From Bacillus nitratireducens (GTDB taxonomy: Bacteria; Bacillota; Bacilli; Bacillales; Bacillaceae_G): a DNA stretch of 64,000 nucleotides. Shown here piece after piece: positions 1-64,000 of this stretch (positions are counted from its first letter, which is position 1; each line of letters opens with the position of its first letter). Position numbers and translations under genes: made by a program. The stretch is taken from positions 1 through 64,000 of the forward strand of contig NZ_MAOC01000021.1 in NCBI RefSeq assembly GCF_001884135.1. Reading direction: 5' to 3'. Under the pieces are notes generated by a model. The model did no database searches. It saw only the letters and a list, made by a program, of their open reading frames with translations, and had not been told where the DNA came from.

Positions 1-515
1 GGGAGGACAGTATTCCCTGAAAGAGGCTTATCAGTATATGGAGAGTAAGGGTGTTAAGGGTACGGTTGGAGCTAATAACTTTAAATTTGGAGATAATGCT
101 AAAAATCATTTGAAAAATGTTGAGAATATAAGCACTAAGAAAGGGGTTAGTGGTGGACATAACATGGATGAAATTTACAATATTTTTAAAAATAAGGGTG
201 TTGATGTAGAAGACTTAATTACATATAAAAATCAAATTATTAAATTAAATGGATTTATGAGATAGAATCAAAATACCTAGAAAAGATATGGCTGGAAATA
301 TTGCAGAACCTGTTTCGTATAAAAATATTAAGGAGCCTAAAACGATATACGATCCAGCAATGATTAGTGATGATAAGATATATCAGTGGGGAAAAGAAGC
401 AATGCAAAAGGGAACAATAAATGGTAGGCTTGTTGAAGGTACTGCTTCAAATGGATTGAAGTTCAGAGGTTATTTAAATGATACTGGGGAGATAACTAAC
501 TTTTCCCAATTCTAG
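1..515 (+). pseudogene. C-terminal end of a polymorphic toxin, CdiA-type tRNase-like, frameshifted
   Basis: The reading frame enters from outside the window (first complete codon at 2) and ends at a TAG at 263-265. A second frame runs from about 264 to the TAG at 513-515. Joined, they read as one toxin tail: KGVSGGHNMDE in the first part, then IPRKDMAGN, EPKTIYDP, YQWGKEAM and NGLKFRGYL ending GEITNFSQF in the second. This arrangement resembles the C-terminal tRNase domain of CdiA-like toxins; that family name is from memory. The frames join if one base is missing near 251-255, where NG should be followed by Y-E-I. The CdiI-like gene 40 bases downstream supports the identification. As it stands the toxin domain cannot be made in one piece. 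Confidence 0.6.
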
Positions 516-553
516 ACTGATATTATAAGATACAATATTTATAGGAGGATACA

Positions 554-944
554 ATGAATAGTAATTTTGAATTTATTGAAGATAAAGAGAAAAACGATGA
601 ATTGATGTCAATATATTTTAACTTTATAAACGGTAAGTACTTGGAAAGAGCTTTGAGTTTTTTTGTAAAAAAAAGAGGGGTTTGGACAAGAAATAGTATT
701 TGTTCATTTTCAGTCTGATTTAGATGAATTTGATATGTCACAGCTACCTACACCTTTAGATGATAAGCATGTGTTAGTTGAATTAGATTCTCCAGCTGTG
801 GAGTCTGAACAACAAGTGTATTTGGACTTTGAAAATTTTTATAATTATTTGGAAGAACATGTGAAAAAAGAAGTGGAAAAAAATCCAGAAAGAAATGGAT
901 TAATGGATTTATTAGTACAAGTTAAGAGTAGCTTAAATTTGTAA
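554..944 (+). pseudogene. CdiI-like immunity gene with a homopolymer frameshift
   Basis: The gene starts at ATG 554 behind an AGGAGG site and reads MNSNFEFIEDKEKN, FINGKYLERALSFFVKK before leaving frame; the original frame ends at 716-718. The other frame supplies GQEIVFVHFQSDLDEF, then YLDFENFYNYLEEH and LLVQVKSSLNL up to 944. The break is an eight-A run at 667-674. Seven A's would restore one continuous protein of about 129 residues. The composite resembles the ribonuclease-toxin immunity proteins called CdiI, which bind and block the cognate toxin domain in the cytoplasm. It lies directly after the decayed toxin end, as expected for a toxin-immunity cassette. Phase variation or polymerase slippage at the A run could in principle restore some product. 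Confidence 0.65.
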
Positions 945-1086
945 TATCTTATAGCCGTTTTACTAGATTTGAAGGGAAGAAAAATAACTTTTTGAAGAAC
1001 GCGTTTTTATTAGGATTTTATTATATTTCAATAAGGAAGATTGTCTGATATTGAATAAGTAAAGAGGAAGTTATAGATGAAGAAGA

Positions 1087-1128
1087 CTCAACAAAAGAGA
1101 CCTCATATTTGAGATCTCTTTTGTTGAG
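1087..1128 (+). terminator. 14-bp perfect hairpin between the two toxin cassettes
   Basis: The arms CTCAACAAAAGAGA (1087-1100) and TCTCTTTTGTTGAG (1115-1128) are perfectly complementary with a 14-base loop. No clean T tract follows, so it is either a weak terminator or a boundary or recombination remnant. The stretch 945-1164 holds nothing else recognisable. Confidence 0.5.
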
Positions 1129-1164
1129 TGTATTGAAAAAATCCCTAATTAAAAATTAGCGTGA

Positions 1165-1623
1165 GATAACAACTATAAGCGTACGGGTGAATTGAGGAAG
1201 CTAGATAACGTTGCGCGAATTGATGAAATTGAAATAAACTTTAATTATAAAACTAAATTCGATTCAGAGAAATTTGCAAGACAGTTAAAGGATTAAGAAA
1301 AAGGTATGAATGAATTAACTGTATATGAGTACCAGAAAAATCGAGAGCATTTTATTGATAAAGGTAGAGCAATAGAAGGAAATGCATCTCAACAAGCTGA
1401 AAGGGAAAACAATTAAGCAAAAAACAAAAGAACTTAGAAGAGAAGGGCTATCTAGAGAAGAAGCTGAAATAAATGCTAAAAAATGGATGAAGACACAAGC
1501 AGCTCTTCATAATCCTGATCAAGTAGCTGGTGGAAATCATTTGAAAATTGGAGGCATGGCGGAAGGTATAGTAAAAATGCACCTGGTAAACCTGTTAATC
1601 CAAACTATTTAGAAGAATTTTAA
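1165..1623 (+). pseudogene. Ntox15-like nuclease toxin C-terminus, multiply disrupted
   Basis: The open frame from 1165 gives LRKLDNVARIDEIE and FARQLKD, then a TAA at 1294-1296 where a glutamine codon is expected, then EKGMNELTVYEYQKNREHF. Near 1401-1409 the frame shifts by one base into KELRREGLSREEAEINAKKW and LHNPDQVAGGNHLKIGG. Near 1556-1560 it shifts back, giving RYSKNAPGKPVNPNYLEEF and the TAA at 1621-1623. The ALHNPDQVAGG block and the preceding charged helix are typical of the polymorphic toxin type 15 (Ntox15) nuclease family as I remember it. No start codon or targeting domain precedes it, so it is an orphan C-terminal cassette of the kind found behind full-length LXG or Rhs toxins. 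One nonsense change and two compensating indels make it non-functional. Confidence 0.6.
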
Positions 1624-1641
1624 TGGAAAGGAGAATAATAG

Positions 1642-1998
1642 ATGAGTAAAATGGCAATTAAAATAAGCTCTAATGGTTTATTTAGTAAATGTGTAGTACC
1701 ATTAAGAAAGTACACCGGTTTAGGAATTACAGAGATAAAAAATAAAATTGAAAACAAAGATTTTTTTGCCGAAACAGATGCAAATGATATTGATGATATG
1801 GAAAATTTAAAGGAATTAGTTGATAACTTGTTGAAGTTAGGTGCGGAAGTGAAAATGTTTGATAGCGATGAATACGGTGAGGGAATTTTCGATTACCAAG
1901 AAATTTCTTACGGCGAATTTATAAATAATATTGACCGGTTAAAAGAAATTATGGAAGAATTACAGGATTACGATGATGCTTTGTCTGACGAAGGATAA
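1642..1998 (+). CDS. Putative immunity protein for the Ntox15-like cassette
   Basis: This 118-residue acidic protein starts at ATG 1642 behind a GGAAAGGAG site, 18 bases after the decayed Ntox15-like toxin. I do not recognise a named domain. The N-terminal part (MAIKISSNGLFSKCVVPLRK, then TGLGITEIKNKIENKDFF) looks like a small alpha/beta fold, and the C-terminus is helical and rich in Asp and Glu. Position and size fit a cognate immunity protein that would neutralise incoming toxin from sibling strains. Unlike the other three toxin or immunity reading frames at this edge, it is intact, which fits selection for immunity after loss of the toxin. The function is inferred from position only. Confidence 0.55.
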   Translation: MSKMAIKISSNGLFSKCVVPLRKYTGLGITEIKNKIENKDFFAETDANDIDDMENLKELVDNLLKLGAEVKMFDSDEYGEGIFDYQEISYGEFINNIDRLKEIMEELQDYDDALSDEG

Positions 1999-2032
1999 TA
2001 AAAAGGTTTCTCATCAAATTTTAATATAGCCC

Positions 2033-2061
2033 TTGACAGTTATAAATATAACCGATATACT
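2033..2061 (+). promoter_or_regulatory. Sigma-A promoter of the T-box transcript
   Basis: A consensus -35 TTGACA (2033-2038) and a -10 TATACT (2056-2061) are separated by 17 bases, upstream of the T-box leader. Confidence 0.75.
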
Positions 2062-2104
2062 TCATATTAATTTCAAAAGAAAATATATTCTAAATATTAA
2101 AATG

Positions 2105-2372
2105 CATTGAATAGGAGTAGTAAGGTCATGTATTTGTACAGAGAGCTATGGGTTGGTGCGACATAGTCAAATGACATCCTGAACTCGCCTAGGAGCAGTA
2201 AGGTGGAACGGAATCACATTCTTAGTAAATCTTAACGGTTAACCTTCGATATTAGGTTTGTAATCAAACGATTACTACTAAGGTGGATTCATAATGGAAT
2301 CAATAAGGGTGGTACCGCGTTAAGTAAATGGCTTAGCGTCTCTTTATATAGAGACGTTGAGCCATTTTTTTA
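2105..2372 (+). promoter_or_regulatory. T-box riboswitch leader
   Basis: The leader shows the hallmarks of a T-box: an AGAGAG segment followed by GGTTGGTG in the apical part of stem I (about 2140-2160), a downstream stem II/III region, and the near-invariant antiterminator sequence AAGGGTGGTACCGCG (2305-2319), followed by an intrinsic terminator. T-boxes sense uncharged tRNA and let transcription continue when an amino acid is scarce. Here the leader controls the NSS transporter that begins 90 bases after the terminator, so that transporter probably imports the cognate amino acid. The most likely specifier triplet is CTC (leucine) in GAACTCGCC near 2180-2188. That reading is uncertain because I did not fold the RNA. 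Confidence 0.85.
2328..2372 (+). terminator. T-box attenuator terminator
   Basis: A GGCTTAGCGTCTCT arm pairs with AGAGACGTTGAGCC and is followed by seven T's. It is mutually exclusive with the antiterminator formed by the GGTGGTACCGCG element just upstream. Confidence 0.85.
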
Positions 2373-2462
2373 TTTTATGGAAATAGAAATGGAGGGTTTA
2401 TTCGGATAGGTATATAAAATTTATTCATTTATATAAAAGGATTTAATTAGGAGGAAAATAAG

Positions 2463-3803
2463 ATGAAACAGACGGAGCAATGGACTTCGAAATTAGGTTT
2501 TATTATGGCAGCAGCAGGATCAGCAATTGGACTTGGCGCAATATGGAAGTTTCCTTATATTGCTGGAAAGAGCGGGGGAGGAGCATTCTTTTTAATCTTT
2601 ATATTATTTACTGTATTAATTGGATTACCGCTACTTATAGCTGAATTTATGATTGGACGCAGTACACAGAAACAAGCAGTTGGAGCATTTAAAAGTATCG
2701 CACCAAATACAGGATGGCACTGGATTGGGCGTCTTGGGGTTGGGACTTGTTTTATATTACTTTCATTTTATAGTGTTGTAGGTGGATGGGTACTAATTTA
2801 TTTATTCAGAGGAGTAACTGGACAACTTATTACTCCGGGACAAAATTACGGTTCGTTATTTACTGAAACAATTGGAAATCCGGTTTGGGCTATTACTGGA
2901 CATTTCGCTTTTATGTTCATTACGATATGGGTTGTATCAAAAGGTGTACAAAACGGAATTGAAAAAGCAAGTAAATATATGCTACCAGCATTGTTCGTTT
3001 TATTTGTCGCCCTTATTATTCGTTCATTAACACTGGATAATGCAATGCAAGGTGTGAAGTTTTTCTTACAACCAGATTTCTCAAAGATTACTTCAGAAAG
3101 TATTTTGTTTGCAATGGGCCAATCATTCTTTGCGATTAGCATAGGGATTTCGATTATGGTTACGTATAGTTCGTATTTAAATAAAAAAGAAAGTTTACCA
3201 AAATCAGCAGTTACAATTGTCGGATTGAATTTATTCGTATCTTTATTTGCAGGTCTTGCTATATTTCCAGCAGTATTTTCATTAGGAATGGAGCCGACAG
3301 AGGGGCCGGGCTTACTATTTATTGTATTGCCATCTGTATTTAGCCAAATTCCATTCGGAGGATTGTTCTTAACTGTATTTCTTGCGCTATTTACATTTGC
3401 CACATTAACCTCGGCATTTTCTCTACTAGAGACGGTTGTTTCAGCATTAGCAAATGGTGAACAAGAAAGAAGAGCTAAACTTTCATGGATCATCGGTTTC
3501 TGTATTTTCTTAGTAGGTATACCATCTGCCTTATCATTTGGAGTATGGAGTGATATTACGATTTTTGGGAAGAATATTTTTGATGCAGTAGACTTCTTAT
3601 CTAGTAATATATTAATGCCGCTTGGAGCGCTATTCATTAGTATTTTCGTATCATTCAAGATGGAAAAGAAAGTGCTAGAAGCTGAATTTTTTGTAGGTGG
3701 AAATTACGGAAAGATAGTATTTACGATCTGGGTATTTTTACTTCGATTTATAGCACCACTTGCGATAGTTATCGTATTTTTAAATGTAATAGGGATTATT
3801 TAA
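2463..3803 (+). CDS. Sodium-dependent transporter, neurotransmitter:sodium symporter (NSS) family
   Basis: This 446-residue polytopic membrane protein has about 11-12 hydrophobic segments. Its first segment carries the NSS signature [14 protein letters not shown] (residues 19-32), the unwound helix that coordinates sodium and the substrate amino group in LeuT- and MhsT-type carriers. The length matches bacterial NSS proteins. It starts at ATG 2463 behind AGGAGG. The T-box leader implies that expression rises when one amino acid is limiting, so the gene is best read as an amino-acid importer driven by sodium. The exact substrate cannot be read from the sequence; the tentative leucine specifier would suggest a branched-chain or similar substrate. 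No terminator separates it from the hydrolase gene that follows 34 bases later, so the two may be co-transcribed. Confidence 0.88.
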
Positions 3804-3837
3804 GTTTAAATGTTATAATATTCAGTAAAAAAAGAAG

Positions 3838-4755
3838 GTGATAATCATAAAGAAGAATTTGATTGAAGTTGGGAAATATATGATCATTAGAGGAAAAAAG
3901 CTATACGTTGAAACACATGGAAGTCCTAAAAATAAACCAGTATTATTTTTACACGGTGGTCCAGGTGAAAGTTGTTATGATTTTTCATTTCATCAAGCAG
4001 AGCGATTAAAAGATTCCTTATATGTAATTATGATAGATCAAAGAGGCGTTTGTCGATCAGAAGGAATTACTGAGGAAGAATCTTTTGGATTAAATGATTT
4101 AGTTGAAGACTGTGAGGAAATAAGAAAACTACTACAAATTGAGAAATGGTCTATAATTGGACATTCTTTCGGTGGATATTTAGCATTGTTATATGCAAGG
4201 GCGTATCCAAATTCAATAGAGAAAATAATATTCGAAGGGCCGACTTTCGATTTTTCATTAACAAGTAGAGCTTTATTACAAAAGACAGGAACGTTATTAA
4301 AAAAGTATGGAAAAGAAGCGGCAGCAGAAGAGTGCCTAGCTTATGCATCTAGTAATGCTAGTTCAGAAGAGTTGTTAGAAGCTTATATAAGATTAAGCGC
4401 TGAATTAGAAGAAAAAAGAATGGAGATTTACAATTATAAAAAAGATGAGACAGACGATAGTTTATATAGTGATGAAGAGTGGGAAGTATTTTCAAATCGC
4501 TCTAAAATCCATTTCGATAGATTAAAATCAGAGGGAGCATGTCATATATCACTGTTATCAAAAATAAAAGAAGTAAAGAATCCAATGTTATTAATTGTAG
4601 GAAAACACGATGTAGTAACCTGTGAAAAACAAATTGAAATATTTAATAATGATGCTTCAAATGGGAAGTATATTGTATTCGGAGAAAGTGGTCATTCACC
4701 GCATTATGAAGAAGCAGAGAGATTCGCAGAAACAATCATTCATTTTTTGAAATAA
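3838..4755 (+). CDS. Alpha/beta hydrolase, proline iminopeptidase-like
   Basis: The 305-residue protein has the alpha/beta hydrolase layout: oxyanion-hole loop FLHGGPGES, the DQRGVCRSEG turn typical of proline iminopeptidase-type enzymes, nucleophile elbow GHSFGG, an acid near GKHDVV, and the catalytic histidine in GESGHSPHYEE. It is predicted to be cytoplasmic, with no signal peptide. The start is unclear. GTG 3838 lies inside its own ribosome site; ATG 3880 (MIIRGKKLYVE) has a weak site but begins where homology begins. A non-ATG start between them is possible. The position behind the NSS transporter suggests a peptide- or amide-related role, but hydrolases of this fold have diverse substrates. 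Confidence 0.8.
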   Translation: MIIIKKNLIEVGKYMIIRGKKLYVETHGSPKNKPVLFLHGGPGESCYDFSFHQAERLKDSLYVIMIDQRGVCRSEGITEEESFGLNDLVEDCEEIRKLLQIEKWSIIGHSFGGYLALLYARAYPNSIEKIIFEGPTFDFSLTSRALLQKTGTLLKKYGKEAAAEECLAYASSNASSEELLEAYIRLSAELEEKRMEIYNYKKDETDDSLYSDEEWEVFSNRSKIHFDRLKSEGACHISLLSKIKEVKNPMLLIVGKHDVVTCEKQIEIFNNDASNGKYIVFGESGHSPHYEEAERFAETIIHFLK

Positions 4756-4756
4756 A

Positions 4757-4796
4757 AAAGAAAGGTGCTTCTAATAATGAGAAGCACCCTTTTTAA
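4757..4796. terminator. Bidirectional terminator between convergent genes
   Basis: The arms GGTGCTTCT (4764-4772) and AGAAGCACC (4780-4788) are flanked by A and T tracts, so the hairpin can end transcription from both the hydrolase and the minus-strand nucleotidyltransferase gene. Confidence 0.85.
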
Positions 4797-5368
4797 ATTT
4801 CGGGATAAGTGATAGTAATGTTAGGCCATTTGCTTTGCCAATTTTTTTTATTAACCCTATTTTTATACATATGTATTCGTTCTTTCGTTTCAAGAAAATG
4901 AGGTGTAGGTTTCACTTGTAATGAAAGTAAATCTTCTATTCCGCACGGGGATGTTAATATGACTTTGTTTTGCTCGTCCAAAGAAACACCAAGAGCGGTT
5001 GCTGTTTCAGGAAATTTAGAAATAGCATCAACAGAAGAAGAGTATGGCGGTATTCCATTCACTACATGCATGCGAGTTTGATTTTTTACTGACCAAGGGA
5101 TAGAGGCATCCAGATTCGTCAGCTTCTGTTCTAATGATTGTTCGTATACCTCATCTTTACGTAATGGATCAAAATAAATGACATCGACGTCGGGGGTAGC
5201 TGTTCGCACTTCGTAGTTATGTAAAGAATCCCAAATTTTAGAGCGGACAAATCCAGCGCAAACCCACCAATCGGGTAGCTCTAGTGATTTTGCCATTTGT
5301 AATACATTCATCATCCATTCGTCGTTTTCTATTAAGTGAATTACATCTTGCTCTGTTTTTATATTCAT
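4793..5368 (-). CDS. Nucleotidyltransferase family protein (DUF925-like)
   Basis: This is a protein of about 191 residues with the compact nucleotidyltransferase-like signature WWVCAGFVRSKIWD (34-47) followed by PDVDVIYFDP (59-68), where the acidic residues would bind metal. Such proteins are common in bacilli; their substrate is unknown. I chose ATG 5368 (MNIKTEQ) because the in-frame GTG twelve bases upstream is part of the AGGAAGGTG ribosome site. The gene ends inside the shared bidirectional terminator. It follows the Amj flippase gene on the same strand with only 24 bases between them, so the two probably form an operon, though no functional link is known to me. Confidence 0.75.
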   Translation of the reverse strand: MNIKTEQDVIHLIENDEWMMNVLQMAKSLELPDWWVCAGFVRSKIWDSLHNYEVRTATPDVDVIYFDPLRKDEVYEQSLEQKLTNLDASIPWSVKNQTRMHVVNGIPPYSSSVDAISKFPETATALGVSLDEQNKVILTSPCGIEDLLSLQVKPTPHFLETKERIHMYKNRVNKKNWQSKWPNITITYPEI

Positions 5369-5392
5369 TGATAAATACACCTTCCTAGTAGA

Positions 5393-6190
5393 TTAATGCA
5401 TCAGCTCAATAATCCATAAAATCCAGTAAGCACCTGGTACAAATAAAAGTTGTGCTAATAATGTGCCGAGAAGTCTAGAAATCATTAGCCAACCATACAT
5501 TTTACTCATTGCTTCAGCACCCTTTTCTGATTGTAAAGCTCTTTCTGTTAAAAGAGCAATGCGTGGATCGAGTAGCACTGTTAATAAAATGGTAGCAAAA
5601 CCATTAACCAGACCAGAAGCTGTACTTGCATTTGTTGCGTAATCTGGGTTTAAAAAGGAAGCGTAAAGGGCTGAAAGTACCCCCGCTGTATAAATTGCAG
5701 TAGCAAACATGTTAATAAGCATAATACGCTTTGGGATACCACCGATCCTCATTCGATGAATCATTTCGAATTTGGGGAAGCGTACATATTTTTTTGTGTA
5801 CTTTAATTTTTGAATGTTATTCGTCTTCATCATTCGAATGAATGAACCATCTGTTTCAAAGTTTTGAATGACGTATCCAAATATCTTTGTCAAAGTTGGA
5901 TAGAGTATAATCGCGAGCAATGTACCGACAGAAGCAGATAATAGAACGAGCCGTATAATATGCTCTAAATCAATAGAAGAATCTAGTTTTGCTTCATCGA
6001 CAATACCACCGATTAAAAAGGCTTGTAGTAAGTTAGATGTTCTTGAAATAAGCAGTACCATTCCTACGACGGATAAGGCAACGGCAATCTTTTTTAAACG
6101 TACCCCAGCTAATCGAATACTATAAGAGCTAGTTTCAACCGCGTGGATAACAATTGTGAAAGCCATTATAAAAATTAATGTAATTGACAT
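5393..6190 (-). CDS. amj: Amj-family lipid II flippase
   Basis: The protein of about 265 residues is strongly hydrophobic, with several membrane helices. It matches Amj (alternate to MurJ, formerly YdaH) by the order of blocks VETSSYSIRLAGVR, LLISRTSNLLQAF, FGYVIQNFETDGSF and LLDPRIALLTE. Amj moves the peptidoglycan precursor lipid II across the cytoplasmic membrane and backs up MurJ. I start it at ATG 6190 (MSITLIF) because GGTGA just upstream serves as ribosome site, rather than at the GTG at 6199. In B. subtilis the amj gene responds to cell-envelope stress; no such promoter motif is obvious here. Confidence 0.82.
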   Translation of the reverse strand: MSITLIFIMAFTIVIHAVETSSYSIRLAGVRLKKIAVALSVVGMVLLISRTSNLLQAFLIGGIVDEAKLDSSIDLEHIIRLVLLSASVGTLLAIILYPTLTKIFGYVIQNFETDGSFIRMMKTNNIQKLKYTKKYVRFPKFEMIHRMRIGGIPKRIMLINMFATAIYTAGVLSALYASFLNPDYATNASTASGLVNGFATILLTVLLDPRIALLTERALQSEKGAEAMSKMYGWLMISRLLGTLLAQLLFVPGAYWILWIIELMH

Positions 6191-6382
6191 TTGATTCACC
6201 AGTTTCTATTAAATTAAGTATAACTTTTTCACTTTATCATATCTTTTGTGATTTTGTAACTGAAAGTATAAGGGTTAGAAAAAACAATTTTCTGAAAAGT
6301 TAAATGGTGATAGTATAGTAAAGGGGGTAAGTAGGAGAATGGCTTTAATGGGGTACATATAAAATCAGTGGGGGAATTAAGT

Positions 6383-7048
6383 GTGTATAAAACATTTCTA
6401 TTTGATTTAGATGGAACATTAACGGATCCGAAAGAAGGGATTATAAATTCTGTTCTATACGCGTTAGAAAAAATCGGGATTGAAGAAGTAAATATAAGCG
6501 AGCTAGATTCATTTATCGGCCCACCAATACAACAATCTTTTGTAGATAGATATAATATGAACGAAATAGAAGTAGAACGAGCAGTGTTTTACTTTCGGGA
6601 ATATTTAAAGCAAAGTGGTTTATTAGAGAATAAAGTATACGATGGAATTACAACCCTATTGCAAGAATTAAAGGATGCTGGCAATCGTTTGTTTGTAGCA
6701 ACATCAAAACCTACTGTATTTGCGAAACAAGTAATAGAGCACTTTCAGTTAACAACTTTTTTTGAAGAGATTGTGGGGAGTAATTTAGATGGGACAAGAA
6801 TAAAAAAGGAAGAAATAATTGCTCATATTTTACAAACAAATGAAGAACTTAAAAAAGAAGAAATGGTGATGATTGGTGATAGAAAGCATGACGTAATCGG
6901 TGCGAACAGTAACGGAATTGCTTCAATAGGTGTATTGTATGGATATGGTAGTGAGATTGAATTGAGTGATGCTGGGGCGATTCATATAGTGAAAGATGTC
7001 GAAGAATTACAAAGCGTTTGTATAGAGAATAGTACGATAAAACTATAG
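6383..7048 (+). CDS. HAD-family phosphatase, phosphoglycolate phosphatase-like
   Basis: The protein of 221 residues carries HAD motif I FLFDLDGTLTD (Asp8, Asp10), motif II in ATSKP, and motif IV GDRKHD, with a helical cap between motifs I and II. This is the layout of phosphoglycolate phosphatase/PpaX-type enzymes that release phosphate from small phosphometabolites in the cytoplasm. I prefer the GTG start at 6383, eight bases after a GGGGG site, over the GTG at 6368, which lies in front of that site. It is a single gene followed by its own terminator. The substrate cannot be assigned from the sequence. Confidence 0.82.
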   Translation: MYKTFLFDLDGTLTDPKEGIINSVLYALEKIGIEEVNISELDSFIGPPIQQSFVDRYNMNEIEVERAVFYFREYLKQSGLLENKVYDGITTLLQELKDAGNRLFVATSKPTVFAKQVIEHFQLTTFFEEIVGSNLDGTRIKKEEIIAHILQTNEELKKEEMVMIGDRKHDVIGANSNGIASIGVLYGYGSEIELSDAGAIHIVKDVEELQSVCIENSTIKL

Positions 7049-7061
7049 AAATAGAACCTAG

Positions 7062-7113
7062 AAATCCCTTTATAACATATGACGATGAAATCGTTTTTGT
7101 TTAAAGGGATTTT
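7062..7113 (+). terminator. Terminator after the HAD gene
   Basis: AAATCCCTTTA (7062-7072) pairs with TAAAGGGATTT (7102-7112), enclosing a smaller hairpin, and a T run follows. Confidence 0.7.
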
Positions 7114-7134
7114 ACATATGTAATCGAATACTAT

Positions 7135-7335
7135 AATTAGACAATTTTAGCATGAAAAATTTGTAATAAAGTGAAACTTTGATCAGTGGAGGTTTTGTCC
7201 ATCCTCTACAAATTATCAGCCCTCACCAATCGGGATTTTACGGGCAGTTGATCTCAAGCCTAGCTTCCGCGCATTTGCTGAATTTTAAGGCGGGAGTCTT
7301 ACTGCCCGCAAATAGCGGGATAAAAAGAGGAGGAA
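7135..7335. repeat. Intergenic repeat-like element with nested hairpins
   Basis: This GC-richer stretch in an AT-rich gap contains CGGGCAG (7241-7247) paired with CTGCCCG (7302-7308), and CCCGC (7305-7309) paired with GCGGG (7315-7319). A further GATCAGTGGAGGTTTTGTCC segment lies at about 7181-7200. It resembles the dispersed non-coding repeats of the B. cereus group that I remember, but the subtype is not assigned. It lies between the HAD gene and the GntP permease and has no open frame of note. Confidence 0.55.
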
Positions 7336-7418
7336 TGTCATGAAATAAAATGATTTGAAATCCCGGTAAAAGTTTGTTGTTAAAAGATTGAATATTCAGT
7401 TTAAAAGGAGGGTTATAA

Positions 7419-8858
7419 TTGGAGCTAGTTATTATTTTATTAGCACTTAGTTTACTCATGTTTGTAGCATATAAAGGATTTTCTGTAATATTATTCGCAC
7501 CGATTTTTGCATTATTTGCGGTATTTTTGACAGAGCCTAGTTTTGTATTACCTTTCTTTTCAAATATTTTCATGGAGAAAATGGTAGGATTTATTAAATT
7601 ATATTTCCCTGTGTTTTTACTTGGAGCAATATTTGGGAAAGTAGTAGAAATGTCAGGGATCGCGGACTCGATTGCAAAGATAATTATAGAGTTAGTTGGT
7701 GAAAAGCGTACGATATTAGCGATTGTATTAATGGGTGCTATTTTAACGTATAGTGGTGTTAGTGTTTATGTAGTAGTGTTTGCTGTATATCCGTTCGCAG
7801 CTAAGTTGTTTCGACAAGCGGATATTCCAAAGCGTCTAATCCCTGGAACGATTGTTCTTGGAGCAGTAACGTATACAATGGATGCGCTACCTGGATCACC
7901 ACAAATTCAAAACGTAATACCTACAACCTTTTTTAAAACGGACATTTATGCTGCGCCGATACTTGGTATTGTAGGGGCAATTTTTGTTCTTACATTAGGT
8001 TTACTATATTTAGAGAGTAGACGTAAGAAGGCAAAAGAAGCAGGTGAAGGATATTTTGGGTTTAGCGATGGGAATACTGAAATGGCAGCTTCTTTGCAAG
8101 TAGAGCAAAAAGATATGCCATTACTTAAAAGTATTGAAATCACAAGAGTACAACAAGTGATTGCTTTTATACCACTTATTTTAGTAGGTGTAATGAATAA
8201 AGTGTTTACTATTATGATACCGAAGTGGTATCCGAATGGTTTTGATTTTTCTGCAATTGGTATGAAAGCATTTGGAAAAGTAGAATTAAGTGCAGTAGTT
8301 GGAATCTGGTCAGTAGAATTGGCACTTATTATAGGTATTTTAACAACGTTATTATTATATTGGAAACGAGTAGTAACAGGATTCCAAGCTGGATTGAATA
8401 CAAGTATTGGTGGAGCGCTACTTGCAACAATGAACACAGGAGCTGAGTTTGGGTTTGGTGGTGTTATTGCCGCACTTCCTGGCTTTGCGATAATGAGAGA
8501 TGGCATCTCTGCAACGTTTACTAACCCATTAGTGAATGGGGCAGTAACGACGAATATTTTAGCTGGAATTACAGGTTCAGCATCAGGCGGAATGGGAATT
8601 GTGTTAAGTGCGATGGGGGATAAATTTATTGCTGCAGCAACGCAATATAACATTCCATTAGAAGTTATGCACCGCATTGTATCAATGGCGTCAGGTGGAA
8701 TGGATACATTGCCGCATAATGGTGCAATTATTACAATATTGACGGTAACGGGATTAACACATAAGCAATCATATAAAGATATTTTTGCTATTACAGTTTT
8801 GAAAACATTTGCTGTATTTGTAGTTATCGCATTCTATACTTTAACAGGAATCTATTAA
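7419..8858 (+). CDS. GntP-family permease
   Basis: The 479-residue protein has about twelve hydrophobic segments and the glycine-rich blocks of the GntP superfamily, for example LTYSGVSVYVVVFAVYP, NGAVTTNILAGITGSASGG and SGGMDTLPHNGAI near the C-terminus. Members import gluconate, related sugar acids, or hydroxy acids such as 3-hydroxybutyrate by proton symport. It starts at TTG 7419 behind AAAGGAGG. The iron alcohol dehydrogenase starts about 88 bases downstream on the same strand with only a stem-loop between, so the pair may take up and oxidise a hydroxy acid or alcohol. A hydroxybutyrate-type substrate fits that pairing better than gluconate, because gluconate has its own operon at the right end of the window. 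This is inference. Confidence 0.82.
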   Translation: MELVIILLALSLLMFVAYKGFSVILFAPIFALFAVFLTEPSFVLPFFSNIFMEKMVGFIKLYFPVFLLGAIFGKVVEMSGIADSIAKIIIELVGEKRTILAIVLMGAILTYSGVSVYVVVFAVYPFAAKLFRQADIPKRLIPGTIVLGAVTYTMDALPGSPQIQNVIPTTFFKTDIYAAPILGIVGAIFVLTLGLLYLESRRKKAKEAGEGYFGFSDGNTEMAASLQVEQKDMPLLKSIEITRVQQVIAFIPLILVGVMNKVFTIMIPKWYPNGFDFSAIGMKAFGKVELSAVVGIWSVELALIIGILTTLLLYWKRVVTGFQAGLNTSIGGALLATMNTGAEFGFGGVIAALPGFAIMRDGISATFTNPLVNGAVTTNILAGITGSASGGMGIVLSAMGDKFIAAATQYNIPLEVMHRIVSMASGGMDTLPHNGAIITILTVTGLTHKQSYKDIFAITVLKTFAVFVVIAFYTLTGIY

Positions 8859-8886
8859 TAAGAGTTAACATACGAAAAGAAAAGAT

Positions 8887-8931
8887 TTATCCTAATTAAT
8901 ATTTTATATAATAAAATATTAATTAGGATAA
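8887..8931 (+). other. Perfect 20-bp inverted repeat ahead of the iron alcohol dehydrogenase
   Basis: The arms 8887-8906 (beginning TTATCCTAAT) and 8912-8931 (ending ATTAGGATAA) are perfectly complementary around a five-base loop. The hairpin abuts the ribosome site of the next gene and lacks a T tract on the plus strand. It could be a processing or stabilising stem, a weak terminator, or an operator. Confidence 0.6.
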
Positions 8932-8946
8932 GAAGGGGTGGAGTAC

Positions 8947-10146
8947 TTGCAAGAAGTTGCTGAATTTCGTATGCCGAAGTCTGTATTATATGGAAGAAAT
9001 TCGCTTGAAAAACTAGGGGAGCAATCAAAGAAGTTAGGGAAAAGGGCTTTTATTGTGAGTGATACAATTATGGAGAAATTGGGGTATGTTGAAAGTTGTA
9101 TTAAGCAATTAAATGCGAAAGGGATTACTGTTAGTACATATAATAAAGTGAACGCTGAGCCTACAAATATACACGTATTAGAAGCTTTATCTATTTGTAA
9201 AGAAGGAAAATGTGATTTTATTATCGGTATCGGCGGAGGAAGTTGTATTGATGTTGCGAAAGCAATTGCAGTGTTATATACAAATGGTGCGGAAATTGAA
9301 GATTACGTACAAAAGGATGTTGAAATAGAAAAAGATCCGCTACCGCTTATCGCAATTCCAACAACTTCTGGTACTGGATCGGAAGTAACAAGTGTAGTAG
9401 TAATTACGAATAAAAAAACGGATGTAAAAATGATGATAAAGCATCCGAATTTCACCCCACAAGTAGCGATTATTGACCCGATTTTAACACGTTCGTTACC
9501 ACCTTATATTACTGCAGCAACAGGGGTAGATGCATTATGTCATGCAATTGAAGCTTATTTTTCTAAAGTTTCACAACCTCTTACAGATGTTCTTGCTCTG
9601 TCGGCTATTGAAAGCATTATGAAATATTTACGAATCGCATATGAAGATGGAGATAATATGGAAGCAAGAGAAGCAATGATGATTGCTTCATTGCAAGCTG
9701 GCATCGCTTTTTCAAATGCATCAGTTACATTAGTGCATGGTATGTCTCGTCCAGTGGGAGCATTATTCCATGTACCACATGGAATATCGAATGCAATACT
9801 ATTACCTACAGTTTTAGAATATACAAAAGCGAAAGCGGTAAGAAGGTTAGCTGACATAGGACATAACTTAAACAAAGATTTGTATTCTCATTCTGATGAA
9901 GAAGTAGCCAACTATACGATTGCTGAAATTAAGAAACTTTGCTTTGATCTTCGTATTCCTAATTTAAGAGAATATGGAATTGGAGAAGTTGAATTTGAAA
10001 ATGCTATTTCTAAAATGGCGAAAGATGCAATTGCAAGTGGTAGCCCAAGCAATAACCCTAGAGTTCCATCATATGAAGAAATAAAAGAATTGTATCGCAA
10101 GTGTTTTGATTATCAATATGAGTCTACTTCAAGAGATGTTTTCTGA
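8947..10146 (+). CDS. Iron-containing alcohol dehydrogenase
   Basis: This is a 399-residue group III (iron-dependent) alcohol dehydrogenase. NAD-binding motifs GIGGGSCIDVAKA and TTSGTGSEVT are followed by the metal ligands: an aspartate and a histidine in VDALCHAIEAY, and two histidines in HGMSRPVGALFHVPHG. Such enzymes interconvert alcohols or hydroxy acids with aldehydes or keto acids. TTG 8947 sits eight bases after AAGGGG and is preferred over GTG 8938, which overlaps that site. It probably works with the GntP permease upstream, oxidising the imported compound. There is no evidence of transfer or damage. The substrate is open; butanol- or 4-hydroxybutyrate-type activity is equally possible. 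Confidence 0.85.
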   Translation: MQEVAEFRMPKSVLYGRNSLEKLGEQSKKLGKRAFIVSDTIMEKLGYVESCIKQLNAKGITVSTYNKVNAEPTNIHVLEALSICKEGKCDFIIGIGGGSCIDVAKAIAVLYTNGAEIEDYVQKDVEIEKDPLPLIAIPTTSGTGSEVTSVVVITNKKTDVKMMIKHPNFTPQVAIIDPILTRSLPPYITAATGVDALCHAIEAYFSKVSQPLTDVLALSAIESIMKYLRIAYEDGDNMEAREAMMIASLQAGIAFSNASVTLVHGMSRPVGALFHVPHGISNAILLPTVLEYTKAKAVRRLADIGHNLNKDLYSHSDEEVANYTIAEIKKLCFDLRIPNLREYGIGEVEFENAISKMAKDAIASGSPSNNPRVPSYEEIKELYRKCFDYQYESTSRDVF

Positions 10147-10306
10147 ATATTCTATAATTATTTCCGTGGAAATGAATAATATTTCTATACATTCGATCGC
10201 AATATTAAGGATGGGGATTTGATTTATTATAGTAGTGAAACATTATTTATTATGTATAAATTACAGTATGAATTGTCTGTTTGAAAATATTAATTTAAAG
10301 GAGAAT

Positions 10307-11020
10307 ATGATGAAATTAATAGGTCTTATTGGCGGAATGAGCTGGGAGTCATCTACTGAGTATTACAAAATAATAAATGAAGAAGTTAAAATGAGATTAG
10401 GTGGATTACATTCAGCGAGATGTCTACTTTACAGTGTTGACTTTGAAGAAATTGAGCGATATCAATCTGAAGGGGATTGGGATAAAGCGGGAGAAGTATT
10501 GGGAAATGCAGCTTCTTCTTTGGAGAAGGGTGGTGCTGATTTTATAATATTTTGTACAAATACAATGCATAAAGTTATTAAGCATATAAAAAATAGAATC
10601 AGTATCCCAATATTACATATTGCTGATGCAACAGCGAAGGAAATAAAACAGCAGGGAATTCAATCAGTTGGTCTACTTGGGACAAAATACACGATGGAGC
10701 AGGATTTCTATAAATTACGTATAGAGGAAAATGATATAAAAGTAATCGTACCAACAGAAGAAGATAGAGAGACAGTAAATAAAATAATATATAACGAATT
10801 ATGCTTAGGAAAAATAAACCAACAATCAAGAGAATATTTTAAAAGTGTAATGGAAGATTTAGTACAAAGAGGAGCAAAAGGCATAATATTAGGGTGTACA
10901 GAAATAGGACTATTAGTAAAACAGGAAGATTCATTAGTTCCTTTATTTGATACAGCACGCATACACGCAATTGAAGCTGTGAATATGTCTTTAGAAAGTA
11001 AAGATAATTTTATTATGTAA
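10307..11020 (+). CDS. Aspartate/glutamate racemase family protein
   Basis: The 237-residue protein begins MMKLIGLIGGMSWESSTEYY and has the two catalytic cysteines of cofactor-independent Asp/Glu racemases in FCTNTMHK and GCTEIGLL. It would convert L-aspartate to D-aspartate or a related substrate for wall or signalling use. ATG 10307 is chosen because AAAGGAG lies seven bases upstream; an open frame extends to 10235 but has no ribosome site and no homology. It stands alone between the dehydrogenase and the TrmO-like gene. Confidence 0.85.
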   Translation: MMKLIGLIGGMSWESSTEYYKIINEEVKMRLGGLHSARCLLYSVDFEEIERYQSEGDWDKAGEVLGNAASSLEKGGADFIIFCTNTMHKVIKHIKNRISIPILHIADATAKEIKQQGIQSVGLLGTKYTMEQDFYKLRIEENDIKVIVPTEEDRETVNKIIYNELCLGKINQQSREYFKSVMEDLVQRGAKGIILGCTEIGLLVKQEDSLVPLFDTARIHAIEAVNMSLESKDNFIM

Positions 11021-11095
11021 ACAATGACCATGTGAGTGGAAAACATTCAGAAAATATTTTATAATGTAAGTGGTTACATTCAAGGGGGGATGCGG

Positions 11096-11569
11096 ATGTT
11101 TTCAGTTCAACCAATCGCATTTGTACATAATGAAAGAAAGGAAATAAAAGATGATGAGTGGGGAGATGTAAGATCCTGTATTACTTTAACTGATATGTAT
11201 ACAGAGGAAAGTATACAAGGGATTGAAGACTTTTCCCATATTGAAGTTATTTTCTATTTTCATAAAGTAACAGATGAACAAATTCAATATTCTGCTAGAC
11301 ACCCTAGAAATAATAGTAATTACCCAAAAGTAGGGATTTTGGCACAGCGTGGAAAAAATCGTCCGAACCGAATAGGAGCGACAATTGTTAAAGTGATAAG
11401 AAGAGATGGAAAAACAATCGTTGTTGAAGGATTAGATGCAATTGACGGTACACCTATATTGGATATTAAGCCTGTTATGAAAGAATTTATACCGAGAGAA
11501 GAAATAAAGCAGCCTGAATGGGCAACGGATATTATGAAACAATATTGGAAGGGGAATAAAGTAAAATGA
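11096..11569 (+). CDS. trmO: TrmO-like tRNA methyltransferase (TsaA family)
   Basis: The 157-residue protein begins with the beta-barrel segment FSVQPIAFVHNERKE and contains the family core ARHPRNNSNYPKVGILAQRG, where a run of basic residues leads to NRPNRIGATIVKV. TrmO uses S-adenosylmethionine to methylate N6-threonylcarbamoyladenosine at position 37 of some tRNAs. This protein is shorter than E. coli TrmO and lacks its C-terminal extension, so the exact substrate is uncertain. ATG 11096 lies six bases after AAGGGGGG. Its stop overlaps the start of the GNAT gene (ATGA at 11566), so the two are translationally coupled. Confidence 0.75.
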   Translation: MFSVQPIAFVHNERKEIKDDEWGDVRSCITLTDMYTEESIQGIEDFSHIEVIFYFHKVTDEQIQYSARHPRNNSNYPKVGILAQRGKNRPNRIGATIVKVIRRDGKTIVVEGLDAIDGTPILDIKPVMKEFIPREEIKQPEWATDIMKQYWKGNKVK

Positions 11570-12006
11570 GAATATATGAGGCAACAATTGCAGATTTAGA
11601 TGGACTAGCATCGGTTTTTAATAATTATCGCGTATTTTATCGACAAGATTCCGATATTGAAGGAGCAAAAGGATTTTTACGAAATCGAATCGAGAGAAAA
11701 GAATCCATTATTTTCGTGGCAGTTGAAGATGGAGAATATATCGGGTTCACGCAACTATATCCATCATTTTCTTCTATTTCGATGAAAGAGCTATGGATTT
11801 TAAATGATCTGTTTGTACAAAAGGCGAAGCGCGGAGCAGGAACAGGTAAAAAATTATTAGAAGCCGCTAAAGAATTTGCATTAGAAAATGGTGCGAAAGG
11901 TGTAAAATTACAAACGGAGATTGATAATTTATCAGCACAGCGATTATACGCTGAAAATGGTTATTTGAGAGATAATCGTTATTTCCATTATGAATTAACT
12001 TTTTGA
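11566..12006 (+). CDS. GNAT-family N-acetyltransferase
   Basis: This 146-residue protein has the GNAT fold. A beta-strand LWILNDLFVQKAKRG leads to the acetyl-CoA loop AKRGAGTGKKLLEAA, followed by KGVKLQTEIDNLSAQRLYAENG, where Leu-Tyr-Asn-like packing is typical of small-molecule acetylators. It is translationally coupled to the TrmO-like gene by a four-base overlap. The substrate is unknown. Its natural terminator downstream is interrupted by the mobile element: the left arm of that hairpin begins 11 bases after the stop. Confidence 0.8.
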   Translation: MRIYEATIADLDGLASVFNNYRVFYRQDSDIEGAKGFLRNRIERKESIIFVAVEDGEYIGFTQLYPSFSSISMKELWILNDLFVQKAKRGAGTGKKLLEAAKEFALENGAKGVKLQTEIDNLSAQRLYAENGYLRDNRYFHYELTF

Positions 12007-12017
12007 AATATACATAG

Positions 12018-12041
12018 TTAAATGAGACGTTTTTACTCTGT
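12018..12041 (+). terminator. Left arm of a terminator split by the mobile element
   Basis: This 24-base arm pairs with 21530-21553 on the far side of the element. Thirteen consecutive base pairs at the base (TTAAATGAGACGT) continue as eleven more positions with two G-U wobbles and one mismatch. Without the element the two arms would enclose the eight-base loop AAAATAAA and form a bidirectional terminator for the convergent GNAT and HAD-IIIA genes. Confidence 0.8.
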
Positions 12042-12090
12042 AAAATAAAGAATGATTAATGGTTCTCTTTCCTTACTAAGAGTAAAGAAC

Positions 12091-12115
12091 TTATATAATG
12101 TTACACATTATATAA
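12091..12115 (+). repeat. Left subterminal inverted repeat (palindromic)
   Basis: A palindrome of arms TTATATAATGT and ACATTATATAA around TAC lies 41 bases inside the left core repeat. Its reverse complement recurs at the right end, so it is a probable recombinase binding site. Confidence 0.75.
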
Positions 12116-12121
12116 GTATTG

Positions 12122-12154
12122 GTACATTACTTAATGAAAGTGATGTACTTTTTT
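12122..12154 (+). terminator. Terminator at the left end of the element
   Basis: GTACATTACTT (12122-12132) pairs with AAGTGATGTAC (12138-12148) and six T's follow. It would stop read-through from the GNAT side into the element. Confidence 0.75.
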
Positions 12155-12176
12155 AATTTTACAGACCTCTACATGG

Positions 12177-12193
12177 CCTCATTTACAACAACA
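12177..12193 (+). repeat. Second left subterminal inverted repeat
   Basis: CCTCATTTACAACAACA matches the reverse complement of 21368-21384 at 16 of 17 positions and lies at a similar distance from the element end (127 against 138 bases). Confidence 0.6.
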
Positions 12194-12215
12194 ACACATC
12201 CTCATGAAAAGCACA

Positions 12216-12245
12216 TTTACAGCACCAATTACTTTTAGGTATAAT
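12216..12245 (+). promoter_or_regulatory. Promoter of the recombination module
   Basis: A -35 TTTACA (12216-12221) and a perfect -10 TATAAT (12240-12245) with an 18-base spacer lie about 50 bases before the HTH gene. Confidence 0.65.
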
Positions 12246-12293
12246 AAGAACATGTTTTATTTTTGAATTTTCAATCTAATTTGAGGTGGTTAG

Positions 12294-12848
12294 ATGAAAG
12301 TATATACAGTGAAAGAGATGGCGACCGCTTTAGGGAAACACGAAGAAACCATTAAGCGCTGGCTACGCTCTGGCAAGTTTCCGAACGCATTTCGCAATAG
12401 CGACAAGCAAGGATGGAAGATTCCTGAAAGTGACCTTGTATATATTAAGCACGGAATAGGATTTGTAAAAGAAGATTCTCGAAAAAGTCCCTCAGTTGCA
12501 CAACAAGAAGTTGATGAATGGAATTTAGTAAAATTAGCATATGAGGCAGTCACCTTGATATCTCCTACGGAGGAAATTTTTACTATTCTGTCTGATGTTG
12601 GGATTAAACGAACCTTAGAAATTCTACTGATTATGCAACAATCCGCTACAAAAGTAAAAAACCCTGACGGGTTTATTAAGAAAGCCATTCGAGAGAATTG
12701 GAGTCCAACGACTGTTCCTGTCAAATTATCAAAGAAGCAAAGTAAACGTATCTACGACCTTACCCAACAGGATTACGAGGCAATGTGGAATCAGAAAAAG
12801 CATGAATTTCAATCCAAAGTACCTCTTTTCAATTGGTTGGAAGAATGA
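12294..12848 (+). CDS. Helix-turn-helix (excisionase-like) protein of the element
   Basis: The 184-residue protein starts at ATG 12294 behind GAGGTGG. Its N-terminus VKEMATALGKHEETIKRWLR followed by KQGWKIPESDL is an excisionase/MerR-type DNA-binding domain with a recognition helix and wing. The remaining 120 residues are basic and helical without a domain I recognise. As first gene of the module, 33 bases before the first recombinase, it is likely the directionality factor or the regulator of the recombinases. It could bind the subterminal repeats immediately upstream of its promoter. This is inference; no intact relative is named here with confidence. Confidence 0.7.
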   Translation: MKVYTVKEMATALGKHEETIKRWLRSGKFPNAFRNSDKQGWKIPESDLVYIKHGIGFVKEDSRKSPSVAQQEVDEWNLVKLAYEAVTLISPTEEIFTILSDVGIKRTLEILLIMQQSATKVKNPDGFIKKAIRENWSPTTVPVKLSKKQSKRIYDLTQQDYEAMWNQKKHEFQSKVPLFNWLEE

Positions 12849-12881
12849 TTTGCTTAGTTCGTCTGACAGGAGATTGTGAAA

Positions 12882-14237
12882 ATGCAAAATAGTTATTACC
12901 ACTTATATTGTCCAAAAGATGTTCAAAGCCGATACAAATTGCTCGTATTTAACGCTAGTAACGAACCGTTTTTACCGCTAACTGACTTTTATGATGATGT
13001 CAGCAGGAAAATCTCAGAAAGTTCGGCTTTGTCGTATCTACAATGCCTTCTACCATTTTTTGGTTGGTTGGATAAATACAGCAATTATCAAGGGAAACGT
13101 GTGCAGTGGAGTGATTCTCCAGAATCCATACGAATTGCTGTGGAAGATTATTTGATGGATGAAATGGCTTGTAAAGTTCGAGAAAAGGATTCTTTTCGTT
13201 TTATCAATCGTTCCAATAAAAGTCCGAATACGGTCCATCGCTTTCTTTCCGCTCTCAAGTCGTTTTATAAGTCCTTGATTACGCTGAGACAGTATAGCTA
13301 TCCCAATCCTCTTATCGACTCTCATGCGATATTAGATGATTATAAAACAAATACCGAAGGTGTAAGAGAAAACAAACCGCGAATGTCTGCCGAAGCAGGA
13401 ACGGAAGACCCGCTTGTGCATAGACGTTTGACAGATTCCTACTTCAAGCTCATTAACGAGGAATGGCAGCCTGAAATCATTGATGATCCTCTTCTCTACC
13501 ATAAAGTCAAACAGGCTGGCAATCAGGCAAATTGGTCATTGCGGGAGAAGGTCATCGTCCGTATGTTATTTGAGACAGGAGCAAGGGCATCTGAAGTAAT
13601 TAAACTTATGATTGGGGACTATCGTTCCCGTAAGTCCTTTCAAGAAGTCAGCACGTTTAATAAAGGGAGTCACGGTCGCAGAGTGAAATTTCTTCGCTTT
13701 AGCAAAGACACCACGAAACTCCTGTTTCAATATATCAACAAGGAACGGAAAATATTTGACCCTTTAGGGCAGGATTTTGATTCCCTACCTAACGATGCAC
13801 CCATGTTCCTGACGGAACGAGGAACACCGTTGTCATATCAGACCTGGTATCCGCACTGGAATAAGGTCATGACGTTGATGGACATAAGGTTAAATCCGCA
13901 CAAAACAAGACATTGGTTTGTTACGACAAGCATGCGTGAAATTTATAATGTCTCCAAAACTGATGCAGAAATTGCCCAACGTAAAGATGAACTTATTACA
14001 TATATGAAATGGAGACAAAAAGACACGATTGAAGTGTATGAACACCACTTTGACGAGGAAAGGCATCGGGGTTTTCATGACAAGATGTTGGAACATATAG
14101 CAGAGAAAGAAAAGGAATACATAAAGCAGCCAAAACAAACAAAAAAGCCAGCTATGACTGTTGTAGACACAGCAAAAGACATAGAGTTAGAAATGGATAT
14201 ACAAGCTCTACTGGATGATTTGGAGGATGCATTATGA
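12882..14237 (+). CDS. Tyrosine recombinase, TnpA-like
   Basis: This 451-residue site-specific recombinase has an N-terminal SAM-like core-binding region (SALSYLQCLLPFFGWLDKYS) and a C-terminal catalytic domain. Catalytic residues seen are Arg235 in ETGARASEV, His340 and Arg343 in NPHKTRHWFVTT, and the nucleophile Tyr386 in DTIEVYEHHF. ATG 12882 lies nine bases after AGGAG; the GTG at 12876 is too close to that site. It overlaps the next recombinase by the four bases ATGA, so the two are made together. Paired tyrosine recombinases of unequal size followed by a small third protein are the arrangement of Tn554-type elements, where both cooperate in insertion and excision. Confidence 0.85.
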   Translation: MQNSYYHLYCPKDVQSRYKLLVFNASNEPFLPLTDFYDDVSRKISESSALSYLQCLLPFFGWLDKYSNYQGKRVQWSDSPESIRIAVEDYLMDEMACKVREKDSFRFINRSNKSPNTVHRFLSALKSFYKSLITLRQYSYPNPLIDSHAILDDYKTNTEGVRENKPRMSAEAGTEDPLVHRRLTDSYFKLINEEWQPEIIDDPLLYHKVKQAGNQANWSLREKVIVRMLFETGARASEVIKLMIGDYRSRKSFQEVSTFNKGSHGRRVKFLRFSKDTTKLLFQYINKERKIFDPLGQDFDSLPNDAPMFLTERGTPLSYQTWYPHWNKVMTLMDIRLNPHKTRHWFVTTSMREIYNVSKTDAEIAQRKDELITYMKWRQKDTIEVYEHHFDEERHRGFHDKMLEHIAEKEKEYIKQPKQTKKPAMTVVDTAKDIELEMDIQALLDDLEDAL

Positions 14238-16366
14238 CAACAATAACGGATTTACCTATCTCCTTATTTTATAATGAATTAATAGGAAAAGTGGATGAAC
14301 ACCTTCTTCATTTGCAGGATAACAGAGGTGTGTTTTTGTTAGATAAATTGGACGAAAAACCTATAAAATATTTTCTCAATCAGTGTCTAAATACACCTTG
14401 GCAGAATCAATTTTTATTTGCGATGCTTATTAACGGAGACAGAAACTTAGATGCTAATACCATAGCAAACCTACTTCGTTCATTATGTCCAAGAATCAAG
14501 GATATATTCCATGCTTATGATTTACAAACCTTTGCTGATTTTGATACAGAAAAACACATGTATGATTATTTGAAACGTCTTATTTACCCTGAACATTCAA
14601 ATAATCAAAGATCCGCATTTTTAAGACGGTACAAATCCGTTTCTTACTCGACTAAAAAATGGTTCACGTCAAAATTAAACCAAGAACAACAGGAGTATTT
14701 TCAACAATTCTTACTCCCTACACCTATGTTTGATAGCCGAGATTTCTTGTTTTCTAAACAAGCAAGAGAACAAGCTCAAAACACTCGAAAGAGTGAAACG
14801 GATGCCATTGTCCCTAATCTTCCTCAGATTCGGGCAGAAGCAAACTTCCGATGGAATCAGATGAAACGATTGCGAGAAGCCTTTCTAGCAGCTTGTAAGC
14901 AAGCGGAAAAGAGAGAGATAGCATTACCCATAGAATTCCATTATGATGAACCTGAACGTATCGGAGAGCGGTTTTACTTCCGCTTATGGGACAAACCTTC
15001 CTTTGTTCTGTACCACAAAGAGAAATTTACAGAAGTCGTTGTAACATCAGCTGAAAAGCGTACACACGCATATTTGGAGGCCAACAATTATTATTTTGTA
15101 GAATTTGTAAAAGCCGAACGATCGGAAGATGATGATGTAGCGGAAGGTCTATGGTTTGCAGAAATCTTACAAGAAGGTGTATTAGGAAAGTGGTGTCAAA
15201 ATGCGACGGACGAAGAGTTAGAACGGAAACGTGAACTCCTAGTCTCATGGGGATATGGCGAAGAAGGATTAACCAACAATCCTAAACCTTTCGAGTCTTT
15301 TCACAAAGGCGTTTTATCTCAAACTACTTTTGTTTCTCAACAAAGAGACAAAGCCGAAGGTATTTTATTCGATATGGAGCCATTCTATGTTGCTTCAACC
15401 TTCGGTCTATTGGCGGTAGACATTCTGACGACAACAGGAGCGAGAAGAAATGAACTACTACAAATTAATTCTTCAGAAGATGGTCTACGAGCTATGAGAG
15501 TAGGTGGCGATTTAAAATATTCCTTCTACGCTGTCCCAGAAGGACGAGATACGGTTGAGTCTTACACAATTAGCAAGCAAACCTTTGAACTAATGAAGAG
15601 AGTTAATAGGATGCTGAAAGAACATTATAATGGAGCAATGCCAAGTGTAAAGTATCGAGGTGACAGGAATCACCTATTTCCAGAGCCAAAGCCTTATTTT
15701 TTTCAATACGACAAGAAAGGACTTATGGAAAGAACCATTCATTCATGTCTCCGTTTTCTCTTGCATGGATTGCATTTTGAGACACAAGAAGGAAAACCTG
15801 TGGTCCTTAAAACGCACTTACTACGTCATGCGTTCGCAACAGAAGCTGTTCAACGTCAGGAAATTCCCGTTGATATTGTAGCAAAAATCCTCCATCAGCG
15901 TGATTTGAATGTAACAAGGTATTACTCTGAACCCACTCCAAGTCAAGTAGCTGAAAAGATTGGAGAATTGCACGGCGTAATTTCAAACTATGTTGACTTA
16001 GATGAAGCGATTCTTCGCAGTCCTGAAGAAATTCAGCGGGAATGGGAGGAATACAAAACCAAAGTAGGTGTATATAACAATGTACTGGGCGGTACTTGCG
16101 TCACAGATAAAGTATGTCCTGTAAAAATGGCATGTTTGGGATGTGTAGCAAAAATTCCGCAACCTGAGAAGAAACATGAACTCCTTGAAGTGGTTGACTT
16201 ATCTAAGGATATGGAAAAGCGGTATGCTTCCCTGGGTTTGACAATTGAAGTAAATAAGGCGAAACAGATGCGGAAACTTGCGAGAAACGAATTAAAGGAA
16301 ATTGAATTGATTGAGAACTATCGGGAGGAACAGACATATGAACCAGACGTTTCCTTCAAAAGATAA
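14234..16366 (+). CDS. Large tyrosine recombinase, TnpB-like, with C-terminal cysteine cluster
   Basis: This 710-residue protein has a long N-terminal half without recognised domains and a catalytic domain from about residue 385. The active-site residues are Arg404 in TTGARRNELL, His528 and Arg531 in KTHLLRHAFAT, His554 in KILHQRD, and the nucleophile Tyr563 or Tyr564 in TRYYSEP. A cysteine cluster C622-x5-C628-x5-C634-x2-C637 follows the catalytic domain and probably binds zinc, as in TnpB of Tn554-type elements. It starts at the ATGA overlap with the first recombinase, and its 3' end overlaps the next gene by 29 bases. All active-site residues are present, so the element could still be mobile. 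Confidence 0.83.
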   Translation: MTTITDLPISLFYNELIGKVDEHLLHLQDNRGVFLLDKLDEKPIKYFLNQCLNTPWQNQFLFAMLINGDRNLDANTIANLLRSLCPRIKDIFHAYDLQTFADFDTEKHMYDYLKRLIYPEHSNNQRSAFLRRYKSVSYSTKKWFTSKLNQEQQEYFQQFLLPTPMFDSRDFLFSKQAREQAQNTRKSETDAIVPNLPQIRAEANFRWNQMKRLREAFLAACKQAEKREIALPIEFHYDEPERIGERFYFRLWDKPSFVLYHKEKFTEVVVTSAEKRTHAYLEANNYYFVEFVKAERSEDDDVAEGLWFAEILQEGVLGKWCQNATDEELERKRELLVSWGYGEEGLTNNPKPFESFHKGVLSQTTFVSQQRDKAEGILFDMEPFYVASTFGLLAVDILTTTGARRNELLQINSSEDGLRAMRVGGDLKYSFYAVPEGRDTVESYTISKQTFELMKRVNRMLKEHYNGAMPSVKYRGDRNHLFPEPKPYFFQYDKKGLMERTIHSCLRFLLHGLHFETQEGKPVVLKTHLLRHAFATEAVQRQEIPVDIVAKILHQRDLNVTRYYSEPTPSQVAEKIGELHGVISNYVDLDEAILRSPEEIQREWEEYKTKVGVYNNVLGGTCVTDKVCPVKMACLGCVAKIPQPEKKHELLEVVDLSKDMEKRYASLGLTIEVNKAKQMRKLARNELKEIELIENYREEQTYEPDVSFKR

Positions 16367-16811
16367 CCGAACGTGGCTCAAAGAGATTCATGAATCTCGA
16401 AGCCAGCGTTCTCTCTTGTTAGGGAAAGAGGCAATTGACCTTCTGGTCAAACAAAATCTCCCTGTTACACTCAAGACTGTATCAGAGAAGTCAAAAGAGA
16501 TTGATCCCGAAGGGAAAGGGATTCATCGTAACACGATTGGTACAAATCAAGAATTGAATGCGTATTATAAGCAGCACAGCAAAACATATAAACAAAAAAT
16601 AAATTCTAACAAATCCACACGAAAACATGGTATTGAATTTCTCCCTGTTGACTATCGACGCATAAATACAGAACGCAATATAGAAAATGTCAGGAAAAAG
16701 TATATGGAACTCTCAAAAAAAGAGCTTGTACACCGACTAATCTTAGCGGAACAATATATTATAAAAAGCAATCGAACTTGGATAGAAAACCAATTTGAGC
16801 AATTTAAGTAA
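16338..16811 (+). CDS. Small TnpC/DUF6262-like accessory recombination protein
   Basis: The 157-residue basic protein starts at ATG 16338 behind GGGAGGAA, inside the end of the large recombinase gene. Its N-terminal half (LLLGKEAIDLLVKQNLP, TLKTVSEKSKEID, HRNTIGTNQELN) has the pattern of TnpC or DUF6262 proteins, which begin with a small helix-turn-helix and end in a coiled coil. Here the C-terminus (KKELVHRLILAEQYII) is also helical. In Tn554, TnpC influences orientation and efficiency of transposition. The strict gene order after two recombinases is the main support. Confidence 0.7.
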   Translation: MNQTFPSKDNRTWLKEIHESRSQRSLLLGKEAIDLLVKQNLPVTLKTVSEKSKEIDPEGKGIHRNTIGTNQELNAYYKQHSKTYKQKINSNKSTRKHGIEFLPVDYRRINTERNIENVRKKYMELSKKELVHRLILAEQYIIKSNRTWIENQFEQFK

Positions 16812-16859
16812 TGGAAAAGATATTTAAAATATAATGACAATTTGTAGTGAGGGGATAAA

Positions 16860-19800
16860 ATGAGAAAAATTAATGAGATACAAATGAAATTAGGAGAATT
16901 AAATGGCGGAGAATTTCAAAAATTAATGGATACATATTTTTCAAGAGAATATAAAGGTAGTAATTTGTATCCTATAGGTTCTGTATTAGAAAATAATAAT
17001 ACTAAAACAGGTACCCCAGATACATTGATAAAGCCTATTGGTGAAAAATATGTATATATTGAGTATACTGTGCAGAAAAATAATATTGTTTCTAAATTTA
17101 AAGATGATATCTCTAAATGTTTTGATGAAGAGAAAACAGGCATACCAAAAAATTTAATTGGAAAAATAATTTGCTGTTGTAACACTAGATTAGGAACAAG
17201 TGAAATTGAAGAATTAGTTTCTATAGGAAGAGATAATGACATTGTTGTTGAAGTTATTTCTTTAGATTCAATAGCTTATAAATTAATGGAATTTCCTTTT
17301 CTTATTAAAGATTTTTTGGGAATCGCTATTGATACGCAACAAATATTAGAAATAGAGGATTTTGTTAGTATTAATGATAGTGCAAAATTAGCTACGCCAT
17401 TAAAAGTGGATATTTTTGGAAGGGAAGAAAAAATTGAAAATATATTAAAAGCAATGGATGAAGAGCAGATAATATTAATATCAGGGTTGCCTGGGGTAGG
17501 AAAGACTAGACTCGCGTTAGAAGTTATGAAGCGTTTTAAAGAACAACATAATGAGTATAAGTTGAAATGTTTAAGGAACAATGGACAAAATATATATGAT
17601 GATTTGAATTTATATTTCAGTGAATCAGGTTCATATTTACTTATGATTGACGATGCTAATTTATTAACTAATATTCAACTAATATTAGATTTATTTAGTT
17701 GGGCATCAAAAGGGATAAAAATTAAATTAATATTAACTGTTAGAGACTATGCAGAAGAAAAAACGATAGAAAAAATCTCTAATTACTCTTTTAAAACTTT
17801 TAAAATAAAGGCTTTGACCGAAGAAACTATTAAGTTATTATGTGAATATTTAGGTGTTTTAAATATAATATATATAGAACGTATTAACGAGATAGCAAAA
17901 GGAAATCCAAGGTTAGCAATTATGGGATGTACAACAGCAAAAAAAGAAGATAGTCTAAGCAGTTTATCGAATGTGGTTGATATAGTGGAATCTTATTATC
18001 GAGAGATTAAGTCCTATTTTGAAACAGAGTTGCAGAATGAAGAATTATTAAAAGTTGGTGCATTGCTTAGCTTTCTAAATCATGTGAATTTAAAAGATGA
18101 TGAAAACATAGAGATGGTATGTAGTGTCGTAAATCAAGATAAAGAGACTTTCGTAGAGAATGTATATAAACTACATTCAATGGAAATAGTCGACATATAT
18201 GAAAATGAACTCGTAAAAATCTCTGATCAAATATTAAGTATTTACATTTTTTACTTATCTGTTTTCAAAAGAAAAGATCTTTTATATAAAACATTGATAG
18301 AAAATTTTTATCCATCATTAAAAGGTAGGATAGTTGAAAACTTAAATAGCGTATTTTCATATTTTTATAAAGAAGAAAATTTAAACATTGTAAAGGATGC
18401 AATAAAAGAAATTTTTGAAGAAAGTAAACAAAACTTTGAAGAAAATGAAACAGAGGTTTTCTTAATAACCTTTTTGTTTGGACTTGAAATTGAAGGACTA
18501 TTATATGCGAAAAAGAAAATTGATGCTTTTGAAGTTAACGATTCTATAGATGAGATTAGCTTTGAAATAAAAAATAATAATGAATGTACTAATATTCTTA
18601 AGTTGTTAGGGGGGTATAAAAACTCTGAATATTATTTGGAAGCTATAGATTTAATTTTATTATATTTAGAAAAACAGCCTACAGAATTCTCTTCAGTATA
18701 TAAAGTTTTAATTGATAATTATGGATTTGATGAAAAATCAGATGTTTACGGATATGTTCAACAACTTGAATTATTAAAAAAAATCAACCAAAGTTATGAT
18801 TTGAAAAAAGATATTCTTTATAAGAATCTTTTAATTAAAATTATTGAATACTTTTTAGAATTTAAGTATGAGTATACAAGGATGAAAAGTAATAGGGGTA
18901 TGGTTTTTTATAAAATTCCAGTTTATTTAGAGGGGAATTTACCACAAATCAGAAAAGAAATATGGGCTAAACTAAGAGACTTATATAATCAAAATATTAA
19001 TGTATATGATCTTCATAAAATTTTATATAACTACGGTAGAAACAATTTTGAATCGATTGATGAAAAAGTTCTGAATTTTGATAAGGGATTTATAGAATCG
19101 ATAATTTATGACATTCAGGAATTAACTTTAGAACAAAGCATAGTATATAACAGATTAAAAGATTTATTTGAAAGATATGAAATCTATTTTGATGGAGAAG
19201 TAGAAAAAAAGATAGAAACAAAAGAATATCTTATATATAAGAGAATTTTTAGTGAACCAAAATGCAATGATGAAGATAGACTTATTGAAGAAAAAGAACT
19301 AATAGATTGGAGTCAAAACCTTACGGATGAGGATTTTTATGAAATATTTAGAATTTGTAATCAAGTGACCGCTATAGATTACTTGAATTCTAATAGTTAT
19401 AGCACAAGTGAAAAAATAGAAATTTTACTTTTAAATACTCCTATTAATGAGAGAATAACTATTCTAAATATGTTTTTTGAGGAAAATATAAAGATAAGTT
19501 TACATCCTTTAAATATAATCAAGAATGTAAAGGATTTAACTCATCTAGAACAAAGCATTTTAAATGTAGAATTTTATAATAAAAATTATTGGTTATATTG
19601 TATCTATAGAGAAATGAGTATTTTGAATCCAAATACTGAGTTGTTAAAAAAGATATATGAATATTTTAATAAACCTGAGGGTGAGGTAGCAGGATATAGT
19701 AGAGATATTACTTTTTTAAAAGCATTTATCGATATAGATGAAAATATTTTTGTTAATGTTATTAACTTACTTTTAGAACAGGAAGATATAGTGTTTTTAA

Positions 19801-20564
19801 GAAGTGTAGAATCTTTTTTATTGTCTTGTGCAGAAAATGAAGAGTATATAACTATCTATTTAAAAAACGATTTAAGTCTATTGAAAACTTTATACTTAAA
19901 ATTGTTAAGTATTAGAAAGCATTTTGATTATGATTCATCCTTTTTAAAAGTTATAGTAAGAAGAAATTCAGCAATTTTAAAAGAAATATTAGAAAGTATC
20001 CTTGTAGATGAAAAAACTACTTATAAATTTAATGAAGAAATTAATTTTGCATTTATTTGGAATGAAGAAAACTGGGGTGAATTAGCGGATTTAGTAAGTG
20101 AGATTGTTGAAAAGTATGTATATGAAAAAGGAAAATATTATGCTGCTAAGGACTTGTTGGAAAAATTATTAACTTTAGATGGTGAAAATAGTAAAAAACT
20201 TTATAAATGGATTGAATCAAAAATTATAGAATGGGCAAAAAATGAAGAGTTGATTATAAGTTTATATGAATGTTTAACTAAGTTTGAGAATGAAAAGCAA
20301 ATAGAATGGATTGTGAAATTAATACAAATAAGAATGGATTTTGTATTCTTTAAAAGGATACCACTTTTACCACGTAGTTATTCGTGGAGCGGAAGCGAGA
20401 TACCAATTTTACGAGAGCATCAGTCACTTTATCAACAACTTAGTGATAAGGTACAAGGAATTCAATTTCTGGAACATAAAAAATGGTTACAAGAGAAAAT
20501 AGAGTATATAGAGAAAAAAATTAAAAGAGTTAAGGTTAAGGAATTAGCAGAAGATTTATATTGA
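16860..20564 (+). CDS. PD-(D/E)XK-like nuclease fused to a STAND NTPase; probable anti-phage defence protein
   Basis: The 1,234-residue protein starts at ATG 16860 behind GAGGGG. Residues 1-160 look like a PD-(D/E)XK nuclease: GGEFQKLMDTYF (Glu18), GTPDTLIKP (Asp54), and YIEYTVQKN (Glu68, Gln72, Lys73). Residues 180-360 are a STAND NTPase core: FGREEKIENIL, Walker A GLPGVGKTR (209-217), Walker B YLLMIDDA (259-266), the RDYA sensor motif (295-298) and GNPRLAI (348-354). The remaining 870 residues are Leu-, Ile-, Glu- and Lys-rich helices without strict repeats, suitable as a ligand-sensing solenoid. Avs proteins have this architecture: a phage protein binds the sensor, the NTPase oligomerises, and the nuclease degrades DNA. 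Family membership below STAND level is not assigned. The gene is very AT-rich and is the main cargo of the mobile element. Confidence 0.78.
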   Translation: MRKINEIQMKLGELNGGEFQKLMDTYFSREYKGSNLYPIGSVLENNNTKTGTPDTLIKPIGEKYVYIEYTVQKNNIVSKFKDDISKCFDEEKTGIPKNLIGKIICCCNTRLGTSEIEELVSIGRDNDIVVEVISLDSIAYKLMEFPFLIKDFLGIAIDTQQILEIEDFVSINDSAKLATPLKVDIFGREEKIENILKAMDEEQIILISGLPGVGKTRLALEVMKRFKEQHNEYKLKCLRNNGQNIYDDLNLYFSESGSYLLMIDDANLLTNIQLILDLFSWASKGIKIKLILTVRDYAEEKTIEKISNYSFKTFKIKALTEETIKLLCEYLGVLNIIYIERINEIAKGNPRLAIMGCTTAKKEDSLSSLSNVVDIVESYYREIKSYFETELQNEELLKVGALLSFLNHVNLKDDENIEMVCSVVNQDKETFVENVYKLHSMEIVDIYENELVKISDQILSIYIFYLSVFKRKDLLYKTLIENFYPSLKGRIVENLNSVFSYFYKEENLNIVKDAIKEIFEESKQNFEENETEVFLITFLFGLEIEGLLYAKKKIDAFEVNDSIDEISFEIKNNNECTNILKLLGGYKNSEYYLEAIDLILLYLEKQPTEFSSVYKVLIDNYGFDEKSDVYGYVQQLELLKKINQSYDLKKDILYKNLLIKIIEYFLEFKYEYTRMKSNRGMVFYKIPVYLEGNLPQIRKEIWAKLRDLYNQNINVYDLHKILYNYGRNNFESIDEKVLNFDKGFIESIIYDIQELTLEQSIVYNRLKDLFERYEIYFDGEVEKKIETKEYLIYKRIFSEPKCNDEDRLIEEKELIDWSQNLTDEDFYEIFRICNQVTAIDYLNSNSYSTSEKIEILLLNTPINERITILNMFFEENIKISLHPLNIIKNVKDLTHLEQSILNVEFYNKNYWLYCIYREMSILNPNTELLKKIYEYFNKPEGEVAGYSRDITFLKAFIDIDENIFVNVINLLLEQEDIVFLRSVESFLLSCAENEEYITIYLKNDLSLLKTLYLKLLSIRKHFDYDSSFLKVIVRRNSAILKEILESILVDEKTTYKFNEEINFAFIWNEENWGELADLVSEIVEKYVYEKGKYYAAKDLLEKLLTLDGENSKKLYKWIESKIIEWAKNEELIISLYECLTKFENEKQIEWIVKLIQIRMDFVFFKRIPLLPRSYSWSGSEIPILREHQSLYQQLSDKVQGIQFLEHKKWLQEKIEYIEKKIKRVKVKELAEDLY

Positions 20565-20612
20565 ATCTTTTAATCAAACTTTTTATAAAAATCAAACTTA
20601 AATCTGCTGGAG

Positions 20613-20658
20613 AAGAATCCATTTTGATCAATCTTTTTTCAAAATGGATTCTTTTTAC
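20613..20658 (+). terminator. Terminator of the STAND gene
   Basis: AAGAATCCATTTTGA (20613-20627) pairs perfectly with TCAAAATGGATTCTT (20639-20653) and T's follow. Confidence 0.85.
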
Positions 20659-20692
20659 TTATCATGAAATACGGGTTTACGAGGTATTTTGA

Positions 20693-21313
20693 TTAAACTT
20701 TATTTCACAGCTACATTTATAAGAGTCAATTGTACAGTGAAAATAAAGTTGTTTCATTTATAATAAATTCGTTTAAAAGTTAATAAAGATGTTTAATTTT
20801 AATGCTTTTTAGAGAAGGATAGTTTAATAAGATGTGATATGTTTAAATAAAAGCAGGGTTTTTAGGGGGGGTATATGAAATATACATGTCCATGTTGTGG
20901 TTATAAAACCTTAGAAGAGGAACCACCAGGTACATTTGACATTTGCAGTATCTGTTTCTGGGAAGATGATAACGTTCAATTTGATGATCCTGATTATGAA
21001 GGCGGAGCGAATGAGGAGTCTTTGAGACAATATCAAAAAGCCTTTTTAATGAGGCATGTTAATCGAAACCTAACCAATAGAAATGAACGTGATCCAAACT
21101 GGAGATCGCTTTTCGAAAAGTAATGTTTGTTACACTCGTCAACTAATAGATACCTTTGTTCCATACGAATTGAGTTTTAAACGACTTTATTATTGCTGAT
21201 TTTTTCAAAATTAGAGAAGGATAAATAAAATTAAACAATTATTTTAAACATCGTTTGATTGTTCAGACGGTGTTAAGCGTGTTTATAGCGTAGAAATTAA
21301 ACAACTTTATTAT
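20693..21313. repeat. Cluster of TTAAACAACTTTATTAT-like motifs flanking the CPCC gene
   Basis: Copies of one AT-rich motif occur in both orientations. Forward: TTAAACTTTATTT at 20693, TTAAACGACTTTATTAT at 21177-21193 and TTAAACAACTTTATTAT at 21297-21313. Inverted: AATAAAGTTGTTT at 20742-20754, AATAAATTCGTTTAA at 20762-20776 and AATAAAGATGTTTAA at 20782-20796. The 20742 copy is an exact 13-base inverse of the last copy. They could be recombinase accessory sites or operators. AT-richness raises the chance of coincidence for the weaker copies. Confidence 0.5.
20875..21123 (+). CDS. CPCC family cysteine-rich protein
   Basis: This 82-residue protein begins KYTCPCCGYKTL and continues DICSICFWEDD; the two CxxC pairs would bind one zinc ion. 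It then has DPDYEGGANEESLRQYQ, typical of the small cysteine-rich CPCC family found in many bacteria. Its function is unknown to me. ATG 20875 follows a run of seven G's that includes a usable ribosome site. It lies inside the element after the STAND gene's terminator, so it is expressed separately and is a second cargo gene. Whether it is linked to defence is not known. Confidence 0.8.
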   Translation: MKYTCPCCGYKTLEEEPPGTFDICSICFWEDDNVQFDDPDYEGGANEESLRQYQKAFLMRHVNRNLTNRNERDPNWRSLFEK

Positions 21314-21367
21314 CATTACACATCAATGAGAGCATTAAGTTGATAACAAGTCGACAGCCAATACAAA

Positions 21368-21384
21368 TGTTGTGGTAAATGAGG
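21368..21384 (-). repeat. Second right subterminal inverted repeat
   Basis: TGTTGTGGTAAATGAGG is the inverted partner of 12177-12193 with one mismatch. Confidence 0.6.
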
Positions 21385-21403
21385 TCATTTGTGGTACAAA
21401 AAA

Positions 21404-21441
21404 GGATAGAACATACAGAATTATTCTGCCTGTCACTATCC
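21404..21441. terminator. Bidirectional terminator at the right end of the element
   Basis: GGATAG (21404-21409) pairs with CTATCC (21436-21441) around a further ACAG...CTGT stem. Six or more A's precede the hairpin, and a T-rich tract follows it. The rest of 21124-21557 contains the motif cluster, the inverted repeats and the element end, and no gene. Confidence 0.65.
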
Positions 21442-21454
21442 TCTTCTTTTATTC

Positions 21455-21479
21455 TTATATAATGTGTAACATTATATGT
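21455..21479 (-). repeat. Right subterminal inverted repeat (palindromic)
   Basis: This is the reverse complement of 12091-12115 at about 23 of 25 positions, with central GTA instead of TAC. It lies 43 bases inside the right core repeat, against 41 on the left. Confidence 0.75.
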
Positions 21480-21529
21480 CTATTCTTGTTAAAACAAAGA
21501 TTAATTCAAATTTCTTGAATCTAAATAAA

Positions 21530-21553
21530 ACAAAGTGAAGACGTCTCATTTAA
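21530..21553 (+). terminator. Right arm of the split terminator
   Basis: This 24-base arm (ending GACGTCTCATTTAA) pairs with 12018-12041 across the element and directly abuts the right AAATAAA copy. A T tract follows, and the minus-strand HAD-IIIA gene ends five bases beyond. Confidence 0.8.
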
Positions 21554-21557
21554 TTTT

Positions 21558-22085
21558 TTATTGATGGTTTAAAATCCAATTTGTAGCATCTTCAAAGTTT
21601 TTTGCAATGTAGTTTGGTTCAATATGTGCCCATTTATCTCGGAACGTATGTAAAGCATCATATCCAGCGCCAGTTTGAACTAATATAGTCGTTGCATTTA
21701 CTTTTTCCCCAGCAACAATATCCGTCCAGCGATCACCGATTACCGCGCATTTTGTTAAATCAAGCCCATGTTTTTCCGCTGCTTTTAGGAGCATACCTGT
21801 GCTCGGTTTGCGACATTCACATCCATCACCATGTTTATGAGGGCAAAGATAAATATCATCAAAACCAAACTCTTTTAATTCTTTCGCAAAATCATTCGTA
21901 GTTGCTTTTCCATCCGCGATACCTGGTTGATTCGTAAAAGAGAATAGTTTAATATTTTGGGCTTTTAACTTTTGTAAAGATTTCTTTGTAAAAGGAAACA
22001 ATGTGAAAGAACCAGGATAATGTATTGTAGTATCACCGCCAATTGTTCCGTCACGATCAATGAAAATAGCTTCAATGTTTTTCAT
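21558..22085 (-). CDS. HAD-IIIA family phosphatase, GmhB/histidinol-phosphatase-like
   Basis: The 175-residue protein has HAD motif I FIDRDGTIGGD, motif II FSFTNQPG, a zinc-binding loop CPHKHGDGCECRKPS (Cys-x-His and Cys-x-Cys ligands), and motif IV GDRWTDIVAG. This is the layout of D-glycero-manno-heptose-1,7-bisphosphate 7-phosphatase and histidinol-phosphate phosphatase relatives, which act on small phosphates in the cytoplasm. Bacilli without heptose pathways also carry it, so the substrate is open. It converges with the GNAT gene; the terminator they once shared is now split by the mobile element. Confidence 0.85.
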   Translation of the reverse strand: MKNIEAIFIDRDGTIGGDTTIHYPGSFTLFPFTKKSLQKLKAQNIKLFSFTNQPGIADGKATTNDFAKELKEFGFDDIYLCPHKHGDGCECRKPSTGMLLKAAEKHGLDLTKCAVIGDRWTDIVAGEKVNATTILVQTGAGYDALHTFRDKWAHIEPNYIAKNFEDATNWILNHQ

Positions 22086-22256
22086 AGTTACAGTCCTTTC
22101 AATTTAAATTAAAATCTACAAACATTAAGTATTCTCTTGAAATATGGTTTTTCCTGCTATTGAAATAAATAAGTCGGCAAATGGTATAATAATATGTTAA
22201 GAGGAATATTTTACTATTTTTCTTGGTTGTAATGTAAATGGAAAGAAGGGAAATGT

Positions 22257-22967
22257 ATGCTAGAGGTGAATATCCGCTCAGCTGGATATGAAATTGGTGA
22301 AAAGACAGTTCATGATATTGCATTTGCAATTGAAAAAGGCGAGTTAGTGGCTCTTATTGGTGCAAATGGCGCAGGAAAGAGTACGACAATTAAATCGATG
22401 CTCGGTTTGCTTGTCAATATGGATGGTGAAATCTCGTTTGGAGAAAAGAAAAATCCATATGCATATGTACCGGAGCACCCCACTTATTATGATTACTTAA
22501 CTTTATGGGAGCATATTGAATTGCTAATGGCTGCCCGCGGAAATGAAGTGGGAAATTGGGAGGAGAAAGCAAGGGAATTATTACATACGTTTCGAATGGA
22601 AAAACATATACACGAATACATATCAAAGTTTTCAAAAGGTATGAAACAAAAGTCGATGCTTATATTAGCATTTTTAACAGAGCCAGATTTTTATATTATT
22701 GATGAGCCTTTTATCGGTTTAGATCCAGTAGCTACGAAAGAATTTTTGAATTACTTATATAAAGAAAAAGAGCGAGGAGCTGGAATTTTACTTTGTACGC
22801 ACGTACTAGATACAGCTGAAAGAATTTGTGAAAGATTTTTACTCATTTCGCAAGGTACATTAGTAGCAGATGGGCATTTAGAGGCGATACAATCGTTAGC
22901 AGAAATGCCGGGAAGCACACTGTTAGATTGCTTCGATGCAGTTGTAAGGCGAGAGCAGCATGATTAA
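22257..22967 (+). CDS. ABC transporter ATP-binding protein, EcsA/YthP-like
   Basis: The 236-residue ATPase has Walker A GANGAGKST, a shortened signature region YISKFSKGMKQK, Walker B FYIIDEPF and an H-loop CTHVLD. It pairs with the membrane protein whose start overlaps its end by eight bases. EcsAB- and YthPQ-type exporters of bacilli have this two-gene form; Ecs influences protein secretion and processing, while the cargo is not known for certain. ATG 22257 follows AAAGAAGGG. A strong start and tight coupling to the permease support a complete transporter. Confidence 0.85.
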   Translation: MLEVNIRSAGYEIGEKTVHDIAFAIEKGELVALIGANGAGKSTTIKSMLGLLVNMDGEISFGEKKNPYAYVPEHPTYYDYLTLWEHIELLMAARGNEVGNWEEKARELLHTFRMEKHIHEYISKFSKGMKQKSMLILAFLTEPDFYIIDEPFIGLDPVATKEFLNYLYKEKERGAGILLCTHVLDTAERICERFLLISQGTLVADGHLEAIQSLAEMPGSTLLDCFDAVVRREQHD

Positions 22968-24159
22968 ACAACAGTTTAATAAAAGGTTACGTCATGAATT
23001 GCAAAGAAAATGGAAGTCGATTCGTTCTGTAACAGATTGGACAGTAGAATTATATATCATTATACCCGCACTTATATTTATGGGAATATATTATCGTTCA
23101 TTATGGGTAAAAGAACTATCAATGGAAGAGACCGTTTATTTTGGATTAGGTCTACTTATATTTTATTTTGTTACATTTTCAAGAGGGGTTCGCTCATTCT
23201 TTGAACAAGCAGATAGTTTATTTTTAATTTCGTATCCAAATCATATGCGAAGATTAATGAAGCTTGGCATGATATATACGTTAATTCGGATTGCAATAAC
23301 GAATGTAATTGTTGTATTCATTATGTTGCCTATATTGATGAAAAGTATGGGAGCGACAATTATACAAATCGTACAGTATTGGATTTTCTTTACTGTTTTT
23401 CGATTTATGTTATCGTTGTTGACGAGATTTATTAATGTACGTGTAGGGAAACGATGGGTTTTATTGATTATAAAAGATGTTATATTTTCTTTAAGTTTAA
23501 TCTATTTTGGAATCAGTGTATTTTTTATTTTTAATAATCCATTGTATTTCATATTATTTACCGGCCTAGTAGCTGTACTTACTGTAGTCTTAGTAAAAGA
23601 AAAGATGGATTATAAAAATTACTTTTTTAAAGAAGTTGAGAAAGAGAAAGCAGAAAGTATGCGCTGGACGAGTGGGATTATGCAAGTTGGTGGTCATACA
23701 GCTAAACCGAGTAGTTCGAATAAAAAACCGTGGATGTTTCCTCGTTCTAAAAAGTTTTTAGGGAAGAAAAAGGATTCTCGTATTGTGGAATCCTTTTTAA
23801 AAGAATTTTTCCGTACAAGTAGTGCACGAATATTTTATATTCAAATTGTATGTATAAGCACTGTCAGTATTATCATGAGTCCGAGGTGGATTGCAGCTAT
23901 TATTCTTGCATTTGCTTTAGTTGGAATTTCTCGTTATGCGCGCGATTATTGGAATGAATTTACGAAAAAAATGTTTCTTCATTTATATTGTGATAAAGGA
24001 AAATTACTATTGTTAAGATGGAAGGCAGATCGTTATTTGCTCTTTCCAGCCGTATTCATATACGGGACAGTTATCCTTTCTCAGTTTTATTTATTGCCAG
24101 CAGTTATTATTGGGTTTATTTTTATAGTATTCATTGGTTGGATTGTATTTTCACCATAG
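22960..24159 (+). CDS. ABC transporter permease, EcsB/YthQ-like
   Basis: The 399-residue protein has about eight hydrophobic segments in two clusters, separated by a long basic cytoplasmic region (PSSSNKKPWMFPRSKKFLGK). This arrangement is that of EcsB and YthQ. It overlaps the ATPase gene by eight bases and ends directly at a terminator, closing the two-gene operon. The homology suggests an exporter rather than an importer. No substrate-binding protein is nearby. Confidence 0.8.
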   Translation: MIKQQFNKRLRHELQRKWKSIRSVTDWTVELYIIIPALIFMGIYYRSLWVKELSMEETVYFGLGLLIFYFVTFSRGVRSFFEQADSLFLISYPNHMRRLMKLGMIYTLIRIAITNVIVVFIMLPILMKSMGATIIQIVQYWIFFTVFRFMLSLLTRFINVRVGKRWVLLIIKDVIFSLSLIYFGISVFFIFNNPLYFILFTGLVAVLTVVLVKEKMDYKNYFFKEVEKEKAESMRWTSGIMQVGGHTAKPSSSNKKPWMFPRSKKFLGKKKDSRIVESFLKEFFRTSSARIFYIQIVCISTVSIIMSPRWIAAIILAFALVGISRYARDYWNEFTKKMFLHLYCDKGKLLLLRWKADRYLLFPAVFIYGTVILSQFYLLPAVIIGFIFIVFIGWIVFSP

Positions 24160-24187
24160 AAAAAGAGCCGGAAACGGCTCTTTTTCT
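24160..24187. terminator. Bidirectional terminator after the ABC operon
   Basis: AAAGAGCCG and CGGCTCTTT pair around GAAA, with A and T tracts on the two sides. It serves the permease gene on the plus strand and the small minus-strand gene. Confidence 0.85.
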
Positions 24188-24263
24188 AGTCTGTAACACA
24201 CTGATAAATAAAATATACTAAAAGGAGTATGCTTGCGGCGGAGTACAGGGCATCTAAAGTCAT
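24186..24263 (-). CDS. 25-residue single-span membrane peptide
   Basis: On the minus strand an ATG at 24263 lies six bases after a strong GAGGAGG ribosome site and encodes MTLDALYSAASILLLVYFI ending YQCVTD, then TAG inside the bidirectional terminator. One hydrophobic helix spans nearly the whole peptide. The ribosome site, the exact fit to a terminator and the free intergenic location argue for a real small gene. I do not recognise the family. It could be a small membrane regulator or a type I toxin-like peptide; no antisense RNA is evident. Confidence 0.6.
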   Translation of the reverse strand: MTLDALYSAASILLLVYFIYQCVTD

Positions 24264-24441
24264 CTGATTGCCTCCTCGTTGTTGTTGTATTTATAGTGTA
24301 TGAAATCTTACAATTTCATATTCAAGTGAAAAATATGTGAACGTTAACAAAATTGTAAAGTGCAAAAATTACAATCATTTTGTATAATAGAAGAAACAAT
24401 CGTTATATAAAATATAATGAGCGAAAGGGGAGGGAACATAA

Positions 24442-25029
24442 ATGCCAAATTGGTTTAGAAAAACCTTAGTCGCATTAATTACCGTATTTACATTTGGTTT
24501 AGTGACGCCTCCTTCCATATTACTTGATAATGCCAAAGCTGCGGACAAGCCTACGAGCACAGCTGGGCAACAAAATTTGGAGAGTACGTCCTATACATAT
24601 GAAGAAACGAATGATAGGTTAACCACCGATACATTTATTAATTATGCGATGCAAGAAGCAGAGAAGCAATCTATGCAAAAATTCGGCTCTAAAATTGGAC
24701 CTGTAATTGAAGATGAATTTAAAGATGTTGTATTACCTAAAATTGAAGAGGCAATTGCGGAACTTGCCAATGATGTGCCAGAAGAATCGTTACAATCATT
24801 AGCGATTTCTCAAAGACCAGCTGGCGGAAATAATGAAAAGATTTTTCATGTTTATGATACGAAATCAGGAAATGACTTACTGAGATTTCATGTGAGGAGA
24901 GATCATCCGCCGCAAGATGGATATTATTTTAATTTCCACTATCATCGTTTTGATGATGGATACTCAGGACACCATGAGTTAGGAAATATTTATTGGAATA
25001 CAAATGTACCGCCGAAATGGCTGTCTTAA
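24442..25029 (+). CDS. ypjP: YpjP-family exported protein
   Basis: The 195-residue protein has an N-terminal signal-like segment (WFRKTLVALITVFTFGLVTP followed by an AKAADKP cleavage-like region). It shows the YpjP blocks KFGSKIGPVIEDEFKDVVLP, KIFHVYDTKSGNDLLRFHVR and GYYFNFHYHRFDD, ending in PPKWLS. The function of YpjP is not known. In B. subtilis it lies next to the thymidylate synthase and dihydrofolate reductase genes; here those two follow about 6.8 kb later, so the block between appears inserted. It has its own terminator directly downstream. Confidence 0.85.
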   Translation: MPNWFRKTLVALITVFTFGLVTPPSILLDNAKAADKPTSTAGQQNLESTSYTYEETNDRLTTDTFINYAMQEAEKQSMQKFGSKIGPVIEDEFKDVVLPKIEEAIAELANDVPEESLQSLAISQRPAGGNNEKIFHVYDTKSGNDLLRFHVRRDHPPQDGYYFNFHYHRFDDGYSGHHELGNIYWNTNVPPKWLS

Positions 25030-25030
25030 A

Positions 25031-25062
25031 AAAGAACAAGAGAAAATCTTGTTCTTTTTTTA
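25031..25062 (+). terminator. Terminator of ypjP
   Basis: AAGAACAAGA pairs with TCTTGTTCTT around GAAAA, with a seven-base T tract. Confidence 0.85.
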
Positions 25063-25136
25063 TATTTATGAAAGGGTAAGACATTTATGTTGTTGAATAA
25101 CATATGTTTAGGAAAAAAAGCAAAGGGAGTAAGGGA

Positions 25137-25772
25137 ATGCAAAAATATATCGTTTTTGACTTTGATGGCACATTAGTAGATTCACAAAATATATTTGTAC
25201 CGATTTATAATCAACTTGCTGAAAAGCACGGATATAAAACGGTAAGGGAAGAAGAAATTGAGTATTTACGTAAATTAACGATGCCAGAGAGATGTAAACA
25301 ACTCGATGTACCACTGTATAAACTACCGATATTAGCGCTGGAGTTTTATAAATTGTATCAACCTGCTATAAAAGATCTCATTTTGTTCCATGGGATGAAG
25401 GATGTATTAGATGAACTACATAAAAAAGGCTACGGAATTGCAGTCATATCATCGAACTCAGAAGAGCATATTCGGGCATTTTTACACAATAATGATATAG
25501 AAAATATACAAGAAGTGTATTGCTCTAAAAATTTGTTCGGGAAAGATAAAATGATAAAAAGATTTTTAAAATCGAAAAAGATAACAGAGAAAGATATGTT
25601 ATATGTCGGTGATGAACAGCGAGATGTAGCCGCTTGTAAAAAGGCAGGGGTGAACGTAATTTGGGTATCTTGGGGGTATGATGTCATTGAAACAGTGAAA
25701 AAAGATGCACCAGATTATATGGTCAATACACCAATGGAAATTGTGCAAGTAGTACAAGGGGCGTATTCTTAA
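25137..25772 (+). CDS. HAD-family hydrolase
   Basis: The 211-residue protein has motif I FDFDGTLVDS, motif II AVISSNSEEH, a conserved lysine near KDKMIKRF, and motif IV GDEQRDVAACKKAG. It resembles phosphoglycolate phosphatase/PpaX-type enzymes. ATG 25137 (MQKYIVFDFDG) follows the sites AAAGGGAG and AAGGGA, while the upstream open frame adds only a basic leader. It is the first gene of a block that is absent from the ypjP-thyA interval in B. subtilis. The substrate is unknown. Confidence 0.8.
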   Translation: MQKYIVFDFDGTLVDSQNIFVPIYNQLAEKHGYKTVREEEIEYLRKLTMPERCKQLDVPLYKLPILALEFYKLYQPAIKDLILFHGMKDVLDELHKKGYGIAVISSNSEEHIRAFLHNNDIENIQEVYCSKNLFGKDKMIKRFLKSKKITEKDMLYVGDEQRDVAACKKAGVNVIWVSWGYDVIETVKKDAPDYMVNTPMEIVQVVQGAYS

Positions 25773-25773
25773 T

Positions 25774-25902
25774 ATGAATACACTTCGAGCAGGTATTCAT
25801 CATATAGAATTTTGGGTAGCAAATCTAGAGGAATCCATTTCTTTTTACGATCCGAATGGGTTTATTATAGAAGTGGCGTTTACACCAAATGTAGAAATGT
25901 AA
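25774..25902 (+). pseudogene. Internally deleted VOC (glyoxalase-like) gene
   Basis: This 42-residue frame joins the N-terminal strand of a VOC domain (GIHHIEFWVANLEESISFY) directly to the C-terminal strand (DPNGFIIEVAFTP). The middle 80 or so residues of a normal glyoxalase/bleomycin-resistance fold are missing, including one metal-ligand strand. The deletion preserved the frame. ATG 25774 overlaps nothing and lacks a clear ribosome site. A functional enzyme is not expected. Confidence 0.75.
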
Positions 25903-25913
25903 GGGGAATAAAT

Positions 25914-26843
25914 ATGAAAATAATTACAGCATGGCAAAACAATATACAAATACTAAAAGATGCAGCAAATATTGAAGAAATTTCTAAAGGTTTCTCTCCT
26001 GATAAGAAATATATAGTTACGACAATTGATGATGAAAAATATTTGTTACGGATTGGCGATATACGAGAGTATGAAAGAAGGAAAATAGAATTTCAAATTT
26101 TAAATGAAATGGTAAAACGTAACGTACAGGCACAAAGGCCGATTGAAATAGGTATATTGGAAGAAGAAGGTGTATATAGTATTTTCTCATATTTAGAGGG
26201 GGAAGATGCGAAAAAATTGTTGCCTACATATACACCAAAAGAACAATATGAAATTGGTATAGAGGCAGGAAAAGATTTAGCAAAAATGCATACATATGAA
26301 GCTCCTAAGGACATACTTCCATGGTATGAAAGAGCAATGAAAAAACATCGAAAATATGTAGAGGCATATAAAACATGTGGAATAAAAATAAAAAATGATG
26401 ATAAAATCATAAAGTTTATAGATGAAAATGAAATATATGTAAAGAACCGCCCAAATCGATTTCAACATGACGATTTTCATTTAGAGAATATAATTGTACG
26501 TGATGCGAAATATGTAGGTGTTGTTGATTTTAATGGCTACGACTGGGGCGATCCACTTCATGATTTCGTAAAAATTGCACTATTTGCAAGGGATATTAGT
26601 ATTCCGTATTCAATCGGACAAATAGAAGGATACTTTAATGGGAGAATACCAGAGGAGTTCTGGAAATTATATGCGGTGTACGTTGGTATGACAGTTTTCT
26701 CATCAGTTGTCTGGAGTTTACGAGCAGCACCGCATATGTTAGATGATACGTTAGAACGTCTTACTATCGTTTTAGAGGATCATAAAAACTTTGAGCTATT
26801 AAAGCCAATCTGGTTTCAACCAGAAAAGATTGATATGAAATAG
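25914..26843 (+). CDS. Aminoglycoside phosphotransferase (APH)-fold kinase
   Basis: The 309-residue protein has the APH/choline-kinase fold: a lobe with KYIVTTIDDEKYLLRIGD, the catalytic loop RFQHDDFHLENIIV (His-x-Asp...Asn) and the metal-binding DFNGYDWGDP. Such kinases phosphorylate hydroxyls of aminoglycosides, macrolides or metabolites such as homoserine or fructosamine. Overall length and motifs do not point to a known resistance enzyme. I start it at ATG 25914 (MKIITAWQNN) because AAGGGGA lies nine bases upstream. It ends in a terminator and is preceded by the VOC remnant. Confidence 0.8.
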   Translation: MKIITAWQNNIQILKDAANIEEISKGFSPDKKYIVTTIDDEKYLLRIGDIREYERRKIEFQILNEMVKRNVQAQRPIEIGILEEEGVYSIFSYLEGEDAKKLLPTYTPKEQYEIGIEAGKDLAKMHTYEAPKDILPWYERAMKKHRKYVEAYKTCGIKIKNDDKIIKFIDENEIYVKNRPNRFQHDDFHLENIIVRDAKYVGVVDFNGYDWGDPLHDFVKIALFARDISIPYSIGQIEGYFNGRIPEEFWKLYAVYVGMTVFSSVVWSLRAAPHMLDDTLERLTIVLEDHKNFELLKPIWFQPEKIDMK

Positions 26844-26845
26844 AA

Positions 26846-26880
26846 AAGGTAGGTGTGATTCACATCTACCTTTATTTTTT
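26846..26880. terminator. Terminator after the APH-fold gene
   Basis: AAAGGTAGGTGT pairs with a CACATCTACCTTT arm around GATT, with a seven-T tract. It also meets the 3' end of the minus-strand remnant that follows. Confidence 0.8.
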
Positions 26881-26996
26881 TACCATTCTTCGTTTTGAAG
26901 CAGTTGTAATGCTAACTTTAAATCGACATCTTCTTGTATACCAATTCCGGACATTCCTTTACCTTTATCTATAATGAGAAACTTGACGACTCCATT
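26880..26996 (-). pseudogene. C-terminal remnant of an unidentified gene
   Basis: The minus strand is open for 38 codons, ending KGMSGIGIQEDVDLKLALQL and NEEW, then TAA at 26882-26880. It has no start codon or ribosome site and its upstream part is missing, replaced by the control region of the AraC gene. It reads like the tail of a real protein because of its balanced composition and terminator-adjacent stop. I cannot name the family. Confidence 0.5.
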
Positions 26997-27019
26997 ATAA
27001 TAAAAAAGGGGGTGGATTA

Positions 27020-27901
27020 TTGAAATTCAGGCAAGGTAAATATGAAGAAATAAAATTACGTGCTAAAATTCCAGGAATGGTTGAATATATAGAAGACACA
27101 ATGTTACCTACTGGTTTTCACTATTATATTCCTCCGCACTGGCATAGAAGTATTGAAATTAGCCTAGTCGTATATGGAGAAGTTTTCTTGTATGTGAATG
27201 GGCAAAAAAAGAAAGTATCTGCTGGCGAATTTATTTTTGTAAATAGTGGAGATGTTCATGAATTTGAAAAAGTTGAAAATACAAGTTGTGCAGTAATGAT
27301 GTTAATTATTTCTTATGAATTTCTTAAAGAGCTAAATGAAGATTTTGATAAATATAGATTCAATATAAAGGAATCAGTTGTTCAGAAAACTAACCTCCAG
27401 CAAATGTTTTATGAATTAAAGGGGTTAGTCACAAATTCTGATGATTTAACTTACATAAAAATTAATAGTTTAATTTATGAAATTGTTTATATTCTATTGC
27501 GATATTGCAAAGATGGGGAGAATATAGACAATGATTTTCAACTTGGAAATAGACAGAAAGAAATGATTACGTATATTTACAAACATTATGATGAGGAACT
27601 AAAACTGAAAGATGTGGCCAAACATTTTTTTGTAAGTGAAGAACATTTTTCACGTATGTTTAAAAAATCGTTCGGATCAAATTTCACCACTTTTTTAACG
27701 AGATACAGGCTCTATAAAGCGTATGAAGATATTATTAGAGGTACAAATTCTATACAAGATATAGCGCTGAAACACGGATTTCCAAATGTGAAATCATTTA
27801 TTTCACAGTTTAAAGACAAATATGGATATACACCATTACAGTATAGGAAAAATAGCACATCAAAAAATGACAATAATCGAATCAGATATGAACAACAATA
27901 A
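27020..27901 (+). CDS. AraC-family transcriptional regulator with cupin sensor
   Basis: The 293-residue protein has an N-terminal cupin-like ligand-binding domain (PHWHRSIEISLVVYGEVFLY, GEFIFVNSGDVHEFE) and a C-terminal pair of helix-turn-helix motifs (KLKDVAKHFFVSEEHFSRMF and SIQDIALKHGFPNVKSFISQ). The end, KYGYTPLQYRK, is the AraC signature. It starts at TTG 27020 after AGGGGGTGG. The adjacent esterase and PAP2 phosphatase genes on the same strand are likely targets, although a terminator separates them, so it would act through their own promoter. The ligand is unknown. Confidence 0.85.
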   Translation: MKFRQGKYEEIKLRAKIPGMVEYIEDTMLPTGFHYYIPPHWHRSIEISLVVYGEVFLYVNGQKKKVSAGEFIFVNSGDVHEFEKVENTSCAVMMLIISYEFLKELNEDFDKYRFNIKESVVQKTNLQQMFYELKGLVTNSDDLTYIKINSLIYEIVYILLRYCKDGENIDNDFQLGNRQKEMITYIYKHYDEELKLKDVAKHFFVSEEHFSRMFKKSFGSNFTTFLTRYRLYKAYEDIIRGTNSIQDIALKHGFPNVKSFISQFKDKYGYTPLQYRKNSTSKNDNNRIRYEQQ

Positions 27902-27945
27902 AAATACGTTCCATGGTACATTTTGTACATGGAACGTATTTTTAT
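27901..27945 (+). terminator. Terminator of the AraC gene
   Basis: ACGTTCCATG pairs with CATGGAACGT around an inner TAC...GTA stem, flanked by A and T tracts. Confidence 0.85.
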
Positions 27946-28013
27946 TTAGTAAACGGGAAGTTATATAATCCCGAATAATGAAAGCGCTTGAATTTAGAAG
28001 GGAGAAATATTAG

Positions 28014-29123
28014 ATGACTAGAAAATATGACTTAGACTTATTAGAAAAAATGCAAGAAAAACAAGAAATCATTAATGTGCAGGGGGCAAAAATCTTAGTA
28101 AAAAACATACCAGATTGTGATGAAAAAGGTGCTATGGATCCACGTCTTTATAAGGATATGAAGGTTCAAATGAATGTAATGAGGTTTATGCCTAAAAATA
28201 TGATGAAAATGGATGCTTCTGAAAAATCAGTAAAGAATATGCGAAAACAATTTAATGGCATTAAAAGTGTTCTCATTGTCACTAAAGACATAAATATTAC
28301 GCATAAAACAGTGAAAGCGGAAGATGGATATGATATTCCGGTAAGAATTTATAATAGTAGTTCTAAACAAGAGAATGCACCAATTCTATACTTTATTCAT
28401 GGTGGTGGATTTATGGCAGGTTCACCAGATGTAGTAGAAGAACTTGTGAAATTGATAGTGGAAAAAACAGATATATTAGCTGTTTCTGTGGATTATCGAT
28501 TAGCTCCAGAAAATCCTTTTCCAACTGGGCATACAGATTGTTACACTACCTTAAAGTGGATTTATGAGAATGCTGGCACATTAGGCGGTGATAAGAATAA
28601 TATCTTTGTGGCAGGTGATAGTGCAGGAGGGAACTTAACACAGTATTGTACAACTAAAGATTTGGAAGATGGTAGGAAGTATGTGAAGGGACAGTTGCTA
28701 CTGTATCCTACAATTAATATGTGTGATTATGAAGATGAATTTTATTCTTGGAGTATAGATAAATATGAAATTGCTCCAAAGTATAAAAAAGGATTAGAAA
28801 AAATGCTTAATATTATGCATTCAATGGTTGGAGGTATGTCAGAAGTACTGGGTACGAAAGAAATTAATTCTAAGTATTTAAGCCCATATGTTGATGTATC
28901 CCCAGATTATCCAAGTACATTTATTACGGTAGGAGAGCATGATTTTCTAATGATAGAATGTTTAGCGTATGCAGCTAAATTAACTAACAAAGGCGTTGAT
29001 ACTGAAACAGTCCTTTATCGAGGTTTAGGGCATGCTTATGGAGATAACGTAGGTGTTTATCCTCAAAGTGAAGATTTAGCAATTGAAATGGGGAATTTTA
29101 TATTAAAGCATAGTAGAAAGTAG
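28014..29123 (+). CDS. Alpha/beta hydrolase, hormone-sensitive-lipase-type esterase
   Basis: The 369-residue protein has the HGGG oxyanion motif (129-132), the nucleophile elbow GDSAGG (Ser203), an acidic residue in GEHDF, and the histidine in GLGHAYG. This is the HSL or class IV carboxylesterase layout, acting on short-chain esters. There is no signal peptide, so it is cytoplasmic. It begins 112 bases after the AraC regulator gene and ends only five bases before the PAP2 phosphatase gene, with which it should be co-transcribed. Confidence 0.83.
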   Translation: MTRKYDLDLLEKMQEKQEIINVQGAKILVKNIPDCDEKGAMDPRLYKDMKVQMNVMRFMPKNMMKMDASEKSVKNMRKQFNGIKSVLIVTKDINITHKTVKAEDGYDIPVRIYNSSSKQENAPILYFIHGGGFMAGSPDVVEELVKLIVEKTDILAVSVDYRLAPENPFPTGHTDCYTTLKWIYENAGTLGGDKNNIFVAGDSAGGNLTQYCTTKDLEDGRKYVKGQLLLYPTINMCDYEDEFYSWSIDKYEIAPKYKKGLEKMLNIMHSMVGGMSEVLGTKEINSKYLSPYVDVSPDYPSTFITVGEHDFLMIECLAYAAKLTNKGVDTETVLYRGLGHAYGDNVGVYPQSEDLAIEMGNFILKHSRK

Positions 29124-29128
29124 GGAGA

Positions 29129-29992
29129 ATGATGAAAAATAGAAAAGTGATATTAATTGTTAGCTTTGCTATTTTACTATGTATCTTTGCGTTTACAGAT
29201 TTACAAATATCCAATAGTTTATACGAACCAACTAATAAGATCGCTCTTTTTTTACAAGCTATAGGAGAAATTCCTGCTATGCTTATTGCTTTATTTTCTA
29301 GTATATATTTATTTGAAACTAGAAAGAATACAGGTTCAAGGGGATATTATCTATCTGGAATTGGCTATGGTATAACCAGTCTCTTATTTGCTTTTATTGC
29401 TTCATTTATGCTAGTGCATTATTTAACCATTTCAAAATTTTTAATTCCAATTTTTATGCTTTGCTTTATTGTGGCTTGTTATATGATTTCTAAATCATGG
29501 AGTAAATATGATGATGCAAGATTGAGAGACATTGCATTAATGGGATTGTTAAGTGTAGTTATTGTATTAATTACATTTAATTTAATAAAATTAGGATGGG
29601 GTAGAGAACGCTATCGTCATATGGTTTCTATTGGATCGTTTGAAGGGTTTTCAAAATGGTTTGTACCTCAGGGAATCGCTAAAAGTGATGAGTTTATGTC
29701 GTTTCCATCAGGTCATAGTGCCAATGCTGCGTTAATCATTTGGTTTAGCTTGTTACCGGAATATTTCGCTTCATTAAAGAGAAAGAAAATAGGTGTGTGG
29801 ATTCTCATTCTGTTGTGGATGATAGTGGTGCCAATTAGTCGTATTATGGTAGGGGCTCATTTTGCCTCGGATGTTACAGTTGGAGTCGCTATCTCGGTAA
29901 CTGTATTTATGTGTTTGAAAAAAGTTGTTTGGAGAGATAAGAACACTAAATTCGCCGATAACAAGGATGTTATTCCATATTCAGTAAAATGA
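29129..29992 (+). CDS. PAP2-family membrane phosphatase
   Basis: The 287-residue protein has six or so membrane segments and the three PAP2 phosphatase motifs: KLGWGRERYRH (K-x6-RP-like, here with Arg and Glu), FPSGHSANAA (PSGH) and SRIMVGAHFASDV (SR-x5-H-x3-D). Members dephosphorylate phosphatidate, undecaprenyl pyrophosphate or other lipid phosphates at the membrane. The ribosome site AGGGAG lies five bases before ATG 29129. It forms an operon with the esterase. The imperfect first motif makes the substrate uncertain. Confidence 0.8.
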   Translation: MMKNRKVILIVSFAILLCIFAFTDLQISNSLYEPTNKIALFLQAIGEIPAMLIALFSSIYLFETRKNTGSRGYYLSGIGYGITSLLFAFIASFMLVHYLTISKFLIPIFMLCFIVACYMISKSWSKYDDARLRDIALMGLLSVVIVLITFNLIKLGWGRERYRHMVSIGSFEGFSKWFVPQGIAKSDEFMSFPSGHSANAALIIWFSLLPEYFASLKRKKIGVWILILLWMIVVPISRIMVGAHFASDVTVGVAISVTVFMCLKKVVWRDKNTKFADNKDVIPYSVK

Positions 29993-30130
29993 TAATAAGA
30001 AAACAATGCTTCATGAAGGATTATTTTGAGATTATATAATGATGAATGGTTTGAGTAGTACTAAAATATCATTAATTTAATTAGATAATCAAATTAATAG
30101 TTGTAGATGGGATTTCTACTTGTGAAAAAA

Positions 30131-30156
30131 TAGAGGGAAGCGAAAGCTTCCCTCTA
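30131..30156. terminator. Bidirectional terminator between convergent genes
   Basis: TAGAGGGAAGC pairs with GCTTCCCTCTA around GAAA; A's precede it and the minus-strand hydrolase gene ends ten bases beyond. Confidence 0.8.
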
Positions 30157-30165
30157 TAAAATTAA

Positions 30166-31623
30166 CTATTCAATTTTAGTAAATGTAAGAGGTTGGGTAC
30201 TTAGCATTACAGGTACATGTAACTGCAGCGATGGGAATTCACCACTTACATTCATTTCATAAGAGAATAATAAACTCATTTTCATTTGGAATAAATCAAC
30301 TTCTGCAGAGAATATGTCGTAATGATGATGCCCTAATTGAATATCCATCTCCATAAATTGTACATATAACGAATCATCTCGTTTGTATACTTGTAATGTC
30401 CCGTAAGCAGGATGTTCAAACGTACCAGTGTAGTCCTCTAACTTGTGAGAAGGTGTAGTCCCTTTCATTTGATCAGGGATGGATTCGGTTGCTTCTTTCA
30501 TCATTTCCTTCATTTTTTCACTATCTTCTACAGCACGTTTATGCCAGTCGATGGACCCTAATCCGATTATCTCGTCGTAAATTTGGTTTGCTAGATAAAT
30601 AGGAAGTAATGTACCTCCAGCATTCGTTAATATAACAAGACCTACATTTTCATTTGGCATAAATGAAACAAACGCTGAAAATCCATCGATATTACCACCG
30701 TGATGAATCATTTTATAACCACGATAAGCGCTAATAAACCAACCAAGCCCATAACTATTTAATGGAGATTCGGGAAGTGATAAAGCTGGTTGATCTGGAA
30801 TTGAATTATGTGGTGTACACAGTTGTTGTAATAATTCAGGAGAGATTAGTTCATGGTCTCCAAATTTCCCTTTGTTTAAGTGAAGAAGTACCCAATTTGC
30901 CATATCTTCAATTGTAGAATTAATACATCCAGCAGCGCCAACTGTATCAATATTACGGAATGGAACTTCTTTTATTTCACCCTCGTTTTCAACGTAAGGT
31001 AAAGCGTAATCATCTGTATTTTGTGAGTCTGTAACAGAGAAGTTTGTTTGATCCATATTTAAAGGCTCTAAAATATGTTCTGTAACATATTGTTCCCATG
31101 TTTGATTCGTAATGTTTTCTACAATATAACTAATTGTCGCATACATTAAGTTGTTATAAAGAAATGCTGTACGGAACGGAGCATCAAGTGATAAATGTTT
31201 TATTTTTTCTACTATATCTTTTCGAGTTAAAGAAGAGCTGTACCAAAGAGCATCATGACGACTTACCCCAGTACGGTGAGAAGCTAAGTCTCGTCCAGTA
31301 ACTTGTGAGCTAGCAAGTAGTTCAGATAAAGAGAATTTAGGTATATAAGTCTGGACAGGAGTATCCCAATTAAACTTTGTTTGCTGTGCTAATAAACTTA
31401 AGGAAAGTGTGCCAAAAGCTTTCGTTGAGGAACCAATTGCGAACCGAGTACTCGGTGTAACAGCCTCTTTTGTCTCTATATTACGATAGCCGAAACCTTC
31501 TGAAATAATAACTTCACCATCTTTTATCACAGCTACAGCAGCACCAGGAACATTTAGATCCTTCATCATTTTTTCAACCGTTGTTTGTAAAGAAGTTATA
31601 ACAGGAGTTTCAATTTTAGACAT
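30166..31623 (-). CDS. Serine hydrolase, class C beta-lactamase/PBP4*-like
   Basis: This 485-residue protein belongs to the beta-lactamase-related serine hydrolases. The SxxK motif is in FAIGSSTKAFG, the YxN motif is in FLYNNLMYAT, and HGGNIDGFSA stands for the KTG-like third motif. A C-terminal beta-barrel domain of about 110 residues follows (DYTGTFEHPAYGTLQVY), as in PbpE-type and esterase EstB-type proteins. No signal peptide is seen, so it is probably cytoplasmic and an esterase or D-amino-peptidase rather than a beta-lactamase. ATG 31623 follows TTGGAGG; the upstream TTG is part of that site. Confidence 0.82.
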   Translation of the reverse strand: MSKIETPVITSLQTTVEKMMKDLNVPGAAVAVIKDGEVIISEGFGYRNIETKEAVTPSTRFAIGSSTKAFGTLSLSLLAQQTKFNWDTPVQTYIPKFSLSELLASSQVTGRDLASHRTGVSRHDALWYSSSLTRKDIVEKIKHLSLDAPFRTAFLYNNLMYATISYIVENITNQTWEQYVTEHILEPLNMDQTNFSVTDSQNTDDYALPYVENEGEIKEVPFRNIDTVGAAGCINSTIEDMANWVLLHLNKGKFGDHELISPELLQQLCTPHNSIPDQPALSLPESPLNSYGLGWFISAYRGYKMIHHGGNIDGFSAFVSFMPNENVGLVILTNAGGTLLPIYLANQIYDEIIGLGSIDWHKRAVEDSEKMKEMMKEATESIPDQMKGTTPSHKLEDYTGTFEHPAYGTLQVYKRDDSLYVQFMEMDIQLGHHHYDIFSAEVDLFQMKMSLLFSYEMNVSGEFPSLQLHVPVMLSTQPLTFTKIE

Positions 31624-31822
31624 ACTTCTAACCTCCAAATATAAATTTTGTTCTACCGCACTATACTTTCGGTAATAGAAAATGAAAACCTTTTTAATTA
31701 TGGAAAGTTAATAATTTTGTAAGAATTATTGAAATGAAATTTTATTAATCAAGATTATTAAATTCACTGTTTTTCATGTTATGATAAATTTCATATACGA
31801 CTGAAAGAAGGTTTTACTACAT

Positions 31823-32779
31823 ATGAAACATGCTGAATATGAATATTTAAATTTATGCCGTCATGTAATGGAGCATGGTACGAAGAAAGAAGATCGTACA
31901 GGGACAGGCACTGTATCTGTATTTGGATATCAAATGCGTTTTGATCTAAGTAAAGGTTTTCCTTTATTAACGACAAAGAGAGTACCGTTTCGCCTTGTAG
32001 CAAGTGAACTGCTTTGGTTTATGAAAGGTGATACAAATATTCGCTATTTATTGCAACATAATAATAATATTTGGAATGAATGGGCGTTTAAGAGCTGGGT
32101 AGAAAGCGATGAGTATACTGGCCCTGATATGACAGATTTCGGTCTTCGCTCACAACAAGATGAGGAATTTAAAGTGCAATACGATGAGCAAATGGAATTG
32201 TTTAAAAAGAGCGTTTTAGAAGACGATGAATTCTCAACGAAGTTTGGATATTTAGGAGACGTATACGGAAAACAATGGCGTGCTTGGAAAACGACAGCTG
32301 GTGAAACACTTGATCAGCTAAAAGATGTAATTGAAATGATTAAGAAAACGCCAGATTCACGTCGCTTAATTGTTTCTGCTTGGAATCCTGAGGATGTACC
32401 AAGTATGGCTTTACCGCCTTGTCATACGCTATTTCAATTTTATGTAGCGGACGGAAAACTTTCTTGTCAGCTATATCAAAGAAGTGGAGATATATTCCTT
32501 GGAATTCCATTTAACATTGCAAGTTACTCATTGCTAACACATTTAATTGCACATGAATGTGGTCTTGAAGTAGGAGAATTTGTTCATACAATTGGAGATG
32601 CACATATTTATACGAATCATTTTGAACAAGTAGAAAAGCAATTGGCACGTGAACCACGTCCATTCCCGAAACTTACATTAAATCCAGATGTAAAATCAGT
32701 GTTTGATTTTGAAATGGAAGATTTAACTATTGAAGGATATGATCCGCATCCAGCAATTAAAGCACCGGTTGCAGTATAA
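31823..32779 (+). CDS. thyA: Thymidylate synthase ThyA
   Basis: The 318-residue enzyme makes dTMP from dUMP with methylenetetrahydrofolate. The catalytic cysteine is in [12 protein letters not shown]; the folate and dUMP motifs [19 protein letters not shown] and HIYTNH are intact. An insertion of about 50 residues (around [20 protein letters not shown]) relative to the 264-residue E. coli enzyme resembles the long Lactobacillus-type form. It is followed 19 bases later by dihydrofolate reductase, which regenerates tetrahydrofolate from the dihydrofolate that this reaction releases. Confidence 0.95.
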
Positions 32780-32798
32780 TTGTAGAGGAGATGACAAA

Positions 32799-33287
32799 AT
32801 GATTGTTTCATTTATGGTCGCAATGGACGAGAATAGAGTAATTGGGAAAGATAATAACTTACCTTGGCGTTTACCGAGTGAATTACAATACGTGAAGAAA
32901 ACGACGATGGGCCACCCGCTTATTATGGGAAGAAAAAACTATGAAGCGATTGGTAGACCGCTTCCAGGAAGACGTAATATTATCGTAACACGTAACGGTG
33001 ATTACCATGTAGAAGGTTGTGAAGTTGCTCATACCGTAGAAGAAGTGTTTGAACTATGTAAAAATGAAGAAGAGATTTTTATTTTTGGTGGAGCGCAAAT
33101 TTATGATCTCTTTTTACCTTACGTAGACAAATTATATATAACAAAAATCCACCATGCATTTGAAGGGGATACATTCTTCCCAGAAATGGATATGACAAAT
33201 TGGAAAGAGATTTTTGTAGAAAAAGGTTTAACGGATGAAAAAAATCCGTATACGTACTATTACCATGTATATGAGAAGCAACAATAA
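32799..33287 (+). CDS. dfrA: Dihydrofolate reductase
   Basis: The 162-residue enzyme reduces dihydrofolate to tetrahydrofolate with NADPH. It begins MIVSFMVAMDENRVIGKDNN; the active-site LPWRLPSELQY, the cofactor site GHPLIMGRKNYE and IFGGAQIYD are all present. ATG 32799 lies behind GAGGAGATG, 19 bases after thyA. It forms the classic thymidylate-cycle operon with thyA and is the target of trimethoprim. No unusual residue was noticed. Confidence 0.95.
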   Translation: MIVSFMVAMDENRVIGKDNNLPWRLPSELQYVKKTTMGHPLIMGRKNYEAIGRPLPGRRNIIVTRNGDYHVEGCEVAHTVEEVFELCKNEEEIFIFGGAQIYDLFLPYVDKLYITKIHHAFEGDTFFPEMDMTNWKEIFVEKGLTDEKNPYTYYYHVYEKQQ

Positions 33288-33291
33288 TAAT

Positions 33292-33325
33292 AAAGATTGA
33301 TGTGAACATTCACATCAATCTTTTT
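33292..33325 (+). terminator. Terminator of the thyA-dfrA operon
   Basis: AAAGATTGATGTG pairs with CACATCAATCTTT around AACATT, with a T tract. Confidence 0.85.
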
Positions 33326-33442
33326 ATTTGTATTCATTAATATAAGTTTATAGATGATATTCAATAGTGCTATAATGAAATCTAGCATGTGAAAATGCTA
33401 AAATTTTCAAAAGTATTCATATAGAAAGAGGAGGAGAATCGA

Positions 33443-35428
33443 TTGAGAAAGATATGGGGGATTCTATTTCTTTGCTTAACATTCATGTTAGTCGGATGCG
33501 GTAAAGAAGAAAAACCACAAGAAGCGTTTGATACATATGCAAAAGCATGGAATAAACAAAAATTTGCAGATATGTATGATCAATTATCAGAAAATGCAAA
33601 AAAAGATATTTCAAAGAAAGAGTTTACTGAGAAATATGAAAAGATTTATTCTGGTATCGAAGTGAAAGACTTAAAGGTAGAAACAGGGGAAGTAAAAGAA
33701 GATAAAAAAGATGAAGGCCCTGTTCCTTTTAAGGTAAGCATGGATACTGTTGGTGGTAAAATCACTTTTGGCCATGAAGCAAAAATGGTGAAAGAAAAAG
33801 ATGGAGATAAAGAATCTTGGAAAATAGATTGGACTCCTGATTTTATATTCCCAGGTATGACAAAAGATAGTAAAGTGCGTATGCAAACGACGCAACCAAA
33901 ACGTGGAGAAATATATGACCGTAACGGTAAATATCTTGCGGTAAATGGTAAAGCTTCTGAAATCGGAATGATTCCTGAAAAGTTAGGGGATGCTGCTCCG
34001 CAATCGAAAGAAACGGTAGCGAAGTTGTTAAATATGTCTGTAGAAGAAATTGATCAAAAACTAGCTGCTAAATGGGTAAAACCAGGGTATCTCGTACCAA
34101 TTGGAATTTTACCTGAAGGGGCAACTCAAAATACGTATCTTGATTTACCTGGTGTTGTAACAAAACCTGTAAATGTTCGTACATATCCGTTAGGAGAAGC
34201 AGCGGCGCATCTTACTGGCTATATTGGAAAAGTGAATGCTGAAGACTTAAAAACGCTACAAAAGAAAGGCTATCAAGCCGATGAGCCAGTTGGTAAAGCT
34301 GGATTAGAGCAAGTATTAGAAGAAAAGCTGCGCGGTAAAAAAGGTGGCCGTGTCTTTGTAGAAGATGCGCAAGGAAAAGAAATTAAAAATTTAGTGAAAA
34401 CAGATGCTGTTGATGGAGAAAATGTAACATTAACTATCGATAGTGCTGTTCAAGAAAAAACGTATAATGAAATGAAGGGCGAAGCTGGTTCAAGTGCAGC
34501 AATTAATCCGAAAAGTGGAGAAACAATTGCACTTGTAAGTAGTCCAGCATATGATCCTAATTTAATAGCACGAGGCACATCGAAAGCACAACGTGAAGCT
34601 TGGAATAATGATCCGAAAAAACCGATGACGAATCGATTTACACAATTATCGGTACCGGGTTCTGTATTTAAGCCAATTACAGGTGCAATCGGTCTTGAAA
34701 CGAAAACAATTGATCCAAAAGAAGAGTTGAAAATTGAAGGATTGAAATGGACAAAAGATTCTTCATGGGGCAATTATTATGTAACGCGTGTGAAAGATGC
34801 GAATCCGATTGATTTTGATAAGGCGATGAAATACTCGGATAATATTTATTTCGCGCAAGAAGCTATGAAAATCGGAAAAGACAAATTTATGAGTGAAGCA
34901 AAAAAATTCGGATTCGATGAGAAATTACCAATTGAATATGGATTCCCAGCTTCTAAAATCGCAAATGATGGTATTAAAAATGATATTCAAATGGCAGATA
35001 CAGGTTATGGACAAGGACAAGTATTAATGACTCCTCTTCATTTAGCTTTAACGTATGCGCCAATTGTAAATGATGGAACGATTCCGTCACCGTATATCAT
35101 TAAAACAGATAAACAACCAAAAGCTTGGAAAGAAAATGTGATTTCTAAAGGAACTCAAGATATATTGAAAACAGCATTAACGAAAGTAATTAACGATCCA
35201 GATGGTACTGGAAAAATTGCTAAAATTGATGGTATGACTCTTGCTGGTAAAACAGGAACAGCAGAATTGAAAGTATCAAAAGAGGCAGAAGGAAAAGAAC
35301 TAGGTTGGTTCGCTGCGTTTGATTTAAATTCACCTGATATGGTCATTACAATGATGATTGAAGACGTAAAAGGTAGAGGTGGAAGTAATATTCCAGCTGA
35401 AAAAGTTAAACATGTTTTTCAAAAATAG
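33443..35428 (+). CDS. Penicillin-binding transpeptidase (PBP3/PbpC-like lipoprotein)
   Basis: The 661-residue protein begins with a lipoprotein signal (CLTFMLVGCGKEEK, lipobox LVGC), followed by a MecA-type NTF2-like domain (about 30-145), a PBP dimerisation domain (TQPKRGEIYDRNGKYLAVNG) and a transpeptidase domain. The catalytic serine is in PGSVFKPIT (SxxK), with YSDN and AGKTGTAEL as the second and third motifs. It cross-links peptidoglycan outside the membrane. The MecA_N-containing architecture is that of B. subtilis PBP3. A single gene with its own terminator. Confidence 0.9.
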   Translation: MRKIWGILFLCLTFMLVGCGKEEKPQEAFDTYAKAWNKQKFADMYDQLSENAKKDISKKEFTEKYEKIYSGIEVKDLKVETGEVKEDKKDEGPVPFKVSMDTVGGKITFGHEAKMVKEKDGDKESWKIDWTPDFIFPGMTKDSKVRMQTTQPKRGEIYDRNGKYLAVNGKASEIGMIPEKLGDAAPQSKETVAKLLNMSVEEIDQKLAAKWVKPGYLVPIGILPEGATQNTYLDLPGVVTKPVNVRTYPLGEAAAHLTGYIGKVNAEDLKTLQKKGYQADEPVGKAGLEQVLEEKLRGKKGGRVFVEDAQGKEIKNLVKTDAVDGENVTLTIDSAVQEKTYNEMKGEAGSSAAINPKSGETIALVSSPAYDPNLIARGTSKAQREAWNNDPKKPMTNRFTQLSVPGSVFKPITGAIGLETKTIDPKEELKIEGLKWTKDSSWGNYYVTRVKDANPIDFDKAMKYSDNIYFAQEAMKIGKDKFMSEAKKFGFDEKLPIEYGFPASKIANDGIKNDIQMADTGYGQGQVLMTPLHLALTYAPIVNDGTIPSPYIIKTDKQPKAWKENVISKGTQDILKTALTKVINDPDGTGKIAKIDGMTLAGKTGTAELKVSKEAEGKELGWFAAFDLNSPDMVITMMIEDVKGRGGSNIPAEKVKHVFQK

Positions 35429-35441
35429 AAAATGATGAGAG

Positions 35442-35473
35442 CTACCTCCATGGAATATGGAGGTAGTTTTTTA
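35442..35473 (+). terminator. Terminator of the PBP gene
   Basis: CTACCTCCAT (35442-35451) pairs with ATGGAGGTAG (35457-35466), followed by six T's. Confidence 0.85.
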
Positions 35474-35538
35474 TTTCGTCAGAAACTTAATATATTAGTA
35501 TTATTTATTAACTTACGAAAAAAAAGTAGCTATTTTTA

Positions 35539-35584
35539 TTGACAACAATTAAAACTTTTCGTATTATACTTACATAAGGTAAGT
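35539..35584 (+). promoter_or_regulatory. Azoreductase promoter with overlapping palindrome
   Basis: TTGACA (35539-35544) and TATTAT (35562-35567) are 17 bases apart. Directly after the -10, ACTTAC (35568-35573) and GTAAGT (35579-35584) form an inverted repeat over the start site, and another ACTTAC lies near 35510. This is a plausible operator for a redox-sensing repressor. Confidence 0.65.
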
Positions 35585-35645
35585 TATTTACTTTCAAATT
35601 ATAAATCTTGAATTAAAGATAAATTAGAAAAAGGGAGAGAATACA

Positions 35646-36281
35646 ATGACAAAAGTACTATTTATCACAGCAAATCCAAATTCAGCAGAAGGTTCTTTCG
35701 GTATGGCAGTAGGAGAAGCTTTCATCGAAGCTTATAAAAACGAGCATCCACAAGACGAAGTTGTAACAGTTGATTTATTCAATACTACTGTACCAGCAAT
35801 TGATGCAGATGTATTTGCTGCTTGGGGTAAATTTGCAGCAGGTGAAGGCTTTGAAACTTTAACAGAAGTTCAACAACAAAAAGTTGCAGCAATGAACACA
35901 AACTTAGAAACATTTATGCATGCAGATCGTTATGTATTCGTAACTCCAATGTGGAACTTTAGCTATCCACCAGTAGTAAAAGCATACTTAGATAACTTAG
36001 CGATCGCAGGTAAAACATTCAAATATACTGAAAATGGTCCAGTTGGCTTATTAGAAGGCAAAAAAGCACTTCACATTCAAGCGACAGGTGGCGTTTATTC
36101 TGAAGGAGCATACGCAGCTGTAGACTTCGGTCGTAATCACTTGAAAACAGTATTAGGATTCATCGGTGTAAATGAAACTGAATATATTGCAGTTGAAGGT
36201 ATGAATGCAAATCCTGAAAAAGCACCAGAAATTAAAGAAGCAGCAATTGCTAACGCACGTGAATTAGCAAAACGTTTCTAA
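35646..36281 (+). CDS. azoR: FMN-dependent NADH-azoreductase
   Basis: The 211-residue flavoprotein has the flavodoxin-like fold of AzoR: ITANPNSAEGSFGMAVGEAF binds the FMN phosphate, and PMWNFSYPPVVKAYLDNL and ATGGVYSEG contact the isoalloxazine ring. It reduces azo dyes and quinones with NADH and protects against thiol-reactive quinones. ATG 35646 lies behind GGGAGAG. A strong promoter with a palindrome over the start site suggests induction by electrophiles. The codon use is that of a well-expressed gene. Confidence 0.9.
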   Translation: MTKVLFITANPNSAEGSFGMAVGEAFIEAYKNEHPQDEVVTVDLFNTTVPAIDADVFAAWGKFAAGEGFETLTEVQQQKVAAMNTNLETFMHADRYVFVTPMWNFSYPPVVKAYLDNLAIAGKTFKYTENGPVGLLEGKKALHIQATGGVYSEGAYAAVDFGRNHLKTVLGFIGVNETEYIAVEGMNANPEKAPEIKEAAIANARELAKRF

Positions 36282-36298
36282 TATAGACTACTTAAAGA

Positions 36299-36329
36299 TG
36301 TCCAAACACTTGTTGTTTGGACATTTTTT
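36299..36329 (+). terminator. Terminator of azoR
   Basis: TGTCCAAACA pairs with TGTTTGGACA, followed by six T's. Confidence 0.85.
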
Positions 36330-36392
36330 CTTCTTTTTCCTTCGTTTGTCTAGTATAATGAAGGTCGGAATGATAATAGGTGGGGGTTCTGT

Positions 36393-37112
36393 ATGATTCA
36401 AACGTTTTTTAAAATCTTTTATTTAATTTTAATCGTAATTGCGATTACACCGAGAATGTGGCGTCTTAAAAAACAAGTAAATACGATGTCACCGCAAGAA
36501 AAAGATAATGCTGTGTATAAAACGACAAATTGGTTTGGTAAAAAAATGGTACGTGTAGCTGGTGGGGCAGTAGAAGTAAAAGGGCTTGAAAATGTTCCGA
36601 AAGACAAGCCGGTACTAGTTGTAAGTAATCATCAAAGTAATATGGATATCCCTGTTTTACTAGGTTACTTAAATAAACCAATTGGATTCGTTTCAAAGGC
36701 AGAGATTAAGAAATTTCCAGTTGTACCAACTTGGATGGAACTTATGAATTGTGTATTTATGGTTCGTAATGATCGTCGTCAATCTCTTCAAGCGATTAAA
36801 GATGGAATTGAACTATTAAAGAATGGACATTCTATCGTAATTTTCCCTGAAGGAACGAGAAGTAAGGGTGGAGAAATTGGAGAGTTTAAAGCTGGTAGTT
36901 TTCACCTAGCAGTAAAATCTGGTGTAGCAATCTTACCTGTAACGTTAGATGGTACATATAAAATGTTTGAAGCGAATGGAAATCGTATGAAATCAGCTCA
37001 TGCAACAGTAACAATTTCTAAGCCGATTACACCTGAAGAGTATGCGAATATGGATATTAAAGAGTTAACGAAGCATACACAGGATGTTATCGCATCACAA
37101 TTACATAAGTAA
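36393..37112 (+). CDS. plsC: 1-acyl-sn-glycerol-3-phosphate acyltransferase
   Basis: The 239-residue membrane-bound enzyme has an N-terminal hydrophobic anchor (FFKIFYLILIVIAITP) and the PlsC acyltransferase motifs SNHQSNMD (H-x4-D) and FPEGTRSKGG, followed by GVAILPVTL. It adds the second acyl chain to lysophosphatidate in phospholipid synthesis. The ribosome site GGTGGGGG precedes ATG 36393. It is transcribed alone and ends at a terminator shared with the convergent hemolysin III gene. Confidence 0.9.
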   Translation: MIQTFFKIFYLILIVIAITPRMWRLKKQVNTMSPQEKDNAVYKTTNWFGKKMVRVAGGAVEVKGLENVPKDKPVLVVSNHQSNMDIPVLLGYLNKPIGFVSKAEIKKFPVVPTWMELMNCVFMVRNDRRQSLQAIKDGIELLKNGHSIVIFPEGTRSKGGEIGEFKAGSFHLAVKSGVAILPVTLDGTYKMFEANGNRMKSAHATVTISKPITPEEYANMDIKELTKHTQDVIASQLHK

Positions 37113-37114
37113 TA

Positions 37115-37152
37115 AAAAAGGTTTCAGCTTAATATAAGCTGAAACTTTTTTT
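37115..37152. terminator. Bidirectional terminator
   Basis: GTTTCAGCTT (37121-37130) pairs with AAGCTGAAAC (37136-37145), flanked by A and T tracts, between plsC and the minus-strand hemolysin III gene. Confidence 0.85.
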
Positions 37153-37153
37153 A

Positions 37154-37810
37154 TTACGCTGCAGGTAAGACGTAAAAGAGTACACAGAAGAACATCATTG
37201 CACTACCGCCTAAAACGAAGAGGTGCCAAATGGCATGGTTGAAAGGTAGTTTTTCCCAAAGGAAGAAGATTGCCCCGACTGAATATAAAATGCCACCTGC
37301 TAAAAGTAGTGAAAAACCATGTCCAGTTAGATTTTCATAAAGTGGTTTAATAGCAACGATTATGAGCCATCCCATAATGATATAACATAAAGTTGATGCT
37401 TTTATAAAGCGACGTACAAAGAAAATTTTGAAGACAATACCGCCAATTGCAAGTGTCCATATAATAGCGAGTAACGTCCAGCCTAAAGGTCCACGAAGTG
37501 TAATAAGTAGAAACGGAGTATATGTGCCAGCGATTAATAAATAGATGGCTGAATGATCTAAAATAGTAAATAATTTTTCTACCTTTGGATGGTGAATGCT
37601 ATGTAGCAACGTTGAAAATAAGTACAGTAAGAACATGCTTACACCATAAACAGTAAATGCAACAACAGCAGATGCAGTACCATGTTTAGAAGCATGAATA
37701 ATTAATATAATTAAGGCAGGGATGCTTAAAATGGCACCGATACCATGTGTAATTGCATTTGCAATTTCTTCTTTCACAAAATGTGTCATTCGTGTCATTT
37801 TTTCAGTCAT
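37154..37810 (-). CDS. Hemolysin III family membrane protein
   Basis: The 218-residue protein has seven hydrophobic segments and the conserved family blocks EEIANAITHGIGAILSIPAL, LLHSIHHPKVEKLFTILDHS and FNHAIWHLFVLGGSAMMFF. The conserved Ser, His and Asp of these blocks form the metal site of the related PAQR/alkaline ceramidase family. Hemolysin III was named for pore formation, but its cellular role in bacilli is unsettled. ATG 37810 follows AGAAAGGA and replaces a longer frame that starts without a ribosome site. Confidence 0.85.
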   Translation of the reverse strand: MTEKMTRMTHFVKEEIANAITHGIGAILSIPALIILIIHASKHGTASAVVAFTVYGVSMFLLYLFSTLLHSIHHPKVEKLFTILDHSAIYLLIAGTYTPFLLITLRGPLGWTLLAIIWTLAIGGIVFKIFFVRRFIKASTLCYIIMGWLIIVAIKPLYENLTGHGFSLLLAGGILYSVGAIFFLWEKLPFNHAIWHLFVLGGSAMMFFCVLFYVLPAA

Positions 37811-38023
37811 AATGCAAATCCTTTCTACTATCATAAAATAATATGTCGTTTCCCTTACCATATCATACACAAAGACAATAGAAAATGAAATTTGTATAAT
37901 TGATTATATTTTTGAATTTTTTTGACAAAAGACAACGGACTTGTTGACGTTTTCAAACTTTTTTGACAAAATAAAATTATGTAATAGTAGGACAAGAAAT
38001 CTACTAAAAAAGGGGATGGGGAA

Positions 38024-38209
38024 ATGTTTTCAAATATTGGCTTTCCAGGGTTAATTTTAATTTTAGTAGCTGTACTCATTTTATTTGGACCTAAAAAATT
38101 GCCGGAAATCGGGAAGGCTTTAGGGGAAACGTTAAAAGAATTCAAAAAATCAACGAAAGAATTGACTGATGATGCATTTCAAGAGAAGGAAAAGAAAGAA
38201 AAAATGTAA
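38024..38209 (+). CDS. tatA: Twin-arginine translocase subunit TatA
   Basis: The 61-residue protein has the TatA pattern: a short periplasm-side N-terminus, one membrane helix ([20 protein letters not shown]), the FGPKKLPE hinge, and an amphipathic helix ([18 protein letters not shown]) before a charged tail. It forms the protein-conducting ring of the Tat pathway for folded proteins. ATG 38024 follows AAGGGGATGGGG. TatC follows 42 bases later, giving a minimal TatAC system of the Gram-positive type, in which TatA also serves the TatB role. No cargo gene is adjacent. Confidence 0.93.
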
Positions 38210-38251
38210 TGAATTTTCCTTGTAATGGATAAATAAAGTGTGGTGAACGAG

Positions 38252-38992
38252 ATGGAAGATCGGGAAATGAGCGTAGTAGAACATATAGTTGAGCTTCGCA
38301 AACGAGTAATATATACAGTGCTATCCTTTGTGATATTTTTAATTATTGGATTTACTTTTACGAAGGATATTTATTTTTGGCTTGTAAAAGATTTACCAAT
38401 GAAATTAACTGTTCTCGGTCCAAGTGATGTATTGTGGATTTTTTTCTCGATTGCTACAGTATTTGCTATCGTTTGTACAATTCCTTTTGCTGCTATACAA
38501 ATTTGGTTATTTGTAAAACCGGGTTTACATCCAAATGAACAAAAGATGACAGTGATGTATATACCGGTATTGTCTATATTATTTATTGCAGGTTTATGCT
38601 TTGGATATTTCATTGTAATGCCGTTTTTATTTCATTTTTTAACTACGATAGGTAATGAAATGTTTAATACGATGTTTACGACAGAAAAGTATTTTCATTT
38701 TGTTCTCAATTTAACAGTTCCATTTGCTGTAATTTTTGAATTGCCTGTAGTAGTAATGTTTTTAACGAGTATTGGACTGTTGACGGCGGAATTTCTAATA
38801 AAAATAAGAAGGTATGCATACGTAGCCTTGATTATCATTGCATCGTGTATATCGCCGCCTGATTTTTTATCACATAGTTTAGTAGCGGTACCGCTTATTT
38901 GTATTTATGAAATTAGTATCGCTCTATCAAAGATTGTTAGTAAACGCAAAAAGAAAAGAGAAGAAATACAGTCGAAAAGTGCCTCTTTATAA
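38252..38992 (+). CDS. tatC: Twin-arginine translocase subunit TatC
   Basis: The 246-residue membrane protein has six helices and the TatC blocks HIVELRKRVIYTVLSF at the N-terminus, LKPGLHPNE-like VKPGLHPNEQ in the first cytoplasmic loop, and CISPPDFLSHSLVAVPL near the end. TatC recognises the twin-arginine signal peptide. ATG 38252 is preferred to GTG 38240 because GGTGAACGAG acts as ribosome site. The final helix runs into a terminator inside the coding end. Confidence 0.9.
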   Translation: MEDREMSVVEHIVELRKRVIYTVLSFVIFLIIGFTFTKDIYFWLVKDLPMKLTVLGPSDVLWIFFSIATVFAIVCTIPFAAIQIWLFVKPGLHPNEQKMTVMYIPVLSILFIAGLCFGYFIVMPFLFHFLTTIGNEMFNTMFTTEKYFHFVLNLTVPFAVIFELPVVVMFLTSIGLLTAEFLIKIRRYAYVALIIIASCISPPDFLSHSLVAVPLICIYEISIALSKIVSKRKKKREEIQSKSASL

Positions 38993-39004
38993 AGGCACTT
39001 TTTA
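38977..39004 (+). terminator. Terminator of the tatA-tatC operon
   Basis: AAGTGCCT pairs with AGGCACTT, followed by T's; the hairpin overlaps the last codons of tatC. Confidence 0.8.
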
Positions 39005-39120
39005 ATTTATTTGTTATACTCTAGATATAATCGTATACAATATATAGAAGAAAAAAATTATAGAATCTCCAAAATTTAGACAAACTTTTCACTTTTATAA
39101 GTTTATACTGAAGTTATCTA

Positions 39121-39310
39121 GATATATATGGGTAATAAGACTCCCGTCTCAAGGGATATATAGGACAGGGGCCGAATTAGGTGGATATAAATGAAGTATT
39201 AACTTCTAAACGGGGGCCGCTTAAGAATATTTTAGTTTTCATAGGAAACCTACACTTGAAAAACGTGTTAAAGAATAAAGTGGAGGAAGTTCAAAAATCC
39301 AACGAAAAAG
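39121..39310 (+). other. Unassigned GC-richer leader ahead of a small gene
   Basis: The 330-base gap after tatC contains an AT-rich promoter-like part (up to about 39115) and then a segment with GACTCCCGTCTCAAGGG and two copies of GGGGCCG (in AGGGGCCGAATTAG and GGGGGCCGCTTAAG, near 39168 and 39213). It precedes a short reading frame. The contrast to the AT-rich surroundings suggests a structured RNA. I do not recognise any known riboswitch core. Confidence 0.4.
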
Positions 39311-39322
39311 AGGATTGATATT

Positions 39323-39574
39323 GTGATTACGAAAAGTTTTTATTTCACTCATGCAACAGGGAGTTGTATTAAAATATTTGAAATCCCTGTCCTACAAACA
39401 CAGCATCCATTAGCGTTTCTAATTCAGTCTCGTCTTCAATTGTTTATTGCAAAAATTCAAAAACATAAAAATCCAAGATTCTCGTACTCTTTCCGTGAAT
39501 ATTTACAAAGTTGTTTGAAGTGGAATGATTATTCAAATGTATATAAAACAAATACTCTGGAAAAGAATGCATAA
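39323..39574 (+). CDS. Hypothetical 83-residue protein
   Basis: A GTG start at 39323 lies nine bases after AAAGAGGA and opens a frame with SFYFTHATGSCIKIFEIPVL, then QHPLAFLIQSRLQLFIAKI and RFSYSFREYLQSCLKW. It is basic, with no membrane helix, and I do not recognise the family. A terminator follows 12 bases after the stop, which supports a real transcription unit. It might be a short protein controlled by the GC-richer leader upstream. Confidence 0.5.
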   Translation: MITKSFYFTHATGSCIKIFEIPVLQTQHPLAFLIQSRLQLFIAKIQKHKNPRFSYSFREYLQSCLKWNDYSNVYKTNTLEKNA

Positions 39575-39585
39575 TATACAGCAGG

Positions 39586-39613
39586 GACAGAGTTAAATAG
39601 GCTCTGTCTTTTT
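39586..39613 (+). terminator. Terminator after the small gene
   Basis: GACAGAG (39586-39592) pairs with CTCTGTC (39602-39608), followed by T's. Confidence 0.75.
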
Positions 39614-39727
39614 CATTTTAGGTATAAAAATATAATTAATTTGGTGAAATTTGTTCTAAATTGTTGAAAGCACTGGGAATGCTAGTATAATAACAGGGAG
39701 AGCGTATTGGAAAGGGAAGAATATAAT

Positions 39728-40570
39728 ATGCAAAAAATTAAAATTGTAACAGATTCAACTGCAGATTTAGCGCAGGATGTAATCGAAAAGTATGGCATTC
39801 ATGTGCTACCATTATCAATCTCTGTAAATGGACAAACATATTTAGATCGTGTTGATTTACAACCTGATGAATTTATTGAAGAAATGATCAAATCAGAGGA
39901 ATTACCAAAAACATCACAACCGGCAATGGGTACATTTGTAGAAATGTATGACAAGTTAGGTGAAGATGGAAGTGAAGTACTTTCCATTCATATGACAAGT
40001 GGAATGAGTGGTACTGTGGCAACTGCCAATAGTGCTGCATCAATGACCGATACAAAAGTAACAGTTGTTGATTCTCAATTTATTACACATGCTTTAGCAT
40101 ATCAAGTAGTTGAAGCTGCGAAAATGGCAAATGAAGGACGCTCACTAGAAGAAATTTTAAAACGTGTAGATGAAGTGAGAAAGAATACTCGTTTATATGT
40201 AGTAGTAGATACATTAGAAAACTTAGTGAAGGGTGGGCGTATCGGTAAAGGAAAAGCGTTTATCGGTTCGCTACTTAATATAAAACCAATTGCTAGCCTT
40301 GAAGATGGTGTTTATAACCCTGTAACGAAAGTGCGTAGCCAAGGTCAAATTGTAAAAACGTTAGCTAAGTTATTTGAGGAAGATACAGCTGGAAAAGTTG
40401 TAAAAACTGTTGCAATTCCACATGCGAAAGCAATTCCTTTAGCTGAAAATGTAAAAGCGGCTGTAGAAAAAGTGAGTGGATTTGCTCAATCAGAAATTTT
40501 CTATACAACGCCTATTATTAGTACTCATACAGGTCCGGGAGCAATCGGATTTATGTATTTAGCAGAGTAA
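39728..40570 (+). CDS. DegV-family fatty-acid-binding protein
   Basis: The 280-residue protein begins IKIVTDSTADLAQDVIEKYG, the DegV signature, and continues with LPLSISVNGQTYLDRVDL, KTSQPAMGTF and SGMSGTVATANSAA in the lipid-binding pocket. DegV/FakB proteins hold fatty acids, and several present them to the FakA kinase for phosphorylation. ATG 39728 follows GGAAAGGGAAGAA. A single gene with its own terminator. Confidence 0.88.
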   Translation: MQKIKIVTDSTADLAQDVIEKYGIHVLPLSISVNGQTYLDRVDLQPDEFIEEMIKSEELPKTSQPAMGTFVEMYDKLGEDGSEVLSIHMTSGMSGTVATANSAASMTDTKVTVVDSQFITHALAYQVVEAAKMANEGRSLEEILKRVDEVRKNTRLYVVVDTLENLVKGGRIGKGKAFIGSLLNIKPIASLEDGVYNPVTKVRSQGQIVKTLAKLFEEDTAGKVVKTVAIPHAKAIPLAENVKAAVEKVSGFAQSEIFYTTPIISTHTGPGAIGFMYLAE

Positions 40571-40571
40571 T

Positions 40572-40610
40572 AAAAAAGCTACTTGAAATGAATTTTCAAG
40601 TAGCTTTTTT
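40572..40610. terminator. Bidirectional terminator
   Basis: AAAAAAGCTACTTGAAA pairs with TTTTCAAGTAGCTTTTTT around ATGAA; it serves the DegV gene and the small minus-strand gene. Confidence 0.85.
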
Positions 40611-40692
40611 ATGTGAAAATAACATAGGAAATGAGAAGGGCTATACAGGCGCTACCGCTAATAATATAGCGAGTCTGTAAATAATTTTTCAT
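40609..40692 (-). CDS. 27-residue single-span membrane peptide
   Basis: The minus-strand ATG at 40692 follows AAAGGGTGATTTCT and encodes MKNYLQTRYIISGSACIALL followed by ISYVIFT, then TAA at the edge of the bidirectional terminator. The C-terminal 17 residues form one hydrophobic helix with a basic N-terminal end, so it would insert with the N-terminus inside. Ribosome site and terminator fit support a real gene. I do not recognise it. Confidence 0.55.
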   Translation of the reverse strand: MKNYLQTRYIISGSACIALLISYVIFT

Positions 40693-40753
40693 AGAAATCA
40701 CCCTTTTCGATTTTCTAAAGTATATGATAAATCATTTAAAAAAAGTAGCGTAG

Positions 40754-41728
40754 TTATACATGAGTGGTTTCTGTGATTTTTTCTGTTCTTTCCTCTGAAA
40801 TAATAGGGCTATAAGTGAAAGTTTGACCTAAAAAGAGAACATGTAGTTGTTCCCATGGTAGTATTCGTAAATTCCAGTTATTTCGTAGTCTTGTTATTGC
40901 TTCTCTTGGTGTTTCATCTGCTAAAGCAAAAGTACCGTAGTGCATTGGAATGAAATGTGTAGCTTTTATATCTAAATAGGCTTGCACAGCTTCTTCAGGT
41001 GAAACGTGGGACACTTTCATAAACCATTCTGGTTCATAGGCACCAATTGGCATAAGTGCAATATCAATTGAAAAACGGTTTCCGATTTCTTTAAAACCTT
41101 GGAAATAACCACTATCACCACAAAAATAAATGGTTTCTGAAGAAGTCATATTATCAATGATCCATCCTCCCCAGTGAGATGTATTCATATCAAATAAGGA
41201 TCTTCTCGTCCAGTGCTGGGCGGGTACGAAGTGAAAGGAAACATCATTAATTGTTGTGTTTTCCCACCAATTATACTCTTCTACGTTAGTGAATTTTTTG
41301 CGAGTAAATAATTTTTTCAGCCCAATAGGTACAAGGTATAGAACATCATTATTTAGCTGGCGAAGAGATGAAAAGTCTAAATGATCGTAATGACCGTGTG
41401 AAATAAGAACGATATCAATTTTCGGTAGTCCTTTTATAGAGAGCCCTGGCTCAGTAAGTCGTGGAACCAACTTTAATTTATTTGCCCATACTGGATCTGT
41501 TAAAATATTTAAGCCGTTCGTTTGAATGAGAAAAGTGGAATGACCAATCCATGTGACAGTTGTTTTTTCAAAGTTATTAAGCAAAAATTTACTTTGTTTA
41601 ACAGGTGATTGTTCTACTAGAAAAGAAAAGTCTTTTTTGTTTTGCTTTCTCTCTTTACGCCAGCGTAGGAAGGAGCGAATCGATTTTTTTGTACTTACAT
41701 TATCCATATTTTCATAGCGCTTAGCCAT
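40754..41728 (-). CDS. Metallo-beta-lactamase fold hydrolase, NAPE-PLD-like
   Basis: The 324-residue protein has the MBL fold with zinc ligands in ISHGHYDHLDFSSL (HxHxDH), CGDSGYF and PMHYGTFALAD. The region WIGHSTFLIQTNGLNILTDP is typical of N-acyl-phosphatidylethanolamine phospholipase D-like and UlaG-like enzymes. The basic N-terminal 50 residues have no signal peptide. It starts at ATG 41728 (MAKRYEN) behind GAGGTGA. The substrate may be a phosphodiester or a lipid, but this cannot be told from the sequence. Confidence 0.83.
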   Translation of the reverse strand: MAKRYENMDNVSTKKSIRSFLRWRKERKQNKKDFSFLVEQSPVKQSKFLLNNFEKTTVTWIGHSTFLIQTNGLNILTDPVWANKLKLVPRLTEPGLSIKGLPKIDIVLISHGHYDHLDFSSLRQLNNDVLYLVPIGLKKLFTRKKFTNVEEYNWWENTTINDVSFHFVPAQHWTRRSLFDMNTSHWGGWIIDNMTSSETIYFCGDSGYFQGFKEIGNRFSIDIALMPIGAYEPEWFMKVSHVSPEEAVQAYLDIKATHFIPMHYGTFALADETPREAITRLRNNWNLRILPWEQLHVLFLGQTFTYSPIISEERTEKITETTHV

Positions 41729-42064
41729 GAACATCACCTCATTTAAAATCGTTGTAGTTGTATTGTACCGAAATGTTGTTAAGGAATACAGTGTTTAACA
41801 TGGATTAATGTTTAAGTAATTGTAAAAAAACAGGGGATAGGTATTTACAAATTTAACAATGAACTTTGTTTCGTACATAATGTTAAGAGAAATAATAGTA
41901 GTAAAATATATTTTGTCTAGTAATTAGCTTTAAATAAAGAAGTAACATACGTAAAATCGTACGATTTCGTGAACAAATGACGTAAACAATTTTCTCATAG
42001 TGTTTACTTTTGTTATGATATACATTACTTACATAAATTAAGGAAAGAGAAAAGAGGTTTAATA
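41729..42064. other. Divergent intergenic region with palindromes
   Basis: This gap separates the MBL gene from the SCO gene. It holds a perfect 14-base palindrome, AAATCGTACGATTT (41954-41967), and an inverted pair GTAAAC (41982-41987) and GTTTAC (42002-42007) close to the SCO promoter area. No gene or confident promoter is seen. Confidence 0.45.
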
Positions 42065-42652
42065 ATGAAGCGTTATCAAAAGTTAATTGGTCTTATGGTT
42101 GTATTTTGTCTCTTTGTACTTGCAGGTTGTAGCAGTTCAGGTTCAAAATTACGTAAACCGTTAAACTGGGATTTAGAAACTTTCCAATTTACAAATCAAG
42201 AAGGAAAGCCATTTGGTACAAAAGATTTAAAAGGGAAAGTTTGGGTAGCGGATTTCATGTTTACAAACTGTCAAACAGTTTGTCCGCCAATGACTGCTAA
42301 TATGGCTAAATTACAGAAAATGGCTAAGGAAGAGAAACTGGATGTTGAGTTTGTTTCGTTTAGTGTAGATCCTGAACTTGATAAACCAGAAAATTTGAAA
42401 GCTTTCATTCAAAAGTTTACAGAAGATACAAGTAACTGGAACTTGTTAACAGGGTATTCACTGGAGGAAATTACAAAGTTTTCAAAAGATAACTTCCAAT
42501 CGCTTGTAGATAAACCAGAAGATGGGCAAGTAATACACGGTACATCTTTTTATTTAATCGATCAAAATGGAAAAGTAATGAAAAAGTATAGTGGCATTAG
42601 TAATACGCCATACGAAGATATTATACGTGATATGAAGCGATTAGCGGATTAA
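42065..42652 (+). CDS. SCO-family thioredoxin-like lipoprotein
   Basis: The 195-residue protein has a lipoprotein signal (MVVFCLFVLAGCSSSG, lipobox LAGC) and the SCO core MFTNCQTVCPPMTANM with the copper and redox cysteines CxxxC. A histidine in QVIHGTSFYLID completes the site. It delivers copper to, or reduces, the CuA site of cytochrome oxidase outside the membrane. It resembles B. subtilis YpmQ. The ribosome site GAGGTTT lies close to ATG 42065. A palindrome lies about 100 bases upstream. Confidence 0.88.
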   Translation: MKRYQKLIGLMVVFCLFVLAGCSSSGSKLRKPLNWDLETFQFTNQEGKPFGTKDLKGKVWVADFMFTNCQTVCPPMTANMAKLQKMAKEEKLDVEFVSFSVDPELDKPENLKAFIQKFTEDTSNWNLLTGYSLEEITKFSKDNFQSLVDKPEDGQVIHGTSFYLIDQNGKVMKKYSGISNTPYEDIIRDMKRLAD

Positions 42653-42683
42653 AAAGAAGGGTGCATAGCACCCTTCTTTTTTT
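42653..42683. terminator. Bidirectional terminator
   Basis: AAAGAAGGGTGC pairs with GCACCCTTCTTT around ATA, flanked by A and T tracts between the SCO and Hsp20 genes. Confidence 0.85.
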
Positions 42684-42686
42684 ACA

Positions 42687-43151
42687 TTAGTCTATGGATA
42701 AAATGTCATGCTGCTGTGGAAGTTTTGGTGCACGAATTTCTAATACGCCGTTTTGATAAGAAGCTTTCGCTGCTTTTTTATTAATTGAGTATGGTAACTT
42801 AATCAATCTTGATGCTTCTGAAATGGAACGTTCTCGGCGATAATAGTTATGAGATGTTTGTTCTTCTTCCTCATCAAGTATCTCTTCTTTTACAGAGACT
42901 TTTAAGTATTCACTTTGTATTTCAATTCGAATTTGTTCTTTTTGTATACCTGGTAGTTCAGCTGTAACAACGAGTTCTTCACCAACTTCATATAAATCTA
43001 CAGGGAATGTTAATAAACGGTTTCCTTTTTGGAAAAAATGATTTAAATCAGCGATTACATTGCGAAGTGGTGTTTGCTCGAAGAAATCATCAATTTGCTT
43101 TAAATAATTGCGAACCGGTGGGCGAGAAGAATCTTTTTTTTCTTCACTCAT
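42687..43151 (-). CDS. Hsp20/alpha-crystallin small heat-shock protein
   Basis: The 154-residue protein has the alpha-crystallin domain from about residue 45 (FPVDLYEVGEELVVTAELPG) to the conserved AKASYQNGVLEIRAPKL, which contains the G-x-L motif. The N-terminus FFEQTPLRNVIADLNHFFQK is of the type that mediates oligomers. It holds unfolding proteins for later refolding in the cytoplasm. The ribosome site AGGAGGGAA precedes ATG 43151. The role in spores, common for Bacillus Hsp20 proteins, cannot be read here. Confidence 0.88.
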   Translation of the reverse strand: MSEEKKDSSRPPVRNYLKQIDDFFEQTPLRNVIADLNHFFQKGNRLLTFPVDLYEVGEELVVTAELPGIQKEQIRIEIQSEYLKVSVKEEILDEEEEQTSHNYYRRERSISEASRLIKLPYSINKKAAKASYQNGVLEIRAPKLPQQHDILSID

Positions 43152-43368
43152 GGTATTCCCTCCTAGAAATCAATATGCAATATCATATGACAAAAGCGGA
43201 GAAAGGTGATTGCCTAGTTTTCATGTTTTCATAAAAAATTGTTAAAAATGTGAAATGGAGTGATTTTTTTATAGTTTTTGGTCGCCATATTCAGTTGATT
43301 ATGCTAGTATAAATAGGGTTGATATAGTAGTATAGAGACAGAATGAAAACTGAAAGAGGGTAAGAAGT

Positions 43369-45270
43369 ATGTGTGGTTTTGTAGGATGTTTATGTGAAAA
43401 CCCTAGAGAGTTTTCAGAAACAGAAAAACATCAATTTGAAAATATGAACACGATGATTTTCCACCGCGGTCCAGATGACGAAGGATATTTTCGTGATGAA
43501 CATGTACAATTTGGCTTCCGCCGTTTAAGCATCATTGACTTAGAGGCAGGACATCAGCCGCTAACTTATGAAAATGATCGATATGTAATTATTTTTAATG
43601 GTGAAATTTACAATTATGTAGAATTACGTGAAATGTTACTTGAAAAAGGCGCAACGTTTGCAACGCAATCTGATACAGAAGTTATCATTGCATTGTATGC
43701 ACATATGAAAGAAAAATGTGTAGACTACCTTCGTGGTATGTTCGCATTTATGATTTGGGATCGTGAAGAAAAGACACTTTTCGGTGCACGTGACCACTTT
43801 GGCATTAAGCCTTTATACATCGCACAACAAGGTGATACTACATTCTTCGCATCTGAGAAGAAAAGTATTATGCATGTAATGGAAGACAAAGGGGTAAACC
43901 CAACGTCACTACAACATTACTTTACGTACCAATATGGTCCAGAGCCAGAAACATTAACAATTGATGTTAATAAAATTGAGCCTGGTCATTACTTCGTAAA
44001 AGAAATCGGTAAAGAGATGGAAATCCATCGTTACTGGAATCCTTATTTCAACGCTTCAAGCGCAACGAAAGAGGAACATATCCAAGCAATTCGTGATGTA
44101 TTATACGATTCTGTAAAAGTGCATATGCGTAGTGATGTACCAGTAGGTTCATTCCTTTCTGGTGGTATCGATTCATCTATTATTGCTTCTATCGCAAGAG
44201 AAATGAACCCAAATCTTTTAACATTTTCTATTGGTTTTGAGCAACGCGGTTTCAGTGAAGTTGACGTTGCGAAAGAAACTGCTGAGAAATTAGGAGTTAA
44301 AAACCATAACGTATTCATTTCAGCGCAAGAGTTTATGGATGAGTTCCCAAAAATCATTTGGCATATGGATGATCCTTTAGCAGATCCAGCAGCTGTACCA
44401 TTGTATTTCGTTGCGAAAGAAGCACGTAAACATGTAACGGTTGTTCTTTCTGGTGAAGGTGCAGACGAGCTATTTGGTGGATATAACATTTATCGTGAGC
44501 CAAACTCTTTAAAAATGTTCTCTTACATTCCTAGCCCAGGAAAGAGCGTTCTAAAGGCATTAAGTGGTGCTCTTAAAGAAGGATTTAAAGGGAAAAGCTT
44601 CTTAGAGCGTGGATGTACGCCAATTGAAGAGCGTTACTATGGAAATGCGAAAATCTTCCGTGAAGAAGAGAAAGCTGAATTAATGAAGTATTACGATGAA
44701 AGTGTTAACTATATGGATATCACGAAACCATTGTATAACGAAATTAAAGATTATGATGATGTAAGTAAAATGCAGTACATTGACATGTTCACATGGTTAC
44801 GCGGCGATATTTTATTAAAAGCTGATAAAATGACGATGGCAAATTCATTAGAACTTCGTGTACCGTTCTTAGATAAAGAAGTATTTGACGTTGCATCTAA
44901 AATTCCGACTGAATTTAAAATTGCTAACGGAACTACGAAAGCTATTTTACGTGAAGCAGCACGTGGCATTGTTCCAGATCACGTATTAGATCGTAAAAAG
45001 CTTGGATTCCCAGTACCAATTCGTCACTGGTTAAAAGATGAAATGCACGATTGGGCTATAAATATTATTAAAGAAAGCAAAACGGATCATTTAATCGACA
45101 AACAGTATGTATTAAACTTACTGGAAGCACATTGTGCAGATAAAGGCGATTATAGCCGTAAAATTTGGACTGTACTTGCGTTTATGGTATGGCATCAAAT
45201 TTATGTTGAGCATAAATACGATACGAATAAGTTCCACGAAGAAACAAAGCGTGCGTATAGCTTAGTTTAA
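43369..45270 (+). CDS. asnB: Asparagine synthase (glutamine-hydrolysing)
   Basis: The 633-residue enzyme has an N-terminal glutaminase domain with nucleophile Cys2 (MCGFVGCL), FNGEIYNY and GARDHFGIKPL, and a synthetase domain with the PP-loop SFLSGGIDSSIIAS and SGEGADELFGGY. It makes asparagine from aspartate and glutamine with ATP. The length fits AsnB of bacilli (about 632 residues), some of which also amidate peptidoglycan precursors. The ribosome site GAAAGAGGG lies before ATG 43369. A single gene with its own terminator. Confidence 0.92.
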   Translation: MCGFVGCLCENPREFSETEKHQFENMNTMIFHRGPDDEGYFRDEHVQFGFRRLSIIDLEAGHQPLTYENDRYVIIFNGEIYNYVELREMLLEKGATFATQSDTEVIIALYAHMKEKCVDYLRGMFAFMIWDREEKTLFGARDHFGIKPLYIAQQGDTTFFASEKKSIMHVMEDKGVNPTSLQHYFTYQYGPEPETLTIDVNKIEPGHYFVKEIGKEMEIHRYWNPYFNASSATKEEHIQAIRDVLYDSVKVHMRSDVPVGSFLSGGIDSSIIASIAREMNPNLLTFSIGFEQRGFSEVDVAKETAEKLGVKNHNVFISAQEFMDEFPKIIWHMDDPLADPAAVPLYFVAKEARKHVTVVLSGEGADELFGGYNIYREPNSLKMFSYIPSPGKSVLKALSGALKEGFKGKSFLERGCTPIEERYYGNAKIFREEEKAELMKYYDESVNYMDITKPLYNEIKDYDDVSKMQYIDMFTWLRGDILLKADKMTMANSLELRVPFLDKEVFDVASKIPTEFKIANGTTKAILREAARGIVPDHVLDRKKLGFPVPIRHWLKDEMHDWAINIIKESKTDHLIDKQYVLNLLEAHCADKGDYSRKIWTVLAFMVWHQIYVEHKYDTNKFHEETKRAYSLV

Positions 45271-45271
45271 T

Positions 45272-45312
45272 AAAAAAACCTTAAGGTCGTATTCGGCTTT
45301 AAGGTTTTTTTC
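45272..45312 (+). terminator. Terminator of asnB
   Basis: AAAAAACCTTAA pairs with TTAAGGTTTTTT around a GTCGTATTCGGCT loop. Confidence 0.8.
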
Positions 45313-45362
45313 ATAAATTGTAATTATAATTGATACAATAATAGTAAAAGGATGGACAACAT

Positions 45363-45722
45363 ATGATTACGTTTGAGAAAGTAAATACAGAAAATGAAAG
45401 CGTTGTAAAAGAAATGTTTCACTCACACAGCTTAGATATGAAAAAGGTTCAGTATTGTGTAAAAGTTGATGATACATATATTGGTGTAATAGATTATAGT
45501 GTCCAAGAAGAGAGTGCTATTTTGTCACAGTTAATTATTCATTTTGATTATCAAGGTTATGGATACGGGACGAATACGTATTTTACATTTGAAGAAATAA
45601 TGAAACAGAGAAATGTGAATGAAATAAAAGTATTGCAAGAGGTGTTTACGGAACAAGCTAAATCTTTCATAGTGGGATCTGGTTTTATTGAGGAAAATGG
45701 AATATATGTAAAGAAAATATAG
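45363..45722 (+). CDS. Small GNAT-like acetyltransferase
   Basis: The 119-residue protein has the GNAT strand and loop LSQLIIHFDYQGYGYGTNTY (the loop QGYGYGT binds acetyl-CoA) and the C-terminal half EIKVLQEVFTEQAKSFIVGS with GFIEENGIYVKK. It is short for the fold but complete in its core. The ribosome site AGGATGG precedes ATG 45363. The substrate is unknown. Confidence 0.72.
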   Translation: MITFEKVNTENESVVKEMFHSHSLDMKKVQYCVKVDDTYIGVIDYSVQEESAILSQLIIHFDYQGYGYGTNTYFTFEEIMKQRNVNEIKVLQEVFTEQAKSFIVGSGFIEENGIYVKKI

Positions 45723-45767
45723 TGAATATTGGTCACTTGATGAAATGAATATGGGGCAGGTGAATGT

Positions 45768-46103
45768 ATGACAATGACTGCTGGTCTTGTATTAGTTGGA
45801 AGTTGTTTTATTGTAGCAGAACTATGCCAGATTTTTATTCGAAAAAGAATGTATAAGAAGAGAAGACCATATGAATTACAATATGTACCCGTGTTTGTAA
45901 TTTTGTTTTGCATGTTATTTGCATTACAAAACGCAATTCATTTTTCACCTCTTTTGAACATCTTTTTAAAGTTTGGGTTGTTATACAGCGGTGTTGGAAT
46001 AGCTCTCATATGTATTTTGTTTTGTATACGTTACATCCACTATCAATCGTACATATTCATTTTAAATTGGTTAAAGAAAAGTGATAGAAGCCGCCTTACA
46101 TAA
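45768..46103 (+). CDS. Hypothetical membrane protein
   Basis: The 111-residue protein has three hydrophobic segments, TAGLVLVGSCFIVAELCQIF, VPVFVILFCMLFALQN and GLLYSGVGIALICILFCIRY, separated by short basic loops (RKRMYKKRRPYE). I recognise no family. The GGTGAATG area precedes ATG 45768. It follows the GNAT gene on the same strand without a clear terminator. Confidence 0.6.
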   Translation: MTMTAGLVLVGSCFIVAELCQIFIRKRMYKKRRPYELQYVPVFVILFCMLFALQNAIHFSPLLNIFLKFGLLYSGVGIALICILFCIRYIHYQSYIFILNWLKKSDRSRLT

Positions 46104-46208
46104 GGGGGTTTTTTCTTTGTATTTGTAACGGAACTTGTACAACTAACATAAAATAGGACGAGTAGAAATGTAAGCTTATTACCTTAACGAAAGGAACGAA
46201 AAAGATAT

Positions 46209-47195
46209 ATGAAACTTGTTATAGACGCAGGGCATGGTGGATATGATTCTGGTGCTGTTGGTAATGGGTTAGTGGAAAAAGAGTTAACACTTCAAATTGC
46301 TAGACGTGTACGAGATATTTTATCTGCAAATTATCCAATCAATATTAAAATGACACGTGACAGCGATGTATTCATCTCTTTATCAGAACGTGCTAATATT
46401 GCTAATTCATTTGGTGCAGATTATTTTATCTCATTTCACATTAATAGCGGCGGTGGCACTGGATTTGAAAGTTATATTTACAATGCGCTATCTAATAGTA
46501 GTTCCGCATATGAAAAGCAACAAAAAATGCATGCAGCAGTCAATCCTGTATTAACTAAATATGGTCTTCGTGACCGAGGAGCCAAAAAAGCAAATTATGC
46601 GGTACTAAGAGAGACTGCAATGGATGCAATTTTAACTGAGACTGCTTTTATTGATACAACGTTTGATGCTAATTTATTGAAAAATCCACAATTTATTGAA
46701 GACTTAAGTCAAGCGTATGCAAATGGGATAGCAGCTATTTTTGGAGTTGCTCCAAATCCACAACCTCCAAACCCCCAGCCAACACCACAAACGAAGGGGA
46801 TCGCCTATATACTTGGGAAAAATGTGAATTTAAGAAGTGGTCCATCAACGTCTTCTTCAGTTATTCGTCAACTAAACTCCCCAGTGTCGTATATCGTATA
46901 TCAGGAAAGTAATGGATGGTTGGACTTAGGAAATGGACAATGGGTGTATAATGACCCTTCGTACATTAATTTTGTAAAGACGAGCAATAGTGATGGAAGT
47001 GCAATTGGTGTCGCATATATACAAGGAATGAATGTGAATTTAAGAAGTGGTCCATCAACATCTTCTTCAGTTATTCGTAAATTAAATAATCCAGAATCTT
47101 ATTTAGTATATATGAATCAAAACGGTTGGTTGAACCTTGGTGGTAATCAATGGGTGTACAATGATCCATCATATATTAAATATAAACAATATTAG
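46209..47195 (+). CDS. N-acetylmuramoyl-L-alanine amidase with two SH3 repeats
   Basis: The 328-residue protein starts directly with an Amidase_3 domain: LVIDAGHGGYDSG (zinc ligand His9), a glutamate in GLVEKELTL, FISFHINSG and AILTETAFID with the catalytic glutamate. A proline-rich linker (PNPQPPNPQPTPQ) leads to two SH3-type cell-wall-binding repeats, each beginning with NVNLRSGPSTSSSVIR. It cleaves the bond between N-acetylmuramic acid and L-alanine. There is no signal peptide, as in spore mother-cell lysins (CwlC type) or phage endolysins. The repeats are almost identical at DNA level, pointing to a recent duplication. Confidence 0.88.
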   Translation: MKLVIDAGHGGYDSGAVGNGLVEKELTLQIARRVRDILSANYPINIKMTRDSDVFISLSERANIANSFGADYFISFHINSGGGTGFESYIYNALSNSSSAYEKQQKMHAAVNPVLTKYGLRDRGAKKANYAVLRETAMDAILTETAFIDTTFDANLLKNPQFIEDLSQAYANGIAAIFGVAPNPQPPNPQPTPQTKGIAYILGKNVNLRSGPSTSSSVIRQLNSPVSYIVYQESNGWLDLGNGQWVYNDPSYINFVKTSNSDGSAIGVAYIQGMNVNLRSGPSTSSSVIRKLNNPESYLVYMNQNGWLNLGGNQWVYNDPSYIKYKQY

Positions 47196-47219
47196 GAAAT
47201 GAATTTATAATGTAATACG

Positions 47220-47254
47220 AATGCGTATTTATGTATAACGTAGATACGCATTTT
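47220..47254 (+). terminator. Terminator of the amidase gene
   Basis: AATGCGTAT (47220-47228) pairs with ATACGCATT (47244-47252). Confidence 0.65.
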
Positions 47255-47360
47255 AAGAACGTTTATTATTTTCATACGTATACACTTTATTTTAAAAATA
47301 AACATTTGAATAGCGGATAGAATCTAAATTGTATATATTAAAAAAGTTTTCTGATATACA

Positions 47361-47414
47361 TTGACAATGTATGTAATATACATTAACCTTTAATTGTTAA
47401 TGATAATCGATTTC
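47361..47414 (+). promoter_or_regulatory. Promoter with Fur-box-like operator
   Basis: TTGACA (47361-47366) is followed by a weak -10 region. TTAATGATAATCGATTTCAT (47397-47416) resembles the Fur box core GATAATGATAATCATTATC; it lies just ahead of the ribosome site of a siderophore-binding gene. Confidence 0.6.
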
Positions 47415-47429
47415 ATCTAGGGAGGACAT

Positions 47430-48392
47430 ATGGTACATAGTAAAAAAATATTTATGTTCTGCATTATGATACTTATGGTAATAATCGCAGGGTGTAGCAA
47501 AGAAGAGAAAAAAGAAAATGATACATCAGCTAAAGCAAAAGATTCGTATACTGTAAAGCATGCAATGGGTGAAACAACAGTAAATGGTACACCTAAAAAA
47601 GTAGTTGTTTTAACAAATGAGGGTGCGGAGGCACTTTTAGCTGTTGGAGTAACACCAGTTGGAACTACAAAACCACGTGCTGGTGATGAATGGTATCCTC
47701 ATTTAGCGAAAGATTTAAAAGATACGAAAGTTGTAGGAACTGAGCGTGATATTAATTTAGAGGCAGTTATGAAACTTAAGCCGGATTTAATTATCGGGAA
47801 TAAAATGCGTCATGAAAAAATATATGAGCAATTGAACGAAATAGCGCCAACTGTATACGCTGAAACATTGCGCGGGGATTGGAAAGAAAACTTTACACTC
47901 TATACAAAAGCTGTAAATAAAGAAAAAGAAGGGCAAAAGGCTCTTGAAGATTATAAAAAACGTATTGAAGGAATGAAAGAGAAGTTAGGAGATAAATTGA
48001 ATTCTAAAGTTTCTATTATTCGCTTCGTACCAGGTGATGTTCGTATTTATCAGAAAAACTCATTCTCAGGTGCTGTTTTAAATGATGTTGGATTTAAGCG
48101 ACCACCACTTCAAGATAAAGATGAATTTGCGATAAAAGGAATTACAAAAGAGCAAATTCCGAATATGGATGGGGACTACATATTCTACTTTACATCTGAT
48201 AAAGATGCAGATAAGAATAACGAAGGAAATACGTTAGCAAAAGAATGGACAGAAGATCCACTCTTTAAGCAGCTACAAGCTTCTAAAGACAATAAAGTAT
48301 TCCAAGTGGATGAAGTAATTTGGAATACAGCAGGCGGTATTAAAGCTGCAAATTTAATGTTAGATGATATTGAAAAATATTTTCTGAAATAA
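47430..48392 (+). CDS. Iron-siderophore ABC transporter substrate-binding lipoprotein
   Basis: The 320-residue lipoprotein has the signal MILMVIIAGCSKEEK (lipobox IAGC) and the class III binding-protein fold: VVVLTNEGAEALLAVGVTPV, LEAVMKLKPDLIIG and NTAGGIKAANLMLDD. It is similar to YfiY/FhuD/FeuA-like proteins that hand ferric siderophores to a membrane permease. Permease and ATPase genes are not adjacent, so it must use a transporter encoded elsewhere. A Fur-like site upstream suggests iron repression. ATG 47430 follows GGGAGGACAT. Confidence 0.87.
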   Translation: MVHSKKIFMFCIMILMVIIAGCSKEEKKENDTSAKAKDSYTVKHAMGETTVNGTPKKVVVLTNEGAEALLAVGVTPVGTTKPRAGDEWYPHLAKDLKDTKVVGTERDINLEAVMKLKPDLIIGNKMRHEKIYEQLNEIAPTVYAETLRGDWKENFTLYTKAVNKEKEGQKALEDYKKRIEGMKEKLGDKLNSKVSIIRFVPGDVRIYQKNSFSGAVLNDVGFKRPPLQDKDEFAIKGITKEQIPNMDGDYIFYFTSDKDADKNNEGNTLAKEWTEDPLFKQLQASKDNKVFQVDEVIWNTAGGIKAANLMLDDIEKYFLK

Positions 48393-48403
48393 ATGAATGG
48401 TTG

Positions 48404-48437
48404 AGTACATCACTTTAAATAGGTGATGTACTTTTTA
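48404..48437 (+). terminator. Terminator of the siderophore-binding gene
   Basis: AGTACATCAC (48404-48413) pairs with GTGATGTACT (48423-48432), with a T tract. Confidence 0.85.
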
Positions 48438-48523
48438 ATTTATTTAAATACAGAAAATTCCTTCTTTAGAGTGTGGATAAGTTGTACAATAAAATCAATC
48501 ATGGAATAAAGGAGTGGGAAGGA

Positions 48524-49399
48524 ATGAAAGCTACTCATAAAGATTGGATTTTGTTTAACGGAAGAATTGTAAATACGAAAGAAGAACAGCCGATGGTTGC
48601 GTTAGAAGAGCGAGGACTCCAATTTGGTGAAGGCATATATGAGGTATTTAGGCTATACGATGGGAAGCCTCATTTATTAGACTTACATTTGGAACGCTTT
48701 TTTAAATCTATGAAGGAAATAAATATTGTTCCTCCGTTTACAAAGGAAGAGTTAGTTGAAGAACTTCATCAAATGATTGAAAGAAATCAATTTCAAGAAG
48801 ATGGGAATGTGTATCTTCAAATATCACGTGGAGCTCAAGCTCGAAATCATGTGTATGAAAAAGATTTACAGCCAACATATTTTGCGAATATTGTTTCGTT
48901 TCCAAGACCTATCGCTACTATGGAACAAGGAATAAAGATTACAGTAGAAGAGGATATACGCTGGAAGTTTTGCCATATAAAATCTTTGAACCTTCTACCT
49001 AATATCATGATTAAAAATAAAATAAACGAGCAAGGGTATCAAGAAGCGATATTAGTACGAGATGGAGTTGTAACAGAAGGGTGTCATTCGAATTTCTTTA
49101 TGGTGAAAAATAATAAATTAATTACACATCCAGCTGATAATTTCATTCTACACGGCATTACTCGTCACTACGTTATTACATTAGCGAAAGCGTTACATAT
49201 AGAGGTAGAAGAGCGTGAATTTTCATTACAGGAAGTGTACGAATCCGATGAGTGTTTTTTCACAGCGACACCACTTGAAATATTCCCAGTTGTTCAAATT
49301 GGTGATGAGAAGTTTGGAAGTGGTGAAAGAGGACCAATTACGAAAAAACTACAAGCTGCATATGAAGAAAGTATTAGTTTGTTTAAAGTGACAAATTAA
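48524..49399 (+). CDS. Class IV aminotransferase, D-amino-acid transaminase-like
   Basis: The 291-residue PLP enzyme has the fold-type IV features DRGLQFG-like EERGLQFGEGIYEVFRLYDG, the PLP lysine in CHIKSLNLLPNIMIKN, EAILVRDGVVTEGCHSNFFM, and the phosphate-binding HGITRHYVI. Such enzymes include D-alanine transaminase, branched-chain transaminase and aminodeoxychorismate lyase. The pattern here is closest to D-amino-acid transaminase, but specificity is not certain. ATG 48524 follows AAAGGAGTGGGAAGG; a TTG 51 bases upstream is less likely. Confidence 0.8.
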   Translation: MKATHKDWILFNGRIVNTKEEQPMVALEERGLQFGEGIYEVFRLYDGKPHLLDLHLERFFKSMKEINIVPPFTKEELVEELHQMIERNQFQEDGNVYLQISRGAQARNHVYEKDLQPTYFANIVSFPRPIATMEQGIKITVEEDIRWKFCHIKSLNLLPNIMIKNKINEQGYQEAILVRDGVVTEGCHSNFFMVKNNKLITHPADNFILHGITRHYVITLAKALHIEVEEREFSLQEVYESDECFFTATPLEIFPVVQIGDEKFGSGERGPITKKLQAAYEESISLFKVTN

Positions 49400-49407
49400 T
49401 AATGAGG

Positions 49408-49438
49408 AAAAAAGCTGGTATTCCTCCAGCTTTTTTTC
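49408..49438 (+). terminator. Terminator of the aminotransferase gene
   Basis: AAAAAAGCTGG pairs with CCAGCTTTTTT around TATTCCT. Confidence 0.85.
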
Positions 49439-49497
49439 ATGATATAATTCAACCATAGGACAAGTTTTGAAAACGCTGTAAAAAGGGGATTTAATAT

Positions 49498-50145
49498 ATG
49501 AATTATGAAGATTTTAAAGAAGTAATTCACGGTAGACGAAGTGTTAGAAAGTTTACAGAACAAGAAGTATCCACTAGTGATATAAAAGAAATTATTGATT
49601 GTGCTCGTTATGCACCGAGTGATACGAACTCACAAACGTGGGAGTTCTTGGTCATTATGAACAGAGAGAAAATTAAAGAAATTGAACAAATGACATGGGA
49701 TGCATTACATAAACTTGCGGCAAAAGCAGCAGAAAATGGAGAAGAGAAAGCAGGGAAATTACTTACACGTTCTTTCGGACCGTATGCGACAGCTTTCTCT
49801 GAGGCGCCAGTATTAATCGTATGTTTGGCAACACCATATGAATCAAAGTTCCGTGAAAAGATATTTGATCCAATTGCCTTCGTTCCTGATTCAGTATGGG
49901 AAGAAGAAGGAATTAAGAGTAGCTGTTTAGCGGCACAAAACTTAATGCTGGCTGCACATGCGAAGGGTCTTGGTACGTGTCCAATGACAGGACCTGTATT
50001 GTTAGCTCAAAAAGAACTACGACAATATTTACAAATTGAGACCGAAAAACAAATTAATATGGTAATTTCACTCGGTTATCCGAAAGATAAACCGAAGAAA
50101 CTTCCAAGAAAAGAAGTAGATGAGATTACAACATTTATTTTTTAA
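49498..50145 (+). CDS. Nitroreductase family protein
   Basis: The 215-residue flavoprotein has the FMN-binding start GRRSVRKFTEQEV, ARYAPSDTNSQTWEFLVI, and the C-terminal SLGYPKDKPKKLPRKEVDEI that closes the flavin site. It reduces nitro-compounds, quinones or other substrates with NAD(P)H. The ribosome site AAAAGGGG precedes ATG 49498. The AAAGACATTG/CAATGTCTTT hairpin after the stop (50158-50186) is its terminator. The physiological substrate is open. Confidence 0.85.
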   Translation: MNYEDFKEVIHGRRSVRKFTEQEVSTSDIKEIIDCARYAPSDTNSQTWEFLVIMNREKIKEIEQMTWDALHKLAAKAAENGEEKAGKLLTRSFGPYATAFSEAPVLIVCLATPYESKFREKIFDPIAFVPDSVWEEEGIKSSCLAAQNLMLAAHAKGLGTCPMTGPVLLAQKELRQYLQIETEKQINMVISLGYPKDKPKKLPRKEVDEITTFIF

Positions 50146-50157
50146 TCGCTATATAGA

Positions 50158-50186
50158 AAAGACATTGAAATAACAATGTCTTTTTA
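50158..50186 (+). terminator. Terminator of the nitroreductase gene
   Basis: AAAGACATTG pairs with CAATGTCTTT around AAATAA, followed by T's. Confidence 0.85.
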
Positions 50187-50408
50187 TTTTGGACAGGTAT
50201 TTTATTAATCTGTTGGGCTAAAATGATAAATAAGATGAAATTACTATTTATTTCATTAAAAAAAATTAATGTTCTATTAAGGAAAGTATGGTACAGTAGT
50301 CGTGAGCAAGCTACTAGTATTTGTTCATGAAAGTGTTAAAAATAGTTTTAAAATTAATAAATTATTTTTGTATAATAAATTATAATGAAATTACAGGGGG
50401 GATGAATT

Positions 50409-50897
50409 TTGAAGAAATTCATAATCGCTGGATTGTCTGTATTGTTATTAGCAGGCTGTGGTGCTCCAAAGGAAAAAGAGGATGCACAGTCAAATCAGGA
50501 AGAACAAGTTGTAAATGCAAGTGATGAGAATATGGTTGTATTTCCTGAAGGGGCAATACCAGTTGGAGAAGGGAAAGTAAAAGTCATTACACCAGATGGT
50601 ACTTCTGAAAATGGAAATATACCGACTGTATTTATCAAAAAAGATACTTTAATTCAGCAAGTCGAGTTAGAACTTTCTAATTTTCAAAACGATAAAGAAA
50701 CATTCGTATTTGTAGATCAAATATTTGCAGATAAACATCAAGTAACTAGTACAACACAGACAACAGTACAATTAAAAGAAAAAATGCTTGAGACAGGTAG
50801 TCATACGATTACCGCAGCCCAGTTTGAAAACAATGACCCGAAAGGAAAAGTCATCAGCTTTAATCAAGCGACATTTGAAACGAAGCCTGCGTCTTAA
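50409..50897 (+). CDS. Hypothetical lipoprotein
   Basis: The 162-residue protein begins KKFIIAGLSVLLLAGCGAPK with a clear lipobox (LAGC), then an acidic linker rich in Glu and Gln and a beta-rich domain (GEGKVKVITPDGTSENGN, TVFIKKDTLIQQVELELSNF). I recognise no family. It starts at TTG 50409 behind AGGGGGGAT. It should be anchored to the outer face of the membrane. A single gene with its own terminator. Confidence 0.7.
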   Translation: MKKFIIAGLSVLLLAGCGAPKEKEDAQSNQEEQVVNASDENMVVFPEGAIPVGEGKVKVITPDGTSENGNIPTVFIKKDTLIQQVELELSNFQNDKETFVFVDQIFADKHQVTSTTQTTVQLKEKMLETGSHTITAAQFENNDPKGKVISFNQATFETKPAS

Positions 50898-50906
50898 ATA
50901 GGGATA

Positions 50907-50942
50907 AAAAGTACATTGCTTAAAGTGGTAGTGTACTTTTTA
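50907..50942 (+). terminator. Terminator of the lipoprotein gene
   Basis: AAAAGTACA pairs with TGTACTTTT around TTGCTTAAAGTGGTAG. Confidence 0.75.
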
Positions 50943-50973
50943 ATTTGGATAGAATTAGGTTGTTGAGAATAAT

Positions 50974-51219
50974 ATGTTTCACTTTCTAGTACGAATGAAT
51001 AGTAAGAAATTACTCTTTACTACTACGACAGAGAAAGTGGTTGATGATGTGAATCGGTTTGTTCGTATCTTTTTGATTAGTATGATAATGTCAGTAGTTT
51101 GGCTTACTATACAAGAGGTTATTCAAATGACGCTCAATTATCAAATCCATGACATGCTAATAGGATCTGTATGTTTTGTCATTGTGTACCGATTTCATGA
51201 TAAACTCGGATTAAGGTAA
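50974..51219 (+). CDS. Hypothetical two-span membrane protein
   Basis: The 81-residue protein has two hydrophobic segments (RIFLISMIMSVVWLTIQEVI and DMLIGSVCFVIVYRF) after a charged N-terminus. The ribosome site is weak (GTTGAGAATAAT before ATG). I recognise no family. Support is the composition and the free position between terminators. Confidence 0.5.
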   Translation: MFHFLVRMNSKKLLFTTTTEKVVDDVNRFVRIFLISMIMSVVWLTIQEVIQMTLNYQIHDMLIGSVCFVIVYRFHDKLGLR

Positions 51220-51333
51220 GTATTAAGTTGGAAATGTAGGGATTTCATTTGAAATGTCGAATAGTACATACGATGTCGTAATAACAAATTTTCTATTGTT
51301 TACTGTGAAACAGAAGAAGGAGAGATAGTAGTA

Positions 51334-51882
51334 ATGAAACGAGCTCTTATTAATATCGACTATACATATGATTTTGTAGCTGAAAAAGGTGCTTTAACTT
51401 GCGGGAAGCCAGGTCAAGAAATTGAGAAAGAACTTGTGCATGTAACGAAGCAGTATATTGAAGAGGGAGATTATGTAGTGTTTGCGATCGATAAACATGA
51501 AGACAATGATGTATATCATCCTGAAGCCAAATTGTTTCCACCTCATAATATAGCAGATACAAATGGAAGAGACTTATTCGGTGAATTACAAGATGTATAC
51601 GAAAAATATAAAAATGCTGAGAATGTATATTACATGGACAAAACACGATACAGTGCATTTGCCGGAACAGATTTAGAGATGAAGTTAAGAGAACGAGGAA
51701 TAGAAGAAGTTCATCTTGTAGGTGTTGCTACCGACATCTGTGTTCTTCATACAGCAGTAGATGCTTATAATAAAGGATTTAAAATTGTCGTTTATGAAAA
51801 GGCGGTTGCATCTTTTAATGCGCAAGGACATGAATATGCACTTGGACATTTTAAATCTTGTTTAAATGCAGAAGTGAAGTAA
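51334..51882 (+). CDS. Isochorismatase-family hydrolase, nicotinamidase-like
   Basis: The 182-residue enzyme has the family triad: Asp in INIDYTYDFVAEKGAL, Lys in MDKTRYSAFAGTDLE, and Cys in GVATDICVLHTAVDAYN with the cis-peptide before DICV. The site FAIDKHEDNDVYHPE supplies metal ligands as in nicotinamidase PncA, which deamidates nicotinamide to nicotinate for NAD salvage. The ribosome site AAGGAGAG precedes ATG 51334. A terminator follows at once. Confidence 0.82.
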   Translation: MKRALINIDYTYDFVAEKGALTCGKPGQEIEKELVHVTKQYIEEGDYVVFAIDKHEDNDVYHPEAKLFPPHNIADTNGRDLFGELQDVYEKYKNAENVYYMDKTRYSAFAGTDLEMKLRERGIEEVHLVGVATDICVLHTAVDAYNKGFKIVVYEKAVASFNAQGHEYALGHFKSCLNAEVK

Positions 51883-51883
51883 A

Positions 51884-51914
51884 AAAAGAGGCCTTCGAAA
51901 AGGCCTCTTTTTTA
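51884..51914. terminator. Bidirectional terminator
   Basis: AAAGAGGCCTT and AAGGCCTCTTT pair around CGAA; it also ends the minus-strand Nudix remnant. Confidence 0.85.
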
Positions 51915-51917
51915 CAT

Positions 51918-52148
51918 TTATATAGAAACGACTTGTTTTTGAATTAACTTTTTAATGAACGGACTAATCTTTTCTGGTAGTCGGTTTAAATCGAAAAATT
52001 GTACATGCAATGATTCAACTCCGTCTGCTTTTAACAAGCCACATGTAAATTCTGTAATATTTATCCTTGTTCATTGAAAACAGCTACTCCAGCTAAATTG
52101 AGTGGTCTTGATCCAATAACTTCTCTTAGTTCTTCGATATAGCCCATT
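51918..52148 (-). pseudogene. Nudix hydrolase gene with large internal deletion and frameshift
   Basis: On the minus strand the ATG at 52148 opens MGYIEELREVIGSRPLNLAG and VAVFNEQG, the usual N-terminus of a Nudix enzyme, then stops at 52061. In another frame the C-terminal end follows: LLKADGVESLHVQFFDLNRL and EKISPFIKKLIQK, with the stop at 51918. The Nudix box and about 80 residues of the middle are gone. The gene is inactive. The rest of 52149-52398 is an AT-rich upstream region of the MscS gene with no gene seen. Confidence 0.8.
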
Positions 52149-52398
52149 GTTAGTAACCTTCGCGAGTCAAAATATTTTCAAATGAACTATTCGGTGTCAT
52201 GTGAATGTTTTCCTGTTATTAAGATGAGTAGTGCAGTCTTAAAATAAAGTCATTTAAAAAATTTTCAATTGTCAGCTCCCTTTAGATAATGAAAAAGGTT
52301 ATATTTATAGAAGAATGTATAACAAGTTTGAAGGGAACCAAAAAGTAATACAATAAATCAGTTTTGCATGAAATTTTCATTAGTAAGGAAGTGGATGG

Positions 52399-53292
52399 AT
52401 GAGTTTATTAACGTATACTGAGGAATTTTTTAATTATGTAAGGGAATTTTTACTTTTAAGATTTTTACTATTTGCTTTAGTTCTTATCATTATTTCTTTT
52501 GTCATAAACCGCATTATTGATTGGTTTTTTAAAAAATCAAGCTTTTTTGATGAAGAGGTAGAGCAGACGATTCAAAGTGTTATTCGATCTATTTTTAGAT
52601 ATATCATTATCATCAGTCTGATCATATATTTAATTAGTCAATTTGTAGATATAAAAAGTATTATTGCAGGTGCAGGGATAGCGGGAGTCGTCATCGGTTT
52701 TGCTGCACAACAGATGCTAAAAGATGTCATATTAGGCTTCGCAAGATTAGCGGACAAAGAGTTTCGTGTTGGCGATTTTGTAACTTTTAACGGAACAAAT
52801 TCAGGAACTATTGAGGAAATTAGTATTCGTTTTATGCAAATTCGTGAATGGTCAGGGAAACTCCTTACCATACCACATGGAGAGATTAGAACGATACAGA
52901 ATTTTAATAAAGGGTGGATGCGAGTTATTGAACGCATCACGGTAAGTTATCAGGAAGATCCTACAAGAGTTAAGGAATTGTTAGAAGAAGTATGTGTTAT
53001 TTGTAATGAAAAATTGGACCAAAATCTTTATAGAGTAGATGATGAAGCTGTTGAACCATTTAAATATGTTGGAGTTACAGACTTAAATCCTAACCTTAAA
53101 TATGTTGGATATGAATTTTGTATTACAGGTTTGATTAAACCGGAAGATTATTTTGAAACTTCTAGACAAGTAAGATTTGAATTAATGTCTATGTTCCATA
53201 AAAATCAAGTGCAAATGCCAGCAGCGAATATGTTCGTTAACACTGAAAGTTTACAGCATATTCATAGAGGACAATCTTTATCAGACAGTTAA
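52399..53292 (+). CDS. Mechanosensitive ion channel, MscS family
   Basis: The 297-residue protein has three N-terminal membrane segments; the pore-lining third (SIIAGAGIAGVVIGFAAQQM) is Gly- and Ala-rich as in MscS. The beta domain FRVGDFVTFNGTNSGTIEEI and the C-terminal alpha/beta domain follow. It opens on membrane tension to release solutes during hypo-osmotic shock. ATG 52399 follows GGAAGTGGATGG. It has its own terminator at 53361-53392. Confidence 0.9.
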   Translation: MSLLTYTEEFFNYVREFLLLRFLLFALVLIIISFVINRIIDWFFKKSSFFDEEVEQTIQSVIRSIFRYIIIISLIIYLISQFVDIKSIIAGAGIAGVVIGFAAQQMLKDVILGFARLADKEFRVGDFVTFNGTNSGTIEEISIRFMQIREWSGKLLTIPHGEIRTIQNFNKGWMRVIERITVSYQEDPTRVKELLEEVCVICNEKLDQNLYRVDDEAVEPFKYVGVTDLNPNLKYVGYEFCITGLIKPEDYFETSRQVRFELMSMFHKNQVQMPAANMFVNTESLQHIHRGQSLSDS

Positions 53293-53360
53293 AGAAAATT
53301 AGCTGATTTCTGTTTTTATTTAGAATTTGGATTTGAATGAACTGTATGGGATATCTCCTG

Positions 53361-53392
53361 AAAAAGAGCTGAAGGAATTCAGTTCTTTTTTT
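53361..53392 (+). terminator. Terminator of the MscS gene
   Basis: AAAAAGAGCTGAA pairs with TTCAGTTCTTTTT around GGAA, with one G-U pair. Confidence 0.8.
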
Positions 53393-53444
53393 GTTTATAG
53401 TATTTAGAAATTTCTTAATGTTATAATGATAGTTGGTGATGAGA

Positions 53445-54563
53445 ATGAACATAGATGAAAAAGAGATGCATCGTTTAGAAGCATTAAAAAAAATTGCTGA
53501 GTTACTGAATGAAGCGACAAACTTACAGGAAATGTTAGAAAAAGTGTTACATACATTATTACAAGTTATGAATTTACAAACAGGGTGGATATTCTTTATT
53601 GATGAAAGTGGAAAGCATCGTATGCTTGTAGACCAAAACTTACCACCAGCTCTTACGTGGCAAGAAAAGAAGCCGATGTGTGAAGGAGATTGTTGGTGTG
53701 TAGAACGTTTTGTGAATGGAAGATTGGAAAAAGCGACAAATATTATTGAATGTAAACGAATAGAGGATGCGATTGAATGTAATTGGGGAGAGACTGAAGA
53801 TGTTACACATCATGCGACAATCCCACTAAGATCTGGATCAGAGAAATTTGGTCTATTAAATGTTGCCTCGCCCCATAAAACACATTTTTCTGAGGAAGAG
53901 TTAGCGTTATTAGAAGCGATTGCATTTCAAATTGGAACGACAATACAACGTATTCAATTAGTTGAGAAAGAACGGAAATATGTAGTTGTAGCTGAAAGAA
54001 ATCGACTTGCACGTGACCTACATGATTCCGTTAAACAATTGTTATTTTCAATTATGCTAACAGCGAAAGGGACTCTAAATATGACGAAGGATAGAGACTT
54101 GCAAGAGTTGTTAAGTTATATTGGAGAGTTATCACAGGAAGCATTACAAGAGATGACACTTTTAATTTGGCAATTAAGGCCTGAAGGATTAGAGAAAGGT
54201 TTAGCAGAAGCGATACAAAATTACGGAAAACTGTTAGGGATTCAAGTGGAAGTTCGAATTGATGGAATGGTTTTAATTGAAGATGAAATAGAAGAAGTTT
54301 TATGGCGTATAAGCCAAGAGGCATTACATAATTGTAAAAAGCATGCTTCGTGTGAAAAAGTATGTGTTCATTTAAGGATTGAAGAGAATAAGCTGCACTT
54401 TTACATAGAAGATAACGGAATAGGATTTATACAGGATCAAGTAAGAGAGTCCGCACTGGGTTTGAAAAGTATGAAAGAACGAATTGAATTAATGAGGGGA
54501 ATTTTTCGAATAAAAGCAGAACCAGAAAAGGGAACGAAGATAGAAATTCAATTACCGGTTTGA
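53445..54563 (+). CDS. GAF-containing sensor histidine kinase, YhcY-like
   Basis: The 372-residue cytoplasmic kinase has no membrane helix. A GAF domain (about 15-165) contains the cysteine cluster CEGDCWC and later cysteines in IIECKRIEDAIECNWG. A HisKA_3 dimerisation helix has the phosphoacceptor in RDLHDSVKQLLFSI, and the ATP-binding domain has the N-box HNCKKHA and the G-box DNGIGF. It pairs with the NarL-type regulator that starts 14 bases after its stop. The overall plan is that of B. subtilis YhcY. ATG 53445 follows GGTGATGAG. Confidence 0.87.
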   Translation: MNIDEKEMHRLEALKKIAELLNEATNLQEMLEKVLHTLLQVMNLQTGWIFFIDESGKHRMLVDQNLPPALTWQEKKPMCEGDCWCVERFVNGRLEKATNIIECKRIEDAIECNWGETEDVTHHATIPLRSGSEKFGLLNVASPHKTHFSEEELALLEAIAFQIGTTIQRIQLVEKERKYVVVAERNRLARDLHDSVKQLLFSIMLTAKGTLNMTKDRDLQELLSYIGELSQEALQEMTLLIWQLRPEGLEKGLAEAIQNYGKLLGIQVEVRIDGMVLIEDEIEEVLWRISQEALHNCKKHASCEKVCVHLRIEENKLHFYIEDNGIGFIQDQVRESALGLKSMKERIELMRGIFRIKAEPEKGTKIEIQLPV

Positions 54564-54577
54564 GAGGGAGAACGTCT

Positions 54578-55213
54578 GTGAAAATTAAATTATTACTTGT
54601 AGAAGATCATCATATCGTTCGAAGGGGACTTGTATTTTTTTTGAAGACGAGAGAAGAATTTGAAATTATTGGGGAAGCAGAAAATGGTGAAGAAGCATTA
54701 ACATTCGTCCAAACAGAAAGGCCAGATGTAGTATTAATGGATTTATCAATGCCGAAAATGGATGGTATTGAAGCGACAAAACGTATAAAACAATACGATG
54801 AGACGATAAAGATACTTATGCTCAGTAGTTTTTCAGAACAAGATTATGTTTTACCAGCAATAGAAGCGGGAGCAGATGGTTACCAATTAAAAGAAGTGCA
54901 GCCAGATCAGCTTGTTGCGTCAATCGTTGCAGTATATCAAGGGAATGCAAATTTTCACCCGAAAGTAACACCTGCACTATTAGGACGATCAGCAGCCAAG
55001 AAAAAAAAAGAGAATCCTTTTTCTATGTTAACAAAAAGGGAGCAAGAAGTACTTCGTGAAATTGCGAAAGGAAGAAGCAATAAGGAGATTGCAGCAGAGC
55101 TTCATATTACAGAACAAACTGTGAAAACACACGTTTCAAACGTATTGGCTAAATTAGAAGTAGATGATCGTACACAAGCTGCATTATACGCAGTAAAGCA
55201 TGGGGAACACTAG
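54578..55213 (+). CDS. NarL/LuxR-family response regulator, YhcZ-like
   Basis: The 211-residue protein has a receiver domain (LLLVEDHHIVRRGL with the acidic pocket, phosphoacceptor Asp in VVLMDLSMPKMDG, and the conserved Lys in YQLKEVQ) and a LuxR-type helix-turn-helix (LTKREQEVLREIAKGRSNKE, followed by TEQTVKTHVSNVLAKL). It starts at GTG 54578 behind AGAGGGAG and is encoded with the kinase. Targets are unknown; the adjacent RpiR gene has its own start region. Confidence 0.88.
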   Translation: MKIKLLLVEDHHIVRRGLVFFLKTREEFEIIGEAENGEEALTFVQTERPDVVLMDLSMPKMDGIEATKRIKQYDETIKILMLSSFSEQDYVLPAIEAGADGYQLKEVQPDQLVASIVAVYQGNANFHPKVTPALLGRSAAKKKKENPFSMLTKREQEVLREIAKGRSNKEIAAELHITEQTVKTHVSNVLAKLEVDDRTQAALYAVKHGEH

Positions 55214-55343
55214 AAATAAGTATGAATAATTGTGTCATATGTTACGGTAGAATACATAGGAGCAAATAAAATCGCTAAATAAAGGTGTTTCTTCTTTCGA
55301 TTATTAGGTACAATATAGCTACTATGGAAGGGGAAGATACGAT

Positions 55344-56198
55344 ATGCCTGGTACAAAAAGTGGGATTGGAAAGATTCAGGCTTCGTTAAATGGTCTATCA
55401 CCGAAATTACGAAGTATTGCCGAACATATTTTGAAACATCCACAAGATGTTGTACATAAATCGATTACGGAGTTAGCTGAAGTTACGAATAGTTCTGAAG
55501 CAACGATATTCCGCTTATGCAAACACCTAGGTTTTCAAGGGTTTCAAGACCTGAAAATTACATTAGCTCGTGAGATTGTACATACCCCGATGCAAAATAT
55601 TCATGAGGAAGTATCGGTAGAAGATAATATGGTCACTGTCGCTAAAAAGGTTTTTCATTCACATATTACAGGACTGCAAGATACATTACATTTGTTAAAT
55701 GATAACGCGTTGGAACAGGCAGTAAGTGCGCTGAATGAAGCGAAACGAATTGAGTTTTATGGAAATGGTGGTTCAGGTATTATTGCGATGGATGCTTATC
55801 ATAAGTTTATGAGAACGGGTATTTCTTGTATTGCTCATACGGATTCACATTTTCAAATTATGGGAGCTGGCTTGCTGACAAAAGAAGCAGTGGTCATTGC
55901 AATTTCTCATTCGGGCAGTAATAAAGGATTACTTGAAGCATTAGAAGTAGCGAAAGCAAGAGGGGCTCGCATTATTGCGATTACAAGCTATCAAAAATCG
56001 GCATTAAGCCAACTTGCTCATATAACGCTATATACTTCGACGCGTGAGACGGAATTTCGTACAGAAGCAAGTTCGTCACGATTAGCGCAGCTTAGTTTAT
56101 TAGATACTTTGTATGTGGGATTGTCATTGCAGCGACAAGAGGAAACACTACAAAATTTACAAAGTATACGTGAAACAATTTCAATGAAGCGAATATAA
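55344..56198 (+). CDS. MurR/RpiR-family transcriptional regulator
   Basis: The 284-residue protein has the N-terminal RpiR helix-turn-helix (SITELAEVTNSSEATIFRLC followed by KHLGFQGFQDLK) and a C-terminal SIS sugar-phosphate isomerase-like domain (IEFYGNGGSGIIAMDAYHKF, VVIAISHSGSNKGLLEALE). It senses a sugar phosphate. The gluconate operon lies 4 kb downstream, and regulation of that operon by RpiR-type proteins is common, so this is a candidate regulator for the operator seen there. The link is inference. ATG 55344 follows GGAAGGGGAAG. Confidence 0.86.
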   Translation: MPGTKSGIGKIQASLNGLSPKLRSIAEHILKHPQDVVHKSITELAEVTNSSEATIFRLCKHLGFQGFQDLKITLAREIVHTPMQNIHEEVSVEDNMVTVAKKVFHSHITGLQDTLHLLNDNALEQAVSALNEAKRIEFYGNGGSGIIAMDAYHKFMRTGISCIAHTDSHFQIMGAGLLTKEAVVIAISHSGSNKGLLEALEVAKARGARIIAITSYQKSALSQLAHITLYTSTRETEFRTEASSSRLAQLSLLDTLYVGLSLQRQEETLQNLQSIRETISMKRI

Positions 56199-56227
56199 AA
56201 AGCTCTTCAAATGAAGAGCTTTTTATA
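56198..56227 (+). terminator. Terminator of the RpiR gene
   Basis: AAAAGCTCTTCA pairs with TGAAGAGCTTTT around AA. Confidence 0.8.
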
Positions 56228-56404
56228 TTGGCGAGTAGTCTGTTGATATACCCTCTAGATCTACTTGTTCTAAGTGTCTATATTACCTATAGTAATAAGC
56301 TCTCATCTTTTAGACCATTCATTTGTTAAATCTCGATATTTTGCATATGAAATTTAAGAAATAGCTTGATACATCAAAATACGTATTTGGTAATAATTCA
56401 AATA

Positions 56405-56422
56405 TTGTTCAATATTTCACAA
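56405..56422 (+). promoter_or_regulatory. Rex-like redox operator upstream of the zinc alcohol dehydrogenase
   Basis: TTGTTCAATATTTCACAA matches TTGTGAAATATTTCACAA, a perfect version of the Rex consensus TTGTGAANNNNTTCACAA, at 16 of 18 positions. It sits 145 bases before the gene, near a TATGAT -10 candidate (56444-56449). Rex represses fermentative genes when NADH is low. The rest of 56228-56566 shows no gene. Confidence 0.6.
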
Positions 56423-56566
56423 TAAGCTTATGAAATTCCATGTTATGATGAACCTGTAATGATGATTGAACACTTAAATTTGGTACAATAATTAGCCAAA
56501 ATAGTGAGGACAGTAGTTGTGAGATAAACTCATTAAAACTCTAAAACACTAAAGGGGAGATCACAT

Positions 56567-57604
56567 ATGAAAGCAGTAGTAGTTAATAAAAACAGCAAAG
56601 CAAACATTGAAGTTATTGAAAAGGAATTACGTCCGTTACACTCGGGTGAAGCGCTTGTAGATGTAGAGTATTGTGGAGTTTGTCATACTGATTTACACGT
56701 TGCAAATCATGATTTCGGAAATACAGATGGCCGTATTCTTGGTCATGAGGGTGTAGGTATTGTTACTAAAATAGCTGATGATGTTACTTCACTAAAGATA
56801 GGTGACCGTGTAAGTATTGCATGGATGTTCCAATCTTGTGGACGTTGTGAATATTGTGTAACGGGTAGAGAAACATTCTGCCGTGAAGTGAAAAATGCTG
56901 GTTATTCAGTAGATGGTGGTATGGCTGAACAATGTATTGTTACAGCTGATTATGCGGTGAAAGTACCAGAAGGATTAGATCCTGCTCAAGCATCATCAAT
57001 CACATGTGCGGGCGTAACTACATATAAAGCTATAAAAGTATCAGACATTAAACCTGGTCAACCTATTGTCATCTATGGCTGTGGTGGATTAGGTAACCTA
57101 GCTATCCAATATGCTAAAAACGTATTTGGTGCAAAGGTAATTGCAGTAGATATTAATGACGATAAATTAGCTTTAGCAAAAGAGGTTGGTGCGGATATGA
57201 CTATCAATCCAATTTCTCAAGGTCCTGCTGATAAGATTGTTCAAGATGAGTTTGGTGGTGCTTATGCTGCTGTAGTAACAGCCGTTTCTAAAGTAGCATT
57301 CAACTCAGCAGTTGATGCAGTACGTGCTTGTGGTAAAGTCGTTGCAGTCGGTTTACCAGTAGAAACTATGGATTTAAACATTCCGCGACTTGTACTAGAT
57401 GGAATTGAAGTAGTTGGTTCTCTAGTTGGTACTCGTAAGGATCTAGAGGAGGCATTTATGTTCGGAGCAGAAGGAAAAGTAGTGCCGGTTGTTCAAACGT
57501 GTTCTCTAGATAAAGTACAAAATGTATTCGAAGAAATGGAACAAGGTAGAATTCAAGGACGTATGGTAATCGATTTTAAACAGCATAATTGTGATTGTAA
57601 ATAA
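56567..57604 (+). CDS. Zinc-dependent alcohol dehydrogenase, AdhP-like
   Basis: The 345-residue MDR-family enzyme has the catalytic zinc ligands in [10 protein letters not shown] and GHEGVGIV, the structural zinc cysteines in [16 protein letters not shown], and the NAD-binding [12 protein letters not shown]. It reduces acetaldehyde to ethanol or the reverse. A C-terminal HNCDCK tail carries extra cysteines. ATG 56567 lies behind AAGGGGAG. The Rex-like site upstream fits a fermentative role. A hairpin terminator follows at 57668-57706. Confidence 0.9.
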
Positions 57605-57667
57605 TTCACTTTAAATATAAAAAGCATGAGTCTAGCAAAGGACATGTAAAAAAGTTAGACGGCATGC

Positions 57668-57706
57668 AGAAGATGGTCCCTGTATTCAATGGGGATCATC
57701 TTCTTT
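57668..57706. terminator. Terminator between the alcohol dehydrogenase and permease genes
   Basis: AGAAGATGGTCCC pairs with GGGGATCATCTTCT around TGTATTCAAT; it can serve both convergent genes. Confidence 0.8.
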
Positions 57707-57744
57707 ATATTCCATTAATAGCAATGCCGATTAATGAGAAATGA

Positions 57745-58764
57745 TTAAAGGTTCAATTTATTTGCAAACGAAAAAGAATCTTTATTTCCAACAAATTTTT
57801 TATGATCTGGAACGGTTTTAATTGCTACAACTTGCGAATCTCTTGCTTTCAGTGCATCTTGAATCCCGATTGTCATAAGCTTAATAAAAATAATCGTAAT
57901 AAAGAATGAAACGAGAGTATAAAAAATAATCCACCATGAAAGATTCATTTCATAACGATTTAATCCAATAAGACCTGCCCAATCATTAGATATAGAAACA
58001 GGTTTGGGCACTCCGTCATAGAGTTCCCGCATTTGTATCCCGCCAATTACAATGTTAAGCAACGCTAAATGGATAACGAGTATGAGTGTTTGGACGATAT
58101 GTTCCATGAATAACACAAATAAGCGATCAAGTAATAAGACTCGTAAGTGTTTTTTGATAATATGAAAACGGCTAGCACCCAGCAATTGAGAACTTAAAAT
58201 GTAATCTTGTTTCATAAATTCATCAACCTCTGAGGATATATATAAAGAAAGTGTAGGTAGAGCGACGAAAATAAGTACGAGTACTTGATAAAACATAAAT
58301 GAAATATTTGGGTCTAATCTATCAGCGTTTGATGTGATTACAATATTAACGGGCGTGATGAGTATAAATGCGATAAATAGAGTTGGAATATAATAAAAAA
58401 CTTCTGAGCATGACTGGAAAAATCTCTTGAATTTTGGAGCGTATAAACTTAAGAGGATTCCTATACATGTTCCGAATAAAATTCGAAAGAAGCTAATTGC
58501 CACGGCTAATAAAATGGTGAATTTTGCTCCTTCTACAATTTGTAAGAAAACAGACTCTCCAAAACGATCAGATCCAAAAGGCGGCATTAACGATGGCGAA
58601 AAGGGGGCCTTTCCAAGTAATTCGTTATTGTCATTGTAAAGTAACTGAGGAGGTTTTGGGATGTTATCTTTAAAGAACCAACTATAAATAAAACTAGCTG
58701 AAACAAGTATGAATAAATAAGTAAAGCCGATTAAAAATCGTTTTGATTTCCAAATAGATTTCAT
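57745..58764 (-). CDS. ABC transporter permease, oligopeptide DppC/OppC-type
   Basis: The 339-residue membrane protein has six hydrophobic segments and an N-terminal OppC-type start (a cytoplasmic basic end, one helix, then a long extracytoplasmic loop with FGSDRFGESVFLQIVEGAKF, as in peptide permeases). The cytoplasmic EAA-like loop reads SQLLGASRFHIIKKHLRVLL. ATG 58764 overlaps the stop of the preceding permease (ATGA), so the two are translated together. No ATPase or binding protein is found nearby, so the pair would need partners from elsewhere. Confidence 0.78.
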   Translation of the reverse strand: MKSIWKSKRFLIGFTYLFILVSASFIYSWFFKDNIPKPPQLLYNDNNELLGKAPFSPSLMPPFGSDRFGESVFLQIVEGAKFTILLAVAISFFRILFGTCIGILLSLYAPKFKRFFQSCSEVFYYIPTLFIAFILITPVNIVITSNADRLDPNISFMFYQVLVLIFVALPTLSLYISSEVDEFMKQDYILSSQLLGASRFHIIKKHLRVLLLDRLFVLFMEHIVQTLILVIHLALLNIVIGGIQMRELYDGVPKPVSISNDWAGLIGLNRYEMNLSWWIIFYTLVSFFITIIFIKLMTIGIQDALKARDSQVVAIKTVPDHKKFVGNKDSFSFANKLNL

Positions 58765-59663
58765 AATACTGCTCCTTTCAATTGCTTTTGCCATCTATTC
58801 ATCATGAATGAGATTATTTGAAAAATGGCATAAAACGGTAAAATAATCATAACAAGTATGATAAATGCAGCTGGAGGTGAAATAAACGCCTTCTTAAATA
58901 AAAATTGGATAATGCCTTCCATATTAAAAACAAATTCTAAAATGAATAAGTTAGAAAGTAAGAAAACAAAAATCGTTTTTAAATGGTGAAAGAAGTGGAT
59001 AGATATATTTTTGAATAAATGAATGCATAGTATATAACTTGATGAAAGTCCTTTTCCATATGCAACCTCTACGTAATGTTTTTCATGTTCTTCTTTTATG
59101 TATAACACCATCATCCGAAACATTTGTAATGTAGGTAAGACTGCTAAAGATAAAATAGGGAGTAAATAAGCTCGATTTTCATTAAAAGAAATAATGGTGA
59201 CAGGAGATTCCCCGAATTTCTGAAGTACCCATATGAAAAATATTTGCAAACAAATCATCATCATCATATCAGGGACAGCTTCTAATATGAATACAATTCG
59301 GTTTATCCATTTTTTTATATAATCTTTTGCTAAAAAATAAAAAAATGCCATACTAGATGATAGAAAGAGTGCAAGCAAAAAGGCTACAAATAATACAGTA
59401 AATGAATAGAGGTAAGGTTCTAAAACAGTTGGAAATAATGGTGTCTTTTTGAAATGACCAAATTTCGGGTCTGATCCTATAACTACTAATGATTCAGGGG
59501 AGAAAACCTGTTTTAACATAGTAACGATCTGATTAAAAAAATGAATTGGTTGAAAAGTGAATCCCTGTTGAGTGATAAATAAATAAGGTAAATTTAATAA
59601 TAGTAAGAGTGATAAAAGAATTGATGAAAGTTTTATTGTGAATTGAGATATTTTATAGAACAT
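58761..59663 (-). CDS. ABC transporter permease, oligopeptide DppB/OppB-type
   Basis: The 300-residue membrane protein has about six hydrophobic segments and an EAA-like loop HYVEVAYGKGLSSSYILCIH followed by LFKNISIHFFHH. The region TPLFPTVLEPYLYSFTVLFV is a long extracytoplasmic to membrane transition of the OppB type, although the loops are diverged. It starts at ATG 59663 behind CGGAGGG. It overlaps the following permease by four bases. The two are an orphan pair of a peptide- or nickel-type importer. Confidence 0.72.
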   Translation of the reverse strand: MFYKISQFTIKLSSILLSLLLLLNLPYLFITQQGFTFQPIHFFNQIVTMLKQVFSPESLVVIGSDPKFGHFKKTPLFPTVLEPYLYSFTVLFVAFLLALFLSSSMAFFYFLAKDYIKKWINRIVFILEAVPDMMMMICLQIFFIWVLQKFGESPVTIISFNENRAYLLPILSLAVLPTLQMFRMMVLYIKEEHEKHYVEVAYGKGLSSSYILCIHLFKNISIHFFHHLKTIFVFLLSNLFILEFVFNMEGIIQFLFKKAFISPPAAFIILVMIILPFYAIFQIISFMMNRWQKQLKGAVL

Positions 59664-59789
59664 TAAATCCCTCCGACATCTTTTTACAACATTATACAAT
59701 AAAGTTCATATTTTGTTTTGATTTTTCAGAAAAATATAAATACTGTTAGATTTTATAGTATGGAACATATATTTACAAGGTAAAAAAGT

Positions 59790-59950
59790 GATAGTAGGGA
59801 GCCACGCCCTATGTCCATCAAGATAAAAGAACGAGTGAAACTAAAACAATAAAAAAAGAGCAAAATGCACAGAATTCCCATTTTGGAGGTAGTTGCTTTT
59901 CTTAGCTTGGTGGGCTATGTGACGTGACCCCTAATAATGAATATTGTTTT
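59790..59950. repeat. Non-coding repeat-like element between the permease and gluconate genes
   Basis: The 565-base gap 59664-60228 is divided into an AT-rich part, this GC-richer part and the gluconate promoter. The part contains AGGGAGCCACGCCC and, inverted, GGTGGGCTATGTGACGTGACCCC-like sequence ending near 59932. CCATCAAG (59817-59824) and CTTGGTGG (59907-59914) are imperfect inverted copies. It looks like a dispersed group-specific repeat or the scar of a small insertion element; this is from memory of similar intergenic sequences. Confidence 0.45.
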
Positions 59951-60114
59951 TTAACTCCCTTTTCATGCAAATGAGTAGCAAGTATGGAAGGACCAAATAT
60001 GCGTTGTTAATGAGAGAAAAAGAGTGTGTTGCGTAAGGAATATAAGGTAACTTTACCGCAAGAAAAAGCTAAATTTAGTATGTAGGTGAAATGGAATGAG
60101 GGGATTTATTTTTC

Positions 60115-60156
60115 GTTATGAAAAAAATTTTCTTTTCATAACTTGATTTATGAAAA
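60115..60156 (+). promoter_or_regulatory. Operator of three alternating TTATGAAAA half-sites
   Basis: GTTATGAAAA (60115-60124) and TTTTCATAAC (60133-60142) form a perfect 10-base inverted repeat. A third copy, TTATGAAAA (60148-60156), lies between the -35 and -10 of the gluconate promoter. This arrangement fits a dimeric repressor, for example an RpiR- or GntR-type gluconate sensor, that blocks polymerase. Confidence 0.65.
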
Positions 60157-60171
60157 AATATTTTATATACT
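60143..60171 (+). promoter_or_regulatory. Promoter of the gluconate operon
   Basis: TTGATT (60143-60148) and TATACT (60166-60171) are separated by 17 bases. Confidence 0.75.
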
Positions 60172-60176
60172 AATTC

Positions 60177-60191
60177 ATGTAAACGGTTTAC
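60177..60191 (+). promoter_or_regulatory. cre-like catabolite-repression site
   Basis: ATGTAAACGGTTTAC matches the CcpA consensus WTGNAARCGNWWWCA at 13 of 15 positions, just downstream of the -10, where binding of CcpA would block transcription when glucose is present. Confidence 0.65.
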
Positions 60192-60228
60192 TAGATCGTA
60201 TTTTGCTAGAAACGAAGGGAAGATTCGC

Positions 60229-61767
60229 ATGGAAACAAGGGGGAGAGTAATCGGGATTGATATCGGTACCACAAGTACAAAAACGGTTGTGTTCACAGAA
60301 AAAGGAAAAGTCGTTGCTTCACATGCAGTTGATTATCCAATTATTCAACCGAACGTCGGATGGGCTGAGCAAGATCCTGATGTAATATGTGCTGCTGTAT
60401 ATAAAACTGTAAGCGTTGCCATCGAAAAGAGTAATGTGTCACCAGAGGATATTTCTTCAATCGGTATTAGTACAGCAATGCACGCCTTAATTGCAGTAGA
60501 TGAAAACGGAGCGCCGTTAACGCGCTCTATTATTTGGGCAGATAATAGAAGCACAAAGCAATCAGAAAAACTATTACAACAAATGAATGGTCATGACATT
60601 TATAGAAGAACTGGTACACCGATTCATCCGATGTCACCACTTTCTAAATTACTGTGGATGAAAGAAGAAGAAACGGAGTTATTCAGAACTGCTTATAAAT
60701 TTATTTCCATTAAAGAGTATGTCATTTATCAATTATTCTCACGCTATGTAGTTGATCATTCAATTGCATCAGCTACTGGGTTATTTAATTTAGAAACATT
60801 AAACTGGGATGAAGATGTTTTAACTATGTTAAATATGTCACCAGAACAATTATCAACACCTGTACCAACTACATATATTTTATCGGGAATGAAACCGGAA
60901 TTAGCACAAAAGATGGGCATTCATGAAGATACTCCAGTTGTTATTGGTGCGAGTGATGGTGTTCTTGCAAATGTAGGTGTTGGTGCAATATCGCCTGGTT
61001 CAGCTGCAATTACGATTGGAACAAGTGGTGCAGTTCGAACAATTTCATCAAATGTCAATACAGATGAAAAGGGAAGAACGTTTTGTTACGCATTAACAGA
61101 TGAGCACTGGGTTATCGGTGGGCCAACGAATAACGGCGGAATATTACTGAGATGGTTACGTGATGAATTTGGTAGCCCAGAGCAAGAAGTTGCAAAGAAG
61201 CTTGGGATTGATCCTTATGATTTATTAATTAAGTATGCAGAAAGTGTACCAGCTGGAGCAGATGGATTGCTATTTTTACCGTTTCTATCTGGAGAACGTG
61301 CACCCTACTGGAATGCAAATGCTCGTGGTACATTCTTCGGAATTAACCTTCAGCATAAACGTGAACATTTCATACGTGCTGTCATGGAAGGAGTTTGTAT
61401 GAGTGTGTATTCAGTTGCACTTGCCATTCGTGATTGTACGGGGCCACTTACTGAAATACGTGTTTCAGGAGGCTTTGCAAAGTCTGCATTTTGGAGACAA
61501 ATGTTATCTGACATGATGGGGAAAGAATTGCTTGTTCCAGAAAGTCATGAAGCATCTGCGCTTGGGGCAGCGGCACTTGCTTTGTATGCAATTGGGAAAA
61601 TTGATTCTCTTGAAGAGGTGAAGGATTGGATTGATATTGTCCATCACCATGTACCGAATAAAGAAAATACGGCTTTATATTTAGAGATGTTTTATATGTA
61701 TGAACGACTTTACAATCGTTTGAAAGAAGAATTTGATTGTATAGCTGCTTTCCAACGTAAACAATAG
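60229..61767 (+). CDS. gntK: Gluconokinase
   Basis: The 512-residue FGGY-family kinase begins GVIGIDIGTTSTKTVVF-like (RVIGIDIGTTSTKTV) and has the sugar-binding SIGISTAMHALIAVD, IGGPTNNGGILLRWLRDEFG and the ATP-binding VSGGFAKSAFWRQML. It phosphorylates gluconate at carbon 6 to enter the pentose phosphate pathway. ATG 60229 follows GAAGGGAAGA. The permease follows after 14 bases and the dehydrogenase after that, giving a complete uptake-kinase-oxidation operon. Confidence 0.9.
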   Translation: METRGRVIGIDIGTTSTKTVVFTEKGKVVASHAVDYPIIQPNVGWAEQDPDVICAAVYKTVSVAIEKSNVSPEDISSIGISTAMHALIAVDENGAPLTRSIIWADNRSTKQSEKLLQQMNGHDIYRRTGTPIHPMSPLSKLLWMKEEETELFRTAYKFISIKEYVIYQLFSRYVVDHSIASATGLFNLETLNWDEDVLTMLNMSPEQLSTPVPTTYILSGMKPELAQKMGIHEDTPVVIGASDGVLANVGVGAISPGSAAITIGTSGAVRTISSNVNTDEKGRTFCYALTDEHWVIGGPTNNGGILLRWLRDEFGSPEQEVAKKLGIDPYDLLIKYAESVPAGADGLLFLPFLSGERAPYWNANARGTFFGINLQHKREHFIRAVMEGVCMSVYSVALAIRDCTGPLTEIRVSGGFAKSAFWRQMLSDMMGKELLVPESHEASALGAAALALYAIGKIDSLEEVKDWIDIVHHHVPNKENTALYLEMFYMYERLYNRLKEEFDCIAAFQRKQ

Positions 61768-61781
61768 GGGGATTGGGAGAA

Positions 61782-63131
61782 ATGGTAGTTGGGATTGTAC
61801 TAGCGGCTGTTGTCATATTACTTTTACTAATTACGGTAGTAAAATGGCATCCATTTGTCGCGTTAATTTTAACAGCAATTGGTGTAGGGCTAGCGATGGG
61901 GATGCCCTTAATTGGAACTTCACCACAACATCCGGGGATTATCGATTCTATTAAATTAGGTCTTGGTAATACGTTAGGGTTTTTGGCGATTGTTTTAGCT
62001 TTAGGAACAATGCTTGGAAAAATGATGGCTGAGTCTGGCGGTGCTGAACGAATTGCAAACACATTAATTGGACGTTTTGGGAAAAAGCGTGTTCACTGGG
62101 CAATGATGTTCGTTGCATTTTTAGTAGGGATTCCGGTGTTTTTCCAAGTTGGATTTGTACTATTAATTCCGTTAGTATTTACAATTGCGTTAGAAACAGG
62201 GGTATCACTTATTACAATCGGAATTCCGCTAGTAGCAGGTCTGTCGGTTGTACACGGACTTGTTCCACCGCATCCAGCAGCAATGGCAGCGGTAGGTATA
62301 TTTAAAGCAGATGTAGGGAAGACAATTTTATATGCATTAATTGTCGGACTTCCAACTGCAATAATTTCAGGTCCGCTTTATGGGAAATGGATCGGTGCTC
62401 GTATACATAAAGAAGTACCATTAGAAATAGCGGAGCAATTTATTGAAAGAGATAAGAAGAAGGAACTTCCTAGTTTCGGAAATACATTGTTTACTATTTT
62501 ACTTCCAGTATTCCTTATGCTTGGTGCATCCATTGCGGAAGTAGCGTTAAGCAAAACGAGTCAACTTGCACAAGTATTGCACTTTATTGGAGATCCAATA
62601 GTCGCATTATTAATTGCAACGATATATTCTTTCTTTAGTCTTGGCTATGCAAAAGGATTTTCTAAAGACAAAGTCTTACAATTTACAAACGATTGCTTAG
62701 GGCCGATTGCAAACATACTGTTAGTTATCGGTGCAGGCGGCGCATTTAATAAAGTGTTATTAGATTCTGGGATCGGAACTACAATTGCGGAGATGGCGAA
62801 AGAATCGCATATTTCACCGATATTATTAGGTTGGGGAATTGCTGCACTTATCCGAGTTGCAACGGGATCGGCTACTGTTTCTATGATGACAGCAGCTGGA
62901 ATTGTAGCACCGATTGCAGCAAGTACACCAGGAGTAAATGTAGAGTTACTGGCACTTGCAACAGGAGCAGGGTCATTAATATTATCGCATGTAAATGATT
63001 CTGGATTTTGGATGATTAAAGAGTATTTCGGAATGACTGTGAAAGAAACATTATTAACATGGACCGCAATGGAGACAATATTATCTGTTGTAGCACTTGG
63101 ATTAATTTCGTTATTAAATATATTTGTATAG
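61782..63131 (+). CDS. gntP: Gluconate permease
   Basis: The 449-residue GntP-family symporter has about twelve membrane segments with the blocks LGTMLGKMMAESGGAERIAN, VFFQVGFVLLIPLVFTIA, GLVPPHPAAMAAVGIFKAD and SHVNDSGFWMIKEYFGM. It brings gluconate into the cell with protons. ATG 61782 follows GGGGGATTGGGAG; the TTG at 61773 sits inside that site. It lies between the kinase and the 6-phosphogluconate dehydrogenase gene, as in gluconate operons of related species. Confidence 0.9.
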   Translation: MVVGIVLAAVVILLLLITVVKWHPFVALILTAIGVGLAMGMPLIGTSPQHPGIIDSIKLGLGNTLGFLAIVLALGTMLGKMMAESGGAERIANTLIGRFGKKRVHWAMMFVAFLVGIPVFFQVGFVLLIPLVFTIALETGVSLITIGIPLVAGLSVVHGLVPPHPAAMAAVGIFKADVGKTILYALIVGLPTAIISGPLYGKWIGARIHKEVPLEIAEQFIERDKKKELPSFGNTLFTILLPVFLMLGASIAEVALSKTSQLAQVLHFIGDPIVALLIATIYSFFSLGYAKGFSKDKVLQFTNDCLGPIANILLVIGAGGAFNKVLLDSGIGTTIAEMAKESHISPILLGWGIAALIRVATGSATVSMMTAAGIVAPIAASTPGVNVELLALATGAGSLILSHVNDSGFWMIKEYFGMTVKETLLTWTAMETILSVVALGLISLLNIFV

Positions 63132-63149
63132 AATGGGAGATTGATTAAT

Positions 63150-64000
63150 ATGAAACTAGGTTTAATTGGATTAGGAAAAATGGGATTCCCATTAGCGGAA
63201 CACTTACATGAAGATAAGCATGAAGTAGTTGTATACGATGTAAATAAAGAGCTTGTTGAAAAGGCAGGAAAATTAGGGATTACTGCTCGTCATACATTAA
63301 AAGAAATGATCTCTGAATTAGAAGCGCCTCGTACAATTTGGGTAATGGTACCTGCAGGAGAAGTTGTTGAGTCAGTACTAAAAGATGTATATCCATTATT
63401 AGAGGAAGGCGATATCGTTATTGAAGGTGGAAATTCATTCTATAAGGATACGTTACGCCGTGCTGAAGAAGCGAAAAGCTTTGGCTTACATTATGTAGAT
63501 ATCGGTACATCAGGCGGTGTAGAAGGAGCTAGATACGGCGCTTGCTTAATGGTTGGTGGAGAAAAAGAAATTTATGATCAATTAGAACCTTTATTTAAAG
63601 ATTTAGCAGTAGAAAATGGTTATTCATATGCAGGCCGCGTCGGTAGTGGGCATTTCTTAAAAATGGTTCATAACGGTATTGAATACGGAATGATGCAAGC
63701 AATCGCTGAAGGATTTGAAGTACTTGATAAAAGTGATTTTGATTTCAATTATGAAGATGTTGCAAAAGTATGGGCGAACGGATCAGTTATCCGTGGTTGG
63801 TTAATGGACTTAACTGAAAAAGCATTTGCAGATGATCCAAAACTTGATGGCATTAAAGGTGTAATGAACTCTTCAGGAGAAGGGAAATGGACTGTTGAAA
63901 CTGCGCTTGAATTACAAGCAGCGGCACCAGTTATCGCTATGTCATTATTTATGCGCTACCGTTCACAAGAAGATGATACATTCCACGGAAAAGTGGTTTC
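63150..64000 (+). CDS. gnd: 6-phosphogluconate dehydrogenase, decarboxylating (partial)
   Basis: The reading frame starts at ATG 63150 behind GGGAG and runs off the window after about 283 codons without a stop. It has the NAD(P)-binding LIGLGKMGFPLAEHL, IVIEGGNSFYKDTLRR, the substrate loop YVDIGTSGGVEGARYG and catalytic KMVHNGIEYGMMQA. It oxidises and decarboxylates 6-phosphogluconate to ribulose 5-phosphate. The blocks match the short (about 300-residue) YqeC/GntZ-type enzymes, so only the last few residues are missing. It completes the gluconate operon. Confidence 0.9.
   Translation, partial: MKLGLIGLGKMGFPLAEHLHEDKHEVVVYDVNKELVEKAGKLGITARHTLKEMISELEAPRTIWVMVPAGEVVESVLKDVYPLLEEGDIVIEGGNSFYKDTLRRAEEAKSFGLHYVDIGTSGGVEGARYGACLMVGGEKEIYDQLEPLFKDLAVENGYSYAGRVGSGHFLKMVHNGIEYGMMQAIAEGFEVLDKSDFDFNYEDVAKVWANGSVIRGWLMDLTEKAFADDPKLDGIKGVMNSSGEGKWTVETALELQAAAPVIAMSLFMRYRSQEDDTFHGKVV

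What the first reader, a model, noticed from the sequence alone, without database searches (positions are those of the whole stretch)
16860..20564. Mobile single-gene nuclease-STAND protein, a probable Avs-like defence system
A 1,234-residue protein joins a PD-(D/E)XK-like N-terminus (Glu18, Asp54, Glu68 with Lys73) to a STAND ATPase (Walker A GLPGVGKTR, Walker B LLMIDDA, RDYA and GNPRLAI motifs) and about 870 residues of helical sensor-like sequence. It is the main cargo of a site-specific mobile element and is far more AT-rich than the recombinase genes. Avs systems use this logic to sense phage proteins, but this protein is shorter than the 1,500-2,000-residue Avs2-4 group and its nuclease motif IEYTVQK is atypical. 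It may be a new subfamily.
Basis: partly seen in the sequence, partly recalled or inferred. Interest (0 to 1): 0.82.

Follow-up and report, generated by a model that had tools for sequence, protein, structure and literature searches.

The report
Mobile nuclease-type STAND immune receptor
A mobile DNA element carries one very large bacterial gene that looks like an immune receptor, with a nuclease-like head, an ATP-driven switch and a long sensing tail; in some other bacteria the same switch and tail occur with a different kind of effector.

Summary
The 1,234-aa ORF is intact, AT-rich (25.2% GC against 39-40% for the two recombinases) and lies in an element with matched inverted ends. It belongs to a rare family (14 full-length proteins compared, 1,231-1,274 aa) found in four named phyla, the window and a viral contig. 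Pfam recognises only the NTPase; no NCBIfam Avs model matches.

A threonine (T70) stands where the catalytic lysine is expected; K79 is invariant.

Two results add most. Residues from about 163 to the end are homologous to two cyanobacterial STANDs that begin with an EAD10 adaptor and have a caspase-like gene nearby: one receptor body, two outputs. And 6 of 15 family loci have a known or candidate defence gene next door, one copy lying between hsdS and hsdR (no background rate measured).

Best reading: a tripartite abortive-infection receptor that works like Avs but is not Avs2. New variant of a known kind.

The parts
12010..21561 (.). Mobile element, from one inverted end to the other, between two convergent genes (GNAT gene ending 12006, HAD-IIIA gene ending 21558)
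   Evidence: Inverted ends; genes. No empty site was seen.
12294..12848 (+). HTH_17 (excisionase-like) gene, 184 aa
   Evidence: Pfam HTH_17 38.6 bits; NCBIfam excise 21.0 bits, below its cut-off of 28.8
12876..14237 (+). Tyrosine recombinase, 453 aa
   Evidence: Phage_integrase PF00589 42 bits
14234..16366 (+). Second recombinase, 710 aa
   Evidence: PF00589 24.4 bits, below the cut-off of 27.1; 53.5% identical to a Lysinibacillus site-specific integrase
16311..16811 (+). Small ORF, up to 166 aa, TnpC/GinD-like by position only
   Evidence: No Pfam family up to E 1; position
16850..16854 (+). AGGGG, ribosome-binding-like site
   Evidence: Sequence
16860..20564 (+). Nuclease-type STAND receptor gene, 1,234 aa
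   Evidence: family alignments
16860..17354 (+). N-terminal PD-(D/E)XK-type domain, residues 1-165; D54 at 17019-17021, E68 at 17061-17063, T70 at 17067-17069, K79 at 17094-17096
   Evidence: Profile link to VRR_NUC and Mrr_cat; conservation
17397..17939 (+). STAND NTPase, residues 180-360; Walker A lysine K215 at 17502-17504
   Evidence: Pfam NB-ARC 26.3 bits over the 23.5 cut-off, nSTAND3 26.5 under the 27.2 cut-off; 14 of 14 conserved motifs
17940..20561 (+). C-terminal region, residues 361-1234, presumed sensor
   Evidence: Homologous over 830 columns to EAD10-STAND proteins; mean pairwise identity 21-27% from residue 481 on, 39% in residues 361-480, against 39-41% in the head and NTPase
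20613..20653 (+). Perfect 15-bp hairpin followed by a T run, terminator-like, within the 145-bp repeat
20875..21123 (+). CPCC cysteine-rich gene, second cargo gene
   Evidence: PF14206 82.7 bits

Best explanation
A single-gene immune receptor carried as cargo by a tyrosine-recombinase element. The C-terminal ~870 residues keep the protein off and sense an infection signal; on binding, the STAND NTPase exchanges nucleotide and the protein oligomerises; this brings the N-terminal PD-(D/E)XK-type domains together, which damage DNA and stop the infected cell (abortive infection). Shown here: the three-part order, conserved NTPase motifs, the profile link of the N-terminus to PD-(D/E)XK nucleases, the same receptor body with EAD10 in place of this N-terminus, the patchy spread, the defence neighbours. 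Inferred: a phage trigger, oligomerisation, DNA cutting, cell death.
For: NTPase motifs identical in 14 of 14. N-terminal profile aligns GTPD54...E68-x-T70 with GxPD...E-x-K of VRR_NUC (score 29.1; 10 shuffles at most 14.0) and FQxL plus GxPD with Mrr_cat (30.3; at most 15.2). Receptor body shared with EAD10-STANDs, E 4.6e-26, which have Peptidase_C14 genes close by. 6 of 15 loci have an adjacent PADLOC hit of 75 bits or more (scans). Homologue in a viral contig beside a DUF2971/PDC-S31 gene and AbiH. A relative of the carrier element bears a PDC-S28 helicase, 936.7 bits. Avs1-4 and other STANDs are known to work in this way (PMC12931631, passages).
Against: T70 replaces the expected lysine in 16 of 17, the seventeenth having G, and E68 is lost in 2 of 17, so nuclease activity is doubtful in some members. 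The profile links span only 28 and 42 columns, and the HsdR N-terminus gave none. The window's own neighbours are not known defence genes, and 9 of 15 loci show no defence neighbour that I count. No background rate for neighbours was measured. No structure and no experiment.
Confidence: 0.72

Rival explanations
1. The N-terminal domain has a nuclease fold that no longer cuts. It binds nucleic acid or recruits a partner, and the receptor acts by sequestration or through another protein; still defence.
For: T70 in place of the lysine; E68 replaced by M in L024 and A in L055. EAD10 in the sister proteins is a recruiting, not a catalytic, domain.
Against: D54, K79, D83 and K92 are identical in 17 of 17, which suggests a kept active site; no partner gene is fixed next door.
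Confidence: 0.25
2. The system guards against plasmids or rival mobile elements rather than phages, serving its own carrier element or plasmid.
For: It sits on a mobile element here, on plasmids in Leptospira and on a viral contig.
Against: Some copies are between ordinary chromosomal-type genes (L058); known nuclease-STANDs sense phage proteins.
Confidence: 0.15
3. It is not an immune protein but a STAND-type regulator of transcription or metabolism.
For: STAND proteins include the regulator MalT (PMC10427625, start of the abstract seen in the listing).
Against: Pfam shows no DNA-binding HTH in it; the head resembles nucleases; mobile and defence-linked settings; no fixed target operon in the neighbourhoods listed.
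Confidence: 0.05

Closest known systems
EAD10-STAND proteins with a caspase-like (Peptidase_C14) gene nearby, cyanobacterial loci L056 and L057
   Same: STAND NTPase plus the whole C-terminal region: columns 163-1254, E 4.6e-26; C-terminal part alone 830 columns, score 100.1, 20 block shuffles at most 33.4
   Different: N-terminus is EAD10 (86.4 and 28.5 bits) instead of the nuclease-type domain, and a separate caspase-like gene is the likely effector
Avs (AVAST) proteins, Avs2 tested
   Same: Effector-STAND-sensor order; nuclease effectors in Avs1-4 (PMC12931631, passages)
   Different: Against three Avs2-like proteins only the NTPase aligns (83.5%, 98 columns); N-terminal and C-terminal parts give 0.4% and 0.1%; no NCBIfam Avs hit up to E 1
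PD-Lambda-4 component A
   Same: STAND NTPase, 97.0%, E 1e-10 over 207 columns; adjacent gene in one Leptospira plasmid (824.7 bits)
   Different: N-terminal and C-terminal parts do not align (0.3% each); I compared a single sequence
Tn554 and GInt elements (for the carrier)
   Same: Several tyrosine recombinases plus a small protein, then cargo (GInt: PMC5385486, abstract and two passages; Tn554 features partly recalled)
   Different: GInts have three integrases and flanking direct repeats; here two recombinases, an upstream HTH gene and inverted ends

Membership tests
STAND NTPase | P-loop NTPase with Walker A, Walker B and the downstream arginine/GNPR-type motifs | tested here: met
   NB-ARC over its cut-off, nSTAND3 just under; motifs in 14 of 14
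PD-(D/E)XK nuclease | Profile or fold kinship to the superfamily | tested here: inconclusive
   hhalign 37.5% to VRR_NUC and 52.4% to Mrr_cat, well above shuffles, but short (28 and 42 columns); no link to one HsdR N-terminus. Pfam: VRR_NUC in 1 of 17 (E 0.011), L_protein_N in 2 of 17 (best E 0.00048), nothing for the window's own domain. PDB search: chance hits only
PD-(D/E)XK nuclease | Catalytic D-(D/E)-x-K, lysine two residues after the acid | tested here: not met
   D54 17 of 17, E68 15 of 17, but T70 in 16 of 17 and G in one at the lysine place; K79 17 of 17 may stand in (inference)
Avs2 | Match to the curated Avs2 model NF041813 (cut-off 1000 bits) | tested here: not met
   No Avs hit among the NCBIfam families up to E 1; the model is in the library
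Avs2 | Homologous effector and sensor regions | tested here: not met
   0.4% and 0.1% against three Avs2-like proteins
Avs in general | Senses a phage terminase, portal or similar protein | not testable with these tools
   Needs an experiment
Avs1, Avs3, Avs4, Avs5 | Direct profile comparison of effector and sensor | not tested
   Only the NCBIfam and PADLOC scans bear on it
PD-Lambda-4 | Homology outside the NTPase | tested here: not met
   0.3% each for the N- and C-terminal parts; 2 of 8 family members match the PADLOC model weakly (best E 0.0018)
EAD10-STAND/caspase conflict system | Same STAND and C-terminal body | tested here: met
EAD10-STAND/caspase conflict system | EAD10 N-terminus and caspase partner | tested here: not met
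   No EAD10 in the window protein; no peptidase beside it
GInt island | Three integrases plus GinD | tested here: not met
   Two recombinases, one small ORF, one HTH gene

The most novel reading that the evidence does not exclude
One old STAND-plus-sensor body has been wired, in different bacteria, to two unlike outputs: a built-in nuclease-type head whose catalytic lysine has moved (T70 in its usual place, invariant K79 further on), or an EAD10 adaptor that calls a caspase-like protease. The window carries the nuclease form as a mobile single-gene cassette.
Probability: 0.4. Interest if true: 0.68.

Novelty: new variant of a known kind. Interest (0 to 1): 0.56.

Why it matters
If right, it adds a widely scattered but rare receptor family that the family libraries used here do not name, and it gives a natural experiment: the same sensor body with two different effectors. 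That would let one test whether STAND receptors pass on their signal without regard to the effector, as is thought for NLRs. The nuclease site without its usual lysine would test how far PD-(D/E)XK chemistry can drift.

Tried and rejected
Avs2 membership: rejected. PD-Lambda-4 membership: rejected beyond the NTPase. PDB sequence searches gave nothing credible: single sequence, best E 0.023 (heme oxygenase); four-row profile, best E 0.056 (UvrA P-loop); N-terminal profile, best E 0.13 (hemagglutinin, a chance hit). Single-sequence scans of the genome and viral collections found no relative; the four-row alignment found five genome loci, the eight-row one a single viral contig; three further viral scans for this family found no new full-length homologue, L065 matching over 38 P-loop residues only. 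L023's upstream cysteine desulfurase matches SspA/DndA at 425.6/420.6 bits; I take it for a housekeeping-type enzyme and did not count it as defence. The HsdR N-terminus gave no profile link (15.1; shuffles to 21.5). The tree joins the window to G570 (97/95), but both are long branches and the program warns of a false join, so I draw nothing from it. Gamma-Mobile-Trio was thought of from memory for the carrier element; the paper search was not followed further. Bacillota beyond the window could not be sampled for the family, because I had no genome handle from that phylum. Paper searches that bear on novelty; nothing listed there was recognised as this family, and the library lacks most subscription journals.
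Full report
Check of the observation. The ORF at 16860-20564 (+) is 1,234 aa without internal stops, with AGGGG at 16850-16854. GC is 25.2% (third positions 17.9%), against 40.2% and 38.6% for the two recombinase genes and 33.7% for the window. Pfam sees only the NTPase: NB-ARC 26.3 bits (cut-off 23.5; residues 190-234) and nSTAND3 26.5 (cut-off 27.2; residues 190-314), with other P-loop families below their cut-offs. PADLOC gives two weak hits on the NTPase (mad8 24.3 bits, MkoA 15.3). NCBIfam gives nothing near a cut-off.

The element. Between two convergent genes (a GNAT gene ending at 12006 and a HAD-IIIA gene ending at 21558) lie an HTH_17 gene, two tyrosine recombinases (453 and 710 aa), a small ORF, the large gene and a CPCC gene. 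The second recombinase scores 24.4 bits to PF00589, under the cut-off of 27.1. The ends match as inverted repeats (12010-12041 / 21530-21561, 81%; 12093-12119 / 21451-21477, 96%; 12173-12193 / 21368-21388, 90%). Their local alignment scores 58, against at most 36 in 500 shuffles and 39 in 490 random window pairs; with lenient scoring the margin is smaller (140 against at most 125 in 100 shuffles). I saw no empty site, and no whole genome is held for the window. The Bacillus-like source is my reading of the flanking genes and was not tested. The 710-aa protein matches 54 of 72,556 plasmid records. The best is a Lysinibacillus plasmid (53.5%), where the recombinases are followed by a small gene, two unknown genes and a helicase that matches PADLOC PDC-S28 at 936.7 bits. 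I looked at three of the enterobacterial records (27-28% identity): one lies beside CBASS genes (Proteus), one beside tmexCD2-toprJ2 (Klebsiella), one beside insertion sequences (E. coli). The layout recalls GInt islands and Tn554, but GInts have three integrases and direct repeats (PMC5385486, abstract and two passages).

The family. tblastn finds 13 of 72,556 plasmid records, all Leptospira, and none of 50,697 phage records. Full-length genes are rare. In the phylum samples they were found in 1 of 398 genomes (Psychromonas phylum; the starting genome itself), 3 of 292 (Microcoleus phylum, starting genome included, plus one partial) and 2 of 297 (Desulfobacteraceae phylum, starting genome included, plus two broken copies). 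In the order samples: 2 of 243 full-length, starting genome included, plus one cut at a contig end, 1 of 194 (the starting genome), 2 of 151, starting genome included. I compared 14 full-length proteins of 1,231-1,274 aa, the window included.

The N-terminal domain. In 17 N-termini, G51, P53, D54, K79, D83, C87 and K92 are identical in all; Q20, D24 and T70 in 16; E68 in 15; E18 in 2; K73 in 4. With hhalign the profile aligns GTPD54...E68-x-T70 with GxPD...E-x-K of VRR_NUC (score 29.1, P 37.5%, 28 columns) and FQxL plus GxPD with Mrr_cat (score 30.3, P 52.4%, 42 columns). Ten column shuffles reach at most 14.0 and 15.2, reversals at most 11.9 and 10.1; VRR_NUC against Mrr_cat gives only 12.7; one HsdR N-terminus gives no link (15.1; shuffles to 21.5). 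Pfam on the same 17 members, E up to 10: VRR_NUC in one (E 0.011), L_protein_N in two (best E 0.00048; from memory, the N-terminus of bunyavirus L proteins, which holds an endonuclease), a dozen other scattered hits, and nothing for the window's own. PADLOC: one AbiEi hit, E 0.025. So the nuclease fold is supported, not proven, and the lysine is not at its usual place. K79 as a moved lysine is my inference.

One body, two outputs. Two cyanobacterial proteins (L056, L057), met through, align with the family over columns 163-1254 (1,044 columns, E 4.6e-26). The C-terminal part alone scores 100.1 over 830 columns, against 20.0 for the reversed profile and at most 33.4 for 20 block shuffles. Pairwise BLAST from the window alone reaches only residues 160-495 (E 1.8e-12 and 3.3e-7), so the C-terminal link rests on profiles. 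Their N-termini hold EAD10 (86.4 and 28.5 bits); each has a Peptidase_C14 gene nearby (66.5 and 67.1 bits; one gene apart in L056, adjacent in L057), and in L056 that protein also carries EAD10 (25.6 bits, cut-off 24.1). Exchange of EAD10 for other effectors, restriction-endonuclease type among them, on a fixed core is described for a different system in PMC8195603 (passages). The searches listed no account that I recognised of this pair of architectures.

Neighbours. I scanned one or both adjacent genes of 15 loci (14 full-length copies and the interrupted copy L061) with PADLOC. Six of 15 have an adjacent hit of 75 bits or more: L002 PD-Lambda-4_A 824.7; L009 PDC-S69 365.1; L042 (L059) SoFic 146.7; L047 PDC-S31 79.6, with AbiH one gene on (Pfam 101.5 bits); L024 (L060) ZorD/Mrr-like 75.0; L061 HsdS 299.0 and HsdR 1460.3. 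The other nine, the window among them, show nothing above 25 bits, apart from L023's cysteine desulfurase (425.6 bits to SspA), which I did not count. PADLOC saw only one side for L002, L009, L024, L042, L047, L048 and L055; the fragments L012, L025, L049 and L062 were not scanned. No background rate was measured.

Comparison with known systems. Avs proteins share the tripartite plan, and Avs1-4 have nuclease effectors that kill the cell (PMC12931631, passages). The window protein has no Avs hit in NCBIfam up to E 1 (the Avs2 model is in the library). Against three Avs2-like proteins only the NTPase aligns (83.5%, 98 columns); the N- and C-terminal parts give 0.4% and 0.1%. PD-Lambda-4_A is closer at the NTPase (97.0%, E 1e-10) but not outside it. 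The same passages give nSTAND3 for Avs5, the Pfam model that the window nearly reaches; Avs5 itself was not compared. I therefore call it a new family that works like Avs, and the nuclease-type sister of EAD10-STANDs.

Mechanism and confidence. Shown: architecture, conserved switch motifs, a profile link to nucleases, a shared receptor body, mobility and defence settings. Inferred: sensing of phage, oligomerisation, DNA damage, abortive infection. My odds: immune receptor about 0.85; acting by cutting nucleic acid about 0.6; the explanation as stated, taken as a working model, 0.72.

Noticed in passing
window 20573-20717: A ~145-bp intergenic repeat with a perfect 15-bp hairpin: 58 places in 37 of 72,556 plasmid records, mostly Bacillaceae and relatives, and 1 of 50,697 phage records; 78-92% identity in the 10 closest. 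RNA folding z -3.5; Rfam's only hit is far below its gathering score. One copy of its core in the window. Possibly a small mobile repeat; unexplained.
   Followed up: partly
window 20875-21123; L006 7170-7433: A CPCC cysteine-rich gene is the second cargo gene (82.7 bits); on a Metabacillus plasmid a gene annotated as CPCC family also lies near a copy of the 145-bp repeat.
   Followed up: no
   Followed up: partly
L002 6001-12850 (Leptospira interrogans plasmid pLiSL35): Two different STAND genes stand side by side: the family member and a PD-Lambda-4_A relative (824.7 bits), 151 bp apart.
   Followed up: partly
L047 7179-14553 (IMG/VR contig): Behind tail and lysis-type genes lies a cargo block: the receptor, a DUF2971/PDC-S31 gene, AbiH, and a fragment of a contractile-injection tape-measure protein.
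   Followed up: partly
L118 6290-14674 and L117 9542-21437: Distant relatives of the recombinase set stand beside CBASS genes in Proteus and beside tmexCD2-toprJ2 in Klebsiella.
   Followed up: no
L012 7989-8585; L062 5679-6721: Broken family copies: an N-terminal stump of 198 aa, and a copy that keeps only its first ~135 and last ~210 residues.
   Followed up: no
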